64,000 nucleotides of DNA from assembly GCA_963920705.1 (NCBI GenBank), contig OY987225.1, forward strand, positions 2,616,501 to 2,680,500. The letters are read 5' to 3'. Of the stretch, positions 1 through 64,000 are shown piece after piece. The notes beneath the pieces were generated by a model. The model saw only the letters and a list, made by a program, of their open reading frames with translations. It ran no database searches and was not told the origin of the DNA. Origin of the DNA: Odiellus spinosus. Its lineage: Eukaryota; Arthropoda; Arachnida; Opiliones; Phalangiidae. The number at the start of each line of letters is the position of its first letter. Position 1 is the first letter of the stretch. The position numbers were made by a program, and so were the translations under genes.

Positions 1-904
1 AATTTAGTAATTTCTCTCTCTTATCAATTCTCACAATTGTAACCTTATTAATTTTAACACTTGTTTTTGAGTAAAATAGTATATTGTCATAGAATAAAAA
101 TCAAATCAGAGGGTGAAATTAGAATGTAAGTTTATAAATAGCATCAACAGCGTGACTGCAGTGCCTGTGTTAATGGATCAAGGCTTTAGATTTAAAAAGA
201 ACCCCGCGCAATAGGTGAAAACCACAAAAAGCTCCGTCAGTAACGAAAAATAATAGGTTCGCTAGTTTCAACAATTATTAACGCCAAATCTGTAATTCTC
301 AAAGGCTTGGAATTAATTTGTAAATTATCCGTACATACTTAATTAGATGTGGTTAAAAAATCTGGAAGCTGGAGCGTAAATTTAAAACTTTAGACAAGAA
401 TTTGTTTCTCCCCTCGACTTTTCCCCCCTACATTTTAGTGCTTTTTCGCGCCGTCTTTTGGGGGAGTTTTAATTTCCCATTTATTCTCTCAAACCCATGT
501 TAATTTTTTTCTTTGCCGGGGCTTCTATAGCGCGAGCGCAGCCGAAGCGCGTGATCGAGGAGGCTATGGTTCGGGAAGCAGCTTGGCCAAGTCGCTTCGG
601 TTCAATCCGCTTTGAAAATAAGGAGGCGGGGAGACAAATTTGCTGATAAATCTTAAAATAACGCGATTAAAATTATACTTTCTGTCAAAAATTATTAACC
701 AACGAGTTACAAACACGATTTACTAATTAGTTTGAGATAACTATTTAAAAATTTTAAATTCTGGGCATTTTTTAAAACGACGCTAAGCCTTGGCTTAGGT
801 CGAACCGGGGCGAACGGCCTCGAACCGTCTTGTCAGCGTGTGAACCAGGGAAAACGGAAAACGCTTCGAACTGGTTTTGGAACCGATTTTGCCTTCAAGT
901 GTGA
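1..904. other. Intergenic sequence, no gene recognised
   Basis: No long reading frame and no recognisable domain on either strand. The stretch from about 520 to 620 is more GC-rich than its surroundings. The end near 890-915 (GTGTGAACGAGGCTTTA) resembles the terminal repeat of the element at 31087-31721, so a related terminus may lie here, but no partner end was found. Confidence 0.5.
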
Positions 905-1740
905 ACGAGGCTTTAGAGAGGAGTTGTCCCTCTTGACATCAACGAAGCTACGTTCATACTAGGCCTTGGAAATTGGAATCGATTTAGACCGTTTCAAAAC
1001 GTTTCGTTTGAGCAAGGAAGATGAAGGGTAAGGAACAGCCACAAGTATAGCAGAACCCGTCCGTGAAATGTCTGAAGATGACGTAGTTTCCTCTCTCGCT
1101 TCTGTGTCCAAAGAAGCTAACTGCATTTTTTTGGTGCGCACTCACGTGACATACCAACATCATCTCGTATCAAATTACAGCAGGTTATATCCTAGGCGCC
1201 TTAGCTGCATCTGAATAATTTCGAAGAATAATTTGGAAGAGTGGGCTTGGGGAATGTTTTAGTCCGCTCTCTCACAGATTGTAATGGTACAAGGTCATCC
1301 TTTTATTCGCGGGTGACAAATTTCGTACAACATGAAGTTGGGGACCCTCTTTCAATAACCCTCCTTACATTTCTAAGTAAACAATTCTTAGAAATAAAGG
1401 AACGAGTAGGTTTATACGCGCTGCCAAATTAAGGTGAACCACAGATAGTGAACCAGCTGCGGGCGAATGGTCACCAAACGTGATGATCAGCGCGTAAAGC
1501 GAGGCGCTCAATATCCCTATAAATAAACTATTCGTAAGGATAACGGATAAGGTAAATATTTACGCGCTGCAAACTGTGGTGGAATCGAAACCTTAATGTA
1601 AATTGGCACCCCTGCTGAGAAAATCCATAGCTCGCTCCTTCTCTAGCAAGGAGTCACGAGTGTTACACGTAGCGTGCGCGAAAAAGGATGCGCATTAGAA
1701 AATATGTATCAGCCAAGGGGGGGAATAGCTCTCGCCGTAG
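905..1740 (-). repeat. Broken copy of the CAAGGAATATT MITE family, with a second repeat inside
   Basis: Read on the minus strand, 960-1240 and 1621-1720 match the interior of the elements at 44603-45007 and 15083-15986, including the blocks around GTCACGTGAGTGCGCAC and AGCTTCTTTGGACACAGAA. Between these blocks, about 1270-1620 is an inverted copy of sequence found at about 38580-38890, inside another element. Terminal repeats are not clear. The short open frames here are repeat sequence, not genes. Confidence 0.55.
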
Positions 1741-2784
1741 CTCAACATGTATTCTCATTAGGCCAACTTCTTTTTAACTAAGTATACCTCTATAGGTGGC
1801 CTAGCTTTGTGCATATAACCAACTCAAGATGGGATATATTTTAGAAATGGGGGACCGAATCTTGACTCGAAATACCCCTTTCTGCTCAGAAAAATCCGTG
1901 GAGACCGTGGTTCTTATTAGTGTCAGATTGCTAAGGCGATTTGACCACTTTTTTTGTGAGCGTTTTTTACTGTGCTACCTTGGATCTCAATAATTTGTTA
2001 GATATTAATATCGAACAATACTGGATTTTGGAATCTGGAATCCTTTGGAATCTGGAGGAGAGTTTTTTACCTAGTTTTTTGTACTGAAATATCGTCGTAA
2101 TCTAGGTAAGTGTTTTAAGTTTAAATATATCTTAGTTCCAATCAAGATTAATTTTAGCAGTCTGCTTCATTAACAACTCGCAGAGTCTAACACCACTGTT
2201 AAGGATTATGTATAAGGGATAATAAAGATTAATAAAAGGATATTTTTAATCAACTTGGAGCGTTAAAATATATAAAAATATTTTCAAAACTCGCTAAGAT
2301 TTCTTTTTAATTTTCAAAATAGGTAAAATAGACTAGCTCAATCTTCATAGATTAACATTAATTGAAATGTTAGAATAATCGAGGCTAACCAAAGCGTGTG
2401 TTAAAACTCGCGCTTACTTTCACATTTGTATTATTATTTAAATCAATCAAAAGTGGAGATGGTCTCGGTATTAGATATAAAACAACGTAACGTCGTTCCT
2501 CTATGTAGACTGAACCCGAGTTGCTAAAATTGAAAGTTTTATAATTATAACTGTAAGTTAACGAGGAAAATAATGTTTTTCCTCATATTTTAACGCTCAT
2601 AACCTATAAAAAAAAGCATATGATGGTCTTCATTATCACTTAAATAGATCAGCATTTTAATGATTATCGTAAGCTGCTTGAAAAAAGATTACAAAGTATT
2701 TTTTTTGAAATTTTTAAATGAGATTTTTAAGTTTAGTCGAGCCAATCGTCAGAGCGAGAGCAGAGGGTGAAGATACAGCATGAA
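1741..2784. other. AT-rich intergenic sequence, nothing recognised
   Basis: No open frame above 60 codons, no terminal repeats and no recognised element. Confidence 0.5.
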
Positions 2785-3226
2785 TTAATGGGAGGATGCA
2801 ACCTAAAAACAAGTGATTTTTTTATCGATTCCTTATTGTTTAAATAGGCCTAATCCACTATTTAAAAAATTTACAAACAAATATTAAACTAGAAATAAAT
2901 TTAAAACTTACCCTGAAAATAGGCTTAGTGGGATTCATGGAGCTCCTGATTTCCTCGCGTGTAAGGTCTAGCGACCAATCGCGCGCGACGTAAGTCTCCT
3001 GGAGATCTCGCGTGAACGACGGGCCTTTGCTCATTGGTCGCTAGACCTTACACGGACGCGATTCAGGATCTCCATGAATGGCGCTAAGCCTATTTTCAGG
3101 GTAAGTTTTAAATTTATTTCCAGTTTAATATTTGTATTGTAAACTTTTTATCGATGGATTAGGCCTATTTAAACGATAACGAATCGATAAAAAATCACTT
3201 GTAATTAGGTTGCATTCTTCCTTTAA
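2785..3226. mobile_element. TTAA-flanked palindromic MITE, family T1, copy 1
   Basis: About 440 bp flanked by TTAA on both sides, with degraded ends related to AGGGAGAATGCAACC. The two halves are near-complementary over most of the length; a central pair of arms carries GGTCTAGCGACCAAT and its inverse. Sister copies lie at 4966, 43837 and 53537. TTAA duplications point to piggyBac- or Kolobok-type mobilisation. It has no coding capacity, so it is non-autonomous. Confidence 0.85.
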
Positions 3227-3441
3227 GAAATATGTTTCAAAACATTCATATTAAGCTTGAAAATCTCATTTCTATCTTACATTGGACATTCCTATAGGAA
3301 GCTAACAGTCCTGAAGACACACCCTTCTACCTCATACCTCGTTGTCATCCCCTCTGGGTACCTATGGTATCCAGTTGAGGAAGCGTGATGTTACCTTCCC
3401 CTCCTGCCAAAATGTTAGCTTCCTAGGGCCTTTTACGAAGT
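3227..3441. other. Short spacer, nothing recognised
   Basis: Unremarkable sequence between a MITE and the large hairpin; no frame or repeat supported. Confidence 0.4.
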
Positions 3442-3913
3442 GTCTATTTTGGCCGGTTTTTCGGGCGAAATTAGCTCGGGGCTATTTTGGCCGGTTTTTC
3501 GGGCCAAAATAGCTCCTTGCTGAGCGGGCTCTATTTTGGCCCGAAAAACCGGCCAAAATAGCCCCGAGCCAAGACTCAGCTATTTTGGCCGGTTTTTCGG
3601 GCGTCGGCCATAACCCGCCAAAATAGCGCCCTCTTGGCTGTTGACTATTTTGGCCGGGTGACAATATTATGTTGGGTAAGGTTAGGTTAGTAAGAGGCCC
3701 GAAAACCCGGCCAAAATAGTCAACAGCCAAGAGGGCGCTATTTTGGCGGGTTATGGCCGACGCCCGAAAAACCGGCCAAAATAGCCGAATCTTGGCTCGG
3801 GGCTATTTTGGCCGGTTTTTCGGGCCAAAATAGAGCCCGCTTAGCAAGGAGCTATTTTGGCCCAAAAAACCGGCCCCGAGCTAATTTCGTCCGAAAAACC
3901 GGCCAAAATAGAC
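3442..3913. repeat. Multi-armed palindrome built from CTATTTTGGCCGGTTTTTCG
   Basis: The 20-base word CTATTTTGGCCGGTTTTTCG and its reverse complement recur repeatedly in both orientations. The whole block also reads as an outer inverted repeat starting GTCTATTTTGGCCGG and ending in its complement. The unpaired centre near 3660-3700 contains GGTTAGGTTAG. The 82-codon frame seen across it is a by-product of the repeat and not a gene. Probably a MITE that grew by internal inverted duplication; no clear target duplication was found. Confidence 0.75.
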
Positions 3914-4376
3914 GCGGCCATATTTTTATTATTAAAGTGTTCCTATAATTTAGGCCATTTATCATATTGTTCCTATTTTTCGTGGTTTTGTTTACTTTTC
4001 TCTTTCCCATGTTTTTTAAGGTGAAGCAATCACGTACTTTTACTATGGGTCTTATTTAAAACACAATTTTCTGAGCTTCCAATTTAATTAGATTTCTTTA
4101 CTTGATAATCAAAATCGAGAATATTCTAAATGAGGTAACATTTTTGACTATGGTGAAACTCAATATTAACTTTAAACAAAATCTGCTAAAGATTTTTTCC
4201 ACAATATTTTATCGCGTAATTTGCTAGACTTTTATATAATTAGCTTTAAGTTTAATTGGTCCATCAAAGTCGACGTTATATTTCAGCAATAACATAACTC
4301 CTTTTTTATAGGGAAACTTTGAAGGGCAATTAAATGTTAATGCTATTTGAATTTAAAAATCGCGCGGACAAGTTAC
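3914..4376. other. AT-rich sequence between repeats
   Basis: No gene seen. Phrases near 4090-4200 and 4300-4340 recur in diverged form around 5500-5600 and 5990-6040, so this is likely old repeat sequence. Confidence 0.4.
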
Positions 4377-4664
4377 TATAGTCCTGGTCGATTTCCAAAA
4401 CCGGAAGTCTAGAGACCCTCGCGAAAATTTTGGCGGGTAAAACTTTTGTCACGTGATCGTCCGCCATCTTTTTGTAGTGTGAAAATAGCGACAGACTAAC
4501 CAACGCCTCCCATATTTTATCATATAGGAGGCGTTGGACTAACAACTTGAATTTGGTTTGTGGGAAATAAAATTAGAAATAGTCTGGCAGCCTGTTACTA
4601 CAAAAAGATGGCGGCGCGGCTATGAGACAAGCGCCCATTTCCGGCAAATCGACCAGGACTATAC
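4377..4664. mobile_element. TA-flanked MITE with TAGTCCTGGTCGATTT ends
   Basis: Inverted ends TAGTCCTGGTCGATTT and AAATCGACCAGGACTA lie next to TA on each side, as in Tc1/mariner-type insertions. Inner arms share the block CCGCCATCTTTTTGTAGT, and a tight hairpin (CAACGCCTCC ... GGAGGCGTTGG) sits near the centre. Non-coding; the small frames inside are not genes. Confidence 0.65.
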
Positions 4665-4904
4665 TAAGAAAAAATACCGTTTCCAAACAATCTTTTTGTT
4701 TTCCAATATATCCGGCCGAAATTTTTTCTTCGTTTCAATATTTAGCGAAGTTCAAAGTCAATTAAAAAAATATATATAACCGTAATTTAAAATGTTAATG
4801 TGTGGAATAATCTGTAGTTTATACCACGTTACAAAATAACACTATTGAAACTGAGTAAATCGTGTCTTAAAAAAGCCCAGAGACTGTACAATTCGCTTTG
4901 TACA

Positions 4905-4945
4905 ACGTCGTCTGCTAAGCTAGAAAAGAAGGCGACTTTAAAGTC
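4905..4945 (-). repeat. Dispersed repeat acting as an empty site for the 13083 MITE
   Basis: Read on the minus strand this segment matches the sequence on both sides of the MITE at 13083-13372, but without the insertion and with one copy of the TTAGC-type target where the occupied site has two. It gives direct in-window evidence that the 13-kb MITE duplicated GCTTAGC on insertion. Confidence 0.6.
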
Positions 4946-4965
4946 CCTTTAAAACCTAAAATACA

Positions 4966-5406
4966 TTAAAGGGAGAATGCAACCTAACAACAAGTGATTT
5001 TTTATCAATTCCTTATTGTTTAAATAGGCCTAATCCACTACTGAAAATATTTACAAACAAATATTAAACTAGAAATAAATTTAAAACGTACCCTGAAAAT
5101 AGGCTTAGTGGGGTTCATGGAGGTCCTGTTTTCCTCGCGTGTAAGGTCTAGCGACCAATCGCGCGCGACGTAAGTCTCGTGGAGATCTCGCGTGAACGAC
5201 GGGCCTTTGCTCATTGGTCGCTAGACCTTACACGGACGCGATTCAGGATCTCCATGAATCCCGCTAAGCCTATTTTCACGGTAAGTTTTAAATTTATTTC
5301 TAGTTTAATATTTGTATTGTAAACTTTTTATCGATGGATTAGGCCTATTTAAACGATAAGGAATCGATAAAAAATCACTTGTAATTAGGTTGCATTCTCC
5401 CTTTAA
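4966..5406. mobile_element. TTAA-flanked palindromic MITE, family T1, copy 2
   Basis: TTAA, then AGGGAGAATGCAACC, through to GGTTGCATTCTCCCT and TTAA. Same internal palindrome as copy 1. Its right-hand TTAA is also the left boundary of the next element (5403-6796), so it inserted exactly at the edge of that element or shares its target site. Confidence 0.9.
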
Positions 5407-6796
5407 GGGGAAGCCCCGAGTGTTTTTTTTTTTGGGTGGGGGGGCTTGCTTTAGACACGTTTTTCTTGCCTTCTAGGGCTAACAGAACTATTTTCTTACT
5501 TGATAATGAAACTAGAGAAAATTCCGAGTAGCTTGAGTGACAATTTCAATTACGGTTATACTTAATTTTTAACTTCAAACTTCTTTAAATAGTGAAAAGA
5601 TATGGTTACTTAGGCAGGATATATTCGCAAACGAATAAAGATTTATTTCAGGCGTCTTTTTTGTATACTAAATGAGATATGTTAGCGTAACTATTCATCT
5701 ATCTTACGAATGTTTAAGTGCTATGACTATTATTAAGCGAGTTATGATAATTTTACGAAGTTAAGTATTCGTGATTTATACCTCCACTTAAGTATGATTT
5801 CCGGAAAAATTAACTAACGTTTTTTCGAAAAATAACTGGGCTTTCATTTTTGAGATTAATAATAAAGGTATAAATGAAATCTCAAATTCGTATGATATAT
5901 GATTATGTCTTACAGTAGCCTATTTAGAACAAAAATATTGAATAGTTACGTTAACACTGAAAAATATGTCAAACATAGGGTTATTTTGAAGGGTAATTAA
6001 ATGTTAATGTTATTTTTTAAATTAAATGACTATAGGGGAATTTACGTTATCATATCTCAATAGGAAACAAAAAAGACGCTGAAAAATCTTTATTCGTTTT
6101 CGAATAAATCCTGCGTAAGTGACTTTATCTTTTCCAGGGTGACCACTGAAAATTTGAAAATCCTATATAGGAAATATAGGAAATTTCTTCGCGAAATATA
6201 GGAAAATATAGAAAGAATATTATCTAAAATATAGGATAAAATAGGAAGAAATAAGTGGAAAATATTATGATAAAATAGGAAAATAATTAATTAAAAGTAA
6301 GAACCATGTTTATAATTGCGTCACAACTCTCGCCACCGGTTTCAACACGGTATTAATATGATCCAATTGCTTAAATAGTATGGAATTTTACAGACTATTT
6401 TAACAGGAAAATGTACAGTTAAGCTAAAATAATCTTATACAGCCACGGCTGACAGTATGATTTAGAACTTTACCCTTAACTAGAGATATTTGAGTAGAAA
6501 TATAGGAGATTATAGGAATTGCCATTAAATTATAGGAGAAAATAGGAAGGAGGTGAAAATATAGGAAACAATAGGAAATATAGGAAAAGTTGTCACCCTG
6601 CTTTTCACTATTTAAAGATGTTTAATTTAAAAATTAAATATAACCGTAATTGAAAACGTTACTCTGGGAAATTGCTTGGAAATTTTTTGTCTCTAGTTTC
6701 ATTATCAAGTAAGGAAATAGTTCTGATAGCCCTAAAAGTGAAGAAAAACGTGTCTAAAGTAGAGTTTAAAGAAAAAAGCTTATGGCTTCCCCTTAA
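5403..6796. mobile_element. TTAA-flanked element with ~300-bp inverted arms
   Basis: TTAAGGGGAAGCC at the left and GGCTTCCCCTTAA at the right. Long imperfect inverted arms follow, including TTACTTGATAATGAAACTAG on the left and its complement on the right. The right arm is split by the element at 6135-6600. No transposase frame remains, so it is a non-autonomous fold-back element. Confidence 0.75.
6135..6600. mobile_element. Nested hAT-like MITE with CAGGGTGAC ends and ATATAGGAAA body
   Basis: Ends CAGGGTGAC / GTCACCCTG, flanked by CTTTTC on both sides. The other arm of the host palindrome keeps the undisturbed sequence with one CTTTTC, so the 6-base duplication is well supported. The body is dominated by degenerate ATAGGAAA repeats; related words appear on the opposite strand at about 51340-51440. 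A hAT-like end sequence is suggestive only, since hAT usually duplicates 8 bp. Confidence 0.7.
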
Positions 6797-6976
6797 AACG
6801 TACCGTACCTATGATAAAATTATTTATTCGGTTTGCGTTGCTGAACGCAACCTAAATCCTGGGATGACGTTTGTGCGCGTCTCTTTTGGAACAGACTGTT
6901 AAAGTAATCAAGTGATGTTCTGTAATTAACGTAATCCAAAAAACTATTACCAGTATTTTTATAGATCGTAGCTACA

Positions 6977-7483
6977 ATGGAAAAAAAGAAGAATGGTTGT
7001 TTTTGCACAACAAACTACAAGGATGTAACTAATGAACAACTTGGAAAAGGCATGCTTTTAGCTATTGATTACAATCTAGAGAGAGTAGGTGAGTTCAAGG
7101 GTAAATGGAGTACAAAAATTTGGACCGATGTAGTTACAAATTTAGGTGTTTCGAAGACTAAGAACCGAAAGTCTAAAAGTATTTTAAATGCTGGTAAATG
7201 CTACTTTATGAGGTACGCTTTAGACGCCATTGGCTTTAGAACCTATTTTGATGGCATGGTCAAAAAGATGGCAGAGGATACCCAAGATTGTTCTATCCTA
7301 TTGGAAGAATTAATCTCGAGAGTTTCTCGCGAGAATAAATCTGTTGAAATAAATGTGATGCAATCACCACTGATGGTAATAGAGGAGCAATCGATTGTTC
7401 CAAACGGGGAGCAATCGATTAATCCAACATATTCGATTGCTGCGCTCGAGGCGCAATCGATTGTGGCTACCGAGAACAATTAA
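6977..7483 (+). pseudogene. N-terminal segment of the PHD-USP-Ulp1 gene
   Basis: A 168-codon frame beginning MEKKKNGCFCTT. I do not recognise a fold. Residues 1-100 are basic with scattered aromatics (W41, W47, Y70). Residues 125-168 contain four related short repeats of the type EEQSIVP / EQSINPT / AQSIVATEN, encoded by near-identical DNA around CAATCGATTG. The same repeat reappears at about 7905-7960, beyond the inserted MITE, which is the evidence that both parts belong to one gene. The start is the first ATG after a region with stops; no promoter is evident. Confidence 0.5.
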
Positions 7484-7577
7484 CAATATGATTTTATCGG
7501 GGGCTGTCCAATTTCCAATGGACACGCCAACGGTAGTAGAGGAGAAATCTATTGTCCCGTCTATTAATCCGACACAT
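7484..7577 (+). pseudogene. Short linker of the same broken gene before the MITE
   Basis: Contains the block GCTGTCCAATTTCCAATGG. The related GCAGTCCAATTTCCAATGG recurs at about 7969-7987 beyond the MITE, so the linker is probably an internally repeated coding stretch. It ends in GACACAT, the target sequence duplicated by the MITE. Confidence 0.5.
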
Positions 7578-7898
7578 CAGAAGCCGATGAAACCCTCCTT
7601 TGAAGTCTACTACTCTAATGTTCCATATGGGTAAAATTCACAATTTTACGAGATCGGAGGGGTCCTACTTCACACCCCCCTGTCTACTGAAAATTGGAAA
7701 TTCTCTCTCTCCACAAACGACGACGTTTTTTGGACGAACTCCAAGGCTGCTAGAGATATTCGCTCGACGAACTCCAGCTCCGAAAATATCTACCGTTAGG
7801 AGGCGTACGAATCGCGCTTTTTGAAACTAACCCATACAGAGAGGGGTAGACAAGACCAGGGAGTAATAGACTTCAAAGGAGGGTTTCTTCGGCTTCTG
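7578..7898. mobile_element. Palindromic MITE with CAGAAGCCGATGAAACC ends, copy 1
   Basis: 321 bp with long inverted ends (CAGAAGCCGATGAAACCCTC and complement) and a perfect 7-base target duplication, GACACAT, at 7571-7577 and 7899-7905. It lies inside the PHD-USP-Ulp1 coding region and so postdates it. Sister copy at 34711-35046. Short frames across it are not genes. Confidence 0.92.
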
Positions 7899-7935
7899 GA
7901 CACATTCGATTACTGCGCCTGAGGAGCAATCGATT

Positions 7936-9585
7936 GTGGCTACCGAGAATCAATCGGATGTACAAGAGGCAGTCCAATTTCCAATGGTAACGCCAAAGGC
8001 TAGCAAATTCCCAACTAATCTCCCAAGCAAACTCACTGTCCAGTTAGAAAGGGCAAAAAAACATGCGGACCCCAAAGATAGAAAGGATTTAGAGATTAGT
8101 CAAAAAATTAGGACTGAGCTAATGATTAAACCACAACGGGATGACGGAATGCTTTACCCTCCCCTAAAACAAAATGTTAAATTGTATTGTGTTTGCCTTA
8201 AACCTGCCGATAATACGCCTTACTTCGAGTGTACAGGGTGTCAAAAATGGTTCCATTTTAGATGCGCAGGTTTACGGGATAGTCCTAATACGACTAATCA
8301 GGTTAGAAAAGATAAAACCTTTAAATGTCCCCAATGTCAAAAATCCGTTATGAGGAGAGGAATTCAAAATTGTTACCAAAATTGCTGGGTTTCTTCTCTT
8401 TTACCAGCTCTTCTTGAAGTTATTCGGTTAAATCAGACAAGCATATCGAATAAAATTTAATTAGAGTCTCTCGCAAAACTGACTGAGGATTCAATGTCCC
8501 CGGTAAAATCGAAAGAAGTTATCCCACTTCTCCGTCTTCTAGAAAAGATTTCGAGAAACAGATTAGGTTTTGCAACCATGCAAGATCCTCAAGAATTATT
8601 AAACGAGATCAGCTCCCTTTTAGACGACAGTTTTAGTTATAATTTCGAATTTTCGTACCGTTGTTTAGAATGTAAAACTACACGGTCTACCCAAGAAGCA
8701 GCAGTGAAGTATTTTGTTTTAGAAACTTCAAAGACCAAAATTTCTCAATATGCGTTCGAAATGGAACCAAAGGCGACTCGGAAATGCCTTGGAGATGGTG
8801 TAGATAAACACGGTTTTAATTGGCCCTGTACTGGCAAAAACCAAATAATGACACGAGTTAATGATTTACCTCACCCCCACAAAATCTTGGTTTTTTGCTG
8901 CCCTAGGACAGCTGATGAAATATCAAAAAATCGCCAAACTTGTTTGCTAGAGCCACAAATTGAATATTTAGGACATCACTATGAACTGAAAAGTTGTGTA
9001 GTAAATAGGCATAACAGTCATTATGTGGCTTTCGCTAGGCTTATTTCAAATACATGGGTGAGTTACAATGACGACAAAGTTCAAACCTTGGATGATCCTG
9101 AAATTCATGAAGACTGGGTTATGGCCTTCTATAAATTAAAGGAACAGACCACTTCAATTCCTAACGTTTTCCAGAGATCTGTTACGGAATCTGGTCCCGA
9201 CTGCGAAGGCAAACGCAGCACATTCAATGAAGGAACCATGCCTCAGTCAAGTCTTTATTCTAAAACACTCCCCCACCCCCTTAGCGATGTTACAAAATCT
9301 GATATTTCGGTTACTTCTAATTCGGTGATGCAACCTCAAACACCCGATACACAATTATCACATAGTCCGTGGTTGGAGCGAGTTTACAAGAAATTGCAAT
9401 GCTTTAAAGTAGTTTTAATTATCATGGCGCAACACGAGCACTTTTATATGTTTGCTATTAAATATTTAGGAATGTTTGAATCCGTAGTATCATTCGAGCT
9501 GACCATTTATGATTCCATGTCGATTGGCTCAAAGAGACAGCCATACATGAATGAAGCCAAAAATGTCGTAAATGCTTTACCCTAG
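7936..9585 (+). pseudogene. PHD finger plus ubiquitin-specific-protease-like region
   Basis: About residues 85-140 of this segment form a PHD finger: Y-C-V-C, C-T-G-C, then W-F-H-F-R-C and C-P-Q-C in the expected Cys4-His-Cys3 order. Immediately after it, GIQNCYQNCWVSSLLPAL aligns with the USP Cys box (G-L-x-N-x-G-N-T-C-Y-x-N-S-x-L), with the catalytic Cys preserved. Further on come a QDPQELL motif (usual QDAQEFL), a CLEC zinc-ribbon half, and a His box ending SHYVAFAR ... WVSYNDDKV, giving the His and Asp/Asn of the triad. All USP motifs fall in one reading phase, with a break between the Cys box and the QDPQELL part. The stretch at about 9420-9520 (QHEHFYMFAIKY, then TIYDS) looks like the His and Asp part of an Ulp1 fold. 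Confidence 0.7.
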
Positions 9586-9605
9586 CTTCGGGGGACATTC
9601 AACAA

Positions 9606-9818
9606 GTGTGGAAGATTAAACAGTCTAATGATAATTTTCCACCACAGCCCCCATACAACGGCTGGGATTGCGGTCCAATAACGTGTTTGTATGCGAAATG
9701 GTTAGTTGTCAAATACCCGGGTAGGCAAATAGAACATTTACTCGGGGCGCTTAAAGTCAAAGTGCCGACTAAGTTGCCATACCGATACCGTAAATATAGT
9801 TCGAAGCCAACCCTTTAA
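9606..9818 (+). pseudogene. Ulp1/SENP-like C-terminal end with WDCG box
   Basis: Carries PPYNGWDCGPITCLYAKWLV. The D-C-G context is the Ulp1/C48 catalytic cysteine box, where a Q (here within PPQPPYNG) usually precedes the Cys by 5-7 residues. The His and Asp partners are readable at about 9430-9520 in a different phase, so a break separates them. The last ~30 codons are the first unit of the satellite that follows. No transposase, poly(A) signal or terminal repeat was identified downstream. Confidence 0.6.
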
Positions 9819-11270
9819 TCTTGTTAATAGAACATTTACTCGGAGCGCTTAAAGTCAAAGTCCCGACTAAGTTGCCATACCGATGCCGTAAATAGTTCGG
9901 AGTCAACCCTTTAATCTAGTTAATGGAACATTTACTCGGAGCGCTTAAAGTCAAAGTCCGGACTAAGTTGCCATACCGATACCGTAAATAGTTCGGAGTC
10001 AACCCTTTAATCTAGTTAATGGAACATTTACTCGGAGCGCTTAAAGTCAAAGTCCCGACTAAGTTGCCATACCGATACCGTAAATATAGTTCGAAGCCAA
10101 CCCTTTAATCTAGTTAATAGAACATTTACTCGGAGCGCTTAAAGTCAAAGTCCCGACTAAGTTGCCATACCGATACCGTAAATAGTTCGGAGTCAACCCT
10201 TTAATCTAGTTAATAGAACATTTACTCGGAGCGCTTAAAGTCAAAGTCCCGACTAAGTTGCCATACCGATACCGTAAATATAGTTCGAAGCCAACCCTTT
10301 AATCTAGTTAATAGAACATTTACTCGGAGCGCTTAAAGTCAAAGTCCCGACTAAGTTGCCATACCGATACCGTAAATAGTTCGGAGTCAACCCTTTAATC
10401 TAGTTAATAGAACATTTACTCGGAGCGCTTAAAGTCAAAGTCCCGACTAAGTTGCCATACCGATACCGTAAATATAGTTCGAAGCCAACCCTTTAATCTA
10501 GTTAATAGAACATTTACTCGGAGCGCTTAAAGTCAAAGTCCCGACTAAGTTGCCATACCGATACCGTAAATATAGTTCGAAGCCAACCCTTTAATCTAGT
10601 TAATAGAACATTTACTCGGAGCGCTTAAAGTCAAAGTCCCGACTAAGTTGCCATACCGATACCGTAAATAGTTCGGAGTCAACCCTTTAATCTAGTTAAT
10701 AGAACATTTACTCGGAGCGCTTAAAGTCAAAGTCCCGACTAAGTTGCCATACCGATACCGTAAATATAGTTCGAAGCCAACCCTTTAATCTAGTTAATAG
10801 AACATTTACTCGGAGCGCTTAAAGTCAAAGTCCCGACTAAGTTGCCATACCGATACCGTAAATAGTTCGGAGTCAACCCTTTAATCTAGTTAATAGAACA
10901 TTTACTCGGAGCGCTTAAAGTCAAAGTCCCGACTAAGTTGCCATACCGATACCGTAAATATAGTTCGAAGCCAACCCTTTAATCTAGTTAATAGAACATT
11001 TACTCGGAGCGCTTAAAGTCAAAGTCCCGACTAAGTTGCCATACCGATACCGTAAATATAGTTCGAAGCCAACCCATTAATCTAGTAATAGAACATTTAC
11101 TCGGAGCGCTTAAAGTCAAAGTCCCGACTAAGTTGCCATACCGATACCGTAAATATAGTTCGAAGCCAACCCTTTAATCTAGTTAATAGAACATTTACTC
11201 GGAGCGCTTAAAGTCAAAGTCTCGATTGAGATGCCATACCGATACCGTAAATAGTTCAGAACCAATAATT
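9728..11270 (+). repeat. Satellite of 96/98-bp units seeded by a coding sequence
   Basis: About 16 head-to-tail units starting AATAGAACATTTACTCGG. Two variants occur: A, 98 bp with AAATATAGTTCGAAGCC, and B, 96 bp with AAATAGTTCGGAGTC. The order read by eye is A B B A B A B A A B A B A A A B', and the last unit is the most diverged. Unit 1 is the last ~30 codons and stop of the Ulp1-like end. The unit length is not a multiple of 3, so the array does not extend the protein. Internal units are nearly identical, which suggests recent unequal exchange. Confidence 0.95.
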
Positions 11271-11945
11271 AGGTCTCAAAAACTCGCTACCTAAATGCAT
11301 TTCATAAATAATTCATAAACATATAGGTTGCGTAGTTTTACATGGTTAATTTACTCGGATAATTTTAAGTACGTCGCAGTAAATCATTTATACCATGGTT
11401 AGGAAGATTGAATAAGAGGGACGAATTCCATAAGACTTATTCAACCTATCTAATGACTCTCAAAGGATATTATCCAAATGCATCTAACCAGCCTTCCCGT
11501 GGCGAGAGTCGTAAGTAACCACTGTTGTACTACAATGCAAAAATAAATATATATTATGGGCATAGATAAACAACAGTGGTGAAACTAATAGGTTTTGATG
11601 TTCAATCCACTAGCGCGTCGGAAGTTATATTTAAGTTCAAATAAATGGTGTCAGATACCGCAGAACCAACGGACGAGAAGCTTTAGACCACCCTGCCCTC
11701 CCCCTCTGCTTCCGACGCCACTGGTCCGGCAATTAAAAATAATGTAAAATAACAAAAATTGTGACTTTTTTTTCACTCAAATATAGATGGCCAAGTGACC
11801 AGAGTCCCGTCATTCGCGTAAAGTCCGAGAAAAATAATCTCGGGATGTGCGTTTATCCCGGCAAGAGATTGTGATGTTTTAAAATTTGTTAGTTGAGATT
11901 TATTGTGGGAATTTTTAAGAATTCTTCATTTGTAGGATTTTAAGT
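11271..11945. other. Non-coding sequence with small inverted repeats
   Basis: No gene seen. AACCACTGTTGT (about 11517) and ACAACAGTGGT (about 11571) form a small palindrome. CACTAGCGCGTCGGAAG (about 11609) and CTTCCGACGCCACTGG (about 11711) could be the ends of a ~120-bp element, but no target duplication was found. Confidence 0.4.
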
Positions 11946-12106
11946 TTTCTTAATTTTCATAATTTTATTTGATTAAGAAGGAATGAGTTGAATTTAACTT
12001 GACCTATCTCATTCGAAAGAGGAGTTTAATTACTATTACATATAATTATTTCAAAAACTTTCACCGTTTTTGAGCTGAGATATAAAGGGGTTTTTCTACC
12101 CCCACG

Positions 12107-12138
<32 letters not shown>

Positions 12139-12292
12139 AAAAAAGCCGGTTTTTCTTAATTTTCATAATTTTATTTGATTAAGAAGGAATTCGTTGATTT
12201 TAACTAGACCCATTTCATTCGAAAGAGGAGTTTAATTACTATAAGATATAATTATTTCATAAATATTGACCATATTTGAGCTGAGATATAAA
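11946..12292 (+). repeat. Direct duplication of ~140 bp either side of a TA microsatellite
   Basis: 11946-12087 and 12153-12292 are about 90% identical direct copies starting TTCTTAATTTTCATAATTTT and ending GAGCTGAGATATAAAG, offset by 207 bp. The spacer contains a (TA)n run. Confidence 0.85.
12107..12135. repeat. (TA)n microsatellite
   Basis: Uninterrupted TA dinucleotide run of about 14 units. Confidence 0.95.
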
Positions 12293-13082
12293 GAATTATC
12301 AATCCCTAAAGTATTATCTTATAAAACGGGAAATGGTGTTTGAATTTGAAGCTATACTAGCGCTTTCAAGGCGCCATCTATTTGGAAGCGATTACATAAA
12401 ATTTTACTTAAATTTAGTTTAAACGCGTTTTTTACAAATATTTATGTTAGACGAAAATTGAAAATAATGAATATTATCATAAATGATTTTACTTATCCCT
12501 AATTTTAACGTGTTTACCGTAAAATTCGTCGAAAACTAAACCTTGATAGGTAGGTCTGAAAATGGTTTTAGGCCATATCTCGAGTCGCGAGTCTGGCAGA
12601 ATCTGGGACATTTTTTGGGCCGATTCATTTGGTCGAATGAACGACCGATTCTGCCAAATTGACGGCGATCGTTACATCTAGTGTCTGTCTGGGTTTGTAC
12701 GTACGAAGCTGCGGCTGTCATGTCCTGGTATCACGTGAAATTAAAGATTCACATTTATAAACCAAAGTGGACGGAATTACCCGCCACCACTCCTATATAT
12801 TTATAGGCATAGTTTTCGATTAGAAATTGTAGATTTGATCTTATAAACACATAAAATGTGTAATGAGTATGAGACGTAATTTGCCGAAGAGTAACCAATG
12901 AGTAAACAGTAAACACAGTTACTTCCAAGGTCTGTTTTTTCCATGATGGAAGAAACGGACATTGAAAGTAACGCAGTTTTACATACAGTAAAATAATAAT
13001 ATTGGTTTTAAAATTATTCAAAGGCGTGAGGCACGGTAAGTAAAGATACAGGTTAAAAGTTGCCTTCTTTTGCTAGCTTAGC
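12293..13082. other. Intergenic sequence, nothing recognised
   Basis: Two minus-strand frames of 61 and 88 codons (12536-12721 and 12755-13021) show no recognisable motif and are likely chance. The last ~25 bases belong to a dispersed repeat also present inverted at 4905-4945. Confidence 0.45.
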
Positions 13083-13372
13083 CAAGAAGGATCAGACAAG
13101 GAGAGGAAAAGTGGGGCTGCGTTGAGTTAGAGAGAAGAGCCAACCTCCCACTCGGGTGGAAAGGGGGGATAGGAAATTCTCGAAGTAAACTGTTGTCACG
13201 TGGTCGCTAGCGTCGTCGACTACTACGCGCCTCATAAAGGATCAGTTTTACCCACGTGACAACAATTTACCACGAAACGTCTCTACCCCCGTTCTCCCAG
13301 AGTGGGAGTTTAGGCCGACGCAGTAGTAACCGCGCCGTTACCACTTTTCCTCTCCTTGTCTGATCCTTCTTG
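13083..13372. mobile_element. Palindromic MITE with CAAGAAGGATCAGA ends, copy 1
   Basis: 290 bp. Long inverted ends (CAAGAAGGATCAGACAAGG / complement) are flanked by a perfect 7-base duplication, GCTTAGC (13076-13082 and 13373-13379). A paralogous empty site exists at 4905-4945. Copy 2, in the opposite orientation, is at 62121-62412. The terminal 16 bases also occur inside the P-like transposon at 16728-16743. Confidence 0.93.
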
Positions 13373-13989
13373 GCTTAGCGGACGACGTTTACCATATCAA
13401 ATTGTTCAGTTAAAGCTAGACTGTATTCGTAAGGGATGAGTATTTTAAAGGGACTAATTTCAGAGCAGATAGGGCCTTTAAGCAGCGTCTGCATCAGTCA
13501 CAAACCTCCTGACATCGGGTTGATAGCTTTAATTTACAGAGCGATGCCCTTTAAAGGGTTATTGGCAAAGTAACATTCAATATATGACGCAAAACAATGA
13601 CACATAATCGCGACTAAAATGAGCCTAGTTGGCGCTGTGGCACTGATAGTTTTGGAATACTAAGACAGCAAAAAACCAAGGGCGAAAGAAAGCCTGATGG
13701 AGCGCTTGTAAGGTCAAATACTGTAACTCCCTCACTAACAAGTAAGGGGGATGACTCCGAGGTTAGAGATAGAAACCTTTAACGTATCAATGTCTCCCTT
13801 GCTGACTCCCTATAAAGGGGACCTACAAAACGGGGCTTGCTAGGAGGATAATCTGTTCATCCTAACGAACTTAAACGAAACGACGCGAAGGAGAACAGAG
13901 ATCTTCATCAGCGTTCCTCGAACTCCAATCGGCCAAACGTAACGTTCCTCGACCACCAATGGTCAAAACAAGGCAACCACTTCCCTCGA
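13373..13989. other. Sequence upstream of a LINE remnant, no motif seen
   Basis: No reading frame with a recognisable domain. The GC content rises from about 13650 into the LINE remnant, so part of this may be the same LINE in unrecognisable state. Confidence 0.4.
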
Positions 13990-14790
13990 GGAGCTGGAAC
14001 CAAAGTTCCACGCGGCTGTGACAGGGTTTCCTTTTGAATGGCCGCAGTCCTCCCGCCTTGCGACCAAGAACCCCGGGATCCTTCTTTGCCGATGATATCA
14101 ACCTGATGTCGGACTCACCTGATATCGGGCCTCCAGACCCTTCTTCACATGGCAAGCAACTTCGCGGACGAGATGGGTCTGACCTATTGCCCAGTCAAAT
14201 CCGTTAGCATGCTATTTGGTTCCGGAGGATCCGGAGGGTGCCTTCCAGTTGGATCCTCCCCAAGTCGGCCACGTCCTTGCTAAAGGGGTCGTCCTTGAAG
14301 GTAGTGACGGAAACAACCAGCCATAAAGTACTGGCCCCTAACTCGCTTTGACGGGCTGAGAGCGGCTCAGCAAAGCAAACCGGCAAAAGGGCATCTTACG
14401 ATCGATATGAAGTATCGCGGACCTTATGGAAAGCGGTCCCTGCGCTCACTTTCGCCACAGAGGTCGGGTGTCTTGATGCGCAGTTCTGGGTCACGCTCGA
14501 GCGTCGCCAGAGGGAAACCGAAAAGGTGGCGATCGGAAGAAACCATGTCACAGCTAACGCTGCAGTAAAGGACGAACTTCTGTTGTTCACTTTCAAAGCG
14601 TGCGAAGCCAGGGCAAAAATAAACTTGCTCGGTACTTGTCTCCGAGAGCCACCCAACCGGCACATCAGGGCCGTGTTCAACTACATCGATAGGCCGGATC
14701 ATCGGATGCAGTGGAGCAGGCGTACAAATAGCCTGCGTACAAGATGTTTCACGTTCGGGCAACAAGAATCCAATCAGGTTCCATAAGAAT
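13990..14790 (+). pseudogene. LINE reverse-transcriptase remnant (palm motif and C-terminal part)
   Basis: At 14082-14099 the + strand reads FFADDI, the LINE reverse-transcriptase catalytic box. Shortly after, in another phase, MGLTYCPVKSVSMLFG fits the following palm segment (usual pattern G-L-x-x-x-x-x-K-S-x-x-M-x-F-G). From about 14395 to 14786 an open frame contains LWKAVPALTF, LERRQRETEKVAIGRN and VKDELL, which fits the region after the palm in several LINE groups (pattern W-K-x-V...Y-G-x-E...L-E-x-x-Q...G-R). Frames change at least twice, so it is dead. Much more GC-rich than its surroundings. Minus-strand frames over the same DNA are shadows. The clade was not determined. Confidence 0.65.
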
Positions 14791-15080
14791 ATGGGAGGGC
14801 CGCGATTCAATAACCATCCTCCCTAACTTTGTAGCAAAAGTTCGTCTGCTTCGAATCGATTTTTCAAGTAAATCGCTCCTGACATCTATTATTAACCCGC
14901 GCCACCAACGACCTTGACATAATATTTTGGGTAATAAAAATGGAGCCGACCGAAAAAAGATCTAAGCGTACAAATGTTGCGAAAATTGCAGACGAACGTT
15001 TGTTACAAAGTTTGGGAGGATGGTACCAGAGGCTAAAGCTATGCTCCCATATTCTTATGGAACCTGAATGGATTCTTGCT
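14765..15080. repeat. Inverted repeat of ~36 bp around a 250-bp spacer
   Basis: AAGAATCCAATCAGGTTCCA with its continuation (about 14764-14800) recurs inverted at about 15043-15078. The left arm overlaps the end of the LINE remnant and the right arm abuts the MITE at 15083. This could be an old element's ends or an inverted duplication. Confidence 0.7.
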
Positions 15081-15082
15081 GG

Positions 15083-15986
15083 TAAGGAATATTAAAGGGG
15101 AGTGGAACGGCGGCCACGTGTTATAACCAGGCTTGGAAATAAGGATATTTCATTTAGTAGTCAGACTGACTAGTGAGCCCTCTCTCCTTATTTATTTTAG
15201 TAGTTACTGACAACTGGGGGTAAAAATAGGTGTATGAAACAAGAAGGAAAGACCGTATTAATATAATGCTTTATCCATCTCGTAAGTCGTATTCGCGAGG
15301 ACTGAATTTAAGCTTTTCTCACTTGTGTATAATTTCGTTTTTTCCCTTTTTGGGTTTGATGAATTTTAGAATTGAGGTAAATGTTTCACTAGTCAAATTG
15401 ACTAGTTACCCCCTGATTTTATTAATTTTAGTAGTCAAGGCATTTATTTTAGTAGTCAAAAGCCGTTACTAGTGCCTTATTTCCAAGCCTGTTTATAACC
15501 CGTGTCGTTCAAACTCAGCTTCTGCTTCCAGTAGAGAATATTATAAAATGGGAAGTACTCAACCTTGAAAACAACAAAAATTGCCGTTAAAGAGAACCCG
15601 TTTCTGGGGGAGATGTACCCTTTTTCCAAGGTTGGGACATCGTATAGGACTTTCTCAACCTTGGAACCAACAAAAATTGCCGATAAATAGAACCTGTTTT
15701 TGGGGGAAATGTACCATTTTTTTAAGGTTGTGACCAAGTTATTTTATATTATCATCTGTTCCCCCTTGGATGTTACTATATTTTCTAATGCGCATCCTTT
15801 TTCGCGCATGCTACCTGAGGTGGTTCGACGCGAGATGATGTAGGTATGTCACGTGAGTGCGCACGAAAAAAGCGCAGTTAGCATCTTTGGATACAGAAAC
15901 ACGAGATGAAAACATACGTCATCTTCAGATTTTCACGGATGGGTTCACCTATACTGCCCGCCGTTCCATCCCATTAATATTCCTTG
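15083..15986. mobile_element. CAAGGAATATT-type MITE, interrupted copy
   Basis: Left end AAGGAATATTAAAGGGG with GGAACGGCGGCCA, right end CCGCCGTTCCATCC ... TTAATATTCCTTG. The interior matches 44603-45007 (for example TCAAACTCAGCTTCTGCTTC and the GTCACGTGAGTGCGCAC block). The element at 15128-15491 is inserted near its left end. Target duplication not evident in this copy. Confidence 0.75.
15128..15491. mobile_element. Nested hAT-like MITE with CAGGCTTGGAAATAAGG ends
   Basis: Inverted ends CAGGCTTGGAAATAAGG / CCTTATTTCCAAGCCTG. Flanks GTTATAAC (15120-15127) and TTTATAAC (15492-15499) agree at 7 of 8 bases, consistent with an 8-bp hAT-type duplication. The interior has inverted ACTAGTCA-type words. 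Non-coding. Confidence 0.85.
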
Positions 15987-16603
15987 GATTGGGCGAATCT
16001 AGCGGCTCGCCCACCCAGGAAAAATGGCCAAAAAGTTTAAGGGATGTAGCCGCAACAAACGAAGAAAGGTGGCGAAAAGTTTAAGCCTATTCACCTATGC
16101 CACATAAAAGAAACCTGGAAAGGAGGCTTTTTATGACAAGAGCCATGGCAACTGCCTCCTGTGCCAGGCCCGCACCGGAGCCTTACCAACGGCGGCGAGA
16201 GAAAGCCAAATTATCGGAGGGCATCCCATGTGCAAACTATAAACAATTCGTCATATTCTCCTCTAATTCCCGGCGCTGGCACGGAGCGCGCCTTGATATC
16301 GCTCCGGGAGTCTGAACCAGCGACCCCCGACTATCGGCGCTGGGTCGGACTAGCCGCAGAAAAACATCGAGGCAGACACTCGAAGGGACGAATCGTCTAT
16401 AAGACAAATGTGAACTTTAAGGAAACCAACAAAACGCGTTACGCGGTAGTGTTGAAATTTTCTCCACCTAGTAAATCAACCAAGCCTCCCTGATCTAAAC
16501 TTCTAAAGGGACTGAACTGGCTATCAGCTAATATGTTGGTCCAGTATGTAGTCAATTGGCCATACTTTAAAACTCAACAACGACCAACAGTGCGGCGCGG
16601 CAG
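15987..16603. other. GC-richer non-coding sequence, nothing recognised
   Basis: Overlapping frames of 72-110 codons between 15857 and 16493 show no motif or homology I recognise and conflict with each other. Its composition is richer than its neighbours, like the LINE remnant at 14 kb; it may be more old repeat. Confidence 0.4.
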
Positions 16604-16926
16604 GGGTTTACCATAGATATGAAAAATAAGCTAGATCCACTACCCTCACGGCCAACCGGGGGGGGGGAAAACGTCGGGAACCGAAGGCTGCCATTTGAGG
16701 GACATTATGTATTTAGCGCCATCTAGTCAAGAAGGATCAGACACTTTAAAAGGGAAAAACCGCGGGAAATTTGAAGGGATGAATTCTCGTTTATGAAAGC
16801 GCGGGAAACCTAAAGATGCTAATAGGCCATTTGAGTAAAAGCAAAAGCGCGGGAAATTACAAAATGATTAAGCAACTTTTTGAGGTTTGAGAGCTTGGGT
16901 AAAGGCGAAATAATAGAAGACTAAAA

Positions 16927-17247
16927 ATGGTTAAAAGTTGTGCTTTTTGCAATGTAAACGCAATAAGAGAGTCGGGAAGGAACAAAAGTGTTCATTTCAT
17001 AGGTATAAAAAAACATTTTAATATAATCAAAATGTACAATAACCGAGGTGCATTTTTATTATTAAGATTTCTTCTGGGCAATAGTGAGTTGCAAAGAAAA
17101 TGGATAGCTGTGGTAGATCGAGACAATTGGAATCCATCTTCATATGATTCAGTGCGTAGTGAACATTTCCAGGAGCAAGAAATTTATGTTCAAAACGGAA
17201 AACACTATCTTAGAGATAATATTGTTCCAACAAAGGTTAATAACTAA
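16927..17247 (+). pseudogene. THAP-like DNA-binding domain of the P-like transposase
   Basis: 106 codons opening MVKSCAFCNVN. The leading C-x2-C pair, the LQRKW tryptophan and the SEHF histidine fit the THAP pattern (C-x2-C ... W ... C-x2-H-F). The third zinc ligand, normally Cys in C-S-x-H-F, reads Arg (VRSEHF), and an extra stretch lies between the Cys pair and the W. Zinc binding is therefore probably lost. The position next to the left end matches P transposases, where THAP is N-terminal and binds near the element ends. Confidence 0.7.
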
Positions 17248-17261
17248 AATTAAGTGGTTGA

Positions 17262-18050
17262 TTGTGCAAAAATAACGTAGAGGGATGGTGCGGGGAATAC
17301 TTCTCCGGCTTCGTTGACTATGGCATATCGGATGCTCTTGGGACCTTTTGTGTTTGCTGGGATATGGTTTCCAATAACAGCCGAGATAGCCAAACTATTG
17401 CGTCACAGGACTTTGGTATTTATGTTAGTAGCTATCAACTGTAGTTGGAAAATACCTCTTGGGTATTTCTTGCTTGATGGTACACCGGGCGGCTCTTGAC
17501 GCAGCTTGTGAAAGAATGTTTAGCCAGGATCAACGCCACTGGAGTTAAGTGCATGCCTTTGGTTAGCGACGGCTTAAGCAGCAATTTAACTATGGCCAAA
17601 ACATTGGGAGCAAATTTGGATACAGAATATTTGGACCCCAGTTTCTCAAATCCTGCGAATCCAATGGGACATAGAATTTATTTAATCCTTAATGGAGGAT
17701 TAAAACAGCCATCAAAAAGTGTTTTACAAATCTGCGCTTTGACAGAGTCATACATTCGGCAAAACGTTTCTGTTGATATGAAATCAAAAAACATTTCACT
17801 ATCCATTGAAATTGCTGTTATGCGAAAGTTGGTAAATGCAAATGTATTTAGCGAGCTTCAAGAGCACATGTTCGATTTTGAAGTTGGTATCGAACACCAT
17901 CGTAATAGATTAATGAAAAACATTATTAATTTGTACGCAAAGGTTCGCCTTCACAAAATAGCCAAAGATAAGAACCTACAATTAAAAAAGCAAGCCATTA
18001 GACATAACTATCAAAATTATTTTTGTTTGAAGGGAAATAAAGCCTGTTAA
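17262..18050 (+). pseudogene. Remnant P/THAP9-type transposase catalytic region
   Basis: Three + strand frames in sequence. 17314-17499 reads GPFVFAGIWFP ... WKIPLGYFLLDG, the early RNase-H-like part. 17496-18050 reads CMPLVSDGLSSNLTMAKTLG, which fits the motif around the second acidic residue (V-x-D-G-x-x-x-N) of P transposases, followed by NP...LKQPSKSV, a diverged form of the H-x-L-K segment. The frames change between segments and the GTP-binding insertion and C-terminal parts are shortened or missing. Identity as P/THAP9 is from motif recognition. Confidence 0.65.
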
Positions 18051-18504
18051 ATACCTTTATAATTCTGCTTCCCTGTAATTTATTTTGTGGATTCTTTTCA
18101 ACGCCGGTACATAAATCTTCTTTTACTAAAACTAACAAGTAGCATCCTAATAATATTAATTATAACAATAATAAAAGGAATCAGGAATCTAAAATAACGT
18201 TGCTTCCGTTACAACGGAGGCAAGAAATATAAAATTTTCAACAATATCTGTGCTTTCGGCTTTTATAGCAGACGAAATACGTGTTCGCCATATTTTAGTT
18301 TTTATTCGTAGCATCAGATGGCGCGAGCATACACATGTAGGGGGTTGCTCATATGGGGGCGAAAGTGAATTAAATAATTCAGTTCTCGCCCGTCAGATGG
18401 CGCGGAAAACGGATTGTCCCTCAAATGGCAGCCACCTGGGTCTGACGTACCCCCCCCATAGGGCAGTGGGTCTAGCTTATTTTTCATATGTCTATGGGGT
18501 TTAC

Positions 18505-21500
18505 GAGGGAGCTTGTCCTTAACAGAATCGAAATAAGGCGTCGCGCCTTCCGAGGCTCTCTATGAAGTTACCGTTCGATTGCAGAGTTCTATTGAGCTTG
18601 TTTCTGATCTTTCTACATAGATGTTCTATGATTTTATCACTACTTAGACTTGCTTGGGACCTCAGACTACCTCACATGGAACATTTTACTCTAAGTAAGG
18701 CCTCATAAGCCAGCATTCTGGTATAGTACCTCGGAAGAGTCGGGAATCCGATCAGGCCGTTTCAAATGAGAGAATTTTCCATCGCAAAAAGGTCGAAGTT
18801 GTCTATTGCTCTTTAAAAAATTGTTTTCTTCCTTATCCAGTTATGCACAAGCGGTATGCTATCGAAAGCTTCAGTATGTTGTGTGTCGCTGAACGCCACT
18901 ATAAAATACTCTTTTTCATATGTTCCATGGTTTTAAAAAAATTGACATTACTTTTCCGTACCTTAGAAGCAAAAGATTTGGTTTAACAGCTATATAATAA
19001 TTTCATCATCCCTCCCACTTTATCAGTCCAATTTGAGCGTCAGTAAAGGTCAAAGTTCGGAAGAGATAAAAGATTTAGAGCTTAGAGGGTGGCCTAAGGG
19101 GATAAATTTATTTCAGGGTAGCTGCGCAGCGGAAAGTTTAACTTAGAGGTTTCTGCGCGCACGTGGAGAAGCAAGGGTGAGTGTCGTTCGGATTTAATAA
19201 GTCTAAATACATTTTTAGCGACCGGTCACCCTGGGTCGTTAATCTGAACGCTCTCAAGACGAGCCTCCTCGACGTCCGATAACGAAGGTCGAAGAAGACC
19301 ACGTGCTTCTTTAAGCGCCCTCAATCGCTGAAAAGGTTTTAAACGGCTAGGCTGCCGATTACGCGAGCGTACTCCGGTAATAGAAAAGCGCGAAGCGGCG
19401 TTGCTTAGCGGCGAATTTTAATTATTCCTAGAACCAACTAATTATAGGATTTTAATAACGAAAACGTCGAATTGTGGATTCTATTTCATAAATCCGGTAA
19501 TAAAAAGTCGTTTTCAATTTTCAATTAGATCTAAAGTGTGTGGGACGGAATCGGTTCGGTTGTATAGCTCTATGCATTCTGCCTGGGAGAGTATCACCGG
19601 TAATCTCTATAGTTTGAGACTTTGAGTCTAGTTATTTCTTGAACTGCTTTTGTAAGAGAGGTGCTCAAATTTTCAAGGATATAGGATATAGTTTTAGGCA
19701 TTGGAAACGATTACTGCTGCCTGTGGTTTTTACTTCATTACATATCAGCCGTAGTCTTACGCAATTCAGTTTGGGGTTTCCTTAAGGTTTCATCTTTAAT
19801 CTAAGAAGGAAGAAGCCGGGCGTGTGTGCCAAGGGTTACCTTTTTTTAGAAATTAAGTAAAAGCCAATCTTATTTGCCTGAAATTGATCAAAGCAATGTC
19901 TAGTTACAAGTTAAATTTAATGTGAAAAACAAAGTCTGACCTTCAATAACAATTCATTTTACATCTTAAGACTAGTACTTTTTTTATATTTTAGATGCCA
20001 GTATATTATGTAATTTCTTACATAATTTAATCCTATATTAATGCCTTTTCAGCTTTTACATGTCTTTAATCAGATATATAGCTGGTATTTTGTATTGTTT
20101 GAAATACATTCATTGTAATGCAATTAGAAGCTCCCTTTGAATTAGCAGTTGTTTATAGTTTTAGTTGGGAGTTTATTCCAAAAATAGAACTTTATGGGTA
20201 GTTTTTGTTATGTCATATATGAAAGCAGATATGAGAAACTCCATGCTTGTGCAAGCGGTGAAGGTGCATTCACACTTAATTTTTTCTTAGCCTCAAAGTC
20301 AAAATTCTGCGGAATTGTTCTTCCACGCTGTTCTGATAAACTCGGATAGGGTGTCAACAGCGTTTTTACAATTTGTTTTATGTCCGATACTCCGAAAAAT
20401 TCAAGATTCATTACTTTTAACGCATTTATTACAGTGTTGAGTGATAATTCTCAAAATATTATGGAGAGTTGAAATATTGCTTGACATTACCGAATGAATA
20501 AATGGAACAATTGAAGTTAACCAAAACTATGCAGTTTGTGAAGAATGAAACATATTATACATTTTACTCACTAAAATTGCAGAAAAATTACACCACTTTG
20601 CCTTCATTGTAGGGTTGCGAGATAAGTTTTGAAGATCTTGCCCAACCAAGCGGAAAACCAGCCCAAAATTCTGCCCAATCAAGTTTTATTTTTCTAGGAA
20701 ACTGCCTAATTCCCATCGAAGACGAAGTCCATTACGGTTGCTTTAAAACAACTTATCTCTGATATTTCGAGTCTTTTTAACAATGACTCCTTCTCGAAGA
20801 CCCCTATATTAGCGATGTTGAAATTCTGACCCAACCTTTCCTGGAATTTCAGAAATTCAGACACCTACCACAAAGTTATAATTAGAAACGGCTTCCTTAT
20901 CTATAGACTGGTTACCTAGAGTAAAAAATAAAAATGGGGGAATGAATTTAGTCCAAACTAGTTCTTAAATAACCTCTAGCCGAAAAATCTGCATTTGGGC
21001 ACTTACAAATTCAATGCAGAAAAATCGTCCACCAGCCCAGCGATTGTTTTTCCACACAACACATCGAAAAGAAGCCCAATTTGGGTGGGAAACAGCCGAA
21101 CTGGCAACTCTGCTTGTGAACGCAGTTCAATTTCAAGACTGAACTGCTGTTCATGAGTGGGTGGCAACAATGGGGAAATTGTGTTTCCCCCTTCAAATGA
21201 GGCTTCCCCCATTTTTTTCCAAATACTATTGATTAAATTTTTAGTTTTATTTTACTATTAAAACATCATATGCCAATTTTATACCTCTGGGTTGAAGCGT
21301 TCTTAAGAAAATTAAAAAAGAATTCGTTAAAAATACGTGGATAATAATTTTTCCGATCAATGACGATAATTTTCATAAGAAATGTACGACTTTCTGGATT
21401 TAGTAATTTTATGAAGAAGACCCATACGTGAGTGACCTTATCACATACCAGGTCAAGCGAGAATAAACTTTTGGCTCTAGAACAGCCATAGTGATGACGT

Positions 21501-21699
21501 ATCGTGGGGAATTTTAATTTTATGAGCTTTGAAAATAGCTATTTAAAAAACTGTATTTTTACTAATTTAATAGCCCTTACCGAAATTTTCAGTGTTGAAA
21601 AATAAGAAAAATAGGTTAAAACGAGGTAAATTAAAGCCAGGTACTGATGATGAACAACGATGATGAAATTTCAAAGTATAAACTATTTAGCAAAAGTTG
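18505..21699. other. 3.2 kb of intergenic sequence without a supported gene
   Basis: No open frame above 70 codons and no recognised domain. 19190-19400 is somewhat GC-rich. 20610-21240 has ends vaguely like an element (AGGGTTGC / GCAACTCT), but the match is too short to call. Confidence 0.45.
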
Positions 21700-22335
21700 A
21701 GAAAAGCCATGAAAAAACTGTATTTATCAGGCAAAATAACGATCCTAAATCTTTGAAAGAACACTGTTTCAGAGAAAATAGCGATCCCTAATCTATGTAA
21801 GAACTATATATTCATCAGGGAAACTAGCGACCTTAAAGCGATGTAATAACTAGGTATTTGTCCAATAAAAAGATAGAACCTGCAAATGACGTAGTAACCA
21901 TTTATCAAAGAAAAAAAAGAGACCGATTAGCAATGAAACTAGGTAGCTACCCAAGGTGCCATTAGTGACCCAAATGCGACGTGAAATCTAGGTAGTTACC
22001 CAGGGGAACAATAGCGACCCGAAAGCGACTTGAAAACTAGGTAGTTACCCACGGGGCAAATAGCGACCCCCAAAAGCGATGTGAAAACTCCGTAGTTAGT
22101 TACCCAGGAGTCAATAGCGACCTAATACCCTTTTCAGACGAGGCGTAACTAGCCGGTTTAAATCAGATTTAACCGTGGTTTAATCACGATTAACCGAGGT
22201 TTACTGAACCTCGGTTAAATCTGATTAAACCACGGCTAATTACGCCTCGTCTGAAGAGGGTATAAAACGATGAAAGATCTAGCTGTTTAACTAGGCGTCA
22301 ATAGCCACCCAAAAGCGATGTAAAAACTAGTCCTT
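21700..22335 (+). repeat. Diverged tandem array of ~60-bp units
   Basis: Units carry CTAGGTAGTTACCC, then ATAGCGACCC, then AAAGCGATGTGAAAA. Five to seven units are readable; those at 21930-22125 are best preserved and the left part is decayed. The array is interrupted at 22126-22262 by a MITE. Confidence 0.8.
22126..22262. mobile_element. TA-flanked palindromic MITE, CCCTCTTCAGACGA family, short copy
   Basis: 137 bp, almost a perfect palindrome; TA plus CCCTTTTCAGACGAGGCG on the left and the complement CGCCTCGTCTGAAGAGGG plus TA on the right. The TA target is typical of Tc1/mariner. Inserted into the tandem array. Confidence 0.9.
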
Positions 22336-22486
22336 TTAATTGTTGAAAAGCAAGTCCTTAAACTATATATCTTTAAGACATTGAAGGAAGATCAATTATA
22401 TTTATAAAACGATAAAAAAAATTCATCTATAGTATCAAAATATTAAACATGGAATAGAAATATTTTATTTAAGAGAGCAATACTAA

Positions 22487-22977
22487 TACCCTCTTCAGAC
22501 GATCATAAAATAAGTCGAGTTCGGTTTATTTTAAGCCAAAATAAACTGAAGTTTAAACTGGTTTAAAAGCTTACGACCTATGTTTTCAGACGAGAAACAA
22601 AACAAACTGAAATTTAATAGCAATATGTTTCCCGCCAAAAATATGGGATTTGATTTTTTTGAAAGTAAATTACCTTTGAGATTTATTTTCCAATATTTTC
22701 AACCTTTATTTCATAATCAGTTCGTTCACAATCATTTTTTAAAAGCGGAGAAAAGGTTGAGGCGGAGAATTTAAGCCGCGCGCGTGAGAAGAGCTAAGCC
22801 TAATTTGACATAATTAGGCTTAGCTTTTCCCCGCGCGGATGGCGTTGGTTTATTTTTTAACCGCGGTTTCGGTTTGAATCTGGGTTTTAAATTTACACCG
22901 TCTGAAACACTAACCCTGGTTTAAAAATTAACTTTGGTTTACTAAACCCAGTTTTATAGGCTCGTCTGAAGAGGGTA
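22487..22977. mobile_element. TA-flanked MITE, CCCTCTTCAGACGA family, long copy
   Basis: 491 bp with the same ends as the neighbour at 22126. Contains imperfect inner arms (GGTTTATTTTAAGCC type) and a central hairpin around AGCTAAGCCTAATT / AATTAGGCTTAGCT with GC-rich ends. Non-coding. Confidence 0.88.
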
Positions 22978-24158
22978 TAACAATTGTTGGTGCTCAGAAT
23001 TCTTTTAATTGAATTTGACTGTCGTGAATGTCAATCAGATATCTGTTAGCGAAAAATATACGTTTCTTATTCGGTTTATCGTATCTGAATGTAAGGCAAA
23101 CTTTTTATTTGTACTCACTTGTTATAGGAAATTGATACTATCCGAGTTATTCATTCGCTGATAAGAAAATTTGAAATTCAAGTTTCTTCACGGATGAGTT
23201 TAACCCAAATTGATATCTTGAAGCTAGAATGTAGTGATTTAGTTTGTTCCTTCTTAAAGAATCACCAAAAATTGGGATAACCAACGCTTTACTTAAGACC
23301 GTTTTAGTTGAGAATTTTCAGTTTATGGCTTATTATATCTTTCCTGTAGGCATTGGCTGTAGCTAAACACCTATTCATGAACTTATATTATTATAACGCC
23401 TATTTATCTAAAGAATACTAGGTTTAAAACCTTAAAAAAGTTATGTGGATCATCCCATATGGTTTCACCTAGGCATGCCACCATGGGTCGGCAGATCCCT
23501 TCGAAATTTTACACACTTGTTAGTGTGCTTAAAACTACTATTTCCAGATTTTCACGTGAAAATATTAAAAAATAACAAAAATTTTTTGGCAAGATTTTAG
23601 TACTGTCCTAGAAATATTTTTCAGCCCTGATAAAAATAACAATAACTCGCTTGTTTTTCGTGTTATTCTCGTGAAAATTTCCACATTTATGCATTAAAAG
23701 ACTAGAAATCTGACTGTCATCTCGGAAAATGTCTATCTCTTTCACAACATTAGTTATAAATGAATTTAGCGGTGGGTCCAACACCGTGACGCGTAGCATC
23801 GAGTTATTTTTTAACAAGTTGAGTAACAAAATCAGCTATACATAGTTTTCACTAAAGGGGGTATAAATGCCATTCCTCAAGTGCTGCCAACCACTTGTGA
23901 GCGCAAATTAAAGCAGAGAGAAAGGCTAGCAATTCAGATAAAGAACTGATTCATTCTGAACTGCGCTCACAAGCTCCTGTCCATTCTTAAAGTTCGGTAA
24001 GAAGGGCCCAATTTTATTTTTCCCATTTTTTTGAAAACTATTGAAAACTATACATGTTTTGCATACTAAATCTATAATGGCGAAGTAAATTGATCATTGG
24101 TTTATATTAAAATAAAAACGATATTTTTAAATTATTTTCACGATTATTTGCCTTAATT
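22978..24158. other. Intergenic sequence with dispersed repeats
   Basis: 23200-23440 resembles 57510-57690 in direct orientation (for example GCCTATTTATCTAAAGAATA). 23449-23560 recurs inverted at about 32960-33066 (around ATGCCACCATGGGTCGGCAG). No gene seen. Confidence 0.55.
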
Positions 24159-24480
24159 TTATTCATAAGTGTTTTCTAATTGGTGTGTATTGCCCTTGCA
24201 ATCACCCAGACTAGGAAAATTCTTAAAGAATTCGACCAAATAGACCAAATGAAATAAACTGAATTCAACAAAGTAAACGAAGATTTGAAATGCTTTTGCT
24301 CCACTTTGGTTAAATTCAGGTTGTTTCATTTGGTCGAATTCTGTTGGGATTTTCGATTTGGACCACCATTTTTTGACCAAATTATTTTTTTTTCTGATTG
24401 GGTAAACAGATTTCTTTGGTAATTCTATTGTAGCAGATTGAGATGAAAGTAAAATTGACATAATGCGTACGTAAAACATC
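24159..24480. repeat. Fragment of the ACCAAATAGACCAAATG repeat family
   Basis: Contains the words TCGACCAAATAGACCAAATG and the inverted TCATTTGGTCGAATTCTGTT. The same words occur inside the TTAA elements at 48930, 53312 and 61620, so this is a decayed relative without clear ends. Confidence 0.6.
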
Positions 24481-24664
24481 CACGCAAATGTTTTAAATTT
24501 TCTCGTGATGAAATTTTAAGTTCGTTGCATTCCTATATTTTAGTTGGAAAAATTAATCTATTATAAATATTAAAATTTTGATCCATGGCACGTCTTAATA
24601 GTTAAAATTTATAAATTAGATCTGATACTTCATGGAGTTAGTTAAAAGGTTTATTTAAATCTTT

Positions 24665-25277
24665 AAAATAAAAAAGGCCCAAAACGCGTTTACAAAACTA
24701 GCCACGAAAATCAACAACCACCCGGCCCCCACCCGCCTCCGCGAACTACGTATTGACTCAGTCACCACTCGTCACCGCGTCACCGACTTATGTACCCTCC
24801 ACGATTTCTTTTACAATAACCTCGATCTTACAACTTCCGACTTCGTCACACTCAGTAACTCCTCACGTACCAGGGGGCATTCCCTCAAATTACAGAAACC
24901 AAAGGTCCGAACCGAGGTGCGTAAGCACCACTTCACAAGCAGGGTCATTAACGATTGGAACTCTCTCCCTCAAGACATTGTCAGTACCAAAACTAAAGCC
25001 CTCTTTTGTAGGGAAGTTACAAAGTTCCTACTGTTAATTCTCCGAGCAGTACCCCAACTCCTTTCTGTAATTAGTGTGTGTTTTACCTTAATTTATTTCA
25101 TTCCCTCCTGTGTAATTATTATTTCATTAGTGCATAATTGTTATTTACCAGTGCATATTTGTTTTTTACTATGTACCTTATTATTACTGTGTTCCCTTGT
25201 TTCTCCCAGCAGCGCCACCGCTGTTTGTGTAAAAGCCCATGAGGCTTTACAAACTATTCTACTTAATAAATAAATAA
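24665..25277 (+). pseudogene. 3' end of a 5'-truncated LINE (CR1/Jockey-like C terminus)
   Basis: An open + strand frame runs from about 24680 to the stop near 25273. It contains LRELRIDSVTTRHR, TRGHSLKL and FTSRVINDWNSLPQDIV, the characteristic tail of many CR1, Jockey and related LINE ORF2 proteins (pattern R-G-H-x-x-K-L ... F-x-x-R-V-x-x-x-W-N-x-L-P). The reverse-transcriptase palm is missing upstream, as in typical 5' truncation. The element ends in an AATAAATAAATAAA tail, consistent with a LINE 3' microsatellite tail. A second frame starting at 24753 is a shadow. Confidence 0.8.
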
Positions 25278-25285
25278 ATATAATA

Positions 25286-25695
25286 GTGGTAGCTTTCGGA
25301 CCGTGGTCCTTCCTCAGCCGCCTACAATTCACAAATATACAAATGAAGTTTCTACAAATATTTTTTTAGACAATAATAATACACCTGGTGTTAACTGCCT
25401 ACTCTAATTTATTTTTTACCCTGTAAGTGAAATTCTCCCCACCCCTTTATGTTTACCGCTCCTAGATCTAAATTTAATTTACCTCTATCTCTAATGTATA
25501 TAGCTTCTTTAAAACATCTCTTGTACCAGTTGGCCTCTTGACCTAATACCCTTGTCAGAGTTCCAGTCTATATTACGATCTTTTTCTATTTTTATACGCG
25601 CTGCTAACCCGTTGTTTTCATCAAGCTTTTTTACACAGTTTTTGTGTTCTGTTTGCCTTTTTTTTAATTGTCTTTTAGTTTGTCCGATGTGTTTT
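25286..25695 (-). mobile_element. Penelope-like element remnant, 3' part (GIY-YIG end)
   Basis: On the minus strand, just downstream of the copia insertion, a frame carries HIGQTKRQLKKRQTEH, the GIY-YIG endonuclease motif of Penelope-like elements, followed by a stop and a 3' region. Near 25294-25317 lies CTGAGGAAGGACC...GGTCCGAAA, a hammerhead-ribozyme-like arrangement with one extra base. The matching first half of the domain lies beyond the copia element at 30861-30965, so the copia split it. The rest of the element is missing. Confidence 0.7.
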
Positions 25696-26070
25696 TGAAG
25701 TTATATTGTAGAGGTGTCGATGAGAATACGTATATTAATGAAAGCGGGTTTAATTAACAACTGTAGATTAATTTATTAATGTATAAATTACAATATATTT
25801 AGAACTTATTATCTGGTTAATTAAATTCCATTATAATCTTAAGGAACAAACTATACTGGGCAGAGAGAAAGGGTAGACTGATCTGCTTGTGAAATTCTAA
25901 TAACAGCTGACTGATAAAAGCTAGGAGTATTAAATATATATATCTGAAGCTATACACTCAGTGTGTTCACATGGAGACATAAACTTAGGATATGACAAAC
26001 TGCAGTGCGTTCAAGGGTGTGCCCATGGAGATATAATTTTGGGATGGTAAAACTGTTATATTATCTAACA
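25696..26070 (-). repeat. Copia 3' LTR
   Basis: 375 bp, TGAAGTTATATTG ... ATTATCTAACA as read on +. Same length and, by eye, same sequence as the other LTR. Confidence 0.95.
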
Positions 26071-26088
26071 CTCCCCCATTTTAACATC
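26071..26088 (-). promoter_or_regulatory. Copia polypurine tract
   Basis: Minus strand reads AAAATGGGGGAG immediately before the 3' LTR, the usual place and composition of the plus-strand primer. Confidence 0.8.
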
Positions 26089-26095
26089 ATCGATA

Positions 26096-29000
26096 TTATT
26101 CAGTTAAATTTAACATCTGTCGACAGTTAAGAAATATTTGTTTGTTTAGCACTTTGGTAAAAACATCCGCGACATTGAATTGAGATTTTACATATTTTAA
26201 TACGAATAAACCCTGATCTAGTTTTTCTCTTATAAAATGGTATCTTATGTCGATATGTTTTGATCTGTGGTTTTCTATCGAATTCTGAGCAAAACATATC
26301 GCAGATCTATTATCACAGTATACTATCGGTGGGTTTTTCAGACTTAAATTAAAACACTTCAATTCATTCAGAATCGGGAGGAGCCACAAAAGTTCCTTCA
26401 CTGCTTCGGAAAGAGCTACGTACTCTGCCTCCATCGTAGATAAGGCTATAGACTTTTGTTTCACTGATCTCCAAAATACAGGGGATTGTCCAAAGAAAAT
26501 GATGTAACCGCAACTAGAACGCCTAGTGTCCCTGTCTGCGCTCCAGTCGCTATCGGAATAGATTATTACTTCATTTTCTGTATCCTGACGATAGATTAGT
26601 CCATAGTCCTTTGTAGACATTACATAACGAGTCAGTTGACACAACCTAGCCCAATGAGCGTAACCTGGATTGGAGTTAAATTGGGATAACGCTGTAACTG
26701 GATACAAAATATCGGGCCTTGTTCTCTGAGCCAGGAACAGTAGACTGCCAATCAGTTGTTTATATGGTATCTGTTTCATTTTCTCCTGCTCATCTAGATT
26801 AATAGGACAATCGTTTCTTGTTAGAATTACTCCTGGATTGAGTGGTAAACTGGTAGGTTCCTCTAATCTTATGTCAAATCGCTCCGCTATAGATTTAATA
26901 TACGTTGATTGGTGGATTTTGACGTGTGCAGAAGAAAAGTCGAATTCGACGCCTAAAAGTTTTTGGATTGGTCCCAGTGACTTGATTTGATATATTTTCG
27001 ATACCGATTCTTCGAATTGCTGTAGAGTACTTTCATTCTTTGCTAATACTGGAAGGTCATCGACATAAACCATGACTATTAGTTTCTTCGGCAAATAATA
27101 GATGCAATTGGTTGACGTTAACTTAGATAATCCCATTTGGTGAAATGTTTTATCTAAGTGAATATACCATTGACGCCCGCTCTGCGGCAATCCATATAAT
27201 GATTTCTTCAATCTTAAGCAAAACGACGATGGATCATGATTTGAAAATCCAGGTATTTGTTTCATGAAGACGTCGTGTTCTAGATTTCCATATAAATACG
27301 CATTTTTAATATCGTAATGTCGATGGACCCATTTAAGTTGAATAACAAATATCGTTATAAGGAGTCTAATTAGTCCGAAATTGATTACCGGCGAAAAAGT
27401 TTGGTCGTAATCGACGCCTTCTACTTGATTATAGCCTTGTGCTACTAATCGAGCTCGGTATCTTCTTATACTTCCGTCGATATTAGTTTTGAGCGCGTAA
27501 ACCCATCTGCATCCTATAATCTTCTTCTCAGGTGGTTTTGGAACTACTTCCATTACTTCCCGTTCGTTTAACGTGGATACTTCTTCCTGCATGGCCTCTT
27601 GCCATTCTTCACTCTGAGGCGATTGAGTAGCTTCGTAAAAGGTTTTTGGGATGACGATATTTGTATAATGCACTTCGGGAGCTCCTAAAATCGTTTCGTT
27701 AGATTTCGTCGAAAAGTTGAAATCTTTGGGGTTATAAGGTAACCCATTCTTCTTACAAAATTTTTCCACTAATTTTGTAGTTTTTAAGCGTTGACCTCCC
27801 GGATATTTATAGTATATATCTGGTTTTCCTTGGTGAACTCCTGTTTTACGTGGAACTATAATTTTCTCCCAGACCTTTATTGGACTCTCTTCCTGGTTAC
27901 TAGAATCGAAAGAATCTTGTGAATCTGATTCGTGTAATTCTAGCCTCTCTGATTGGGTACTTTGATTTGGATCGACAATTTCTGGTACTCCTTCGTGAAT
28001 GATATTTTCAGGTTCTGTGTCTGATTCTTCAGGTTCTGAATCTGATTCCTCGTGAGTAGTACCTGGTATTTCTTCATTATTATCAACATCTGTCAATGGC
28101 CAAATAATCTTCTCTGGAGTTTGTTTCGTAAACGTTATCCCTAGCCGATCTTCGTCGAAGGTAACGTGCTTGGATTCTTTAACATCGTGATCTTCGGGAA
28201 ACCAAACTCTATAACCTTTTGTTCGAGTTGCGTAACCGACAAGAACTCCCATCTTGGCTCGACCTTGAAGTTTGTTTTTGCGTTGTTGAGTGGGTACATG
28301 TACGAAGGTTAAACACCCAATACGGCGTAAATGTGATGCCCGTGGTTTATTTCCATTCCAAACTTCGAGTGGTACCTTGTCGTGTAATTGGGAATGTTTC
28401 AATCTATTTTTCAAATAGGCGGCCGTAGTGACCAATTCTGCCCATAGATACGAAGGTAACTTCGCTTCTTCGATGAATGTGCGTACCATATTTAATAAAG
28501 TTCTATTTATTCGTTCCGCAATACCATTCATTTGAGGTGAATAGGTATTAGTCCTCTCGTGAATGATACCTTCTTCTTGACAATAACTTGTCAGCTCATT
28601 TGCGCAATATTCTAATCCATTATCGGTGCGAATACTTTTGATTTTTCTTCCAGACCATAGTTCGACTTTAGTCTTGAAAGTTTTAAAACGGGCGAAAACT
28701 TCATTCTTCTTCTTCATGGTGTAAACTTCTAAGTAACGACTGTGTTCGTCGATGAAGGTGACAAAATACCGCGCTTGGCCGAGTGAATGTACGTGAGATG
28801 GTCCCCATACATCTGAATGGATTCGATCGAGAATATTTTTGCTCCTTGGTTGGTCCAAAAGTTTATGCGGTTGCTTTGTGCTTTTGGCAACTCTACACGG
28901 TGCGCAAATAGGTAGTGTCCCTTTGATTGATCCTAGATCTTTCAGCATGTTATGGGTCATCATATATTTTAGGTCTCCTTCGTTTACGTGACCAAGTCTT

Positions 29001-30367
29001 TGATGCCATAAATTTAGTTTGGCAGATGAATCTTCAACTGCGGTATTGTAAGTTTCGCTATCTTCTGGTGTATCTTTGATTACGTTAGCCTTGAGGATGT
29101 AAAAATTGTCGATCAATATAGCCTTCAAAGCTAAGTTTCCTTGCGGATTTGTAAATACGAACTCTGAATTTCCCATATGACCTTGAAAACCAGCCTTGTC
29201 GATTAATCTTCCTGATATGAGATTTCTTTTCATCCTTGGGGTATGTATGGTATTCTTTAATGTGTAAATGAGTTCTTTGTCTCCGTATTTAACTTTGATA
29301 TCTACTTCGCCATAGCCTTCTGCCTTCGTTCCTCCTTCTCCGAATGATACGTTTTGGTTGTCGTGAAAAGACGTGTAAGTATTGAACCAATCTCGATTGT
29401 TACAACAATGATGTGTAGAAGCAGAATCGATAATCCAGTCGTTTGTTTTGAAAGTGGTACAAAACGCTGCTGCAAAGAGAGCTGTTTTATCAGCTTTGTT
29501 GTTTGTAGATTGTTTCTCCTTGACCGATCCTTTGGAATCTTGATGTCGAGACGCTTGTTGTTTCTTTCGACATTGTTCTTCTTTGTGACCTCTGTAACCG
29601 CAATAGTTGCACTTTCCAGAAAAACGTTCTTGTTTTCCAATTTGGTTCTGCGCTGAATGAATATTTTGATTAGTTTTGTTCTGCGGCTGCGAGTTATCCT
29701 TTTTCTTGGTATCTCGTTTTGTCAAGAAGGGTCTAGTGATTGTTGCAAATGCTTCTCCCATTTGTCCAGTTGACGTGAGTTTTTGAGCTTGTCGACCATA
29801 TTCAGCAAAAAGCATAGCTTTTATCTTTTCGGGTTTGAAATCGCTATCATTGAATTGGTAAATTTGTAAAACTAAGGGTTCGTAGGATTGTGGTAGGTTT
29901 TCTATTAACTGGTAGGAAACATCTTCTTCGTCTACAGTTTTACCTGCATTTACTAGTTGTCGTTTTACGTTCATCAACCTTGCGACAAAGGCATGCATAT
30001 TTTCATTATCTTGATAGACAGTAGAATAAAATTCCCTCCGAAGGGCCGCAATTCTGGCTCGTGATTTCGGTTCAAATATTTCTTTAAGTGCTGTCCATGC
30101 TTCGTCGGGTGCAGTTATTCCTTCAATAAGGATGCGAAGATCTTCCGTTAAACTTAATGCAATGATGGAGAAAGCCTTGGACTTGCGTTGTCGATACTTC
30201 GTTTGAACATCATCTCCAGTGGTACTGAGGGGAGCTGCTTCAGTATTAAGCACTATCTCATACAGTCCTCTTTCTCTCAAGATCATTTCCAGTTCAAATT
30301 TCCATGACTTATAATTATGGGAGTTTAATTTGGTTACCTGTCCTAACCACGAATGTCCTTCCGCCAT
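26096..30367 (-). CDS. Copia Gag-Pol polyprotein
   Basis: 1423 residues in one frame. Residues ~1-200 are a copia-type Gag (UBN2-like). A CCHC knuckle (CNYCGYRGHKEEQC) lies at ~250. The aspartic protease site is near residue 315 (WIIDSASTHH; D-S-A where D-S/T-G is usual). The integrase starts at ~455 with HQRLGH and has HSDVWGP at ~520, then an acidic linker. The reverse transcriptase (~930-1170) has YVDD, and the RNase H runs from about 1265 to the end with EAEYVALSEA. The order protease-integrase-RT-RNase H defines Ty1/copia. Gag and Pol are in one frame, so any balance between them must come from splicing or processing, as copia itself uses. The ATG at 30367 is the first in frame after the primer-binding site. 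Confidence 0.95.
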   Translation of the reverse strand: MAEGHSWLGQVTKLNSHNYKSWKFELEMILRERGLYEIVLNTEAAPLSTTGDDVQTKYRQRKSKAFSIIALSLTEDLRILIEGITAPDEAWTALKEIFEPKSRARIAALRREFYSTVYQDNENMHAFVARLMNVKRQLVNAGKTVDEEDVSYQLIENLPQSYEPLVLQIYQFNDSDFKPEKIKAMLFAEYGRQAQKLTSTGQMGEAFATITRPFLTKRDTKKKDNSQPQNKTNQNIHSAQNQIGKQERFSGKCNYCGYRGHKEEQCRKKQQASRHQDSKGSVKEKQSTNNKADKTALFAAAFCTTFKTNDWIIDSASTHHCCNNRDWFNTYTSFHDNQNVSFGEGGTKAEGYGEVDIKVKYGDKELIYTLKNTIHTPRMKRNLISGRLIDKAGFQGHMGNSEFVFTNPQGNLALKAILIDNFYILKANVIKDTPEDSETYNTAVEDSSAKLNLWHQRLGHVNEGDLKYMMTHNMLKDLGSIKGTLPICAPCRVAKSTKQPHKLLDQPRSKNILDRIHSDVWGPSHVHSLGQARYFVTFIDEHSRYLEVYTMKKKNEVFARFKTFKTKVELWSGRKIKSIRTDNGLEYCANELTSYCQEEGIIHERTNTYSPQMNGIAERINRTLLNMVRTFIEEAKLPSYLWAELVTTAAYLKNRLKHSQLHDKVPLEVWNGNKPRASHLRRIGCLTFVHVPTQQRKNKLQGRAKMGVLVGYATRTKGYRVWFPEDHDVKESKHVTFDEDRLGITFTKQTPEKIIWPLTDVDNNEEIPGTTHEESDSEPEESDTEPENIIHEGVPEIVDPNQSTQSERLELHESDSQDSFDSSNQEESPIKVWEKIIVPRKTGVHQGKPDIYYKYPGGQRLKTTKLVEKFCKKNGLPYNPKDFNFSTKSNETILGAPEVHYTNIVIPKTFYEATQSPQSEEWQEAMQEEVSTLNEREVMEVVPKPPEKKIIGCRWVYALKTNIDGSIRRYRARLVAQGYNQVEGVDYDQTFSPVINFGLIRLLITIFVIQLKWVHRHYDIKNAYLYGNLEHDVFMKQIPGFSNHDPSSFCLRLKKSLYGLPQSGRQWYIHLDKTFHQMGLSKLTSTNCIYYLPKKLIVMVYVDDLPVLAKNESTLQQFEESVSKIYQIKSLGPIQKLLGVEFDFSSAHVKIHQSTYIKSIAERFDIRLEEPTSLPLNPGVILTRNDCPINLDEQEKMKQIPYKQLIGSLLFLAQRTRPDILYPVTALSQFNSNPGYAHWARLCQLTRYVMSTKDYGLIYRQDTENEVIIYSDSDWSADRDTRRSSCGYIIFFGQSPVFWRSVKQKSIALSTMEAEYVALSEAVKELLWLLPILNELKCFNLSLKNPPIVYCDNRSAICFAQNSIENHRSKHIDIRYHFIREKLDQGLFVLKYVKSQFNVADVFTKVLNKQIFLNCRQMLNLTE

Positions 30368-30463
30368 AATTGTTGCGTTCTTCTTGGTATAGAATGCGCA
30401 CGTGTTCCAACCTGTACAGTCTTCAAATTAAACCTTGGCTGTTCCAAATGACATCTGTATTCC

Positions 30464-30485
30464 CGTAAACCACGCTCTGCTACCA
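30464..30485 (-). promoter_or_regulatory. Copia primer-binding site
   Basis: Minus strand directly after the 5' LTR reads TGGTAGCAGAGCGTGGTTT. The first 11 bases are complementary to the 3' end of animal initiator methionine tRNA, with further partial match; tRNA-iMet priming is common in copia-type elements. Confidence 0.8.
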
Positions 30486-30860
30486 TGAAGTTATATTGTA
30501 GAGGTGTCGATGAGAATACGTATATTAATGAAAGCGGGTTTAATTAACAACTGTAGATTAATTTATTAATGTATAAATTACAATATATTTAGAACTTATT
30601 ATCTGGTTAATTAAATTCCATTATAATCTTAAGGAACAAACTATACTGGGCAGAGAGAAAGGGTAGACTGATCTGCTTGTGAAATTCTAATAACAGCTGA
30701 CTGATAAAAGCTAGGAGTATTAAATATATATATCTGAAGCTATACACTCAGTGTGTTCACATGGAGACATAAACTTAGGATATGACAAACTGCAGTGCGT
30801 TCAAGGGTGTGCCCATGGAGATATAATTTTGGGATGGTAAAACTGTTATATTATCTAACA
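30486..30860 (-). repeat. Copia 5' LTR
   Basis: 375 bp, identical by eye to the LTR at 25696-26070; on the minus strand it starts TGTTAGATAATATAACAG. Confidence 0.95.
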
Positions 30861-30965
30861 GTTTTTTATTGCATTCACATCCTATTTCGTATATCACCCC
30901 AGTTTTTTTAATGTAATCTATTTTAGATTTATTTTTAACTAGTTCTTATTTTAATCTATTCATTC
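30861..30965 (-). mobile_element. Penelope-like element remnant, part upstream of the copia insertion
   Basis: Minus strand reads TGVIYEIGCECNKK, the G-V-I-Y-x-I-x-C start of the GIY-YIG domain in Penelope-like elements. It stops at the copia target duplication; the motif that should follow lies on the other side of the copia element. Upstream coding sequence beyond about 30965 is not recognisable. Confidence 0.65.
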
Positions 30966-31086
30966 ACCTAGATCGAAATAAATTCGTGGTTTGAGTGATT
31001 GAGGAATTTTATCTTTATCGAAATATTCATCTATAAAACTGATGGCCTTTTTCTATTCAGAATGAATTGGATAGTTTAGGTGGTAC

Positions 31087-31721
31087 TAAAGGGCTGTTCA
31101 CACGATCCAACTTTTTGACTCAACTAGATGAGTCAAAAAGTTTATTAAACTCGTTCAACTAGATGAGTCAAAAAGTTGAGGAATATCATCCTTTTCACAC
31201 GACTAAACTTTTGCCGCCAACTTTTTATATCCATCTTTTCGAGAGCCAATAAAAATGCTGCAACGATCACGTGATCCAAAGCAGTGAAATTAGCGACTGA
31301 TTTAAGTCTCGTCGTTTCCGGAGCGAAACAACGCTTGTAGTTCTGCGCAACTGAATTTTTCAAGCAGACTACTCGTAAGGCTGACCCCGTAACCCGACTT
31401 ACAAAATACCTTTAAAGTGCCATCTACCAACCGCCTAAATAATTACAAATTCGAAAATAACAAAAACGCGAAAAATTCAAATTAGGCCTAACGAAGAAAA
31501 TAATCAGATGAAGTTCGCTCCACGATCTTCATTTTGATTGGCCGAAAATATTCATATCAAAAAATTGAGTCAGCAAAACCTCGGAGAAATGGATCAAGGA
31601 TCCATTTTTTTCTCGCCAACTTTTTTGCTGACCAAACTCATCCAACTTGTATTCACACGATCCAAGTAATTGACTCAACTCAAGTTGAGTCAAAAAGTTG
31701 GATCGTGTGAACGAGCCTTTA
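31087..31721. mobile_element. MITE with TAAAGGCTCGTTCACACGATCC-type ends
   Basis: Inverted ends share GTTCACACGATCCAAC and TTTTTGACTCAACT over ~40 bases, bordered by TA. Inner copies of the same words (TTGAGTCAAAAAGTT) occur near both ends. 635 bp, non-coding; the 72-codon minus frame is not a gene. TA suggests Tc1/mariner-like, but the target is not certain. Confidence 0.8.
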
Positions 31722-33578
31722 GTCTATTAATTTCTTCAAATGAGTCATTCATAGTAATTAAGTTTTATCAAAGGTCTATCACTTAATTCTATAAAATTAA
31801 ACATTGCCCCCTAGCTTAATACTATAAGCAAAGATTTTGATTCAAGACGCAGTCGGTGTAGATGGTGAAATCGGAAGCTACACTTTTAGAGAAATTCTGG
31901 AGTTTGAAGGGAAAACGATATAGCCAAGCGCGGCCCGCCTAAATCCCGTCCCTCTCTCACGACTTAAAATATCAAGGGAGAGTCCAAACCACTGGAGCCA
32001 GACAGGGGTGATGGTTTTTTGGCTAATTTAAGACGATAATATTGGTTTTAATACCCAAGTTGAACAAATATAATTGAGTCAAATCGGTGATCAAATCACT
32101 TTTTAAATTAGTTTCTTTGATTAAAATTAATGGAATTTGACAAAGCCAACTTTTCTCTAAAATCAAGAAACCCAAATCCCTGCAGATATGTAATTAAAAA
32201 AGAAAGGCAGCTAAACTTTTCAGATATTAATCCTTTTTGTGTCATGTAATTGACAGATGTTTAAAGGAGTAAGTTAATATTACAAAGTACGCTATCTCGT
32301 AGAAATGATTATTACCTTGAAGAAGCACTTTCAATATATTAATTGCCAACTGCTAAATGAGCTATAGCAGTCAAAAGTCCTAGATGGCTGCAAAATGAAA
32401 AAACTTAATGAGTTTCACACGATTTCCAATCTCTGCCAAAACCAATTGATAATTTCCAATCCCTGCCAAAGTCAACCCCTGTAACTCCATATTCTAATTT
32501 CTAAAGCAATTCTATCAATTAAAAAAAATCCAAAATATCGAAGCCAGCAGTTCGTGTAAATAAACTTAACCATTTTTTAAATTCTCTTTCTAAAAATGTT
32601 TCCCACAAACCCCCCCCCCCCCTATATATAATTATGGTATAATTTAACTCCAATTACAAAGTTACTACATTGTTTAAAAATATATACTTCGGCATCTACT
32701 TTCTTTGATATTGAATTTGGAGAACTTATGGAATTCGCACTTCCCAAATCAGTCTTTATTATTTCGCATAAACAGTTTTAGTGGCCATAATAGTTACTAG
32801 AACTCAAAAGTTTTACGTCTGTACTCTTGTCGACTCCGGTAACTCGTCACTCTGACAGTGACTGATTGTCCAAGAGTAACAATCCAAAGTTCCCACTATG
32901 TGTAGGCCAGTATTGAAATTGTGAAGGTTCACTCAAAACCTTTACAAAAATTGTTTTTTTATATATTTTCACGTGGAAATAGTAGTTTTTTTAAGCACAT
33001 AGACAAGTGTGTAAAATTTCAAAAGGATCTGCCGACCCATGGTCGCATGCCTAGGTGAAACCACATGGAATGTGTTAGTTTTGGTTTCCAAATGCGTTGA
33101 TTGAAGCTATGGGTTTTTTATTTTTTCTTCCAATTCCACCAACTCCATTCTGAAAATATAAATGCCAATGCTAACAAAACTCCAACTAAATTCAGCAATA
33201 ACCCAGTCCCACCCAACTCCAGAATTAAATATAGTAAAATTTCCACTCCCTTCGGACTCTCGTTCATTTCAGAGACAGTAATCCCATAGCCACGCAACGC
33301 CAATTTTTTTTATTTTTATCCCCAACTCCAACTCCTCCTAAAAGTGAGAGGGTCCCTCGGCTTTTATGAGGGATTGGAGCTCTCAAGTTATTGCCAAGGG
33401 TTCTTTTCTCAAGGGAGGATGAAGTGGAAGATAGTGTTTTATCGCTTCTACCAGTAAAAATAAGACTTTACTTTCAAAATTGTGCAAAAAAATTGGAATA
33501 AGATTAAGATTTTTGCATTCAATGAAAAGGATGACCTCCGACTAATCTCTCTGATTCTCCCCACCATTTATAAAATAA
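31722..33578. other. Intergenic sequence, nothing coding recognised
   Basis: A C-run lies near 32610-32622. 32960-33066 is an inverted copy of 23449-23560. Frames at 33101-33303 on both strands overlap each other and show no motif. Confidence 0.45.
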
Positions 33579-33768
33579 CCCTTACCGAAAAACGTTAGTC
33601 TGATGTAAAGAGGTCCTCAAGAACGCTAAAAAGGTCTTGGGGAAGTCTTTAAGATCTCCCCAAGAATTCTTGACATAATGGAAGACTTCCCTAAGACCTC
33701 TAAAGACTACAGAAGGCACCCGAAAGACTTCCCCAAGACCTCTTAAGACTAATTTTTTTTGGTAAGGG
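33579..33768. mobile_element. MITE of the CCCTTACC / minisatellite family, copy 1
   Basis: Ends CCCTTACCG and GGTAAGGG; inner words TTAGTCTGATGTAAAGAGG and CCCCAAGACCTCTTAAGACT. Six copies lie in the window (33579, 36302, 47032, 57040, 61661, 63098), differing in number of internal 42-bp units. Confidence 0.85.
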
Positions 33769-34710
33769 CCCCTATTCACGTTGTTGAATTAACAACGAGA
33801 TTTGGCCATGGCAAGTGTTGCGCTGATTTTTCTAAGCCAAAGGTGAGGCATTATTTTGATTAGTCATAGGTTCGCCTTTTAATTGAATGCCAAAATCAGA
33901 TTTGCGATTTCTTTGCACAATTCAAAGACACTTTCTGAATGTTTTAGTATGCAAACGTGGCTTATTAAGATAGCTTCATGTATATCTATTTGAAACATGA
34001 TGGGGAGAATATAATGAGACCTAGGCCTATTTTAGCTGTTTAAGATATGAGAGTAGAAAAGAGAATGAGTACGATTCAGGGTAATCAGTCTGACGATACC
34101 TCAGGTAGCAGTCGCCGTATTCGGCGACCACGTGCACAAGGGCTGATTAAAAACAAAACTTTTTAGGAAGCGGGGTATTCTATGCTGGAATCTGGTCTTA
34201 TTAAGTTAGCAACGCTTATACACATCAAAAATGACAGACTTAAAAAAAAAAAAAAATACAAATTACGGATTATTAATAACAATAGATGATATTATAAAAG
34301 AAGTTGTGGTTGCGACGTCTTGTTCAAATGTTGCTAACTACGTCACGAAATCACGTGAGCAGAGAAAATTTCAGCCCCACTTATCGTGGCCGATTGACCA
34401 CCCCTGGAGCGTGTGCACGGTCACTCTTTTGTTAAGTTTTAAAAGGTTTATTGTCTCAACAACGGTACTGCTACAGGTGTTCGCTGACTACAAAAGCGTT
34501 AAAAGATAAGAAAATCAGTGAAAGTGGTCACCACTACTAAGGGAAGCTTCTTTGAACCTATAACAAAAGAGCGACCGTGCACTGGATATAGAAAAAATAA
34601 GCTTAAGAAATGCTCATTGCTCACGAGCGCGATTATGTAGCTGATGACGTCGACAGCAACATGCCATAAGTAAGCCCCTCCTCTTTTATAATATCATCTA
34701 TTGGTTTTGT
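33769..34710. other. Non-coding sequence with an inverted repeat
   Basis: AATAGATGATATTATAAAAG (about 34281) recurs inverted at about 34683-34701, just before the MITE at 34711, so an older palindromic element probably spans 34220-34710 and beyond. The 92-codon frame at 34231 lies across this and has no motif. Confidence 0.5.
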
Positions 34711-35046
34711 CAGAAGCCGATGAAACCCTCCTTTGAAGTCTACTACTCCTATGTTCCATATAGCGCTCCTCTCTGTATGGGTAAAATTCCGAATTTTACG
34801 AGTTAGAAGGGGTCCTACTTCATCCCCCCTGTCTACGGAAAATTGGAAATTCTCTCTCTCCACAAACGACGACGTTTTTGGACGAACTCCAAGGCTGCTA
34901 GAGATATTCGCTCGCCGAACTCCCGCTCCGAAAACATCTACCGTTAGGAGGCGTACGAATCGCGCCTTTTGAGAATAACCCATACAGAGAGGGGTAGACA
35001 AGACCCGGGAGTAATAGACTTCAAAGGAGGGTTTCATCGGCTTCTG
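34711..35046. mobile_element. Palindromic MITE with CAGAAGCCGATGAAACC ends, copy 2
   Basis: 336 bp, inverted ends CAGAAGCCGATGAAACCCTC / complement, flanked by TTTTGT on both sides (6 bases). Copy 1 at 7578 has a 7-base duplication. Overlapping frames on both strands are not genes. Confidence 0.92.
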
Positions 35047-35454
35047 TTTTGTGGCATAATTGTATGCATAATATATTAAAATGACTGCAATTTCTCTTAC
35101 TTTCAGTTCTTTCTTCGTTAAACGGTTATAATCTCAAAATCATAATAATTAAATAAGACCACGTGGAAATAATTTGAAACTAGTCTCGCAATAATACTCT
35201 GAACTTGAAAAAATATAATTCAAATATAAATGGAGTTTGTAACGTATAGCACATACAGCTTTGCATGTTGATTTTAGCGTTCCACACAGACAAATATACC
35301 TAGATAATTATAAATTTCGATAAGATTATATTTTTACCTGGTAGACGAATTAAGGAAATATATAAAACTATAGTGTTTCTTTTATTATGTAAGAGCTCAA
35401 ACATATTACGAAATTTTTTTAATCAAAATGTTTTTTTTTTGATTTTTAATATAG
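35047..35454. promoter_or_regulatory. Region upstream of CLUH
   Basis: AT-rich and non-coding. A TATA-like word occurs at about 35359-35367, and a T-rich tract ending in ATAG at 35451-35454 could be the 3' splice site of an untranslated first intron. No promoter can be proven from sequence. Confidence 0.3.
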
Positions 35455-35530
35455 CTTCTGAACTTGACTTTTCGGATTCCTGGCATTATCATCTAAAACA
35501 AAACTAAGCGGACGAAAGTGACACGGTGAA
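35455..35530 (+). other. CLUH: Putative CLUH 5' untranslated sequence
   Basis: Between a plausible acceptor (T-rich tract, ATAG) and the ATG at 35531. The context before the ATG, ACGGTGAA, is only moderately favourable. Extent is a guess. Confidence 0.4.
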
Positions 35531-35923
35531 ATGCCAGCGGCTGTAGTTTCCTGCGAAGGAGTTCTGAACAATGGAGATGCAAACCTGCCTAACGCCCCTA
35601 ACGGTAGCTCAGCCTGTGATAATAGTCCTGAGCAATATGGGAAGATTCAAGTAATATCTAGCGCCACCCCCAAGATTAGTGATATTAGTGCCTTGCCAAA
35701 TAGTGAAACGAAAGATTGGAAAGTGAAAGCGGAGACTGTTAGCAGTGACAATGGTAATATAGATGAAAAGAGCAAAAACGAGATGGAAAATGAAAATGAA
35801 GAATCAAAAGATAGCAAGAATGATGACGCAAATTGCATGTCTGAGCAAGAATACGCTCTCTTCCACGATACAGGCTTCACTGTTCAAGTTGCTGCACCTG
35901 GACTTGAACCCTTTGAAATTCAG
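35531..35923 (+). CDS. CLUH: CLUH coding exon 1 (residues 1-131)
   Basis: Starts [11 protein letters not shown] and ends at EPFEIQ with CAG|GTAAAG, phase 0. Residues 60-105 are rich in E, D, N, S and K. Conservation with other CLUH proteins begins at about FTVQVAAPG. The ATG is the first in this open frame; an upstream start cannot be excluded because the frame is read only from here. Confidence 0.92.
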
Positions 35924-38900
35924 GTAAAGTTGTTCCACTAAGAGGCGAATGAAGCCAACAATTGATTATTTTTCTATTCTACTGCAACGGTGGGATTATG
36001 TCTACGGGAATTCCTAAACAAAATATATAGCTGCGTTCTTCCTAAAACTTTGTAAAATGTTCGATCCATCCAGATAAAGCTTCTCCAGGGTACGCTCACT
36101 GAATTAGTGTACTGATCTATCAGATGGACTTACCTTCCCAATAAACCCTTTATTACAAATAAAAAAAAATACTAAAAATTAACAAAAAGGAATAAATAAA
36201 ACAAAAAATATTGAAATATCTTGACCGGATGGCAGTAGGAATAAAATTCAGATCGGAACTCATTTAAATTTCTAATATTCTATGGACATAAAGAAATACA
36301 GCCCTTGCCGAAAAAATTTAGTCTGATCTGAAGAGGTCCTGAAGAACGCTACAAAAGTCTTAAGGAAGTCTTTAAGACTTCTACAAGACTTGTTGACATA
36401 ATGAAAGGCTTCCCCAAGACACCCGAAAGACTTCCCCAAGACCTCTTAAGACTAAATTTTTTTTGGTAAGGGAACAATGAATCTCACTTAAGGAGAAACT
36501 CGAATCCTATAGTTATATTAAACAATGCAATATTTACGAATAAAAGCATTCCTCATTTTAAGCTTTGAGCAAATTGACATTCTCCCTGGTCCAGACCTAA
36601 GTCGTTTTAGTCCAGTGTTCATCCATCTTCCTTTTCCCTAAACCATGTTTCCAACTATCTGGCAATTGGAAGAGAAGAGACCAATTTCAGCAGCTGGAAC
36701 AGATGGTTTAAGATAGCAAATGATGACTGGATGGGAGACACGTCTAGTTCTTCTTCTCGAACTCTGAGAAAACTGCTTGCTGAATGACACCATAGAGACT
36801 TTTAATATAGGGAGTAGAAACTCCTGCCTTTGGCAAGGCAAAACGAGATGTAGCTCCCCAAGCAACCTTTGCCAATGCTAATAACTGGCCGGGCCAACTT
36901 CCGGTCACATGACATCACCCCGCGTTAGAGGAAAGCTATACCGGAAATCGACCCGGCCTTTTACAACGGTTGTTTTGAGCTACATCTTCGCCTCAACTTT
37001 CCACTCCCTATATTAAAAGTCTCTATGATGACATCACCCATTTTTATGGCAAATTTTTTGGATGTTTTTCAAAAATACGTTAAGTGTTTTTAATAAATAA
37101 AATAAATTTACAATTAAAAAATTAAAACTCTAATTAGTTACAGACCATGCCTGTTAGCCAATCATTATATTACTTGGTTTTTGTTGCCAAAAGGTTTGCT
37201 TAACTTTTTTCGGCTCCCAACCTTTGTTTGTTCACAAAAACCTTGTGCTTGCTTAAATCATGTTTTCAATACTGAGTGTCGAGGCTCATTACGATTGAGA
37301 AAAACCAAATTCATCTGACATTCATTTTTTAGTGGTTGCTTAGACTCAAGGTGCCACTCTTATGGCTAAAAAATCACACGCCATAGGTTGTTTTACAAGC
37401 GATTATGCAATATGTTGCGAGGCTAAAAGCGTGACAAAGCTAGATCATGTCAAAGATATTTAATTTTGCGAAGAAATTGGTAGTGCCCTTGAGTGGTTGT
37501 TGAGTTCAGAGATTGTCCTTGGATACTTCGCTACACAGTCTTTATTTTACTATCAGTATGGATAATTCCGCAGCTTTGTTTTAGTACAAACCAGAGCTCA
37601 TACAAACCTGTAATGCCTGGAAATATCAGGGATTTGGAATGTTGACAAAAAGTCAGGAAAATTTCAAGGAATGACCACAATTCCTATTTATTTATAATTT
37701 TTTCAAACCTTCGTATTTGCGCATTTCCACTTCATGGTTTTCATTTAGATGATGACCAAAAACTGTTTGGTGTGCGTCAATTTGAAGGTATACTTCTACT
37801 TTACTAGTATAAACTTCGGTTTAATTATGAAAACATTACTAATTAAATATATAAATTTACAATTTATAAACTACATGTTGACAAACTGTTTAGTACTCCT
37901 ATAACATTCTGAACTGACGACCTCTCCAGTGACAATCCCCAAACATTCTACCGCCAAAAATGCCCCCTATTATACCTTGACCTATGTGCCCCTATTGATG
38001 TTAAAGTTCAAAGGTCACGATAACTACGAAAATATTTAATGTGATTGTATTCATAAACTACAAAAATGAAGTGAAAACACTTCATTGTTTAGTTTTAGAA
38101 TGAGAAATATAATAGATTTTAATATATGGGAAATAAATACGACCGAAATCAACGAAACAAGTTTAATCAACAATAAATTATTACAATATAATATCTTATA
38201 AGAAAACTCGGTTAGGAATAATCAAATAAGATAACATGGCCTAGTCTACAAAAATAGAGATTATTATTTTTTGGATATTTTGATAAGTGTCGTTCTCACC
38301 AACAAAATAAGATGGTTTTCACCCTGATATTAGTTATTATTATGAAGTTCCCTTATAATAACTTGGTATTTCAAACCTATTTTTTTTCCTATAGCTTCAG
38401 TAGTAATAGGGGATTATAAAAAAGATGAAGGGGGAAAAATTTAGAGGGGAAGGCACTATAAACTGTTTCGCCACCATATGTCGCCACGTAAAATTTTTCG
38501 TTTTCTCCTCCTTCAAAGTGGTATACCACGTGATCAGAGTAATTTCTGAGTATTTTACGGAGATTTTCTCAGCAGGGGTGCCAATTTACAATAAGGTTTC
38601 GAATCTAGATAGCAACCCGACGTCTTTCCACCACAGTGTGCAGCGCGTACAAAACTTACCCTATCCGTTATCCTTAAGAATGTTTTATTTATAGGGTTAT
38701 TGAGCGCCTCGCTTTACGCGCGCTGATCATCACGTTTGGTGAGCATTTGCCCGCACCTGGTTCACTCTCTGTAGTTCAACTTAATTTGGCAGCGTTTATA
38801 AACCTACTCTTTCCTTCATCTCTAAGAATTGTTTACTTAGAAATGTGGGGAGCGTTATTATGAAGATGGTCCCCAATCTCCCGTTGTTACATTTGGGCGA

Positions 38901-41900
38901 TTTTCAAGTTGAAGTTGACTGATTTATTTAAGTTATCTGGCAGTTCTGAAAACACAAACACGTGACCTCGATCTTTTTTACAATCCCCTATTCTGTATTT
39001 CTATAGTTTCTGATAAATCTGTCAAATTTCCTATTTTCCTGTAATTTCTGTTGGGTTCTAAGTACGACCTTCTTGATCACACAAACGGTTCATGCGAAAT
39101 AGCTAATCATTGAGCCAAGGTTGAAACCATTAGCATATAAAAATATTTAAAATGAATTTAAGTATGGGTTGGATAATTAAGCGAGATCTGCACTTATATA
39201 GAATGTTTGGTATTTTTTTTTTGCTAACAATCGAATTTGATTATAGAAATGAATTGGGACAACGATATTTCAATGTGCGCAAGAATTTATTTTTTAAGTG
39301 ATAAAAACAATTATCACTTAAAAATAAATTCTTGCGCACATTGAAATATCGTTGTCCCAATTCATTTCTATAATAATTTTGCACAGAGACCAGTGAATCT
39401 TCCGTTATCAATCGAATTTGATACAATTTTGATGTTACGCAGGTCAGTTCGATGGAATTGGTTCAAGAGATTCTGCAGCTATTGATGGACAGGGAAGATA
39501 CTTGTCATAGAACTTGCTTTTCATTGCAATTAGATGGTGTTACCATGGATAACTTTGCTGAACTGAAAAACATAGAGGGTTTAAAAGATGGCTCTGTTAT
39601 TAAAGTTGTAGAAGGTGATTATAATTTAAATATTTTTGGTTTCTTACAGTACAATTACAATTTAAAATAGACGCGGCAAGTCCTTTTAACTTGCTTAACA
39701 AATATAGTTTTTTCTTTAAAGTTTGTGGGTCATTCCTTACAATTTCAGTATCAATGGCATCATTGATATAACCATTGGTCCACCATTTTTTTTTTTCAAG
39801 TTTAACCCACTGCTAAATGTGCTTACAAAACTAGGATTTCCAAGTTTTGAGCTTAAATGTTTAAGTTTTTGAATAATACCAGTTTATCCCCAACCCCCCC
39901 TCTTTTTGTAGTATGGTTCGATTTCAGTACTCCTTTACATAAAGTTGCCCTTATAAATAAGCTCTTAAAAAATACTTGGCAGACAAAAACAAACTTCTTG
40001 AAATTCCCATATTTCCAAATAATATATACAAAATTTTATGGGTTCCCCTAATTATGTTATATCAGAGGTATATAATAACCCCCTTCGGGGTGAAGTATGA
40101 AAGGTAGGCAAAATCGACGAACAACAAGTGCCCGGCGTAAATCGCGGCGGATCGACACACCGCTTTACTCCCAAAAAATAGTTACACCATTTTGAACCTC
40201 AATAAATTTTCCCTACGCACACTTCCGGAACTATTTTTGGTGTCATCTGCTATGGATGTTCAAACTTTAAACATAGGGCGGCGAAGTTAAAATTTGATAG
40301 TTTGATTAAAAACTTTGTTTATACAAAGACCATTTACTAGAGTAGCGACATTGAGAAGTCAAGCGCGAGCTAATGGGTTAGATAGTCAGCAGCGGGCTCT
40401 TGTTGTTCGTGATTTTTAGCATTGGTAGTATAGGGGGCTTTCATACTTCCCCCCGAAGGGGGTTATTATATACCTCTGGTTATATGTTGTTTTGTATTTG
40501 CTAAAATATTTTCAGAATCACAATCTTATAGAATAAATGATCTAGCTCTAGAAGCAGTGGCTGTTGGCAATGATATAAATAGTAGTATTGAGTTTGGCGG
40601 CACATGGCATGTGTCATCTCTCTTAGGGCATTACAGACAGTTAGTGTCCTTTTGCCTGAGCATCAATTTTAAAAGGAAATCATTTACCTCTGGAAAGGTT
40701 TCTAGTACCAAACCAACGTACCAGTCCTGCTGCTAAATATTGACCAACTGCCACGTCACAAAGTGAAATCTTGTGATCTGGCAATGAATTTGGACAAATA
40801 GTTCAAAAGGCGCAAGGATTCTTGCGCCTTTTGAACTATTTGTCCAAATTCATTGCCAGATCAGAAGTTGAGTTTTCGAGGATGGAACAAACTGTGATGG
40901 CTTCTATTACCCAATATTGTAGCTTTTGACAGTCTTGATTCAGAATGTTTTACAAGTTTAGGAATATAAATTAGATGGAAGGGATATTCTTATTGGCCCA
41001 CTTTGAAGAGCTGCACTGGTGTAAGAATCTGATTTTGCGTTGGCGATTGAAGGGAAGCAAGCAAAACTAGACGCCTGGCTGTTCTTCCAATCCCATTGCA
41101 AGGGCTTTTGCCATGGCCAAAGTCAGACTCATGTGCAATGATGGTGACGTCATTTGTCAAAATACTATGGAATGACCCATATCTTAACCTGATTAAAAAA
41201 ATTCCCAAGTTTTTCAAACTATTGAAAATAAAAACGTTTGCTTAAAATTGTTGAGCGCATTAAAGTGGCTCTGTTAGCACTCCTTACAAGTGCGCTTCTC
41301 TGCTACACAGTATATTTACATTGGTAATTAAAGAATTACCAAAGGCCCCATTGTTTACTGCCTTTATCGAGCCCTATTTGTTGCACAGAAGGAAGAGACT
41401 TTCACAGAGGGCCCGTCACTTGCTTTAAAAGTACCAAAAGTTAATAACATAGTTCAATAAGTTAAAAATCTAACAGTTTGATAGACGACTTGCAACTTGT
41501 TACTCTCGTTGTAATACCATAATGGAATTCTCTGTTATTAGTCGATGAAAAATTGGATATTACTAGAGAATTTTGGCGTGCATAGTAGTTCAAAAGTAGC
41601 CAAGGCTTAATCAAGCTAATAGTGAGTGCATTGACTGTTGCCGAATGGAATACTAAAGGCATCCACTCGACTTCAGGGTTGTAAATTTTTTATAGGTTTC
41701 TTAAAGTATGGAAAAACTAAATGCATTGTGATTTGGTATAAAATTGCATTTTTTACGATGCAATGAATGATTTTTTTAGACCCTTACACCGTAAGAGAGG
41801 CCAGAATACACGTGCGCCATGTCAGGGACTTGCTCAAGTCAGTTGATCTGGCTGATGCTTACAACGGAGTAGACTGCAATTCGCTTACTTTTCTTAACAT

Positions 41901-44900
41901 CATTACTCAAGGAGACATTATGGGTAAATCAGTTAAAAGAATTTCCCACATTTAATTTTAACATTTGGCTCTTAATTTTTATAATTCATTGACAGAGAAA
42001 AAGAAAGGTAGACCTGATTCTGTTGATTGCACACCTCCAGATTTCACTCTTCCCAACAGCAAAGAACGACCGCTTTTACCGCTGCTGCCGCAAGCCAAAG
42101 AACAAAAAGTAACCAAGCTATTTCTTCCCCTAATCTCTAACCAAGAATTTACTCATATTTGGGAATATACATAGCCTTGTTTGGAATACTTCCATAAGTC
42201 TCAAGAGTATAGTTATTTTCTTTATCAAACTGCTCTTTCATAATTATATTGTAATGGTTTCGATAGAATTCCTGATAGGGGTGGCCCAAATTGAAGTAGT
42301 TCAACACCTCAACCGAACATAAAAAATAAGCATTCGATCAGTTACCGATTAACTCAAAGATTCGTTATTGTTAAATACGATAATGAAAGGACACGATTGC
42401 ATACCAGATATAGATTTAAGAATTACCCAAGGAGATAAATTAAACAATCTAAAATTTATTTAATGATAATTACAATTGATTACATTCACTTACGAATTTA
42501 ACCATGGATATAATTAATATTAATCCTTGATCTGTATTAATTACCCCCCACCGATAAAAGAGCTTGTCGCTCCATCATTCTCCATTTACGTCCAGTAAGC
42601 GAAGTGATTGAAGTTATAATGTCGAGCGGAGAGTCGACCCTTTTATGGGGCATAAAAACAATTGGACAGGCTTTCACCATCGTGGAGGTAAAAAACCAAT
42701 CTAGAGTTGCTTACAAGGAGACTACCCGAGGTGTTTATCGACGATTTTGTCCAAAGTCTGCTATAATGTAGACCTATATAAGACATGAAAATCCCCAAAA
42801 GGAGACGACGCACTACCCATTAGTTTTGCCATGCCAACCGAAAACCTTTTTGGCCAGTTCAATCGAAAAAATCCCCATTGAAAAAAGCATGGAATTTTCT
42901 CGTTTCGAAATTGTGAAATGGGTAATATGGTTCATACCTAGGTTTTTGAAATATTTTATTCGATTTCACCCGTATAACAAGTTAGTCGTTTTATGCTAAT
43001 ATTGTAATTTTTCACAGGCCCCTGTGAAACCGAGAAAATCCCACGCTTTTTTCAATGGAGATTTTTTTTCGATTGAAATGGCCAAAAACTTTCTCGGTTG
43101 CCATGGCCAAACTAATGGGTAGTGTGTCGTCTCCTTTTGGTGATTTTCATATCTTGTATAGGTCTACATTATAGCAGACTTTGGACAAAATCGGCGATAA
43201 ACACCTTGGGTAGTCTCCTTGTTAGTTACGTGACTTTATTTTTTGACTGGAAGGATTCTACGGTTCTGGGTAGGCCTAAAACCGTTACAAAGTTCTTGTA
43301 CATGAATTTTGGTATTGATGAAAACTATTGTAGATCAGAGGGTACATAGACCCACATTTTTTTTTTCTTTTTTTGCTGTAGATTTAGTTTAATATTTAAA
43401 GCGTGACCATTTTAATTTTTCTCAGGGGCTCTCCGCTCTGAAAGTGCTGACAACAAGTGGTTGGAATCCTCCTCCAGGAACTAGGAAACTTCATGGTAAT
43501 TAAATTTTTTTATATTAACTTAACTCTTAAATAACCTAGTTAGTGCTTTAAAGGGCAGCTGGAATTTCGCAAAAATCTGACACTATCGAGCCACTTCGTA
43601 ACAAAACTTTATCAATAGGTTGATGCTCAGTAGTTTGCTATCCTTAATGGGAAGGGGATTAGGGAAATGAAGTTATTTCTTATTGATTCTGCTTTGCTTA
43701 ATAAAGTGAAAACCTACTGATTTGGCAATCCAAAGACCACCACATTTGGCTTAGTAAAAATCTTCGCAGCACACGTTCTGTATCGTGCTAAATATCGTTC
43801 TTTATTTTAATAATAAAATCGATAAAACCATCATTATTAAAGGGAGAATATCAAGTGATTTTTTTATCGATTCCTTATCGCTTAAATAGGCCACCAGTAA
43901 AAAGTTTATAAAACAAATATTGAACTAGAAATATATTTAAAACTCACTGTCAAAATAGGCTTAGCTGAATTCACAGAGATCCTAAATTGCCTCCGTGTAA
44001 GGTCTAGCAACGAATGAGCCAAGGCCCGGCGTACGCGCGAGATCTCCACGAGACTTGCAATCGCATTCGATTGATCGCTAGACCTTACACGAGAGGAAGT
44101 CAGGATCTCCATGAATCCCGCTAAGCCGATTTTTCGGGTAAGCATAAAATTTATTTCTAGTTTAATATTTGTTTGTAAATTTTTTAAATAGTGGATTAGA
44201 CCTATTTAAACAATAAGGAACTGTTAAAAAATCACTTGTTGTTAGGTTGCATCCTCCCTTTAAAAAAGGAAAGCATAATTTTATGCGTACTTTTGTATAT
44301 GGGGTGAAAGTGTTTTAAAATACGCATCCTAATTATGAAACTCTTATTTCTCTACAACCAATATAACCTCTTACTTTGTTTTGAGATAAAATTAGTACAG
44401 TTTGATGAAATATCGTTCTGTACTTGATGTCTTGGTATTGAAATTTACAGCTACACAAAGATATTTGATTCAGAAACTTTAGCTTGGTCTTGGCACTCCT
44501 TGCCCAGCTTATAATTGCCATAGCAGAATAAAAGATATTTCAAAGACGTATCAGACCCAACAATAGAAATCGTTAAAATAAATGAAATCCAATTGACTCC
44601 AGCAAGGAATATTAAGGAGAGATGGAATGGTGGCCACATTTTATAACGCGTGTCATTCAAACTCAGCTTCTGCTTCCAATTCACCCTTTTTTCTCCCCCT
44701 TGGCTGTTACTATATTTTCTAATATCCATCCTTTTTCGCGGATGTTACGTGTAACACTCGTGACTCCCCAATCCCACTCTTCCAAGAAAATCCGATATTA
44801 TGGAGGTGCAGCTAAGGTGCCTAGGACGTAGCCTGCTATAATTTGACGCGAGATGATTGAGGTATATGTCACATGAGTGCGCATCAAAAAAGCGCAGTTA

Positions 44901-47900
44901 GCATCTTTGGTTACAGAGCGAGAGAGGAAAACTACGTCATCTTCAGACTTTTTACAGACGGCGTTCGGCAATGCTGGCCGCCGTTCCATCCCCTTTAATA
45001 TTCCTTGACTCCAGTCTGTCGAGTTCAGTAATAAAAAATTGTGGTTGAATAACTTATATCCAGCTTCTTACACGAAGGAAGAGGGTTGAAGTTGGCTTCC
45101 TTTTATACAGATCTGATAGTGCTGCCTTAAAGCTGTGCATTGTTTTGCATTTAAGTAGATGGGCAAATCAGAGAGAAAAACTTTTAACTTAAAAATATTA
45201 GGTAGAATTGTAAGGTGCAAAATTATATTGATCCCAAATGGCGAAATTTTGTATAATCTGAATTGAAAGTTTCACTAGGTTTAACTAGATTTTCTTTAAT
45301 ATCCATAGTGTAATGTTAAAGGGAGAATGAAAGACCGAAACAATCTATTTTAATCGATTAAGAATGCTAAAATAATGAGAAAAACAATAATATAACTCAC
45401 CGAAAATATTTCTTTATTTTATAATCAATTTCCTAAGTCCCGATGCTCAGCATAGGCTGCCTAGCTCGGTGAACTAGGCTAGCACGACCTGTATTTTTTT
45501 AATATTCGCGGCTGTTCTTGACGCCAATCACGAGCGAGTATGCGTATTTTAAAAATAACGCGTACTCGCTCGTGATTGGCGACTAGATCAGACTGCAATA
45601 TTAAAAAAATACGGCTCGTGCTTGAATAATTCGCCGAGGTAGGCAGCATCTGCAAGTTTCGGAACTTTGGAAATTGATTGTAAAATAACGAAATATTTTT
45701 GGTGAGTTATATTATTGTTTTTCTCATTATTTTAGCATTCTTAATCGATTAAAAATAGCTTGTTTTGGCCTTTCATTCTCCCTTTAAACAAAAATTTTTA
45801 TTTTTGAATTCAAAAGGGTTGTTTTTATCCTATAAAAGAATTTTCAAACTATGCGTCCCTGCTCTGAAAATTTCTTATCAGATGAGTTTTAGCAACTTAT
45901 CATTAATTCAGCTGCGAATAATGTAAGATTAAACTGAGTACAAACTTATTTTAGTCTTGGAGGAAGTATGTTAGATGGAGGCGCCGACTGCCTATAAACT
46001 GTGTTACTCGTAGCGGCCTCTCCTACCAAGGTAACGCGCATATTTAAGGGGGGCGTCACGACTCACTTGGCTCGGGAAATTCTTTTTACGTTTCAAACTA
46101 AACGGCGTTATTCCGGTCTACGCTTGCTTGCTTATTCGATGACGTACGGCGCGAAGGAAGAAGCGCGCGAACGCCGGAGCTAAGGGGTCACAAAAAGGGG
46201 AAAACACCGCTCTAGATCCGGCAATCCTAACCATCGTTTCAATAGAAAAACGAATAGTCGGCGCCTCCATCTAACATACTTCCTCCAAGTTTTAGTCTAG
46301 GTGTTTATAGATTTTTGGTTGGTCAGGGAAAAAGAGCCATTCTATTTTCTCTTAATATATACATGAAGGAAAAGCCACGGAGTTGTAATGTTGAGACGAG
46401 CTCTGCCTAGTCTGGAATGAGTAACGCCTGCAACGGGAGAGTTGGGTGGGTTTAAAAAAAGGTTACTGCAGCCATGGTAAAATGTTTTTTCCATATGAAC
46501 AGTGTGAAATACCACGTAAGCTGGCACTGACTATCAATGGGGATATTATTGCATAGTGCCTGAGAAGTAAAAAAAACTATGGTGAATGATGTAAGGTAGA
46601 ATCGTCAACTCTTTGATTTTACCCTCAGGCTAATTTGGGACTAATTCCTTTTGAATGTAAAAAATGTTGGTGGAGCTTGCCTCTTGACGCGAGCATTGCC
46701 ACGGTTACCTGATGGAGCAGGCACTTGCAGTGAGCCTGAATTTTTTAATTGATTGGAAACTCGAATTTTAACAGTGATTTGCCATTGAATTGCTAGTTTT
46801 GGGATTTGTTTTTTATCGATATGAGCTGGGTAAATATTTAGAATAATTTTCGTTTTGGAAACAGGATTCCTCTTTAAGCCTTGAACTCTTTCTATTTCAA
46901 ACAATTTGTATTATGTTTTATTATATAGGTGATTTGATGTATCTTTATGTCGTAACGTTGGAAGACAAACATTTTCACATTACTGCGTCAACCAGAGGTT
47001 TCTACGTAAATCAGTAAGTTTCAGTTATAAGCCTTACCAAAAAAAAGTTAGTCTTAAGAGGTCTTGGGGAAGTCTTCCATTATGTCAAGAAGTCTTGGGG
47101 AAGTCTTTAAGACTTCCCCAAGACTTTTTTAGTGTTCTTGAAGACCTCTTCAGATCAGACCTCTTCAGATCAGACTAAATTTTTTCCGTAAGGGTAGTCC
47201 TCACTCAAGGCCAAGATATTTTGAAATGTAATTGAAAATATTTTATGTTGAAAATGAGTTAATAACTAATAAGCTTACAAAATAGGTATTGGTAGATTCC
47301 ACAAATACTCATTACAATGATCACTGCTATAATCGTCACTCTGACAATGTTCAAATGTTTCTCTCACTTCAATTTAAAGCTTATGGAGAGTTGTTCCTAA
47401 TAGTTAATATGCAGGGTGGTTCAGATAAAAAATCCAATAGTCTCTATGGAGGGATAAAATTAACATTGAGTGCGTGCTAATCTAATTCATATTTTGAAAC
47501 TCGCTTTCGAGCTTTGAAAAAAGAAACTAATAAGATATTGCACGCTCAATGTTAATTTTATCCCTCCATAGAAACTATTGGTTTTTTTATACATTACTAA
47601 TAATGTTGAACTTAAATATGCATGTGATATAAATTGAACGACTTCCCTAATTTCATCGCAACTTCTAGGAAATTAGAGAACATTGCTTTATAAACTTGGT
47701 TGAATATTAATGAAATTTCAAGACCTCGGATCATTTTAGTCTTATTTCATTATCTGTCTCTTCCAAAATCAAAGAAAATAAACCGATATTACTAGCTGAA
47801 ACGAAGTATTTTTTCTGATTCCTTATAACTAACTATGCCTCCCTGAATTTTTTAATTTTGAAACAGAAATAGTTTTATCAAGAATCGATTTAACACAAGA

Positions 47901-49732
47901 ATATAGAAGAGCTATACCTTTGTATGCGCGTTAGTCACAATCGGGCAGGGGTAATGGGGGTGCACAGGAAGCGGTTAACGGATTGCTTCGATAAGTGGGG
48001 GGATTACAGGCCAAGGGGATGGAGGCGCTGGCGGCAGAGCTAGCCAAGTGTCGCAGACTCGAAAGCTTGTGATAGGGTGAAAATCATATCACATATTACG
48101 TCAAATCGAGCATAGACTCCGACGCCGCCGATTACACGCCGGCGCGCTGTTTAACTTTGCAATATTTTTGACGCCGCCGCCGATATGTGATATTTTCGAC
48201 GCGCCGCCGCCGCCGTTTAATTCTTGGCGCGCCATGATCCGTAAGACTCAAGAGTCGAGCGTGACTCGCAGCTGTCGAATGGCCACTGCCACGCAGTGCA
48301 GGCACGGTGAGAGACCATTGGTCCATGGGAAACCACGAAAGTGAAAGTAAAATTTCACGGGAGAGCTGAAAGACGCGACATGGCAGTCGGGAGCTGACCA
48401 CGTGACGTCATACCCCGATAAACGCCGCAGATAAACGCTCATGCTTTACGCCCCCCTAGGGAAAAAAACACCGTCACGACGCCGCCGGTTTTTTTCCGCG
48501 GCGTCGGAGTCTAATCGAGCAAACTCCTCCCGTTTCTGACTAGCGTTATGCTGCAGCTATAGCATACGATTCAATATTCTTGTGTTAAATCTATTCTTGG
48601 TTTTATACCCTGAACATGTGTTTGAATACTTTGTAGGACATCTGTATATTTTATTCCTTTATTTTAGTTAAGATTTCGATCAGATCATCGTACTATATCC
48701 CTTAATGTTGTTTGACATGTTAACCCTTATTACTGAAGGAGTGTGACATAGAAAAGTGTGGAAAACATTCGCATTCCTAATAGCTATGGCTACCTGTATT
48801 CAAGTTTCGTAAAGTTAATCCTATACAAAATTAACTCTTAGGTCAACTGAAGAAGACTTCAACCCCCGTCCAGCCAATCCAAAACTTGTGTACCACTCTC
48901 TAATTGATCTACTTTCTCAGGTATACATTTTAAAGTAGACACGCAACCTGACTCGATTGGAACCTTGTCAAATTGATCACGAACCAAGCTCACAAGAATC
49001 TGAAAATATTCCGAAGGCTACTTTTACGAAAGTGAAACGTCGGTTTTACAGCTCATTTTAGAGCATTCACATGGAATAACAAAAGAAATAGCTTTTCTGA
49101 TCAGTAAAAATCATATAATTGGCTTAAAAATGGCCCATATTGCAAAATTCCAACAGAATTCGACCAAATAGATCAAAGGAAATAACCATAATTCAACAAT
49201 AGTGGAGCAAAGGCAATTAATTTTTCGTCCCTTTTTTTGTTGAATGAGGGTTTTTCATTTGGTCGAAAGCTGTTGAAATTCTCTAATTTGGACCATTTTG
49301 ACCATAAAAGAGTGTTTCTAATTGGGAAGGACCATTTGTTTGGTTACTCTATAAGAGCTCATTGTAAAACAGCCTTGGATATTTTTTCTAATAAGTGATT
49401 AAATTTTCAAGCCTATCGTAAAATCAAATTGACAAGGCTCCAGGCCAATCAGGTTGCATGTTAGTTTATTTACGAAAACTAGTTATGATATTAAAAGTAT
49501 ATCCGTTTGATGTATAGATCAGTGCCTTGTTCAAACGCAATTTCACGCTCATTCAAAAGAAACGCACTCAACGACATCCTTTTGAGAGAGTAGCTACACC
49601 TTACCAAGTATATACGTGGATGGCACCTAATTTTGAACACACTATCGATTCAATTCGAGCTGAAGATGGTAATGTACTATCATATGTTTGAATAAATCTT
49701 TATTGATGGCTTTTGCAAGTGCAAAAATTATG

Positions 49733-49780
<48 letters not shown>

Positions 49781-52700
49781 CTCTCTAGCTTTCTCATCGA
49801 AGTTAGGTTACGAAGAGCATATTCCAGGTCAAACGAGAGACTGGAATGAAGAACTTCAAACGACTAGGGAACTTCCAAGGAAAACGCTGTTGGAAAGGCT
49901 GTTGCGGGAACGGGCCATCTTCAAGGTCCATAGTGATTTTGTCGCCGCAGCCACTAGAGGGGCCATGGCGGTCATTGATGGAAATGTCATGGCTATCAAT
50001 CCTGGAGAAGAAACAAAGTAGGTTATTAAAGGGAGAATGAAAGGCCAAAACAACCTATTTTTAATCGATTAAGAATGCTAAAATAATGAGAAAAACAATA
50101 ATATAACTCACCGAAAATATTTCGTTATTTTATAATCAATTTCCAAAGTTCCGAAACTTGTAGATGCTAAGCCTTGGCTGCCTAGCTCGTCGAAATAGGC
50201 GAGCACGAGCCAAATTTTTTTTAATATTCCCGTCTGATCTAGTCGCCAATCACGAGCGAGTACGCGTATTTTTAAAATACGGGTACTCGCTCGTGATTGG
50301 CGACAAGAACAGCCGCGAATATTAGAAAGAATACAGGTCGTGCTAGCCTAGTTCACCGAGCTAGGCAGCCTAAGCTTAGCAGCGGAACTTTGGAAATTGA
50401 TTATAAAATAACGAAATATTTTTGGTGAGTTATGATTGTTTTTCTCATTATTTTAGCATTCTTAATCGATTAAAATTAGGTTGTTTCGCCCTTTCATTTT
50501 CCTTTTAAATAGTGTTGGATGATATTGTAGTTTTCGTACAACATGCAAAACTTGGAAATAAGAGGGAAAATGATTTCCATCGTTAGAACTTTTAGTGGAT
50601 TCAAAATTGAATTAATAGTGATGGGCCCAAACTGATACTGGCTTGATATTAAAACTTATATTGGATTATATCGTTATATTATAAACTGACGACTTACTTG
50701 GAGGGGGCATTGGTGGTCTTTTACAACTTGTTTTCACCTGAGTTTCCGTGAAGTTTCATTTAAGGTTAATAAGGATGGTATTTTGACCGTGATATCTTCT
50801 TTATTATATTTAGTAGCTTTGTGGCAGCCTCTTAAATTGGTAGGATTGAATGGAGAATGTAAGAAAACTTTCTCGAGATCCATAATTCGTTGTCTATCAA
50901 TGTATTTGACTCTGAAACTGAGGATTACGAAATATGTAGCTGCTAACTTAGTGATAAGTGGGCTTTATAATTTCGTCATCTAGGATAATATGTATGCCGA
51001 ATTAATTCATTATTACTGAGATTGCGGTATGTTCTGGTTTAGAAAGGAATAATTGTAAATTTTTGAGTTGCTTTACAAGATTAAAGGGCCTAGCCTATTA
51101 AGATAGTGAAAATTGCTTTTGAACGAATCGAAACGAAAAAATAGACTCGTAATCCGCATGACAAAATGTGGTTATGGTTTAATTTTTAGCTCAAAATCCC
51201 TCAAAACCATATTTTAGGTTTTTTCGGCTTTTGCCCAAATCTTGGCCAAATTTTCACCAAATCGAATATAATTTTTTTAAATTAAAGGTCTCTGGAAGCC
51301 CTACAAGGGGGTATTTAAAAAAAAAAAAAGTACGCCAGGGAGCTCAGTGGTCCTATAATTCCTATAAAATCCTATATTTTGAAACATGTCCTATATTATC
51401 CTGTATTTCCTTGAAATGTCCTATAAAGTCCTATAATTTTAAGTTAATAGACATTTTTGAATCCAAAATATATCGCTGCTCCATCAAAAACTTGAATGTT
51501 TCGCGTAAGCAGACATATTAGCTAAAATTTATGTATTGCTTCTCACAATTAGAGCTGTATTTTAAATACGAGACAGGCATACGTCTTTATCCAGGGTTCG
51601 TACACGACCTGGAAAACCTGGAAAAGTCAGGGAATTTGGAAATTGGCCCAAAAAGTCAGGGAAAAGTGAGGGAATTTGGAAAGTGGCTCTAAAGGTCAGG
51701 GAAAAGTCAGGGAATTTGAAATTGCTCCAATAGGTCAGGGAAAAGTCAAGGAATTAGAAAATAGCCCAAATGGACAGAGAAGATAAATATTTTGGTATGT
51801 GTCAAGGAACTGCTTATGATTGGTTTACAAATCAGATGTAATGTAATTATTAAACACTGAAAATATTTGCCTACAGATTCAAATTGTTTCTCATATTCTG
51901 AGTAAACTATCAGCTGACCCCAATTGATAAACTCTGTCAAATAAAATGTGGGAATTGCCAACAGCTCGCTCGTAAGAATAAATTCATGAAAAAAAAATAT
52001 TAAAATTGGTCAGGGAAATGATTTGGAAATGGTTATCATTTATTCATAGGAAGGCGGGTTTTCACGCTCCAAGCCACGCCACTTCCCTTATTTTTACTGA
52101 AGTGATTAAGTTTATTATTTTAAAAAAATTGGATTAAATTATCGAAAAAGTGAGACATCGGGTAATTTAAACAGGATAAAATAATAATAATAATAATCAG
52201 TGGAGTCACGAAAATAAATCATTTCAGTACAGGTCAAGGAAATGTTTTAAAATAGGTTGACCTTTTGTATTTTAAGCTGAAAATATTGCATTCAAGATTC
52301 TGTATTTTCTCATATTCTGAGCAGACTATCAAGCCTGTTTGGTACTGTGTCAAATCATCTATACAAAAGGTGCTCCTTGACAATAAGAGTCGTGTAAAAT
52401 ATTAAATATGGTTCAGGAAAATTAGTTAAATGATCAGGGAAAATTGGGAGAGGTCTGGACTCTCACTTGAACATTTTGTACGAACCCTGTTTAAACAACG
52501 TGCACATGCATCATCAATTGGCTTATAATCCCCTGCATTTTATTAAAACTGGAGACTTATGGTTTACAATTTCTGCGAGATGAACTTGATCCATGGGAAT
52601 GGTGTCGTCATAACAGGGTTGCCACAGGTCAGGGAAAAGTCGGGGAATTTGAAAATGAACCAAAAAAGTCAGGGAATTTTAAGATATTTTAAAAAGTCAG

Positions 52701-55700
52701 GGAATTTAAAGATCTTTCAAAAAGCCAGGAAATTAATACATTGTCTGCAGAAAAGATTTGGAGCTGATCGTGGCAGTTGCGTAGATTAGAACAAAGATAT
52801 GCATGCAAAAAGTTTGGAGAATGTAATTGCAAAATAAAATGTTAAAAATTGGGTAGTATTAGCTGAAAAGGTCAGGGAAAAACCTGGAAAAGTCAGGAAA
52901 TTTGAATCTGAAAAAACTGTGGCAACCCTGCATAAGGATTAGAGACTAGAAAAAATAAGGATTAGACAAATTTTACGTTATTCTTATCTTCCCTAGAATG
53001 CAGATGTTCATTTGGAATAACATATTCTTCAGTCTTGGTTTTGATGTTCGTGACCATTATAAAGAACTAGGAGGAGATGCTGCTGCTCACGCTGCTCCTG
53101 TAAGTCGTATTACATACTTGGTTAATTCAGTATCCTAAATAACAACCACCTAATTGTTAACAGTGCAATGATCTGCAAGGTGTTAGAGCTTATAATGCGG
53201 TAGATGTTGAAAACCTCTATACCCTTGGTACAGTTTTGATTGACTATAGAGGATATAGGGTTACCGCTCAGTCTATAATACCTGGTAAGTATGTCAATTA
53301 CTTATAGTATTTTAAAGTAGACGCAGCCTGACTCGATTGGGACCTTTTCAAATTGATTTCGCGTCATATCTGTTTTACTTTTAATGTGCTAAAGAATAAC
53401 TAAAGAAATCCGTTCACTAAATCAGAAAAAAAATTGACTAATTTGGTCAACGGAATTCGTCCAAATATACCATATGAATTCAACAGAATTCGAATAAAGC
53501 CATTTTAAATTTTGGTCTTTTTTTGTTGAATTGTGGTTAAAGGGAGAATGCAATCTAATTAAAAGTGATTTTTTTTTTTTTTTTTTTTTTTTATCGATTC
53601 CTTATCGTATAAATAGTCCTAATCCACCGATGAAAAGTTTACAGTACAAATATTAAACTAGAAATAAATTTAAAACTTACCCTGAAAATAGGCTTAGCGG
53701 GATTCATGGAGATCCAGAATTGCGTCCGTGTAAGGTCTAGTGACCAATGAGCAAAGGCCCGTTCACGCGAGATCGCCACGAGACTTACGTCGCGCGCGAT
53801 TGCTCGCTAGACCTTACACGCGAGGAAATCAGGAGCTCCATGAATCCCACTAAGCCTATTTTCAGGGTAAGTTTTAAATTTATTTCTAGTTTAATATTTG
53901 TTTGTAAATTTTTTAAATAATGGATTAGGCCTATTTAAACAATAAGGAATCTATAAAAAATAACTTGTTGTTAGGTTGCATCCTCCCTTTAATTCATTTG
54001 GTTTATTCGGAAAAATTTCGTTGGAATTTTTCAATTGGAACTGTTTTTAACCACGTAAGACGTCACGTGTTAATGTTAAACAAATTTCTTATGATTAAAT
54101 TGGCAAACCTGGCTCAAAATCAGTCGAATTAGCACATTTAATGTTGTTTATACAAAAATATTTTCAGGAATTCTTGAAAGGGAACAAGAACAGTCTGTTG
54201 TTTACGGGTCAGTGGATTTTGGAAAAACAGTTGTGTCGCATCCAAAGTATTTAGAATTGGTAAGTAAACTAGTATAGTAAACTAATTATATCATTTTCAA
54301 ATTTATTAATACTAATATTTTATGCATTAGTTAAACAAGGCTGGACAGCATTTAAAAGTTCTTCCTCATTCGTAAGTTCAATTTAAATTTTACATGAAAA
54401 ATAGTTTAAATAGACTAGCTAGGAAGCCTGTTTTCAAAATGCCACGTTCTTCCTAAAAAAAATCTCCAAATATATCTTAGGTCAAAATCTAATCGAACAA
54501 AATCAATAAAAAGAAATCTGAAAAGGATTTCAATTTCAAATCTGTTATATAAATGAGATTAACTGAATCACCCGTAATTTTCATCATATTTTCATTATAA
54601 CGGCTTTATGCTATATTAGTTTAATTTACGTTAAGGCTCCTCGACTAGGTAGATTGGAATCTACAGCGATTAAATATGGCGGACCTTAGTCTTAAGCAAT
54701 GACAGAGTTCTGCAATGGGTTAACGTTTTATTGACATAACTTTACGTAAGGAAGATTCTTCTTCCTTTTGTTTTTTTACAAAAGTTATTTTTATAAGGCA
54801 ATCCCCTAACCGTTCTCTTCCTTAGTTGAGGTCAATCTCTTTTCTTGAAACTTCCTTCGCGACAGACTACTCAAAAATCTTTTTTGACTGTCGTCTGCTC
54901 TACTTTTGGACATAAGCTTTTGGAGGAGGGCGGAGCACAGGTGGTGCAGGAAGTGGACATGACTACAGCACCCTCCTCCTGTGCTCCACCCTCCTTCATT
55001 TCCCTTGAGCCCGTTATTCGGGTGCATCATTCATTGTTGAATTACCCACTATAAGAGAAAAGTGTTTTGGACGCAAAAATTAGACCGGCATTTAAGCGTA
55101 GAGTAACATTATTTTATTTCTTGTATATCTTGTCATCTAATGACACTAAATAGAGCTTGTATACATAGCAGTGATAACCAAGGTTATAACCGAGGTTAAA
55201 ATGTGTCTAATAAAAACCCTAATAAATTCTCTTGCTTAAGAATAATTCCAATTAAGTTAAGGTTACAACGTGTTTCCATAAAAAGCTTAGTCAACGCTAG
55301 CAATAGTTTGTAAGAAAATAATTAAATATAAGAGACTACTGAGGGGTTTATGTTTATTGAACGTAGTAAAGCCATAAGTCTATTATTATCTCTATGTAGT
55401 CAAATAAGGCCTCTCGATTGGGCATCTTTGTCTACAAAACGTTTCGTCAGGGCTAGCTCGCGATTTTGAAAATATTCTCGAACCCAGCGCCACTGGTTGA
55501 GTATGAAGAAAAATAAACCAGTTTATTTTTTATATCGCCGAAATGGCTTTACAGAACAGGTTTTCTATTTATCAACAACTCCCCATTTATTGTATCAGTA
55601 AAAAAGGCGAAGCTACCTCTTCTGTCAGATCCCAGTCCCTGATTTCTGAACGTCTAATGCTAATTATACACCCGCGCCTCCTTAAGTCGCTTTCTATGAG

Positions 55701-58700
55701 ATAGACGGGGGAATAGATTTGTAAGAAATGAAAGGCTAGAGTGATTCTGACCGTCAGGGTGGTCTAAAAAATTAAATATTTCTTGGAATAGGAAAATTTT
55801 CGGGATTTTAGCCCCTTGTATAGAGTGGTTTGGGGGGACGCATTTTTGAACTGAAAACCAGATATCCCCCTTTGTTGGTGTTCTGGCTTGCTTGGTACTA
55901 TACGAGATAAGAGAAATGTCGGCATCGGGGTTCAAGTTTATGTTAAAGTTAACTTGATACGTGGTAAAGGTCTGAAGTATACAGAGATACCTCTCATAGA
56001 TAGCGTTGTTAGCTGGCTACTTAGAGATAATAATAGGCTTATGGTAAAGCATATAAGGCATCTTTAACATGTGTTTACAAATATTTTCTGCGTTAAATAA
56101 AGATAAGTGTTTAGTCATCAATTATCAAATATCTGTCGCATATTTAATCTCAAAAGAGTGAGAAGACTAAAGCATTTTTTCCAAACTTTAAAAGTAACAT
56201 TGGTGTTCTCCTAATTTCATTCTTTATTGCCTTTGATTGAATGGAAATCAAAGGCAGTTTATAGATGGTTTTATATCAACCATTCCATTTACTTAGTTTT
56301 GTCCACCATGATAGAAACATCCTTTAGATTTCACTTTTGTTCCTCTCTACGCGTCTTTTTTTCATTTAAAGTTTGAATTTTTTCTTGCTTTAGCTGGAGC
56401 GCATTTTATACAATTTAATTTAAAAAAAAAACAAGATTTTTCTGAACCTCTCTGTCAAATTGTACTTCATTCATTTTTAACCAATGAAACGATCGATAAA
56501 CACCTACCTTTATTTGACCCAGAGATAATTTTAAATTATGTAAAAGTGTATTTATGTTTAATAGTCTTGAACTTCTTAATAGTTCTTGATTATATTCTTA
56601 AAGTACACTTGCAACCTGTCTCAATTCGGGCCTCGTCTCGTTCCAAATACGTGAATTTCCTTTCTAAGAATTGAAAAAATTCCCAAACGTGCCGGCACCC
56701 ACATGACGTCAGGTTTTACGATAGAATTTACTCTCGCCATAGAAAATAACGCGTGAAAGTCCGTTTTGATTCGCGTTTCCTGGGAAAAGTTTAAACGAAA
56801 ACGTTTCGTGGTATTTTTATTAATATTAACTAGATCCTAAACTCTAATATTATGTAACATGGCCGAAATATAGCTCTATGGGTGTTTGAACTCGAAAGAG
56901 ACACAAATAATGATACTCTAATCAAAGTGATTATAGTTCATCGGAAATTGAATCTCTAGAACTAGTCCTATAAATTGGTAAGTAGATTAGTATTATTTTT
57001 GAATCTAAACTAAGGTTTTTAAAGCAATGTGGGAACTGTCCCTTACCAAAAAAAGTTAGTCTTAAGAGGTCTTGGGGAAGTCTTTCGGGCACCTTATGTA
57101 GTCTTAAGAGGTCTTGGGGAAGTCTTTCGGGCACCTTATGTAGTCTTAAGAGGTCTTGGGGAAGTCTTTCGGGCACCTTATGTAGTCTTAAGAGGTCTTG
57201 GGGAAGTCTTTCGGGCACCTTATGTAGTCTTAAGAGGTCTTGGGGAAGTCTTTCGGGCACCTTATGTAGTCTTAAGAGGTCTTAGGGAAGTCTTTCGGGC
57301 ACCTTATGTAGTCTTAAGAGGCCTTGGGGAAGTCTTTCATTAAGTTGAAAAGTCTTGGGGAAGTTTTGAAGACTTCCCAAAGTTTTTTGTAGTGTTCTTG
57401 AGGACCTCTTCTGATCAGACTAACCTTTTTCGGTAAGGGGTAGGCCAATGCCTACAAGAAAGCTATGACAACGGAATGAATCATACGCTCAAAATTCTTA
57501 ACTAAGTGGTCTCTCGTAAGGAATCATCAAAAATTGGGATAACTGATACTTTACGAAAGACCCCTTTAGTTTGACTTGTTATAGCGTTCCTGTAGACATT
57601 GGCCTACACAGTTTCAACATAAACACAGGTTATGTATTTATATTAGAATGCCTATTTATCTAAAGAATACTAAGTTTGAAAACCTTAGTTTATATCGAAA
57701 AATAATACTATTCTACTGTAACCGGTTGTTACAATTCTAATTGTTCGGCTAAGTCCTTTACTCCCTAGACTTAACCTATCCAGGTTCTGCCCGCTTCCTC
57801 CTTTATGGTATATCTCTCGAATACTCTGGACCCTTAATTTCCTTTAGAATAACTAAACCGACTGATTCTTAATTGTTTTATTCTGGGTTCACTTAAATAT
57901 TTATAAATACACATTAACAATCGCGTGACTTCGCGAGTCAGTCCATGATCACGGTCACCAACCACCAGCCACACTCCCAATCACACTAAAATATTGAAAA
58001 GGGTTTCTTCCCTTATCACCTCGAATGGGAAGTGGGAGACAACGGTCACGAGAAAATACGACCATTAATAGATTTATCCTTTGCCCCTTTTGGCGCTTGA
58101 CATGAGTCAAAACCACTAGGCAGGTTGCTGTTTTTCGGGTACTTTTATAAGCCAACCAAAGTGTGGATTAAATCCATTTCCCACATTTTTCGGGGTTCAT
58201 TTTGTCGGGTCCGTTGCACTACTTACGACTAGTTCTAGAGACATGTTACATATCACGATCATCATCGTATGATTCAAATTCCGATGTACTATAATCATTT
58301 TGATCAGAATTCTCTTCAGTTGTGTTGCTTTCGAGTTCAAACACGTATAGGGCTGTATTTCAGCCATTATTGTTTTAAACACCTTAAATGTTAGATATTT
58401 TAGTTTAAGATCTAGTTAATATTAATAAAAATACTGCGAAACGTTTTCGTTTAAACATTTCCCAGGAAATGCTAATCAAAACGGACCTTTAAGCGATATT
58501 TTCTATGGCGAGACCAAATTCAATCATTAAACTGACGTCACGCGCGTGCCGGCACCTTCGTGATTTTTTTCAGTGTTTGACGCGAGATGAGGTCCGAATT
58601 GAGACTGGTTGAATGTGTTTTTAAAGAACTATCGCTAGCTAAATGACTAAGCTTTTCCCTGGAAACCGATTATAACAAAATGGGAGTTTTTCTTATACTA

Positions 58701-61042
58701 TCTTAATTGTGGTTTAAATTAGACATCCTATTACCATTGTAAATACTGTTTATGGGAAAAAGCTCTTTTTACTGTCATAGATAAAGGATTAAAAGACGTG
58801 GTACTATAGTTGCTTAGATATTGGGATTATTGGCCTAATTTTTACATTTAAAACTTTTTTCTCTATCCAGTGTGTAATTCAAACTTTACCCTCCAAAGTG
58901 AATAAATATATCGAAAATTACGCTTCCTCGGCTGACACAGATAATCCATTTGATTTGAGTTCTATAGCTTGTATTGATACATTAAAGAATAGACCAAGGC
59001 TTAGTGACCCAGCATGTTTTAATCCTTTTAAATTAGGTAATTTTTAACTTTCAAAATCAGCCTGATTTGCTGGAAAACGTTTTGAATGCTTTAAGTGGCC
59101 TTTAAGCATAAATCTACAGCTGACAATGAAATTCATGATTGGCTAGATCACCCGCATACTTGAAAGAAAAAACTGGTCTTACCAACCTAGACTTAGCATC
59201 TTTTAGTTTGGGGTTTTGTTAATTGATTATAAATAAACCAAATATTTTTTTCTCATTAATTTATCACCGTTAGTTGAGAAAATTGAATACGAAATTTTTT
59301 AGAAAAGGAGACATGGGGTTTTGTAACTTTAAAAAGCTAGCCTGCTTAAAACTTCATGGATAAATTGAATTCATTGAGGCAGAAACACTTCCAAAAATTT
59401 TTTTGTTAAATATAAACGAATAGAAAAAGATTGAATAATTTCTTGAGGGCTGATATACGAAATAGGACATACCCTTGCGAATTTTTTTAACTCGATCAAA
59501 CATTCCCTAATTTATCATGGAACATAGATGTGTAAAAAATATAGACATAGACAACGGTGTTGCGAAACGTGTAGTCAAATCACCTAATTGATTTGATCGA
59601 AATGTATTTCTTAAATGGTATAGAAAAGGATAATACAGAGAAGGATACAAAATTACGAGACGAGCTACTATCTGGCTCGTGAAAGTAGTCACGCCCAAAC
59701 GGGTGGGAGCCGCATCCTGGTAAATCACTAGCGGTTTCCATCTAGAGGGAAAAATTCGCAACTAGCTTAGTCACGCCAGAAAGTCCTCTCGCTTAAAAAA
59801 AAAACAAAAAAACCTTGTGCCGCCACTGTGGAGCGAGAGCGTCAAATAGTGATTCTACCAGGATCAGATCTGCCATTTCCTTCCCCCTTCTCTCCGAACT
59901 TGTGGGAGTAAAGCCGTTACGGGTGGGGAGCCAATAAGGAACGTAATTTCACCTTTTATCCTTGGTATAGAGGAGTATTTACATGAGGTATTTGAATAAA
60001 ATGGGCTGTTCAAGTGTAGACAATATTCCTATTCATTAGGTTAAAGAAATATGTTTTTTATAAAAATTAAGTTGTTTTTACCATTAGATATTCTCCCTTT
60101 TAACTTATTTTAACCTCATACAGGCACTTTGCTAATCAATTGTAAAATAACTTGAAATATTTTGAGTTTTAAATAGTGATGAAAGAAAGCTTCGACTTCA
60201 GTGATATTCAGCCACTTGGCCAAAGCCTCTCTCCAGCCGAATATTATTTTCCTTTTTCGCGAGCGTTCTGAATAGAGAAACAAAAAATAATAAATATATG
60301 AACAGCAAGCAAAGGGAACATCTAACTTTCTTAATCTTAATTAAGTGTGTTTTCAGTTTTATTAACTGAAAGTTACGATCGCACTAGCTTTACAGTAAAG
60401 TTCAATTCTTAATGCAGTATCTTTCGAATTGTGAATTTGCGATATTTACATGAAAATTACAAATTTAAAGAAACGAAACAATTCAATTTAAATAATTTAA
60501 TATTCGGCCGAAGCGGATAATTCTCGCTTCATTCCATCCCTAGTTTTAAATAACAAGTTCCCCATATTCATAAACCATTTTAAGGTAAAATTGCTAAAGA
60601 AATGATAAAAGATTAAATCACCTCGTTATATTTTCAGAGTCATAAATGAAAAATTCGAAGGAGTGGAACTGTGCTCATCTGTTGAATGCAAAGTAAGATT
60701 TCTTCGCGTAATTTCTTCTTTGAACCATTAATGCCCAGATGGGCTAGTCTGATGGTCCAAAAATTGTATTTGAGACCCAATTTCTTAAGTATTTTTTAAA
60801 CTAACTTCGTATAATCTTTGCTCTATATTTTTTCCATCTCACGCACTTTCAAGCGATAATTTACTCCTAAAGTGTAGTTTATGTAGATCCTTCCAAGTGT
60901 AGTCTTTAGCATCTAATTTTTTTTTGGTTAATTCATATTAATATTTTGGCCCCATGTGTTTAGGGAATCATTGGTAACGATGGCAGGCATTACATTTTGG
61001 ATCTTCTCCGCACATTTCCTCCTGATGTCAACTATTTGCCAT
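35531..61042 (+). CDS. CLUH: Clueless/CLUH (clustered mitochondria protein homologue), N-terminal ~643 residues
   Basis: Fifteen coding exons join in consistent phase with GT-AG introns: 35531-35923, 39443-39614, 41780-41923, 41996-42108, 43426-43495, 46929-47013, 48842-48920, 49518-49668, 49789-50017, 52997-53099, 53164-53284, 54168-54259, 54331-54371, 60638-60692, 60964-61042. CLUH is a cytosolic RNA-binding protein that binds mRNAs for nuclear-encoded mitochondrial proteins; its loss clusters mitochondria. Residues 1-110 are acidic and variable. From ~115 comes the ubiquitin-like CLU_N region, then [19 protein letters not shown] and SGWNPPPG. The CLU domain follows (about 330-640), with [32 protein letters not shown] and [19 protein letters not shown]. 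Human CLUH has the same order; the TPR-bearing C-terminal part is outside the window. No break was seen. Introns range from 64 bp to 6.3 kb, the long ones filled with MITEs. Confidence 0.96.
36302..36472. mobile_element. MITE of the CCCTTACC / minisatellite family, copy 2
   Basis: Ends CCCTTGCCG / GGTAAGGG and inner TTAGTCTGATCTGAAGAGG. In CLUH intron 1. Confidence 0.85.
36791..37027. mobile_element. MITE with CATAGAGACTTTTAATATAG ends
   Basis: Inverted ends of ~30 bases, starting CATAGAGACTTTTAATATAG. Flanks ATGACAC (36784-36790) and ATGACAT (37028-37034) agree at 6 of 7 bases, so a 7-base duplication is likely. Belongs with the CA...TG group. Non-coding. Confidence 0.85.
38407..38990. mobile_element. 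TA-flanked element with GGGGATT ends
   Basis: AATAGGGGATTATAAAAAAG at the left, TTTTTTACAATCCCCTATT at the right. Part of its interior (about 38580-38890) recurs inverted at 1270-1620. The 89-codon frame inside is not a gene. Confidence 0.75.
39241..39373. repeat. Near-perfect fold-back hairpin, ~62-bp arms
   Basis: The left arm starts TTATAGAAATGAATTGGGAC and its exact complement ends at 39373; the only difference seen is one T. The loop is about 7 bases (AAAACAA-type). The short direct repeat AATCGAATTTGA occurs on both sides (about 39229 and 39410). It ends 69 bases before exon 2. Confidence 0.93.
39443..39614 (+). CDS. CLUH: CLUH coding exon 2 (residues 132-189)
   Basis: Acceptor CGCAG; starts [16 protein letters not shown] and contains [16 protein letters not shown], nearly invariant in animals. 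Ends in phase 1 before GTGATT. Part of the ubiquitin-like CLU_N region. The frame stays open past the donor, but the next exon's PYTVREAR joins here. Confidence 0.95.
40063..40478. mobile_element. MITE with CAGAGGTATATAATAACCCC ends
   Basis: Inverted ends CAGAGGTATATAATAACCCC / complement over ~40 bases, including CCCCTTCGGGG. Perfect 7-base duplication GTTATAT on each side (40056-40062, 40479-40485). 416 bp, non-coding. Confidence 0.93.
40775..40862. repeat. Perfect fold-back hairpin, 42-bp arms and 4-base loop
   Basis: The left arm GATCTGGCAATGAATTTGGA... ends GCGCAAG; the loop is GATT; the right arm is the exact complement. No mismatch seen. It would form a long perfect RNA duplex in the CLUH pre-mRNA. 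Confidence 0.95.
40990..41217 (-). pseudogene. Coding fragment with [20 protein letters not shown] motif
   Basis: The minus frame contains [20 protein letters not shown] followed by [17 protein letters not shown]. This resembles a motif I recall from dispersed uncharacterised invertebrate proteins (S-H-G-K-x-x-C-D-G-I-G-G-T-x-K-R-L ... A-S-L-Q ... N-Q-I-L-T), probably transposon-derived. Only ~75 codons remain, ending in a stop. Family name unknown; the likeness is from memory. Confidence 0.45.
41780..41923 (+). CDS. CLUH: CLUH coding exon 3 (residues 189-237)
   Basis: Acceptor TTTTTTTAG; reads [20 protein letters not shown] and [18 protein letters not shown]. Ends ATGG|GTAAAT, phase 1. Confidence 0.95.
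41996..42108 (+). CDS. CLUH: CLUH coding exon 4 (residues 237-274)
   Basis: Acceptor TTGACAG after a 72-bp intron; reads [19 protein letters not shown] and [15 protein letters not shown]. Ends AAA|GTAACC, phase 0. Confidence 0.93.
42109..43425 (+). other. CLUH: CLUH intron 4
   Basis: 1.3 kb; most of the right half is the palindromic element at 42714-43221. Nothing else recognised. Confidence 0.8.
42714..43221. mobile_element. Palindromic element with CAAGGAGACTACCC ends
   Basis: 508 bp with ~180-bp inverted arms (CAAGGAGACTACCC ... GGGTAGTCTCCTTG; GTCCAAAGTCTGCTATAATG and complement). Flanking TTA on both sides is the only duplication seen, so the superfamily is open. Confidence 0.85.
43426..43495 (+). 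CDS. CLUH: CLUH coding exon 5 (residues 275-298)
   Basis: Acceptor TTTCTCAG; reads [20 protein letters not shown], ending CATG|GTAATT, phase 1. Confidence 0.94.
43837..44263. mobile_element. TTAA-flanked palindromic MITE, family T1, copy 3
   Basis: TTAA plus AGGGAGAAT at left, GGTTGCATCCTCCCT plus TTAA at right; central GGTCTAGCAACGAAT / inverse arms. The left end lacks part of the GCAACC block. Confidence 0.9.
44603..45007. mobile_element. CAAGGAATATT-type MITE, whole copy
   Basis: Ends CAAGGAATATTAAGGAGAG / TTTAATATTCCTTG with GGCCGCCGTTCCATCC at the right. Perfect 7-base duplication ACTCCAG on each side (44596-44602, 45008-45014). 405 bp. Family also at 15083 and in pieces at 905-1740. 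Confidence 0.92.
45316..45787. mobile_element. TTAA-flanked palindromic MITE, family T2, copy 1
   Basis: TTAAAGGGAGAATGAAAG ... CTTTCATTCTCCCTTTAA. Long arms include TAATCGATTAAGAATGCTAA and its complement; the centre has CGTACTCGCTCGTGATTGGC. The first 10 bases after TTAA equal those of family T1, though the bodies differ. Confidence 0.93.
45956..46289. mobile_element. MITE with CTTGGAGGAAGTATG ends
   Basis: 334 bp; ~34-base inverted ends (CTTGGAGGAAGTATGTTAGA / complement) and a perfect 7-base duplication TTTTAGT (45949-45955, 46290-46296). Inner sequence is GC-richer than the intron around it. Confidence 0.93.
46929..47013 (+). CDS. CLUH: CLUH coding exon 6 (residues 298-326)
   Basis: Acceptor TATATAG; reads [20 protein letters not shown] and TRGFYVN, ending CA|GTAAGT, phase 2. 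Confidence 0.94.
47032..47194. mobile_element. MITE of the CCCTTACC / minisatellite family, copy 3
   Basis: Starts CCTTACCAAAAAAAAGTTAG, ends CCGTAAGGG. Begins 18 bases after the exon 6 donor. Contains the inverted pair AAGTCTTTAAGACTT. Confidence 0.85.
47426..47587. repeat. Fold-back repeat, ~50-bp arms
   Basis: Arms containing CTATGGAGGGATAAAATTAA and complement, ~92% matching, around a ~60-base spacer that itself pairs (TTTGAAACTCG / CGAGCTTTGAAA). Older or less perfect than the hairpins in introns 1 and 2. Confidence 0.85.
47873..48605. mobile_element. Inverted-repeat element around 48113, AGAATCGATTTAACACAAGA arms
   Basis: AGAATCGATTTAACACAAGAAT at the left and its near complement at 48570-48600. 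It contains the GC-rich element 48113-48513 as a later insertion. Ends and target not certain. Confidence 0.65.
48113..48513. mobile_element. GC-rich MITE with TAGACTCCGACGCCGC ends and 8-bp duplication
   Basis: 401 bp. Ends TAGACTCCGACGCCGCCG / complement; perfect 8-base duplication ATCGAGCA (48105-48112, 48514-48521), as in hAT elements. Dense in GCCGCC and CGCGCC words and thus very unlike the AT-rich surroundings. Frames of 64 and 89 codons on the minus strand are not supported. Confidence 0.92.
48842..48920 (+). CDS. CLUH: CLUH coding exon 7 (residues 326-352)
   Basis: Acceptor ACTCTTAG; reads [20 protein letters not shown] and IDLLSQ, ending CAG|GTATAC, phase 0. Confidence 0.95.
48930..49469. 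mobile_element. TTAA-type element, AGTAGACACGCAACCTGACT family, copy 1
   Basis: Starts TTAA 9 bases after the exon 7 donor and ends near 49469 with CCAATCAGGTTGCATG (right TTAA degraded). Interior has GAATTCGACCAAATAGA and the inverse. It makes up about 90% of intron 7 (48921-49517); without it the intron would be ~57 bp. Confidence 0.75.
49518..49668 (+). CDS. CLUH: CLUH coding exon 8 (residues 353-403)
   Basis: Acceptor TGTATAG; reads [20 protein letters not shown] and [17 protein letters not shown], ending GATG|GTAATG, phase 1. Confidence 0.96.
49738..49780 (+). repeat. CLUH: T43 tract serving as polypyrimidine tract of exon 9
   Basis: 43 consecutive T followed by CTCTCTAG and exon 9. 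Lies in a 120-bp intron. Such a run is prone to length change. Confidence 0.95.
49789..50017 (+). CDS. CLUH: CLUH coding exon 9 (residues 403-479)
   Basis: Reads [20 protein letters not shown], then [20 protein letters not shown] and [20 protein letters not shown]; the core of the CLU domain. Ends AA|GTAGGT, phase 2. Antisense frames here are shadows. Confidence 0.97.
50026..50508. mobile_element. TTAA-flanked palindromic MITE, family T2, copy 2
   Basis: TTAAAGGGAGAATGAAAGG at left, CCCTTTCATTTTCCTTTTAA at right; same body as 45316-45787. Its TTAA begins 8 bases after the exon 9 donor. Confidence 0.92.
51230..51450. repeat. Fragment with CCTATAAAATCCTATA words
   Basis: Repeated TCCTATAATTCC / TCCTATAAAG words are the reverse complement of the ATAGGAAA body of the element at 6135-6600. 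No terminal repeats seen, so likely a truncated relative. Confidence 0.55.
51592..52490. mobile_element. hAT-like MITE with CAGGGTTCGTACA ends
   Basis: CAGGGTTCGTACACGACCTG at left, TTTTGTACGAACCCTG at right. Body has many AAAAGTCAGGGAATTTG words. Target duplication unclear. Similar end sequences are common among animal hAT non-autonomous elements. Confidence 0.75.
52614..52930. mobile_element. hAT-like MITE with CAGGGTTGCCACAG ends
   Basis: CAGGGTTGCCACAGGTCAGGG at left, CTGTGGCAACCCTG at right; the same GTCAGGGAA words as its neighbour. CATAA lies on both sides. Confidence 0.75.
52997..53099 (+). CDS. CLUH: CLUH coding exon 10 (residues 479-513)
   Basis: Acceptor TTCCCTAG; reads [20 protein letters not shown] and [14 protein letters not shown]; phase 0 at CCT|GTAAGT. 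Confidence 0.96.
53164..53284 (+). CDS. CLUH: CLUH coding exon 11 (residues 514-554)
   Basis: After a 64-bp intron; reads [20 protein letters not shown] and [16 protein letters not shown], ending CCTG|GTAAGT, phase 1. Confidence 0.96.
53312..54141. mobile_element. TTAA-type element, AGTAGACACGCAACCTGACT family, copy 2
   Basis: Left end TTAAAGTAGACGCAGCCTGACT; right end decayed, with TTAA at 54138-54141. It holds the T1 MITE at 53537-53992. Together they fill intron 11 (53285-54167) apart from ~27 and 26 bases at the edges. Confidence 0.7.
53537..53992. mobile_element. TTAA-flanked palindromic MITE, family T1, copy 4 (nested)
   Basis: TTAAAGGGAGAATGCAATC ... GGTTGCATCCTCCCTTTAA, with a T-run of 23 near the left end (about 53570-53592). 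Inserted in the element at 53312-54141. Confidence 0.92.
54168..54259 (+). CDS. CLUH: CLUH coding exon 12 (residues 554-584)
   Basis: Acceptor ATTTTCAG; reads [20 protein letters not shown] and [10 protein letters not shown], phase 0 at TTG|GTAAGT. Confidence 0.96.
54331..54371 (+). CDS. CLUH: CLUH coding exon 13 (residues 585-598)
   Basis: A 41-bp micro-exon after a 71-bp intron; acceptor TGCATTAG; reads [13 protein letters not shown], ending TC|GTAAGT, phase 2. Joins in frame to exon 14, giving S-V-I-N-E-K. Confidence 0.9.
57040..57439. mobile_element. MITE of the CCCTTACC / minisatellite family, copy 4 (longest)
   Basis: Ends CCCTTACCAAAAAAAGTTAG / TTTTTCGGTAAGGG around an expanded 42-bp array. 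Nested in the element 56598-58624. Confidence 0.92.
57060..57343. repeat. 42-bp minisatellite, about 6.8 units
   Basis: Unit starts TCTTAAGAGGTCTTGGGGAA and ends GCACCTTATGTAG; starts at 57060, 57102, 57144, 57186, 57228, 57270 and 57312. As 42 is a multiple of 3 and the unit has no stop in one frame on each strand, both strands show long repeated 14-residue frames (V-L-R-G-L-G-E-V-F on +, [10 protein letters not shown] on -). These are by-products. Confidence 0.95.
58871..59036 (+). other. Orphan exon-like segment in CLUH intron 13
   Basis: A strong acceptor (CTTTTTTCTCTATCCAG) precedes 166 bp that are open in one frame (about 55 residues, beginning [18 protein letters not shown] and ending PACFNPFKL), followed by G|GTAATT. 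Entry phase 0 and exit phase 1 do not match CLUH exons 13 and 14 (phase 2); spliced between them it would stop at once. I do not recognise the protein. It could be an exon of an overlapping gene, a captured exon, a poison exon, or chance. Confidence 0.4.
60638..60692 (+). CDS. CLUH: CLUH coding exon 14 (residues 598-616)
   Basis: Acceptor ATTTTCAG; reads [18 protein letters not shown], phase 0 at AAA|GTAAGA. Confidence 0.95.
60964..61042 (+). CDS. CLUH: CLUH coding exon 15 (residues 617-643), last in window
   Basis: Acceptor GTGTTTAG; reads [20 protein letters not shown] and DVNYLP, ending CCAT|GTAATT, phase 1. The next exon was not found before 64000. Confidence 0.95.
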
Positions 61043-61072
61043 GTAATTTTTATTTTTTTGCTCTAATACTCT

Positions 61073-61260
61073 TAAGCCACGTTTTCATGGTCGCGTGTAC
61101 GTTAAACCTAGCGTGGAGAAACTGCTAGCGTTTTTTTTTTCGCTCGTAATTTAGCAGCGCTTGAAGCTATGGCGTGCGCGTGAAATATCTGTTTCGTTTA
61201 GATATTCGCTTGTAGCGTGTAAAAATTTAGCTTACAAGCGACCATGAAAATGAGGCTTTA
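61073..61260. mobile_element. TA-flanked MITE with AGCCACGTTTTCATGGTCGC ends
   Basis: 188 bp: TA, AGCCACGTTTTCATGGTCGC, ... GCGACCATGAAAATGAGGCTT, TA. Starts 30 bases after the exon 15 donor. Inner arms GCTAGCG / TTGTAGCGTG are weak. Tc1/mariner-like target. Confidence 0.85.
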
Positions 61261-61660
61261 TTGCTTAATGCTTACTACCATGGGTAAAATTAGTAACTTT
61301 TATTAATTCTATAAATCTACTGAATTATATTCTGATATTATCCATTTGCTTATGTTTTTTTCCGAAAATGGCAAATATCTGAATTATACGTTCTGATAAG
61401 AAAATTTAAAAATATATTTTCCTTAAAAATAATAAATAAAATATAAACATAAGCTTGGTTTTGTTTTATTTTCTTCGAACTGTTAGTGAATTTGTATTGT
61501 ATACCTTTTAATTCACTCAAATTCTAAGAAATTTAAATTTTCTTAAACGATGTTATGCGTATTAATAAAAGTAACTCGTTAAAGCTTGGAACCTTAATGT
61601 TCGGATAAATCCTATCCATTTAAAGAAGACCCACAACCTGGACTCTATTAGGGCCCTGTA

Positions 61661-61932
61661 CCTTATGGAAAAAAGTTAGTCTGATCTGAAGAGGTCTTCA
61701 AGAATGCTACAAAAGTCTTGGGGAAGTCTTTAAGACCTCTCCAAGACTTCTTGACGTAATGGAAGACTTCCCCAAGACCTCTTAAGACTACATAAGACAC
61801 CCGAAAGACTTACCCAAGACCTCTTAAGACTACATAAGACTCCCGAAAGACTTCCCCTAGACCTCTTAAGATTACATAAGACACCCGAAAGACTTCCCCA
61901 AGACCTCTTAAGACTTACTTTTTTGGTAAGGG
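61661..61932. mobile_element. MITE of the CCCTTACC / minisatellite family, copy 5 (nested)
   Basis: CCTTATGGAAAAAAGTTAG at left, TTTTTTGGTAAGGGG at right; about three 42-bp units on the opposite strand to copy 4. Confidence 0.88.
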
Positions 61933-62120
61933 GTCAAATTGATCTCGCACCTAGGTTGTGAATATTTTTCTTTATAATTGAAATTTGCCAAGTGGTTTTT
62001 TAGATATCAGATTTTATTTAATATTTAAATAGGGTTCCATATAATAAAATAAATCGGCTTACCCAATTTGGAAAATTCCAAGAGTATTTGATCAAATAGA
62101 CCAAATGGGATAACCTGAAG

Positions 62121-62412
62121 CAAGAAGGATCAGATAAGGAGAGGAAAAGTGGGAACGGCGCGGCTCCTACTGCGTCGGCCTAAACTCCCACTCTGGGAGA
62201 ATGGGGGGCAGACGGGGGTAGAGATGCTTCGTGGTAAATTGTTGTCACGTGGGTAAAACGAATCCTTTATGAGACGCGCAAGCTAGCGACCACGTGACAA
62301 CAGTTTACCCCGAGAATTTCCTATCCCCCCTTTCCACCCGAGTGGGAGGTTGGCTCTTCTCTCTCTAACTCAACGCAGCCACACTTTTCCTCTCCTTATC
62401 TGATCCTTCTTG
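62121..62412. mobile_element. Palindromic MITE with CAAGAAGGATCAGA ends, copy 2 (nested)
   Basis: 292 bp; perfect 7-base duplication CCTGAAG (62114-62120, 62413-62419). Body is the reverse of copy 1 at 13083-13372. Confidence 0.94.
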
Positions 62413-63097
62413 CCTGAAGTGGACCAAATTTTAAAATGCCTTTGGTTCACTTTTGTTATTTTATTTGGTCTATTTGGTGGACTTATGCAGCAATTTGAAC
62501 CATTCATTTTTGACCCGAAAATAAGATTTTTTTCCTAATTGTGTAAGCTGATTTTATTGGTTATTCTATTGTAGCACATTGAAATGAAATGTAAAACCAA
62601 CACCCTCGTTTGTAAAACGGCCTCGCAGATATTTTTCAATTTCTTGTGCCTTGAATCCAGTCAGGATGCTTGTCTACTTTAACTATTATTTGAATTTACA
62701 AATTCCATTTTTTTTGACACAACACCATCGGAAAATAATATCAAAAAAATATGAATTACAGCTAAGTTAGTGGCTAAACGATTCGGATCAGTAGATACTA
62801 ATAGTGCGCTGCCCAATAATTTCAAATTAAAATATTTTTATATCAAGAAAACCAACTTCTCGTGTATTTCTGAATTCACTAGAGTTGAATCATCACTAGA
62901 TGAGCATTCAATAGTAGTTAAAATATTTTAAAAGGGCGGTTTTTAAATAGGCTGTTTTGTATTTTAAGTATCATATAACCCATGTTGTTACTATTTTATA
63001 TGCAGACCTTATAAGCTTACTATTTTAAATTTAAGTTAGTTCGTATTTTTTCTTGCTAATCAAATGTTAAGAAGAAATTGACATAATCTGAAGTTTT

Positions 63098-63277
63098 CCT
63101 TAAAAAAAAAAAGTTAGTCTTGGGGAAGTCTTTCGGGTGTCTTATGCAGTCTTAGAAGGTCTTGAGGAAGTCTTCCATTATGTCAAGAATTCTTTGGGCG
63201 TTCTTAAAGACTTCCCCCAGACCTTTTTAGCGTTCTTGAGGACCTCTTCACATCAGACTACCCTTTTTTGGTAAGGG
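63098..63277. mobile_element. MITE of the CCCTTACC / minisatellite family, copy 6
   Basis: CCTTAAAAAAAAAAAGTTAGTC at left, CCCTTTTTTGGTAAGGG at right; no expanded array. Confidence 0.85.
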
Positions 63278-64000
63278 TTAATTTAATAGTTCTTATGCAT
63301 TGATTATAAGACTTTTTGGTTCAAATAACAAATTTCTTTATAAACAAAGACCCAGAAGGACATGTTATGATTTCGAATGACTGAAGTGACAGATATTAAA
63401 TTTAAATTTTCTTTTAAAACATATTTAAATATAATCACAAACTTCACAATCTGACAGGGTTTACAGTTAATCATTGCAAAACAACAGATGTTATTCACTC
63501 GGAAATATTTAAGTAAAAACTAAACAGGCGATTTTCACCCATTGCCCCTTAATATTAAAGGCTTAGTTATTTTTCAAGGAAAACGTATATTGAACTGTGT
63601 TTTCAGTATAACCTGAGTTCACTTTTTGTTTTTTTAATATTACCCGAATTGCCACGACTCGTAGTTCAACAGATCGTTAAAAATATTAGCCGGTTTATAG
63701 GAATGGGGATATAAGTTATTCATAGTAATTTTTCAAATTATGGGGAAAAACATAATTGGTGATTCCATTAAAGGATCACTAATTAGCAGTACAATTCTTA
63801 ATAACTTAAGGGTTGGTTTATGTCATTGGCAACCTAAATGAAGACTAACATACGGAAGATTTTTACTCCTTATTTCAAGTATGTACATAATCTAAAATTA
63901 ACGAAATGACTCTCGAAAATTTTGGACTAAAATACTGAGGTGTTCTTCTAACCTTCTAATTTCAGTATTCATAATATAATTTGAACGAATTGGTAGAGGA

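Follow-up and report, generated by a model that had tools for sequence, protein, structure and literature searches.

The locus described here raises the question of why a chromatin reader, a deubiquitinase and a SUMO-type protease should be encoded together in one broken gene, and to what kind of genetic element such a gene belongs. A first-pass annotation of 64,000 nucleotides of the Odiellus spinosus genome (contig OY987225.1, positions 2,616,501 to 2,680,500; hereafter the window) had called a PHD finger followed directly by a ubiquitin protease (USP) and an Ulp1-like protease, and had suggested that they might be an anti-silencing passenger of an undescribed mobile element.

In the region 6977-9818 of the window, an N-terminal domain and a PHD finger are followed by a USP and by the C-terminal part of an Ulp1-type protease (Table 1). 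The PHD finger and the Cys, His and YNDD boxes of the USP stand where the annotation had seen them (Cys codon 8383-8385, His codon 9019-9021), and both Pfam profiles score over their cut-offs, PHD with 27.2 bits (cut-off 24) on the piece 7870-8457 and UCH with 27.7 bits (E 2.5e-6; cut-off 23.9) on the piece 8461-9582. These two pieces form one frame with a single TAA between them, and when this stop is read through UCH reaches 34.8 bits (E 1.7e-8, profile positions 2-245 of 254), the PHD finger being found at E 1.9e-5. The N-terminal domain is 66% identical to that of a relative elsewhere in the genome (L031; tblastn, domain by domain). The Ulp1-like part was upheld by homology but not by its own profile score: H, D, Q and C of the active site can be read across a frameshift near 9555-9585, and the segment shares 50-51% of its residues with the Ulp1 regions of relatives (E 1.6e-17 for one of them), whereas the window pieces gave no Pfam match for Ulp1 at E<=1; its identity is therefore called from the relatives. 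That the gene is broken is plain from two stops (7481-7483 and 8458-8460), the frameshift and an insertion of 321 bp (7578-7898).

Table 1. Features of the element copy, in window coordinates.
Feature	Position	Strand	Remarks
N-terminal domain of the element protein	6977..7480	+	opened by ATG at 6977, ended by a stop; BLASTP to L029 N-terminus E 1e-9
Nested short inverted-repeat element interrupting the gene	7578..7898	.	321 bp; 38-nt arms
PHD finger	8167..8355	+	Pfam E 4e-6; placed by tblastn
USP (Peptidase C19) with Cys and His boxes	8350..9138	+	split by stop 8458-8460
C-terminal part of Ulp1-type protease, frameshifted	9368..9731	+	tblastn 9346-9731; C48 in relatives
Internal deletion junction	9368..9369	+	L034 similarity stops at 9369, L030 similarity starts at 9368; 2-bp overlap
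98-bp tandem array, 15.7 copies	9728..11253	+	
Two diverged copies of a ~200-bp unit	11945..12293	+	unit forms arrays in termini of relatives
3' terminal inverted repeat	12300..12669	-	outermost 25 bp = 12645-12669
Expected 9-bp target duplication site	12670..12678	+	CGTTACATC; without a second copy in the window

The arms of the insertion are 95% complementary over their 38 nt, GACACAT flanks it on both sides, and the corresponding site is uninterrupted in one relative (L034). Elsewhere in the window, a frame at 34636-35133 holds the peptide KPMKPSFEVYYS, identical to one in this nested element, and a second copy of the nested element therefore probably lies there.

The genome (443 Mb in 286 contigs), in which mitochondrial COX1 is open when translated by the invertebrate mitochondrial code, was searched with the window protein and with a region that relatives carry and the window lacks, here called the core; the two queries gave 54 and 80 matches, respectively, scattered and in many cases with stops. 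Ten loci of 10 kb (L029-L038) were fetched and, like the window, searched domain by domain (tblastn). The core is present in all ten, if only in part in L034 and L035, and four of them (L029, L030, L032, L035) carry PHD, USP, core and Ulp1 in this order on one strand. One copy, L029, reads from the N-terminal domain through PHD, USP and core to Ulp1 in one uninterrupted frame of 2467 codons, so that a deubiquitinase and an Ulp1-type protease do occur with a chromatin reader in one protein, and the case named in advance as refuting, in which the domains are always encoded by separate genes, is contradicted. The PHD finger of L029 scores 19.7 bits against the cut-off of 24, and Peptidase_C48 passes its cut-off in L029 (E 3.1e-6) and in L033 (E 1e-7); the proposed profile check found PHD and C19 in the window itself and C48 in these two relatives. 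The Ulp1 of L033, a copy without PHD and USP, is also weakly similar to SENP5 (E 7e-4) in an alignment that pairs H, D, Q and C, and the Ulp1 pieces of L030 and L035, which have no Pfam match at E<=1, are linked to the family by homology. Ulp1 is absent from the 10 kb fetched for L031, L034, L036 and L038 and rearranged in L037. Without the deletion, the protein runs from the N-terminal domain through PHD finger and USP to a core with transposase-like motifs and on to Ulp1. In L029 (7290-9323), as well as in L032 and L033, long in-frame 27/54-bp tandem repeats that separate the N-terminal domain from the PHD finger encode a repetitive protein linker.

Compared with these relatives, the window copy has lost about 2.5 kb at the junction 9368/9369, as estimated from the alignments of L030 and L034. 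With this stretch went the core and the beginning of Ulp1, the linker behind the USP being joined to the rest of Ulp1, and it is only because of this deletion that the two proteases adjoin in the window. The possibility that PHD-USP-Ulp1 was an original fusion was rejected, as no relative among the 54 matches listed spans the junction, which falls at about residue 303 of the query: matches to the USP part do not extend past residue 311, and those to the Ulp1 part begin no earlier than residue 294. The first reading is corrected accordingly, having contained neither the deleted core nor the transposon terminus at 12669. The suggestion of a mobile-element passenger holds insofar as the gene belongs to a mobile element; however, the two proteases flank the core in one core-bearing protein and hence look like the element's own domains rather than a separate passenger gene. 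The window copy is a dead, internally deleted transposon copy. It is missing from the 147 USP matches of a genome-wide UCH profile search, presumably because it is fragmented.

Mutator-type transposases are marked by the signature D, D, C(2)H, E. The core starts with a cysteine/histidine-rich stretch and holds the motifs WDxTG, SSDRS, CGxCH and HxEG, which are kept between lineages only 41-46% identical in the core, and of which the D, C, H or E motifs are changed in some copies (L036, L043, L047, L053). We read them as the putative catalytic residues of a Mutator-type transposase, although in CGxCH the H follows the first C after three residues, against two in the canonical C(2)H. None of four core sequences matched a Pfam transposase profile at E<=10, MULE included, and of the 72 genome matches to PF10551 (MULE) not one falls inside the ten fetched loci. 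Alignment of the core by hhalign with one MULE and with four MULEs of the same genome gave a probability of 0.1% each, which is not significant; at this probability the printout against the four pairs both D motifs as well as the C and the H. Because of the missing Pfam match and the hhalign result, the element is not filed as a MULE proper. A Ginger identity was rejected, the four core sequences having no integrase profile match at E<=10. Viral contigs scanned with the core and the USP yielded 44 and 57 pattern-matching stretches, and none encodes a relative.

The family consists of DNA transposons whose terminal inverted repeats are long and whose insertion duplicates 9 bp of the target. Most of the listed genome matches to the 3' region of the window end at 12669-12670, and facing pairs occur in which the inverted repeat is at least 370 bp long. 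The terminal 25 bp has 62 matches in the genome with at most two mismatches, and a wider pattern covering both terminus types, which have CGTCAATYTGSCAGAAT in common, has 106; backward controls gave 0 in both cases. Twenty terminus pairs were fetched and their 9-bp flanks compared: these agree at 9/9 positions in 10 pairs, at 8/9 in 3, at 6/9 in 1 and at no more than 4/9 in 6, every 9/9 and 8/9 case lying at one offset, with both terminus types represented. The ten perfect pairs hold no coding match among the 54 and 80 matches listed, and the presumed end flanks of three coding copies bounded by termini agree in 4/9 positions each. For the window copy, a search within the window found no 5' terminus. 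In the stretch that holds L030 (C18:4884187-4913088), each of the two ends carries an array of a ~199-bp unit at 359 bp from its terminus, the two arrays being in opposite orientation, and some other copies seem to be hardly anything but such inverted arrays. At two places (G000:C18:4781994/4782007 and about 1150-1170 of L032) the termini of two elements stand back to back with few bases between them, as if elements insert beside each other's ends.

We considered whether the gene might instead be a host gene, or a recent host gene family, and not a transposon at all. For the coding copies L034 and L036-L038 no terminus was seen in the fetched DNA (one terminus type searched exactly, the wider pattern among the matches listed), as a host gene would have it. 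Six of the 11 coding copies (the window and L029-L033) do have a terminus in the right orientation, no more than about 4 kb beyond the 3' side of the coding region, and the many scattered and often stop-ridden matches in a single genome are equally hard to square with a host gene, an explanation we regard as very improbable.

The anatomy of the family is not that of a wholly undescribed kind of element, as had been supposed, but fits Rehavkus. According to published accounts, Rehavkus, an outgroup of Mutator, duplicates 9 bp of its target, has inverted repeats, includes a PHD finger in its transposase protein and carries a minisatellite ahead of the 3' repeat (PMC6446971); its inverted termini contain tandem arrays of a 164-bp unit (PMC10218199). 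Here, 9-bp duplications are seen on non-coding copies (perfect in half of the pairs, with three more at 8/9), tandem arrays of ~199 bp lie in long inverted repeats, the PHD finger belongs to the core-bearing protein (E 4e-6 in the window; in one frame with the core in L029), and a minisatellite precedes the 3' repeat, in the form of the 98-bp array in the window and of 27-bp arrays behind the coding regions of L029, L032 and L033. Two differences stand out. First, the USP and Ulp1 of the present element are mentioned in neither Rehavkus description, as far as their accessible parts go (PMC6446971, PMC10218199). Secondly, coding copies here lie in terminus-bounded stretches of about 24-36 kb, unlike Rehavkus-1_TC with its 9.5 kb. 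By anatomy, then, the element fits a Rehavkus-like member of the Mutator group, the comparison with Rehavkus being one of description and not of sequence.

Other transposons share parts of this equipment. Mutator-like elements with Ulp1 (Kaonashi/KIU, VANDAL, and MuDR of hydra and lancelet) likewise belong to a group with long terminal inverted repeats and 8-11-bp duplications and carry their own Ulp1, in some cases linked to anti-silencing, but no USP or PHD finger is reported for them in the accessible text (PMC13317346, PMC2836005); KIU elements, moreover, are of the non-TIR type and encode Ulp1 in a gene of its own (PMC13317346). Ginger1 also has a transposase followed by Ulp1 or OTU, and one Ginger1 combines Ulp1 with PHD (PMC2836005), but its transposase is of the Gypsy-integrase type, for which the present core has no profile match (E<=10). 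In the Trichomonas protein T. vaginalis XP_001314237.1 (transposase_11 plus Peptidase C19), a transposase domain is joined to a domain of the USP class; this protein is of another transposase family, and the accessible text mentions neither PHD nor Ulp1 for it (PMC2836005). Helitrons with VTD or OTU encode deubiquitinases as well, but they are rolling-circle elements and their proteases are of other classes (PMC9741609). We found no report of a USP and an Ulp1 in one transposase in the accessible parts of the literature searched, a body that leaves Repbase Reports and most subscription papers outside.

The USP and Ulp1 might be captured host fragments that the transposon carries neutrally. Mutator-type elements often capture gene fragments (PMC6446971), many copies here are decayed, and close copies show dN/dS (Nei-Gojobori) of 0.35-0.94 over USP, core and Ulp1, with 2.8 between the window and L034 on 12 changes. 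Values of this kind between close copies are as expected of dead copies. Between lineages, the dN/dS of the USP is 0.25 for the window against L030 (dS 0.90) and 0.18 for the window against L029 (dS 2.6, near saturation), dS being saturated between L029 and L030. Selection thus preserved the USP during the divergence of the lineages, and the USP is a maintained part of the transposon protein. The same domain order in diverged lineages and the uninterrupted frame of L029 also speak against neutral carriage, for which we see only a slight chance.

The closest PDB sequences to the PHD finger of L030 are those of PPS, BPTF, PHF2, DIDO1, PHF8, SPP1, TAF3 and CXXC1, that is, readers of the H3K4 type, and in the alignment with BPTF aromatic residues occupy three of the four cage positions. 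The closest PDB sequence to the USP of L030 is ubiquitin hydrolase 8 (Ubp8), the SAGA H2B deubiquitinase; the window USP finds the Ubp8 entry at E 0.02 only. These resemblances suggest a putative reader of methylated H3K4 beside a deubiquitinase of histone type. They would also suit a purely targeting role in the same element, in which the PHD finger would direct insertion towards promoters with H3K4 methylation and the USP would remove H2B ubiquitin there, silencing playing no part; maize Mu insertions co-localise with open chromatin (PMC2774946). This would leave the Ulp1 unexplained, and we consider it distinctly improbable.

Both the ubiquitin and the SUMO pathway take part in the silencing of transposons. 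Our preferred reading, held tentatively and at somewhat less than an even chance, is that of a Rehavkus-like transposon whose PHD-USP-core-Ulp1 protein would use the core as transposase and the proteases to counter silencing; the anti-silencing role is a leading guess, albeit the one with the largest share among the readings considered. According to this proposal the core would cut and join the element ends and the PHD finger would hold the protein on H3K4-methylated nucleosomes, where USP and Ulp1 would strip ubiquitin and SUMO from chromatin or from silencing proteins at the element, and perhaps also deconjugate the transposase itself. By such deconjugation the element would stay expressed and mobile; the window copy, being without a core, could at most have been mobilised by other copies. 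In plant Mutator elements, VANC genes with Ulp1 direct methylation loss on related elements, with no role established for the Ulp1 itself in that source (PMC13317346), and for the VTD deubiquitinases of Helitrons activity has been measured (PMC9741609).

The proteases of the same element could also serve in another way, by shielding the transposase from ubiquitin- or SUMO-driven turnover or by acting on repair factors during excision and insertion. Uses of this kind have been proposed for the Ulp1 and OTU of transposons (PMC2836005), and Helitron VTDs have been proposed to protect proteins needed for transposition (PMC9741609); a protease fused to its transposase would act in cis, and dN/dS below 1 is compatible with any such use. 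By itself this leaves the PHD finger without an explanation, and we judge it rather unlikely, if worth keeping in mind beside the preferred anti-silencing role.

The same genome offers further transposons with comparable domains. In 36 of the 147 USP matches a Helitron N-terminal domain precedes the USP on the same strand at a distance of 2.6-3.8 kb, and none of the 147 lies within 5 kb of such a domain in any other arrangement; a Helitron with a USP is found at L079 (G000:C259:15201-18400), among other loci. One Helitron-linked USP follows the helicase end in one frame, and its likeness to the USP of the present element is remote (E 0.014), which makes at least two separate entries of USPs into the transposons of this host probable. 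The window itself holds a second transposon with a chromatin-reader domain, a Copia-type element whose gag-pol frame runs uninterrupted for 1443 codons (26099-30427, minus strand), and in this frame a methyl-CpG-binding domain (PF01429, E 1.2e-8, residues 853-909) lies between SH3-like and reverse transcriptase domains. It also contains remnants of a P-element/THAP9-like transposase at 16903-18047 on the plus strand (THAP E 4.8e-7, RNase H-like E 1.1e-6, THAP9_C E 1.5e-6) and two 42-bp tandem arrays of closely similar units in opposite orientation (57057-57338 and 61763-61915).

In conclusion, beside a known Rehavkus anatomy, the apparent novelty of this family is the combination of USP and Ulp1 in one transposon protein. 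It is conceivable, although we would sooner doubt than assert it, that a single polypeptide with histone reader, deubiquitinase, transposase and deSUMOylase works as a self-contained machine directed to chromatin and strips two silencing-linked modifiers at its own insertions, and that USPs entered the transposons of this host more than once, which would look like a recurrent need for deubiquitination. A transposase so equipped, its USP being under purifying selection between lineages, would allow a direct test of whether an element counters silencing through deconjugation at its own copies.
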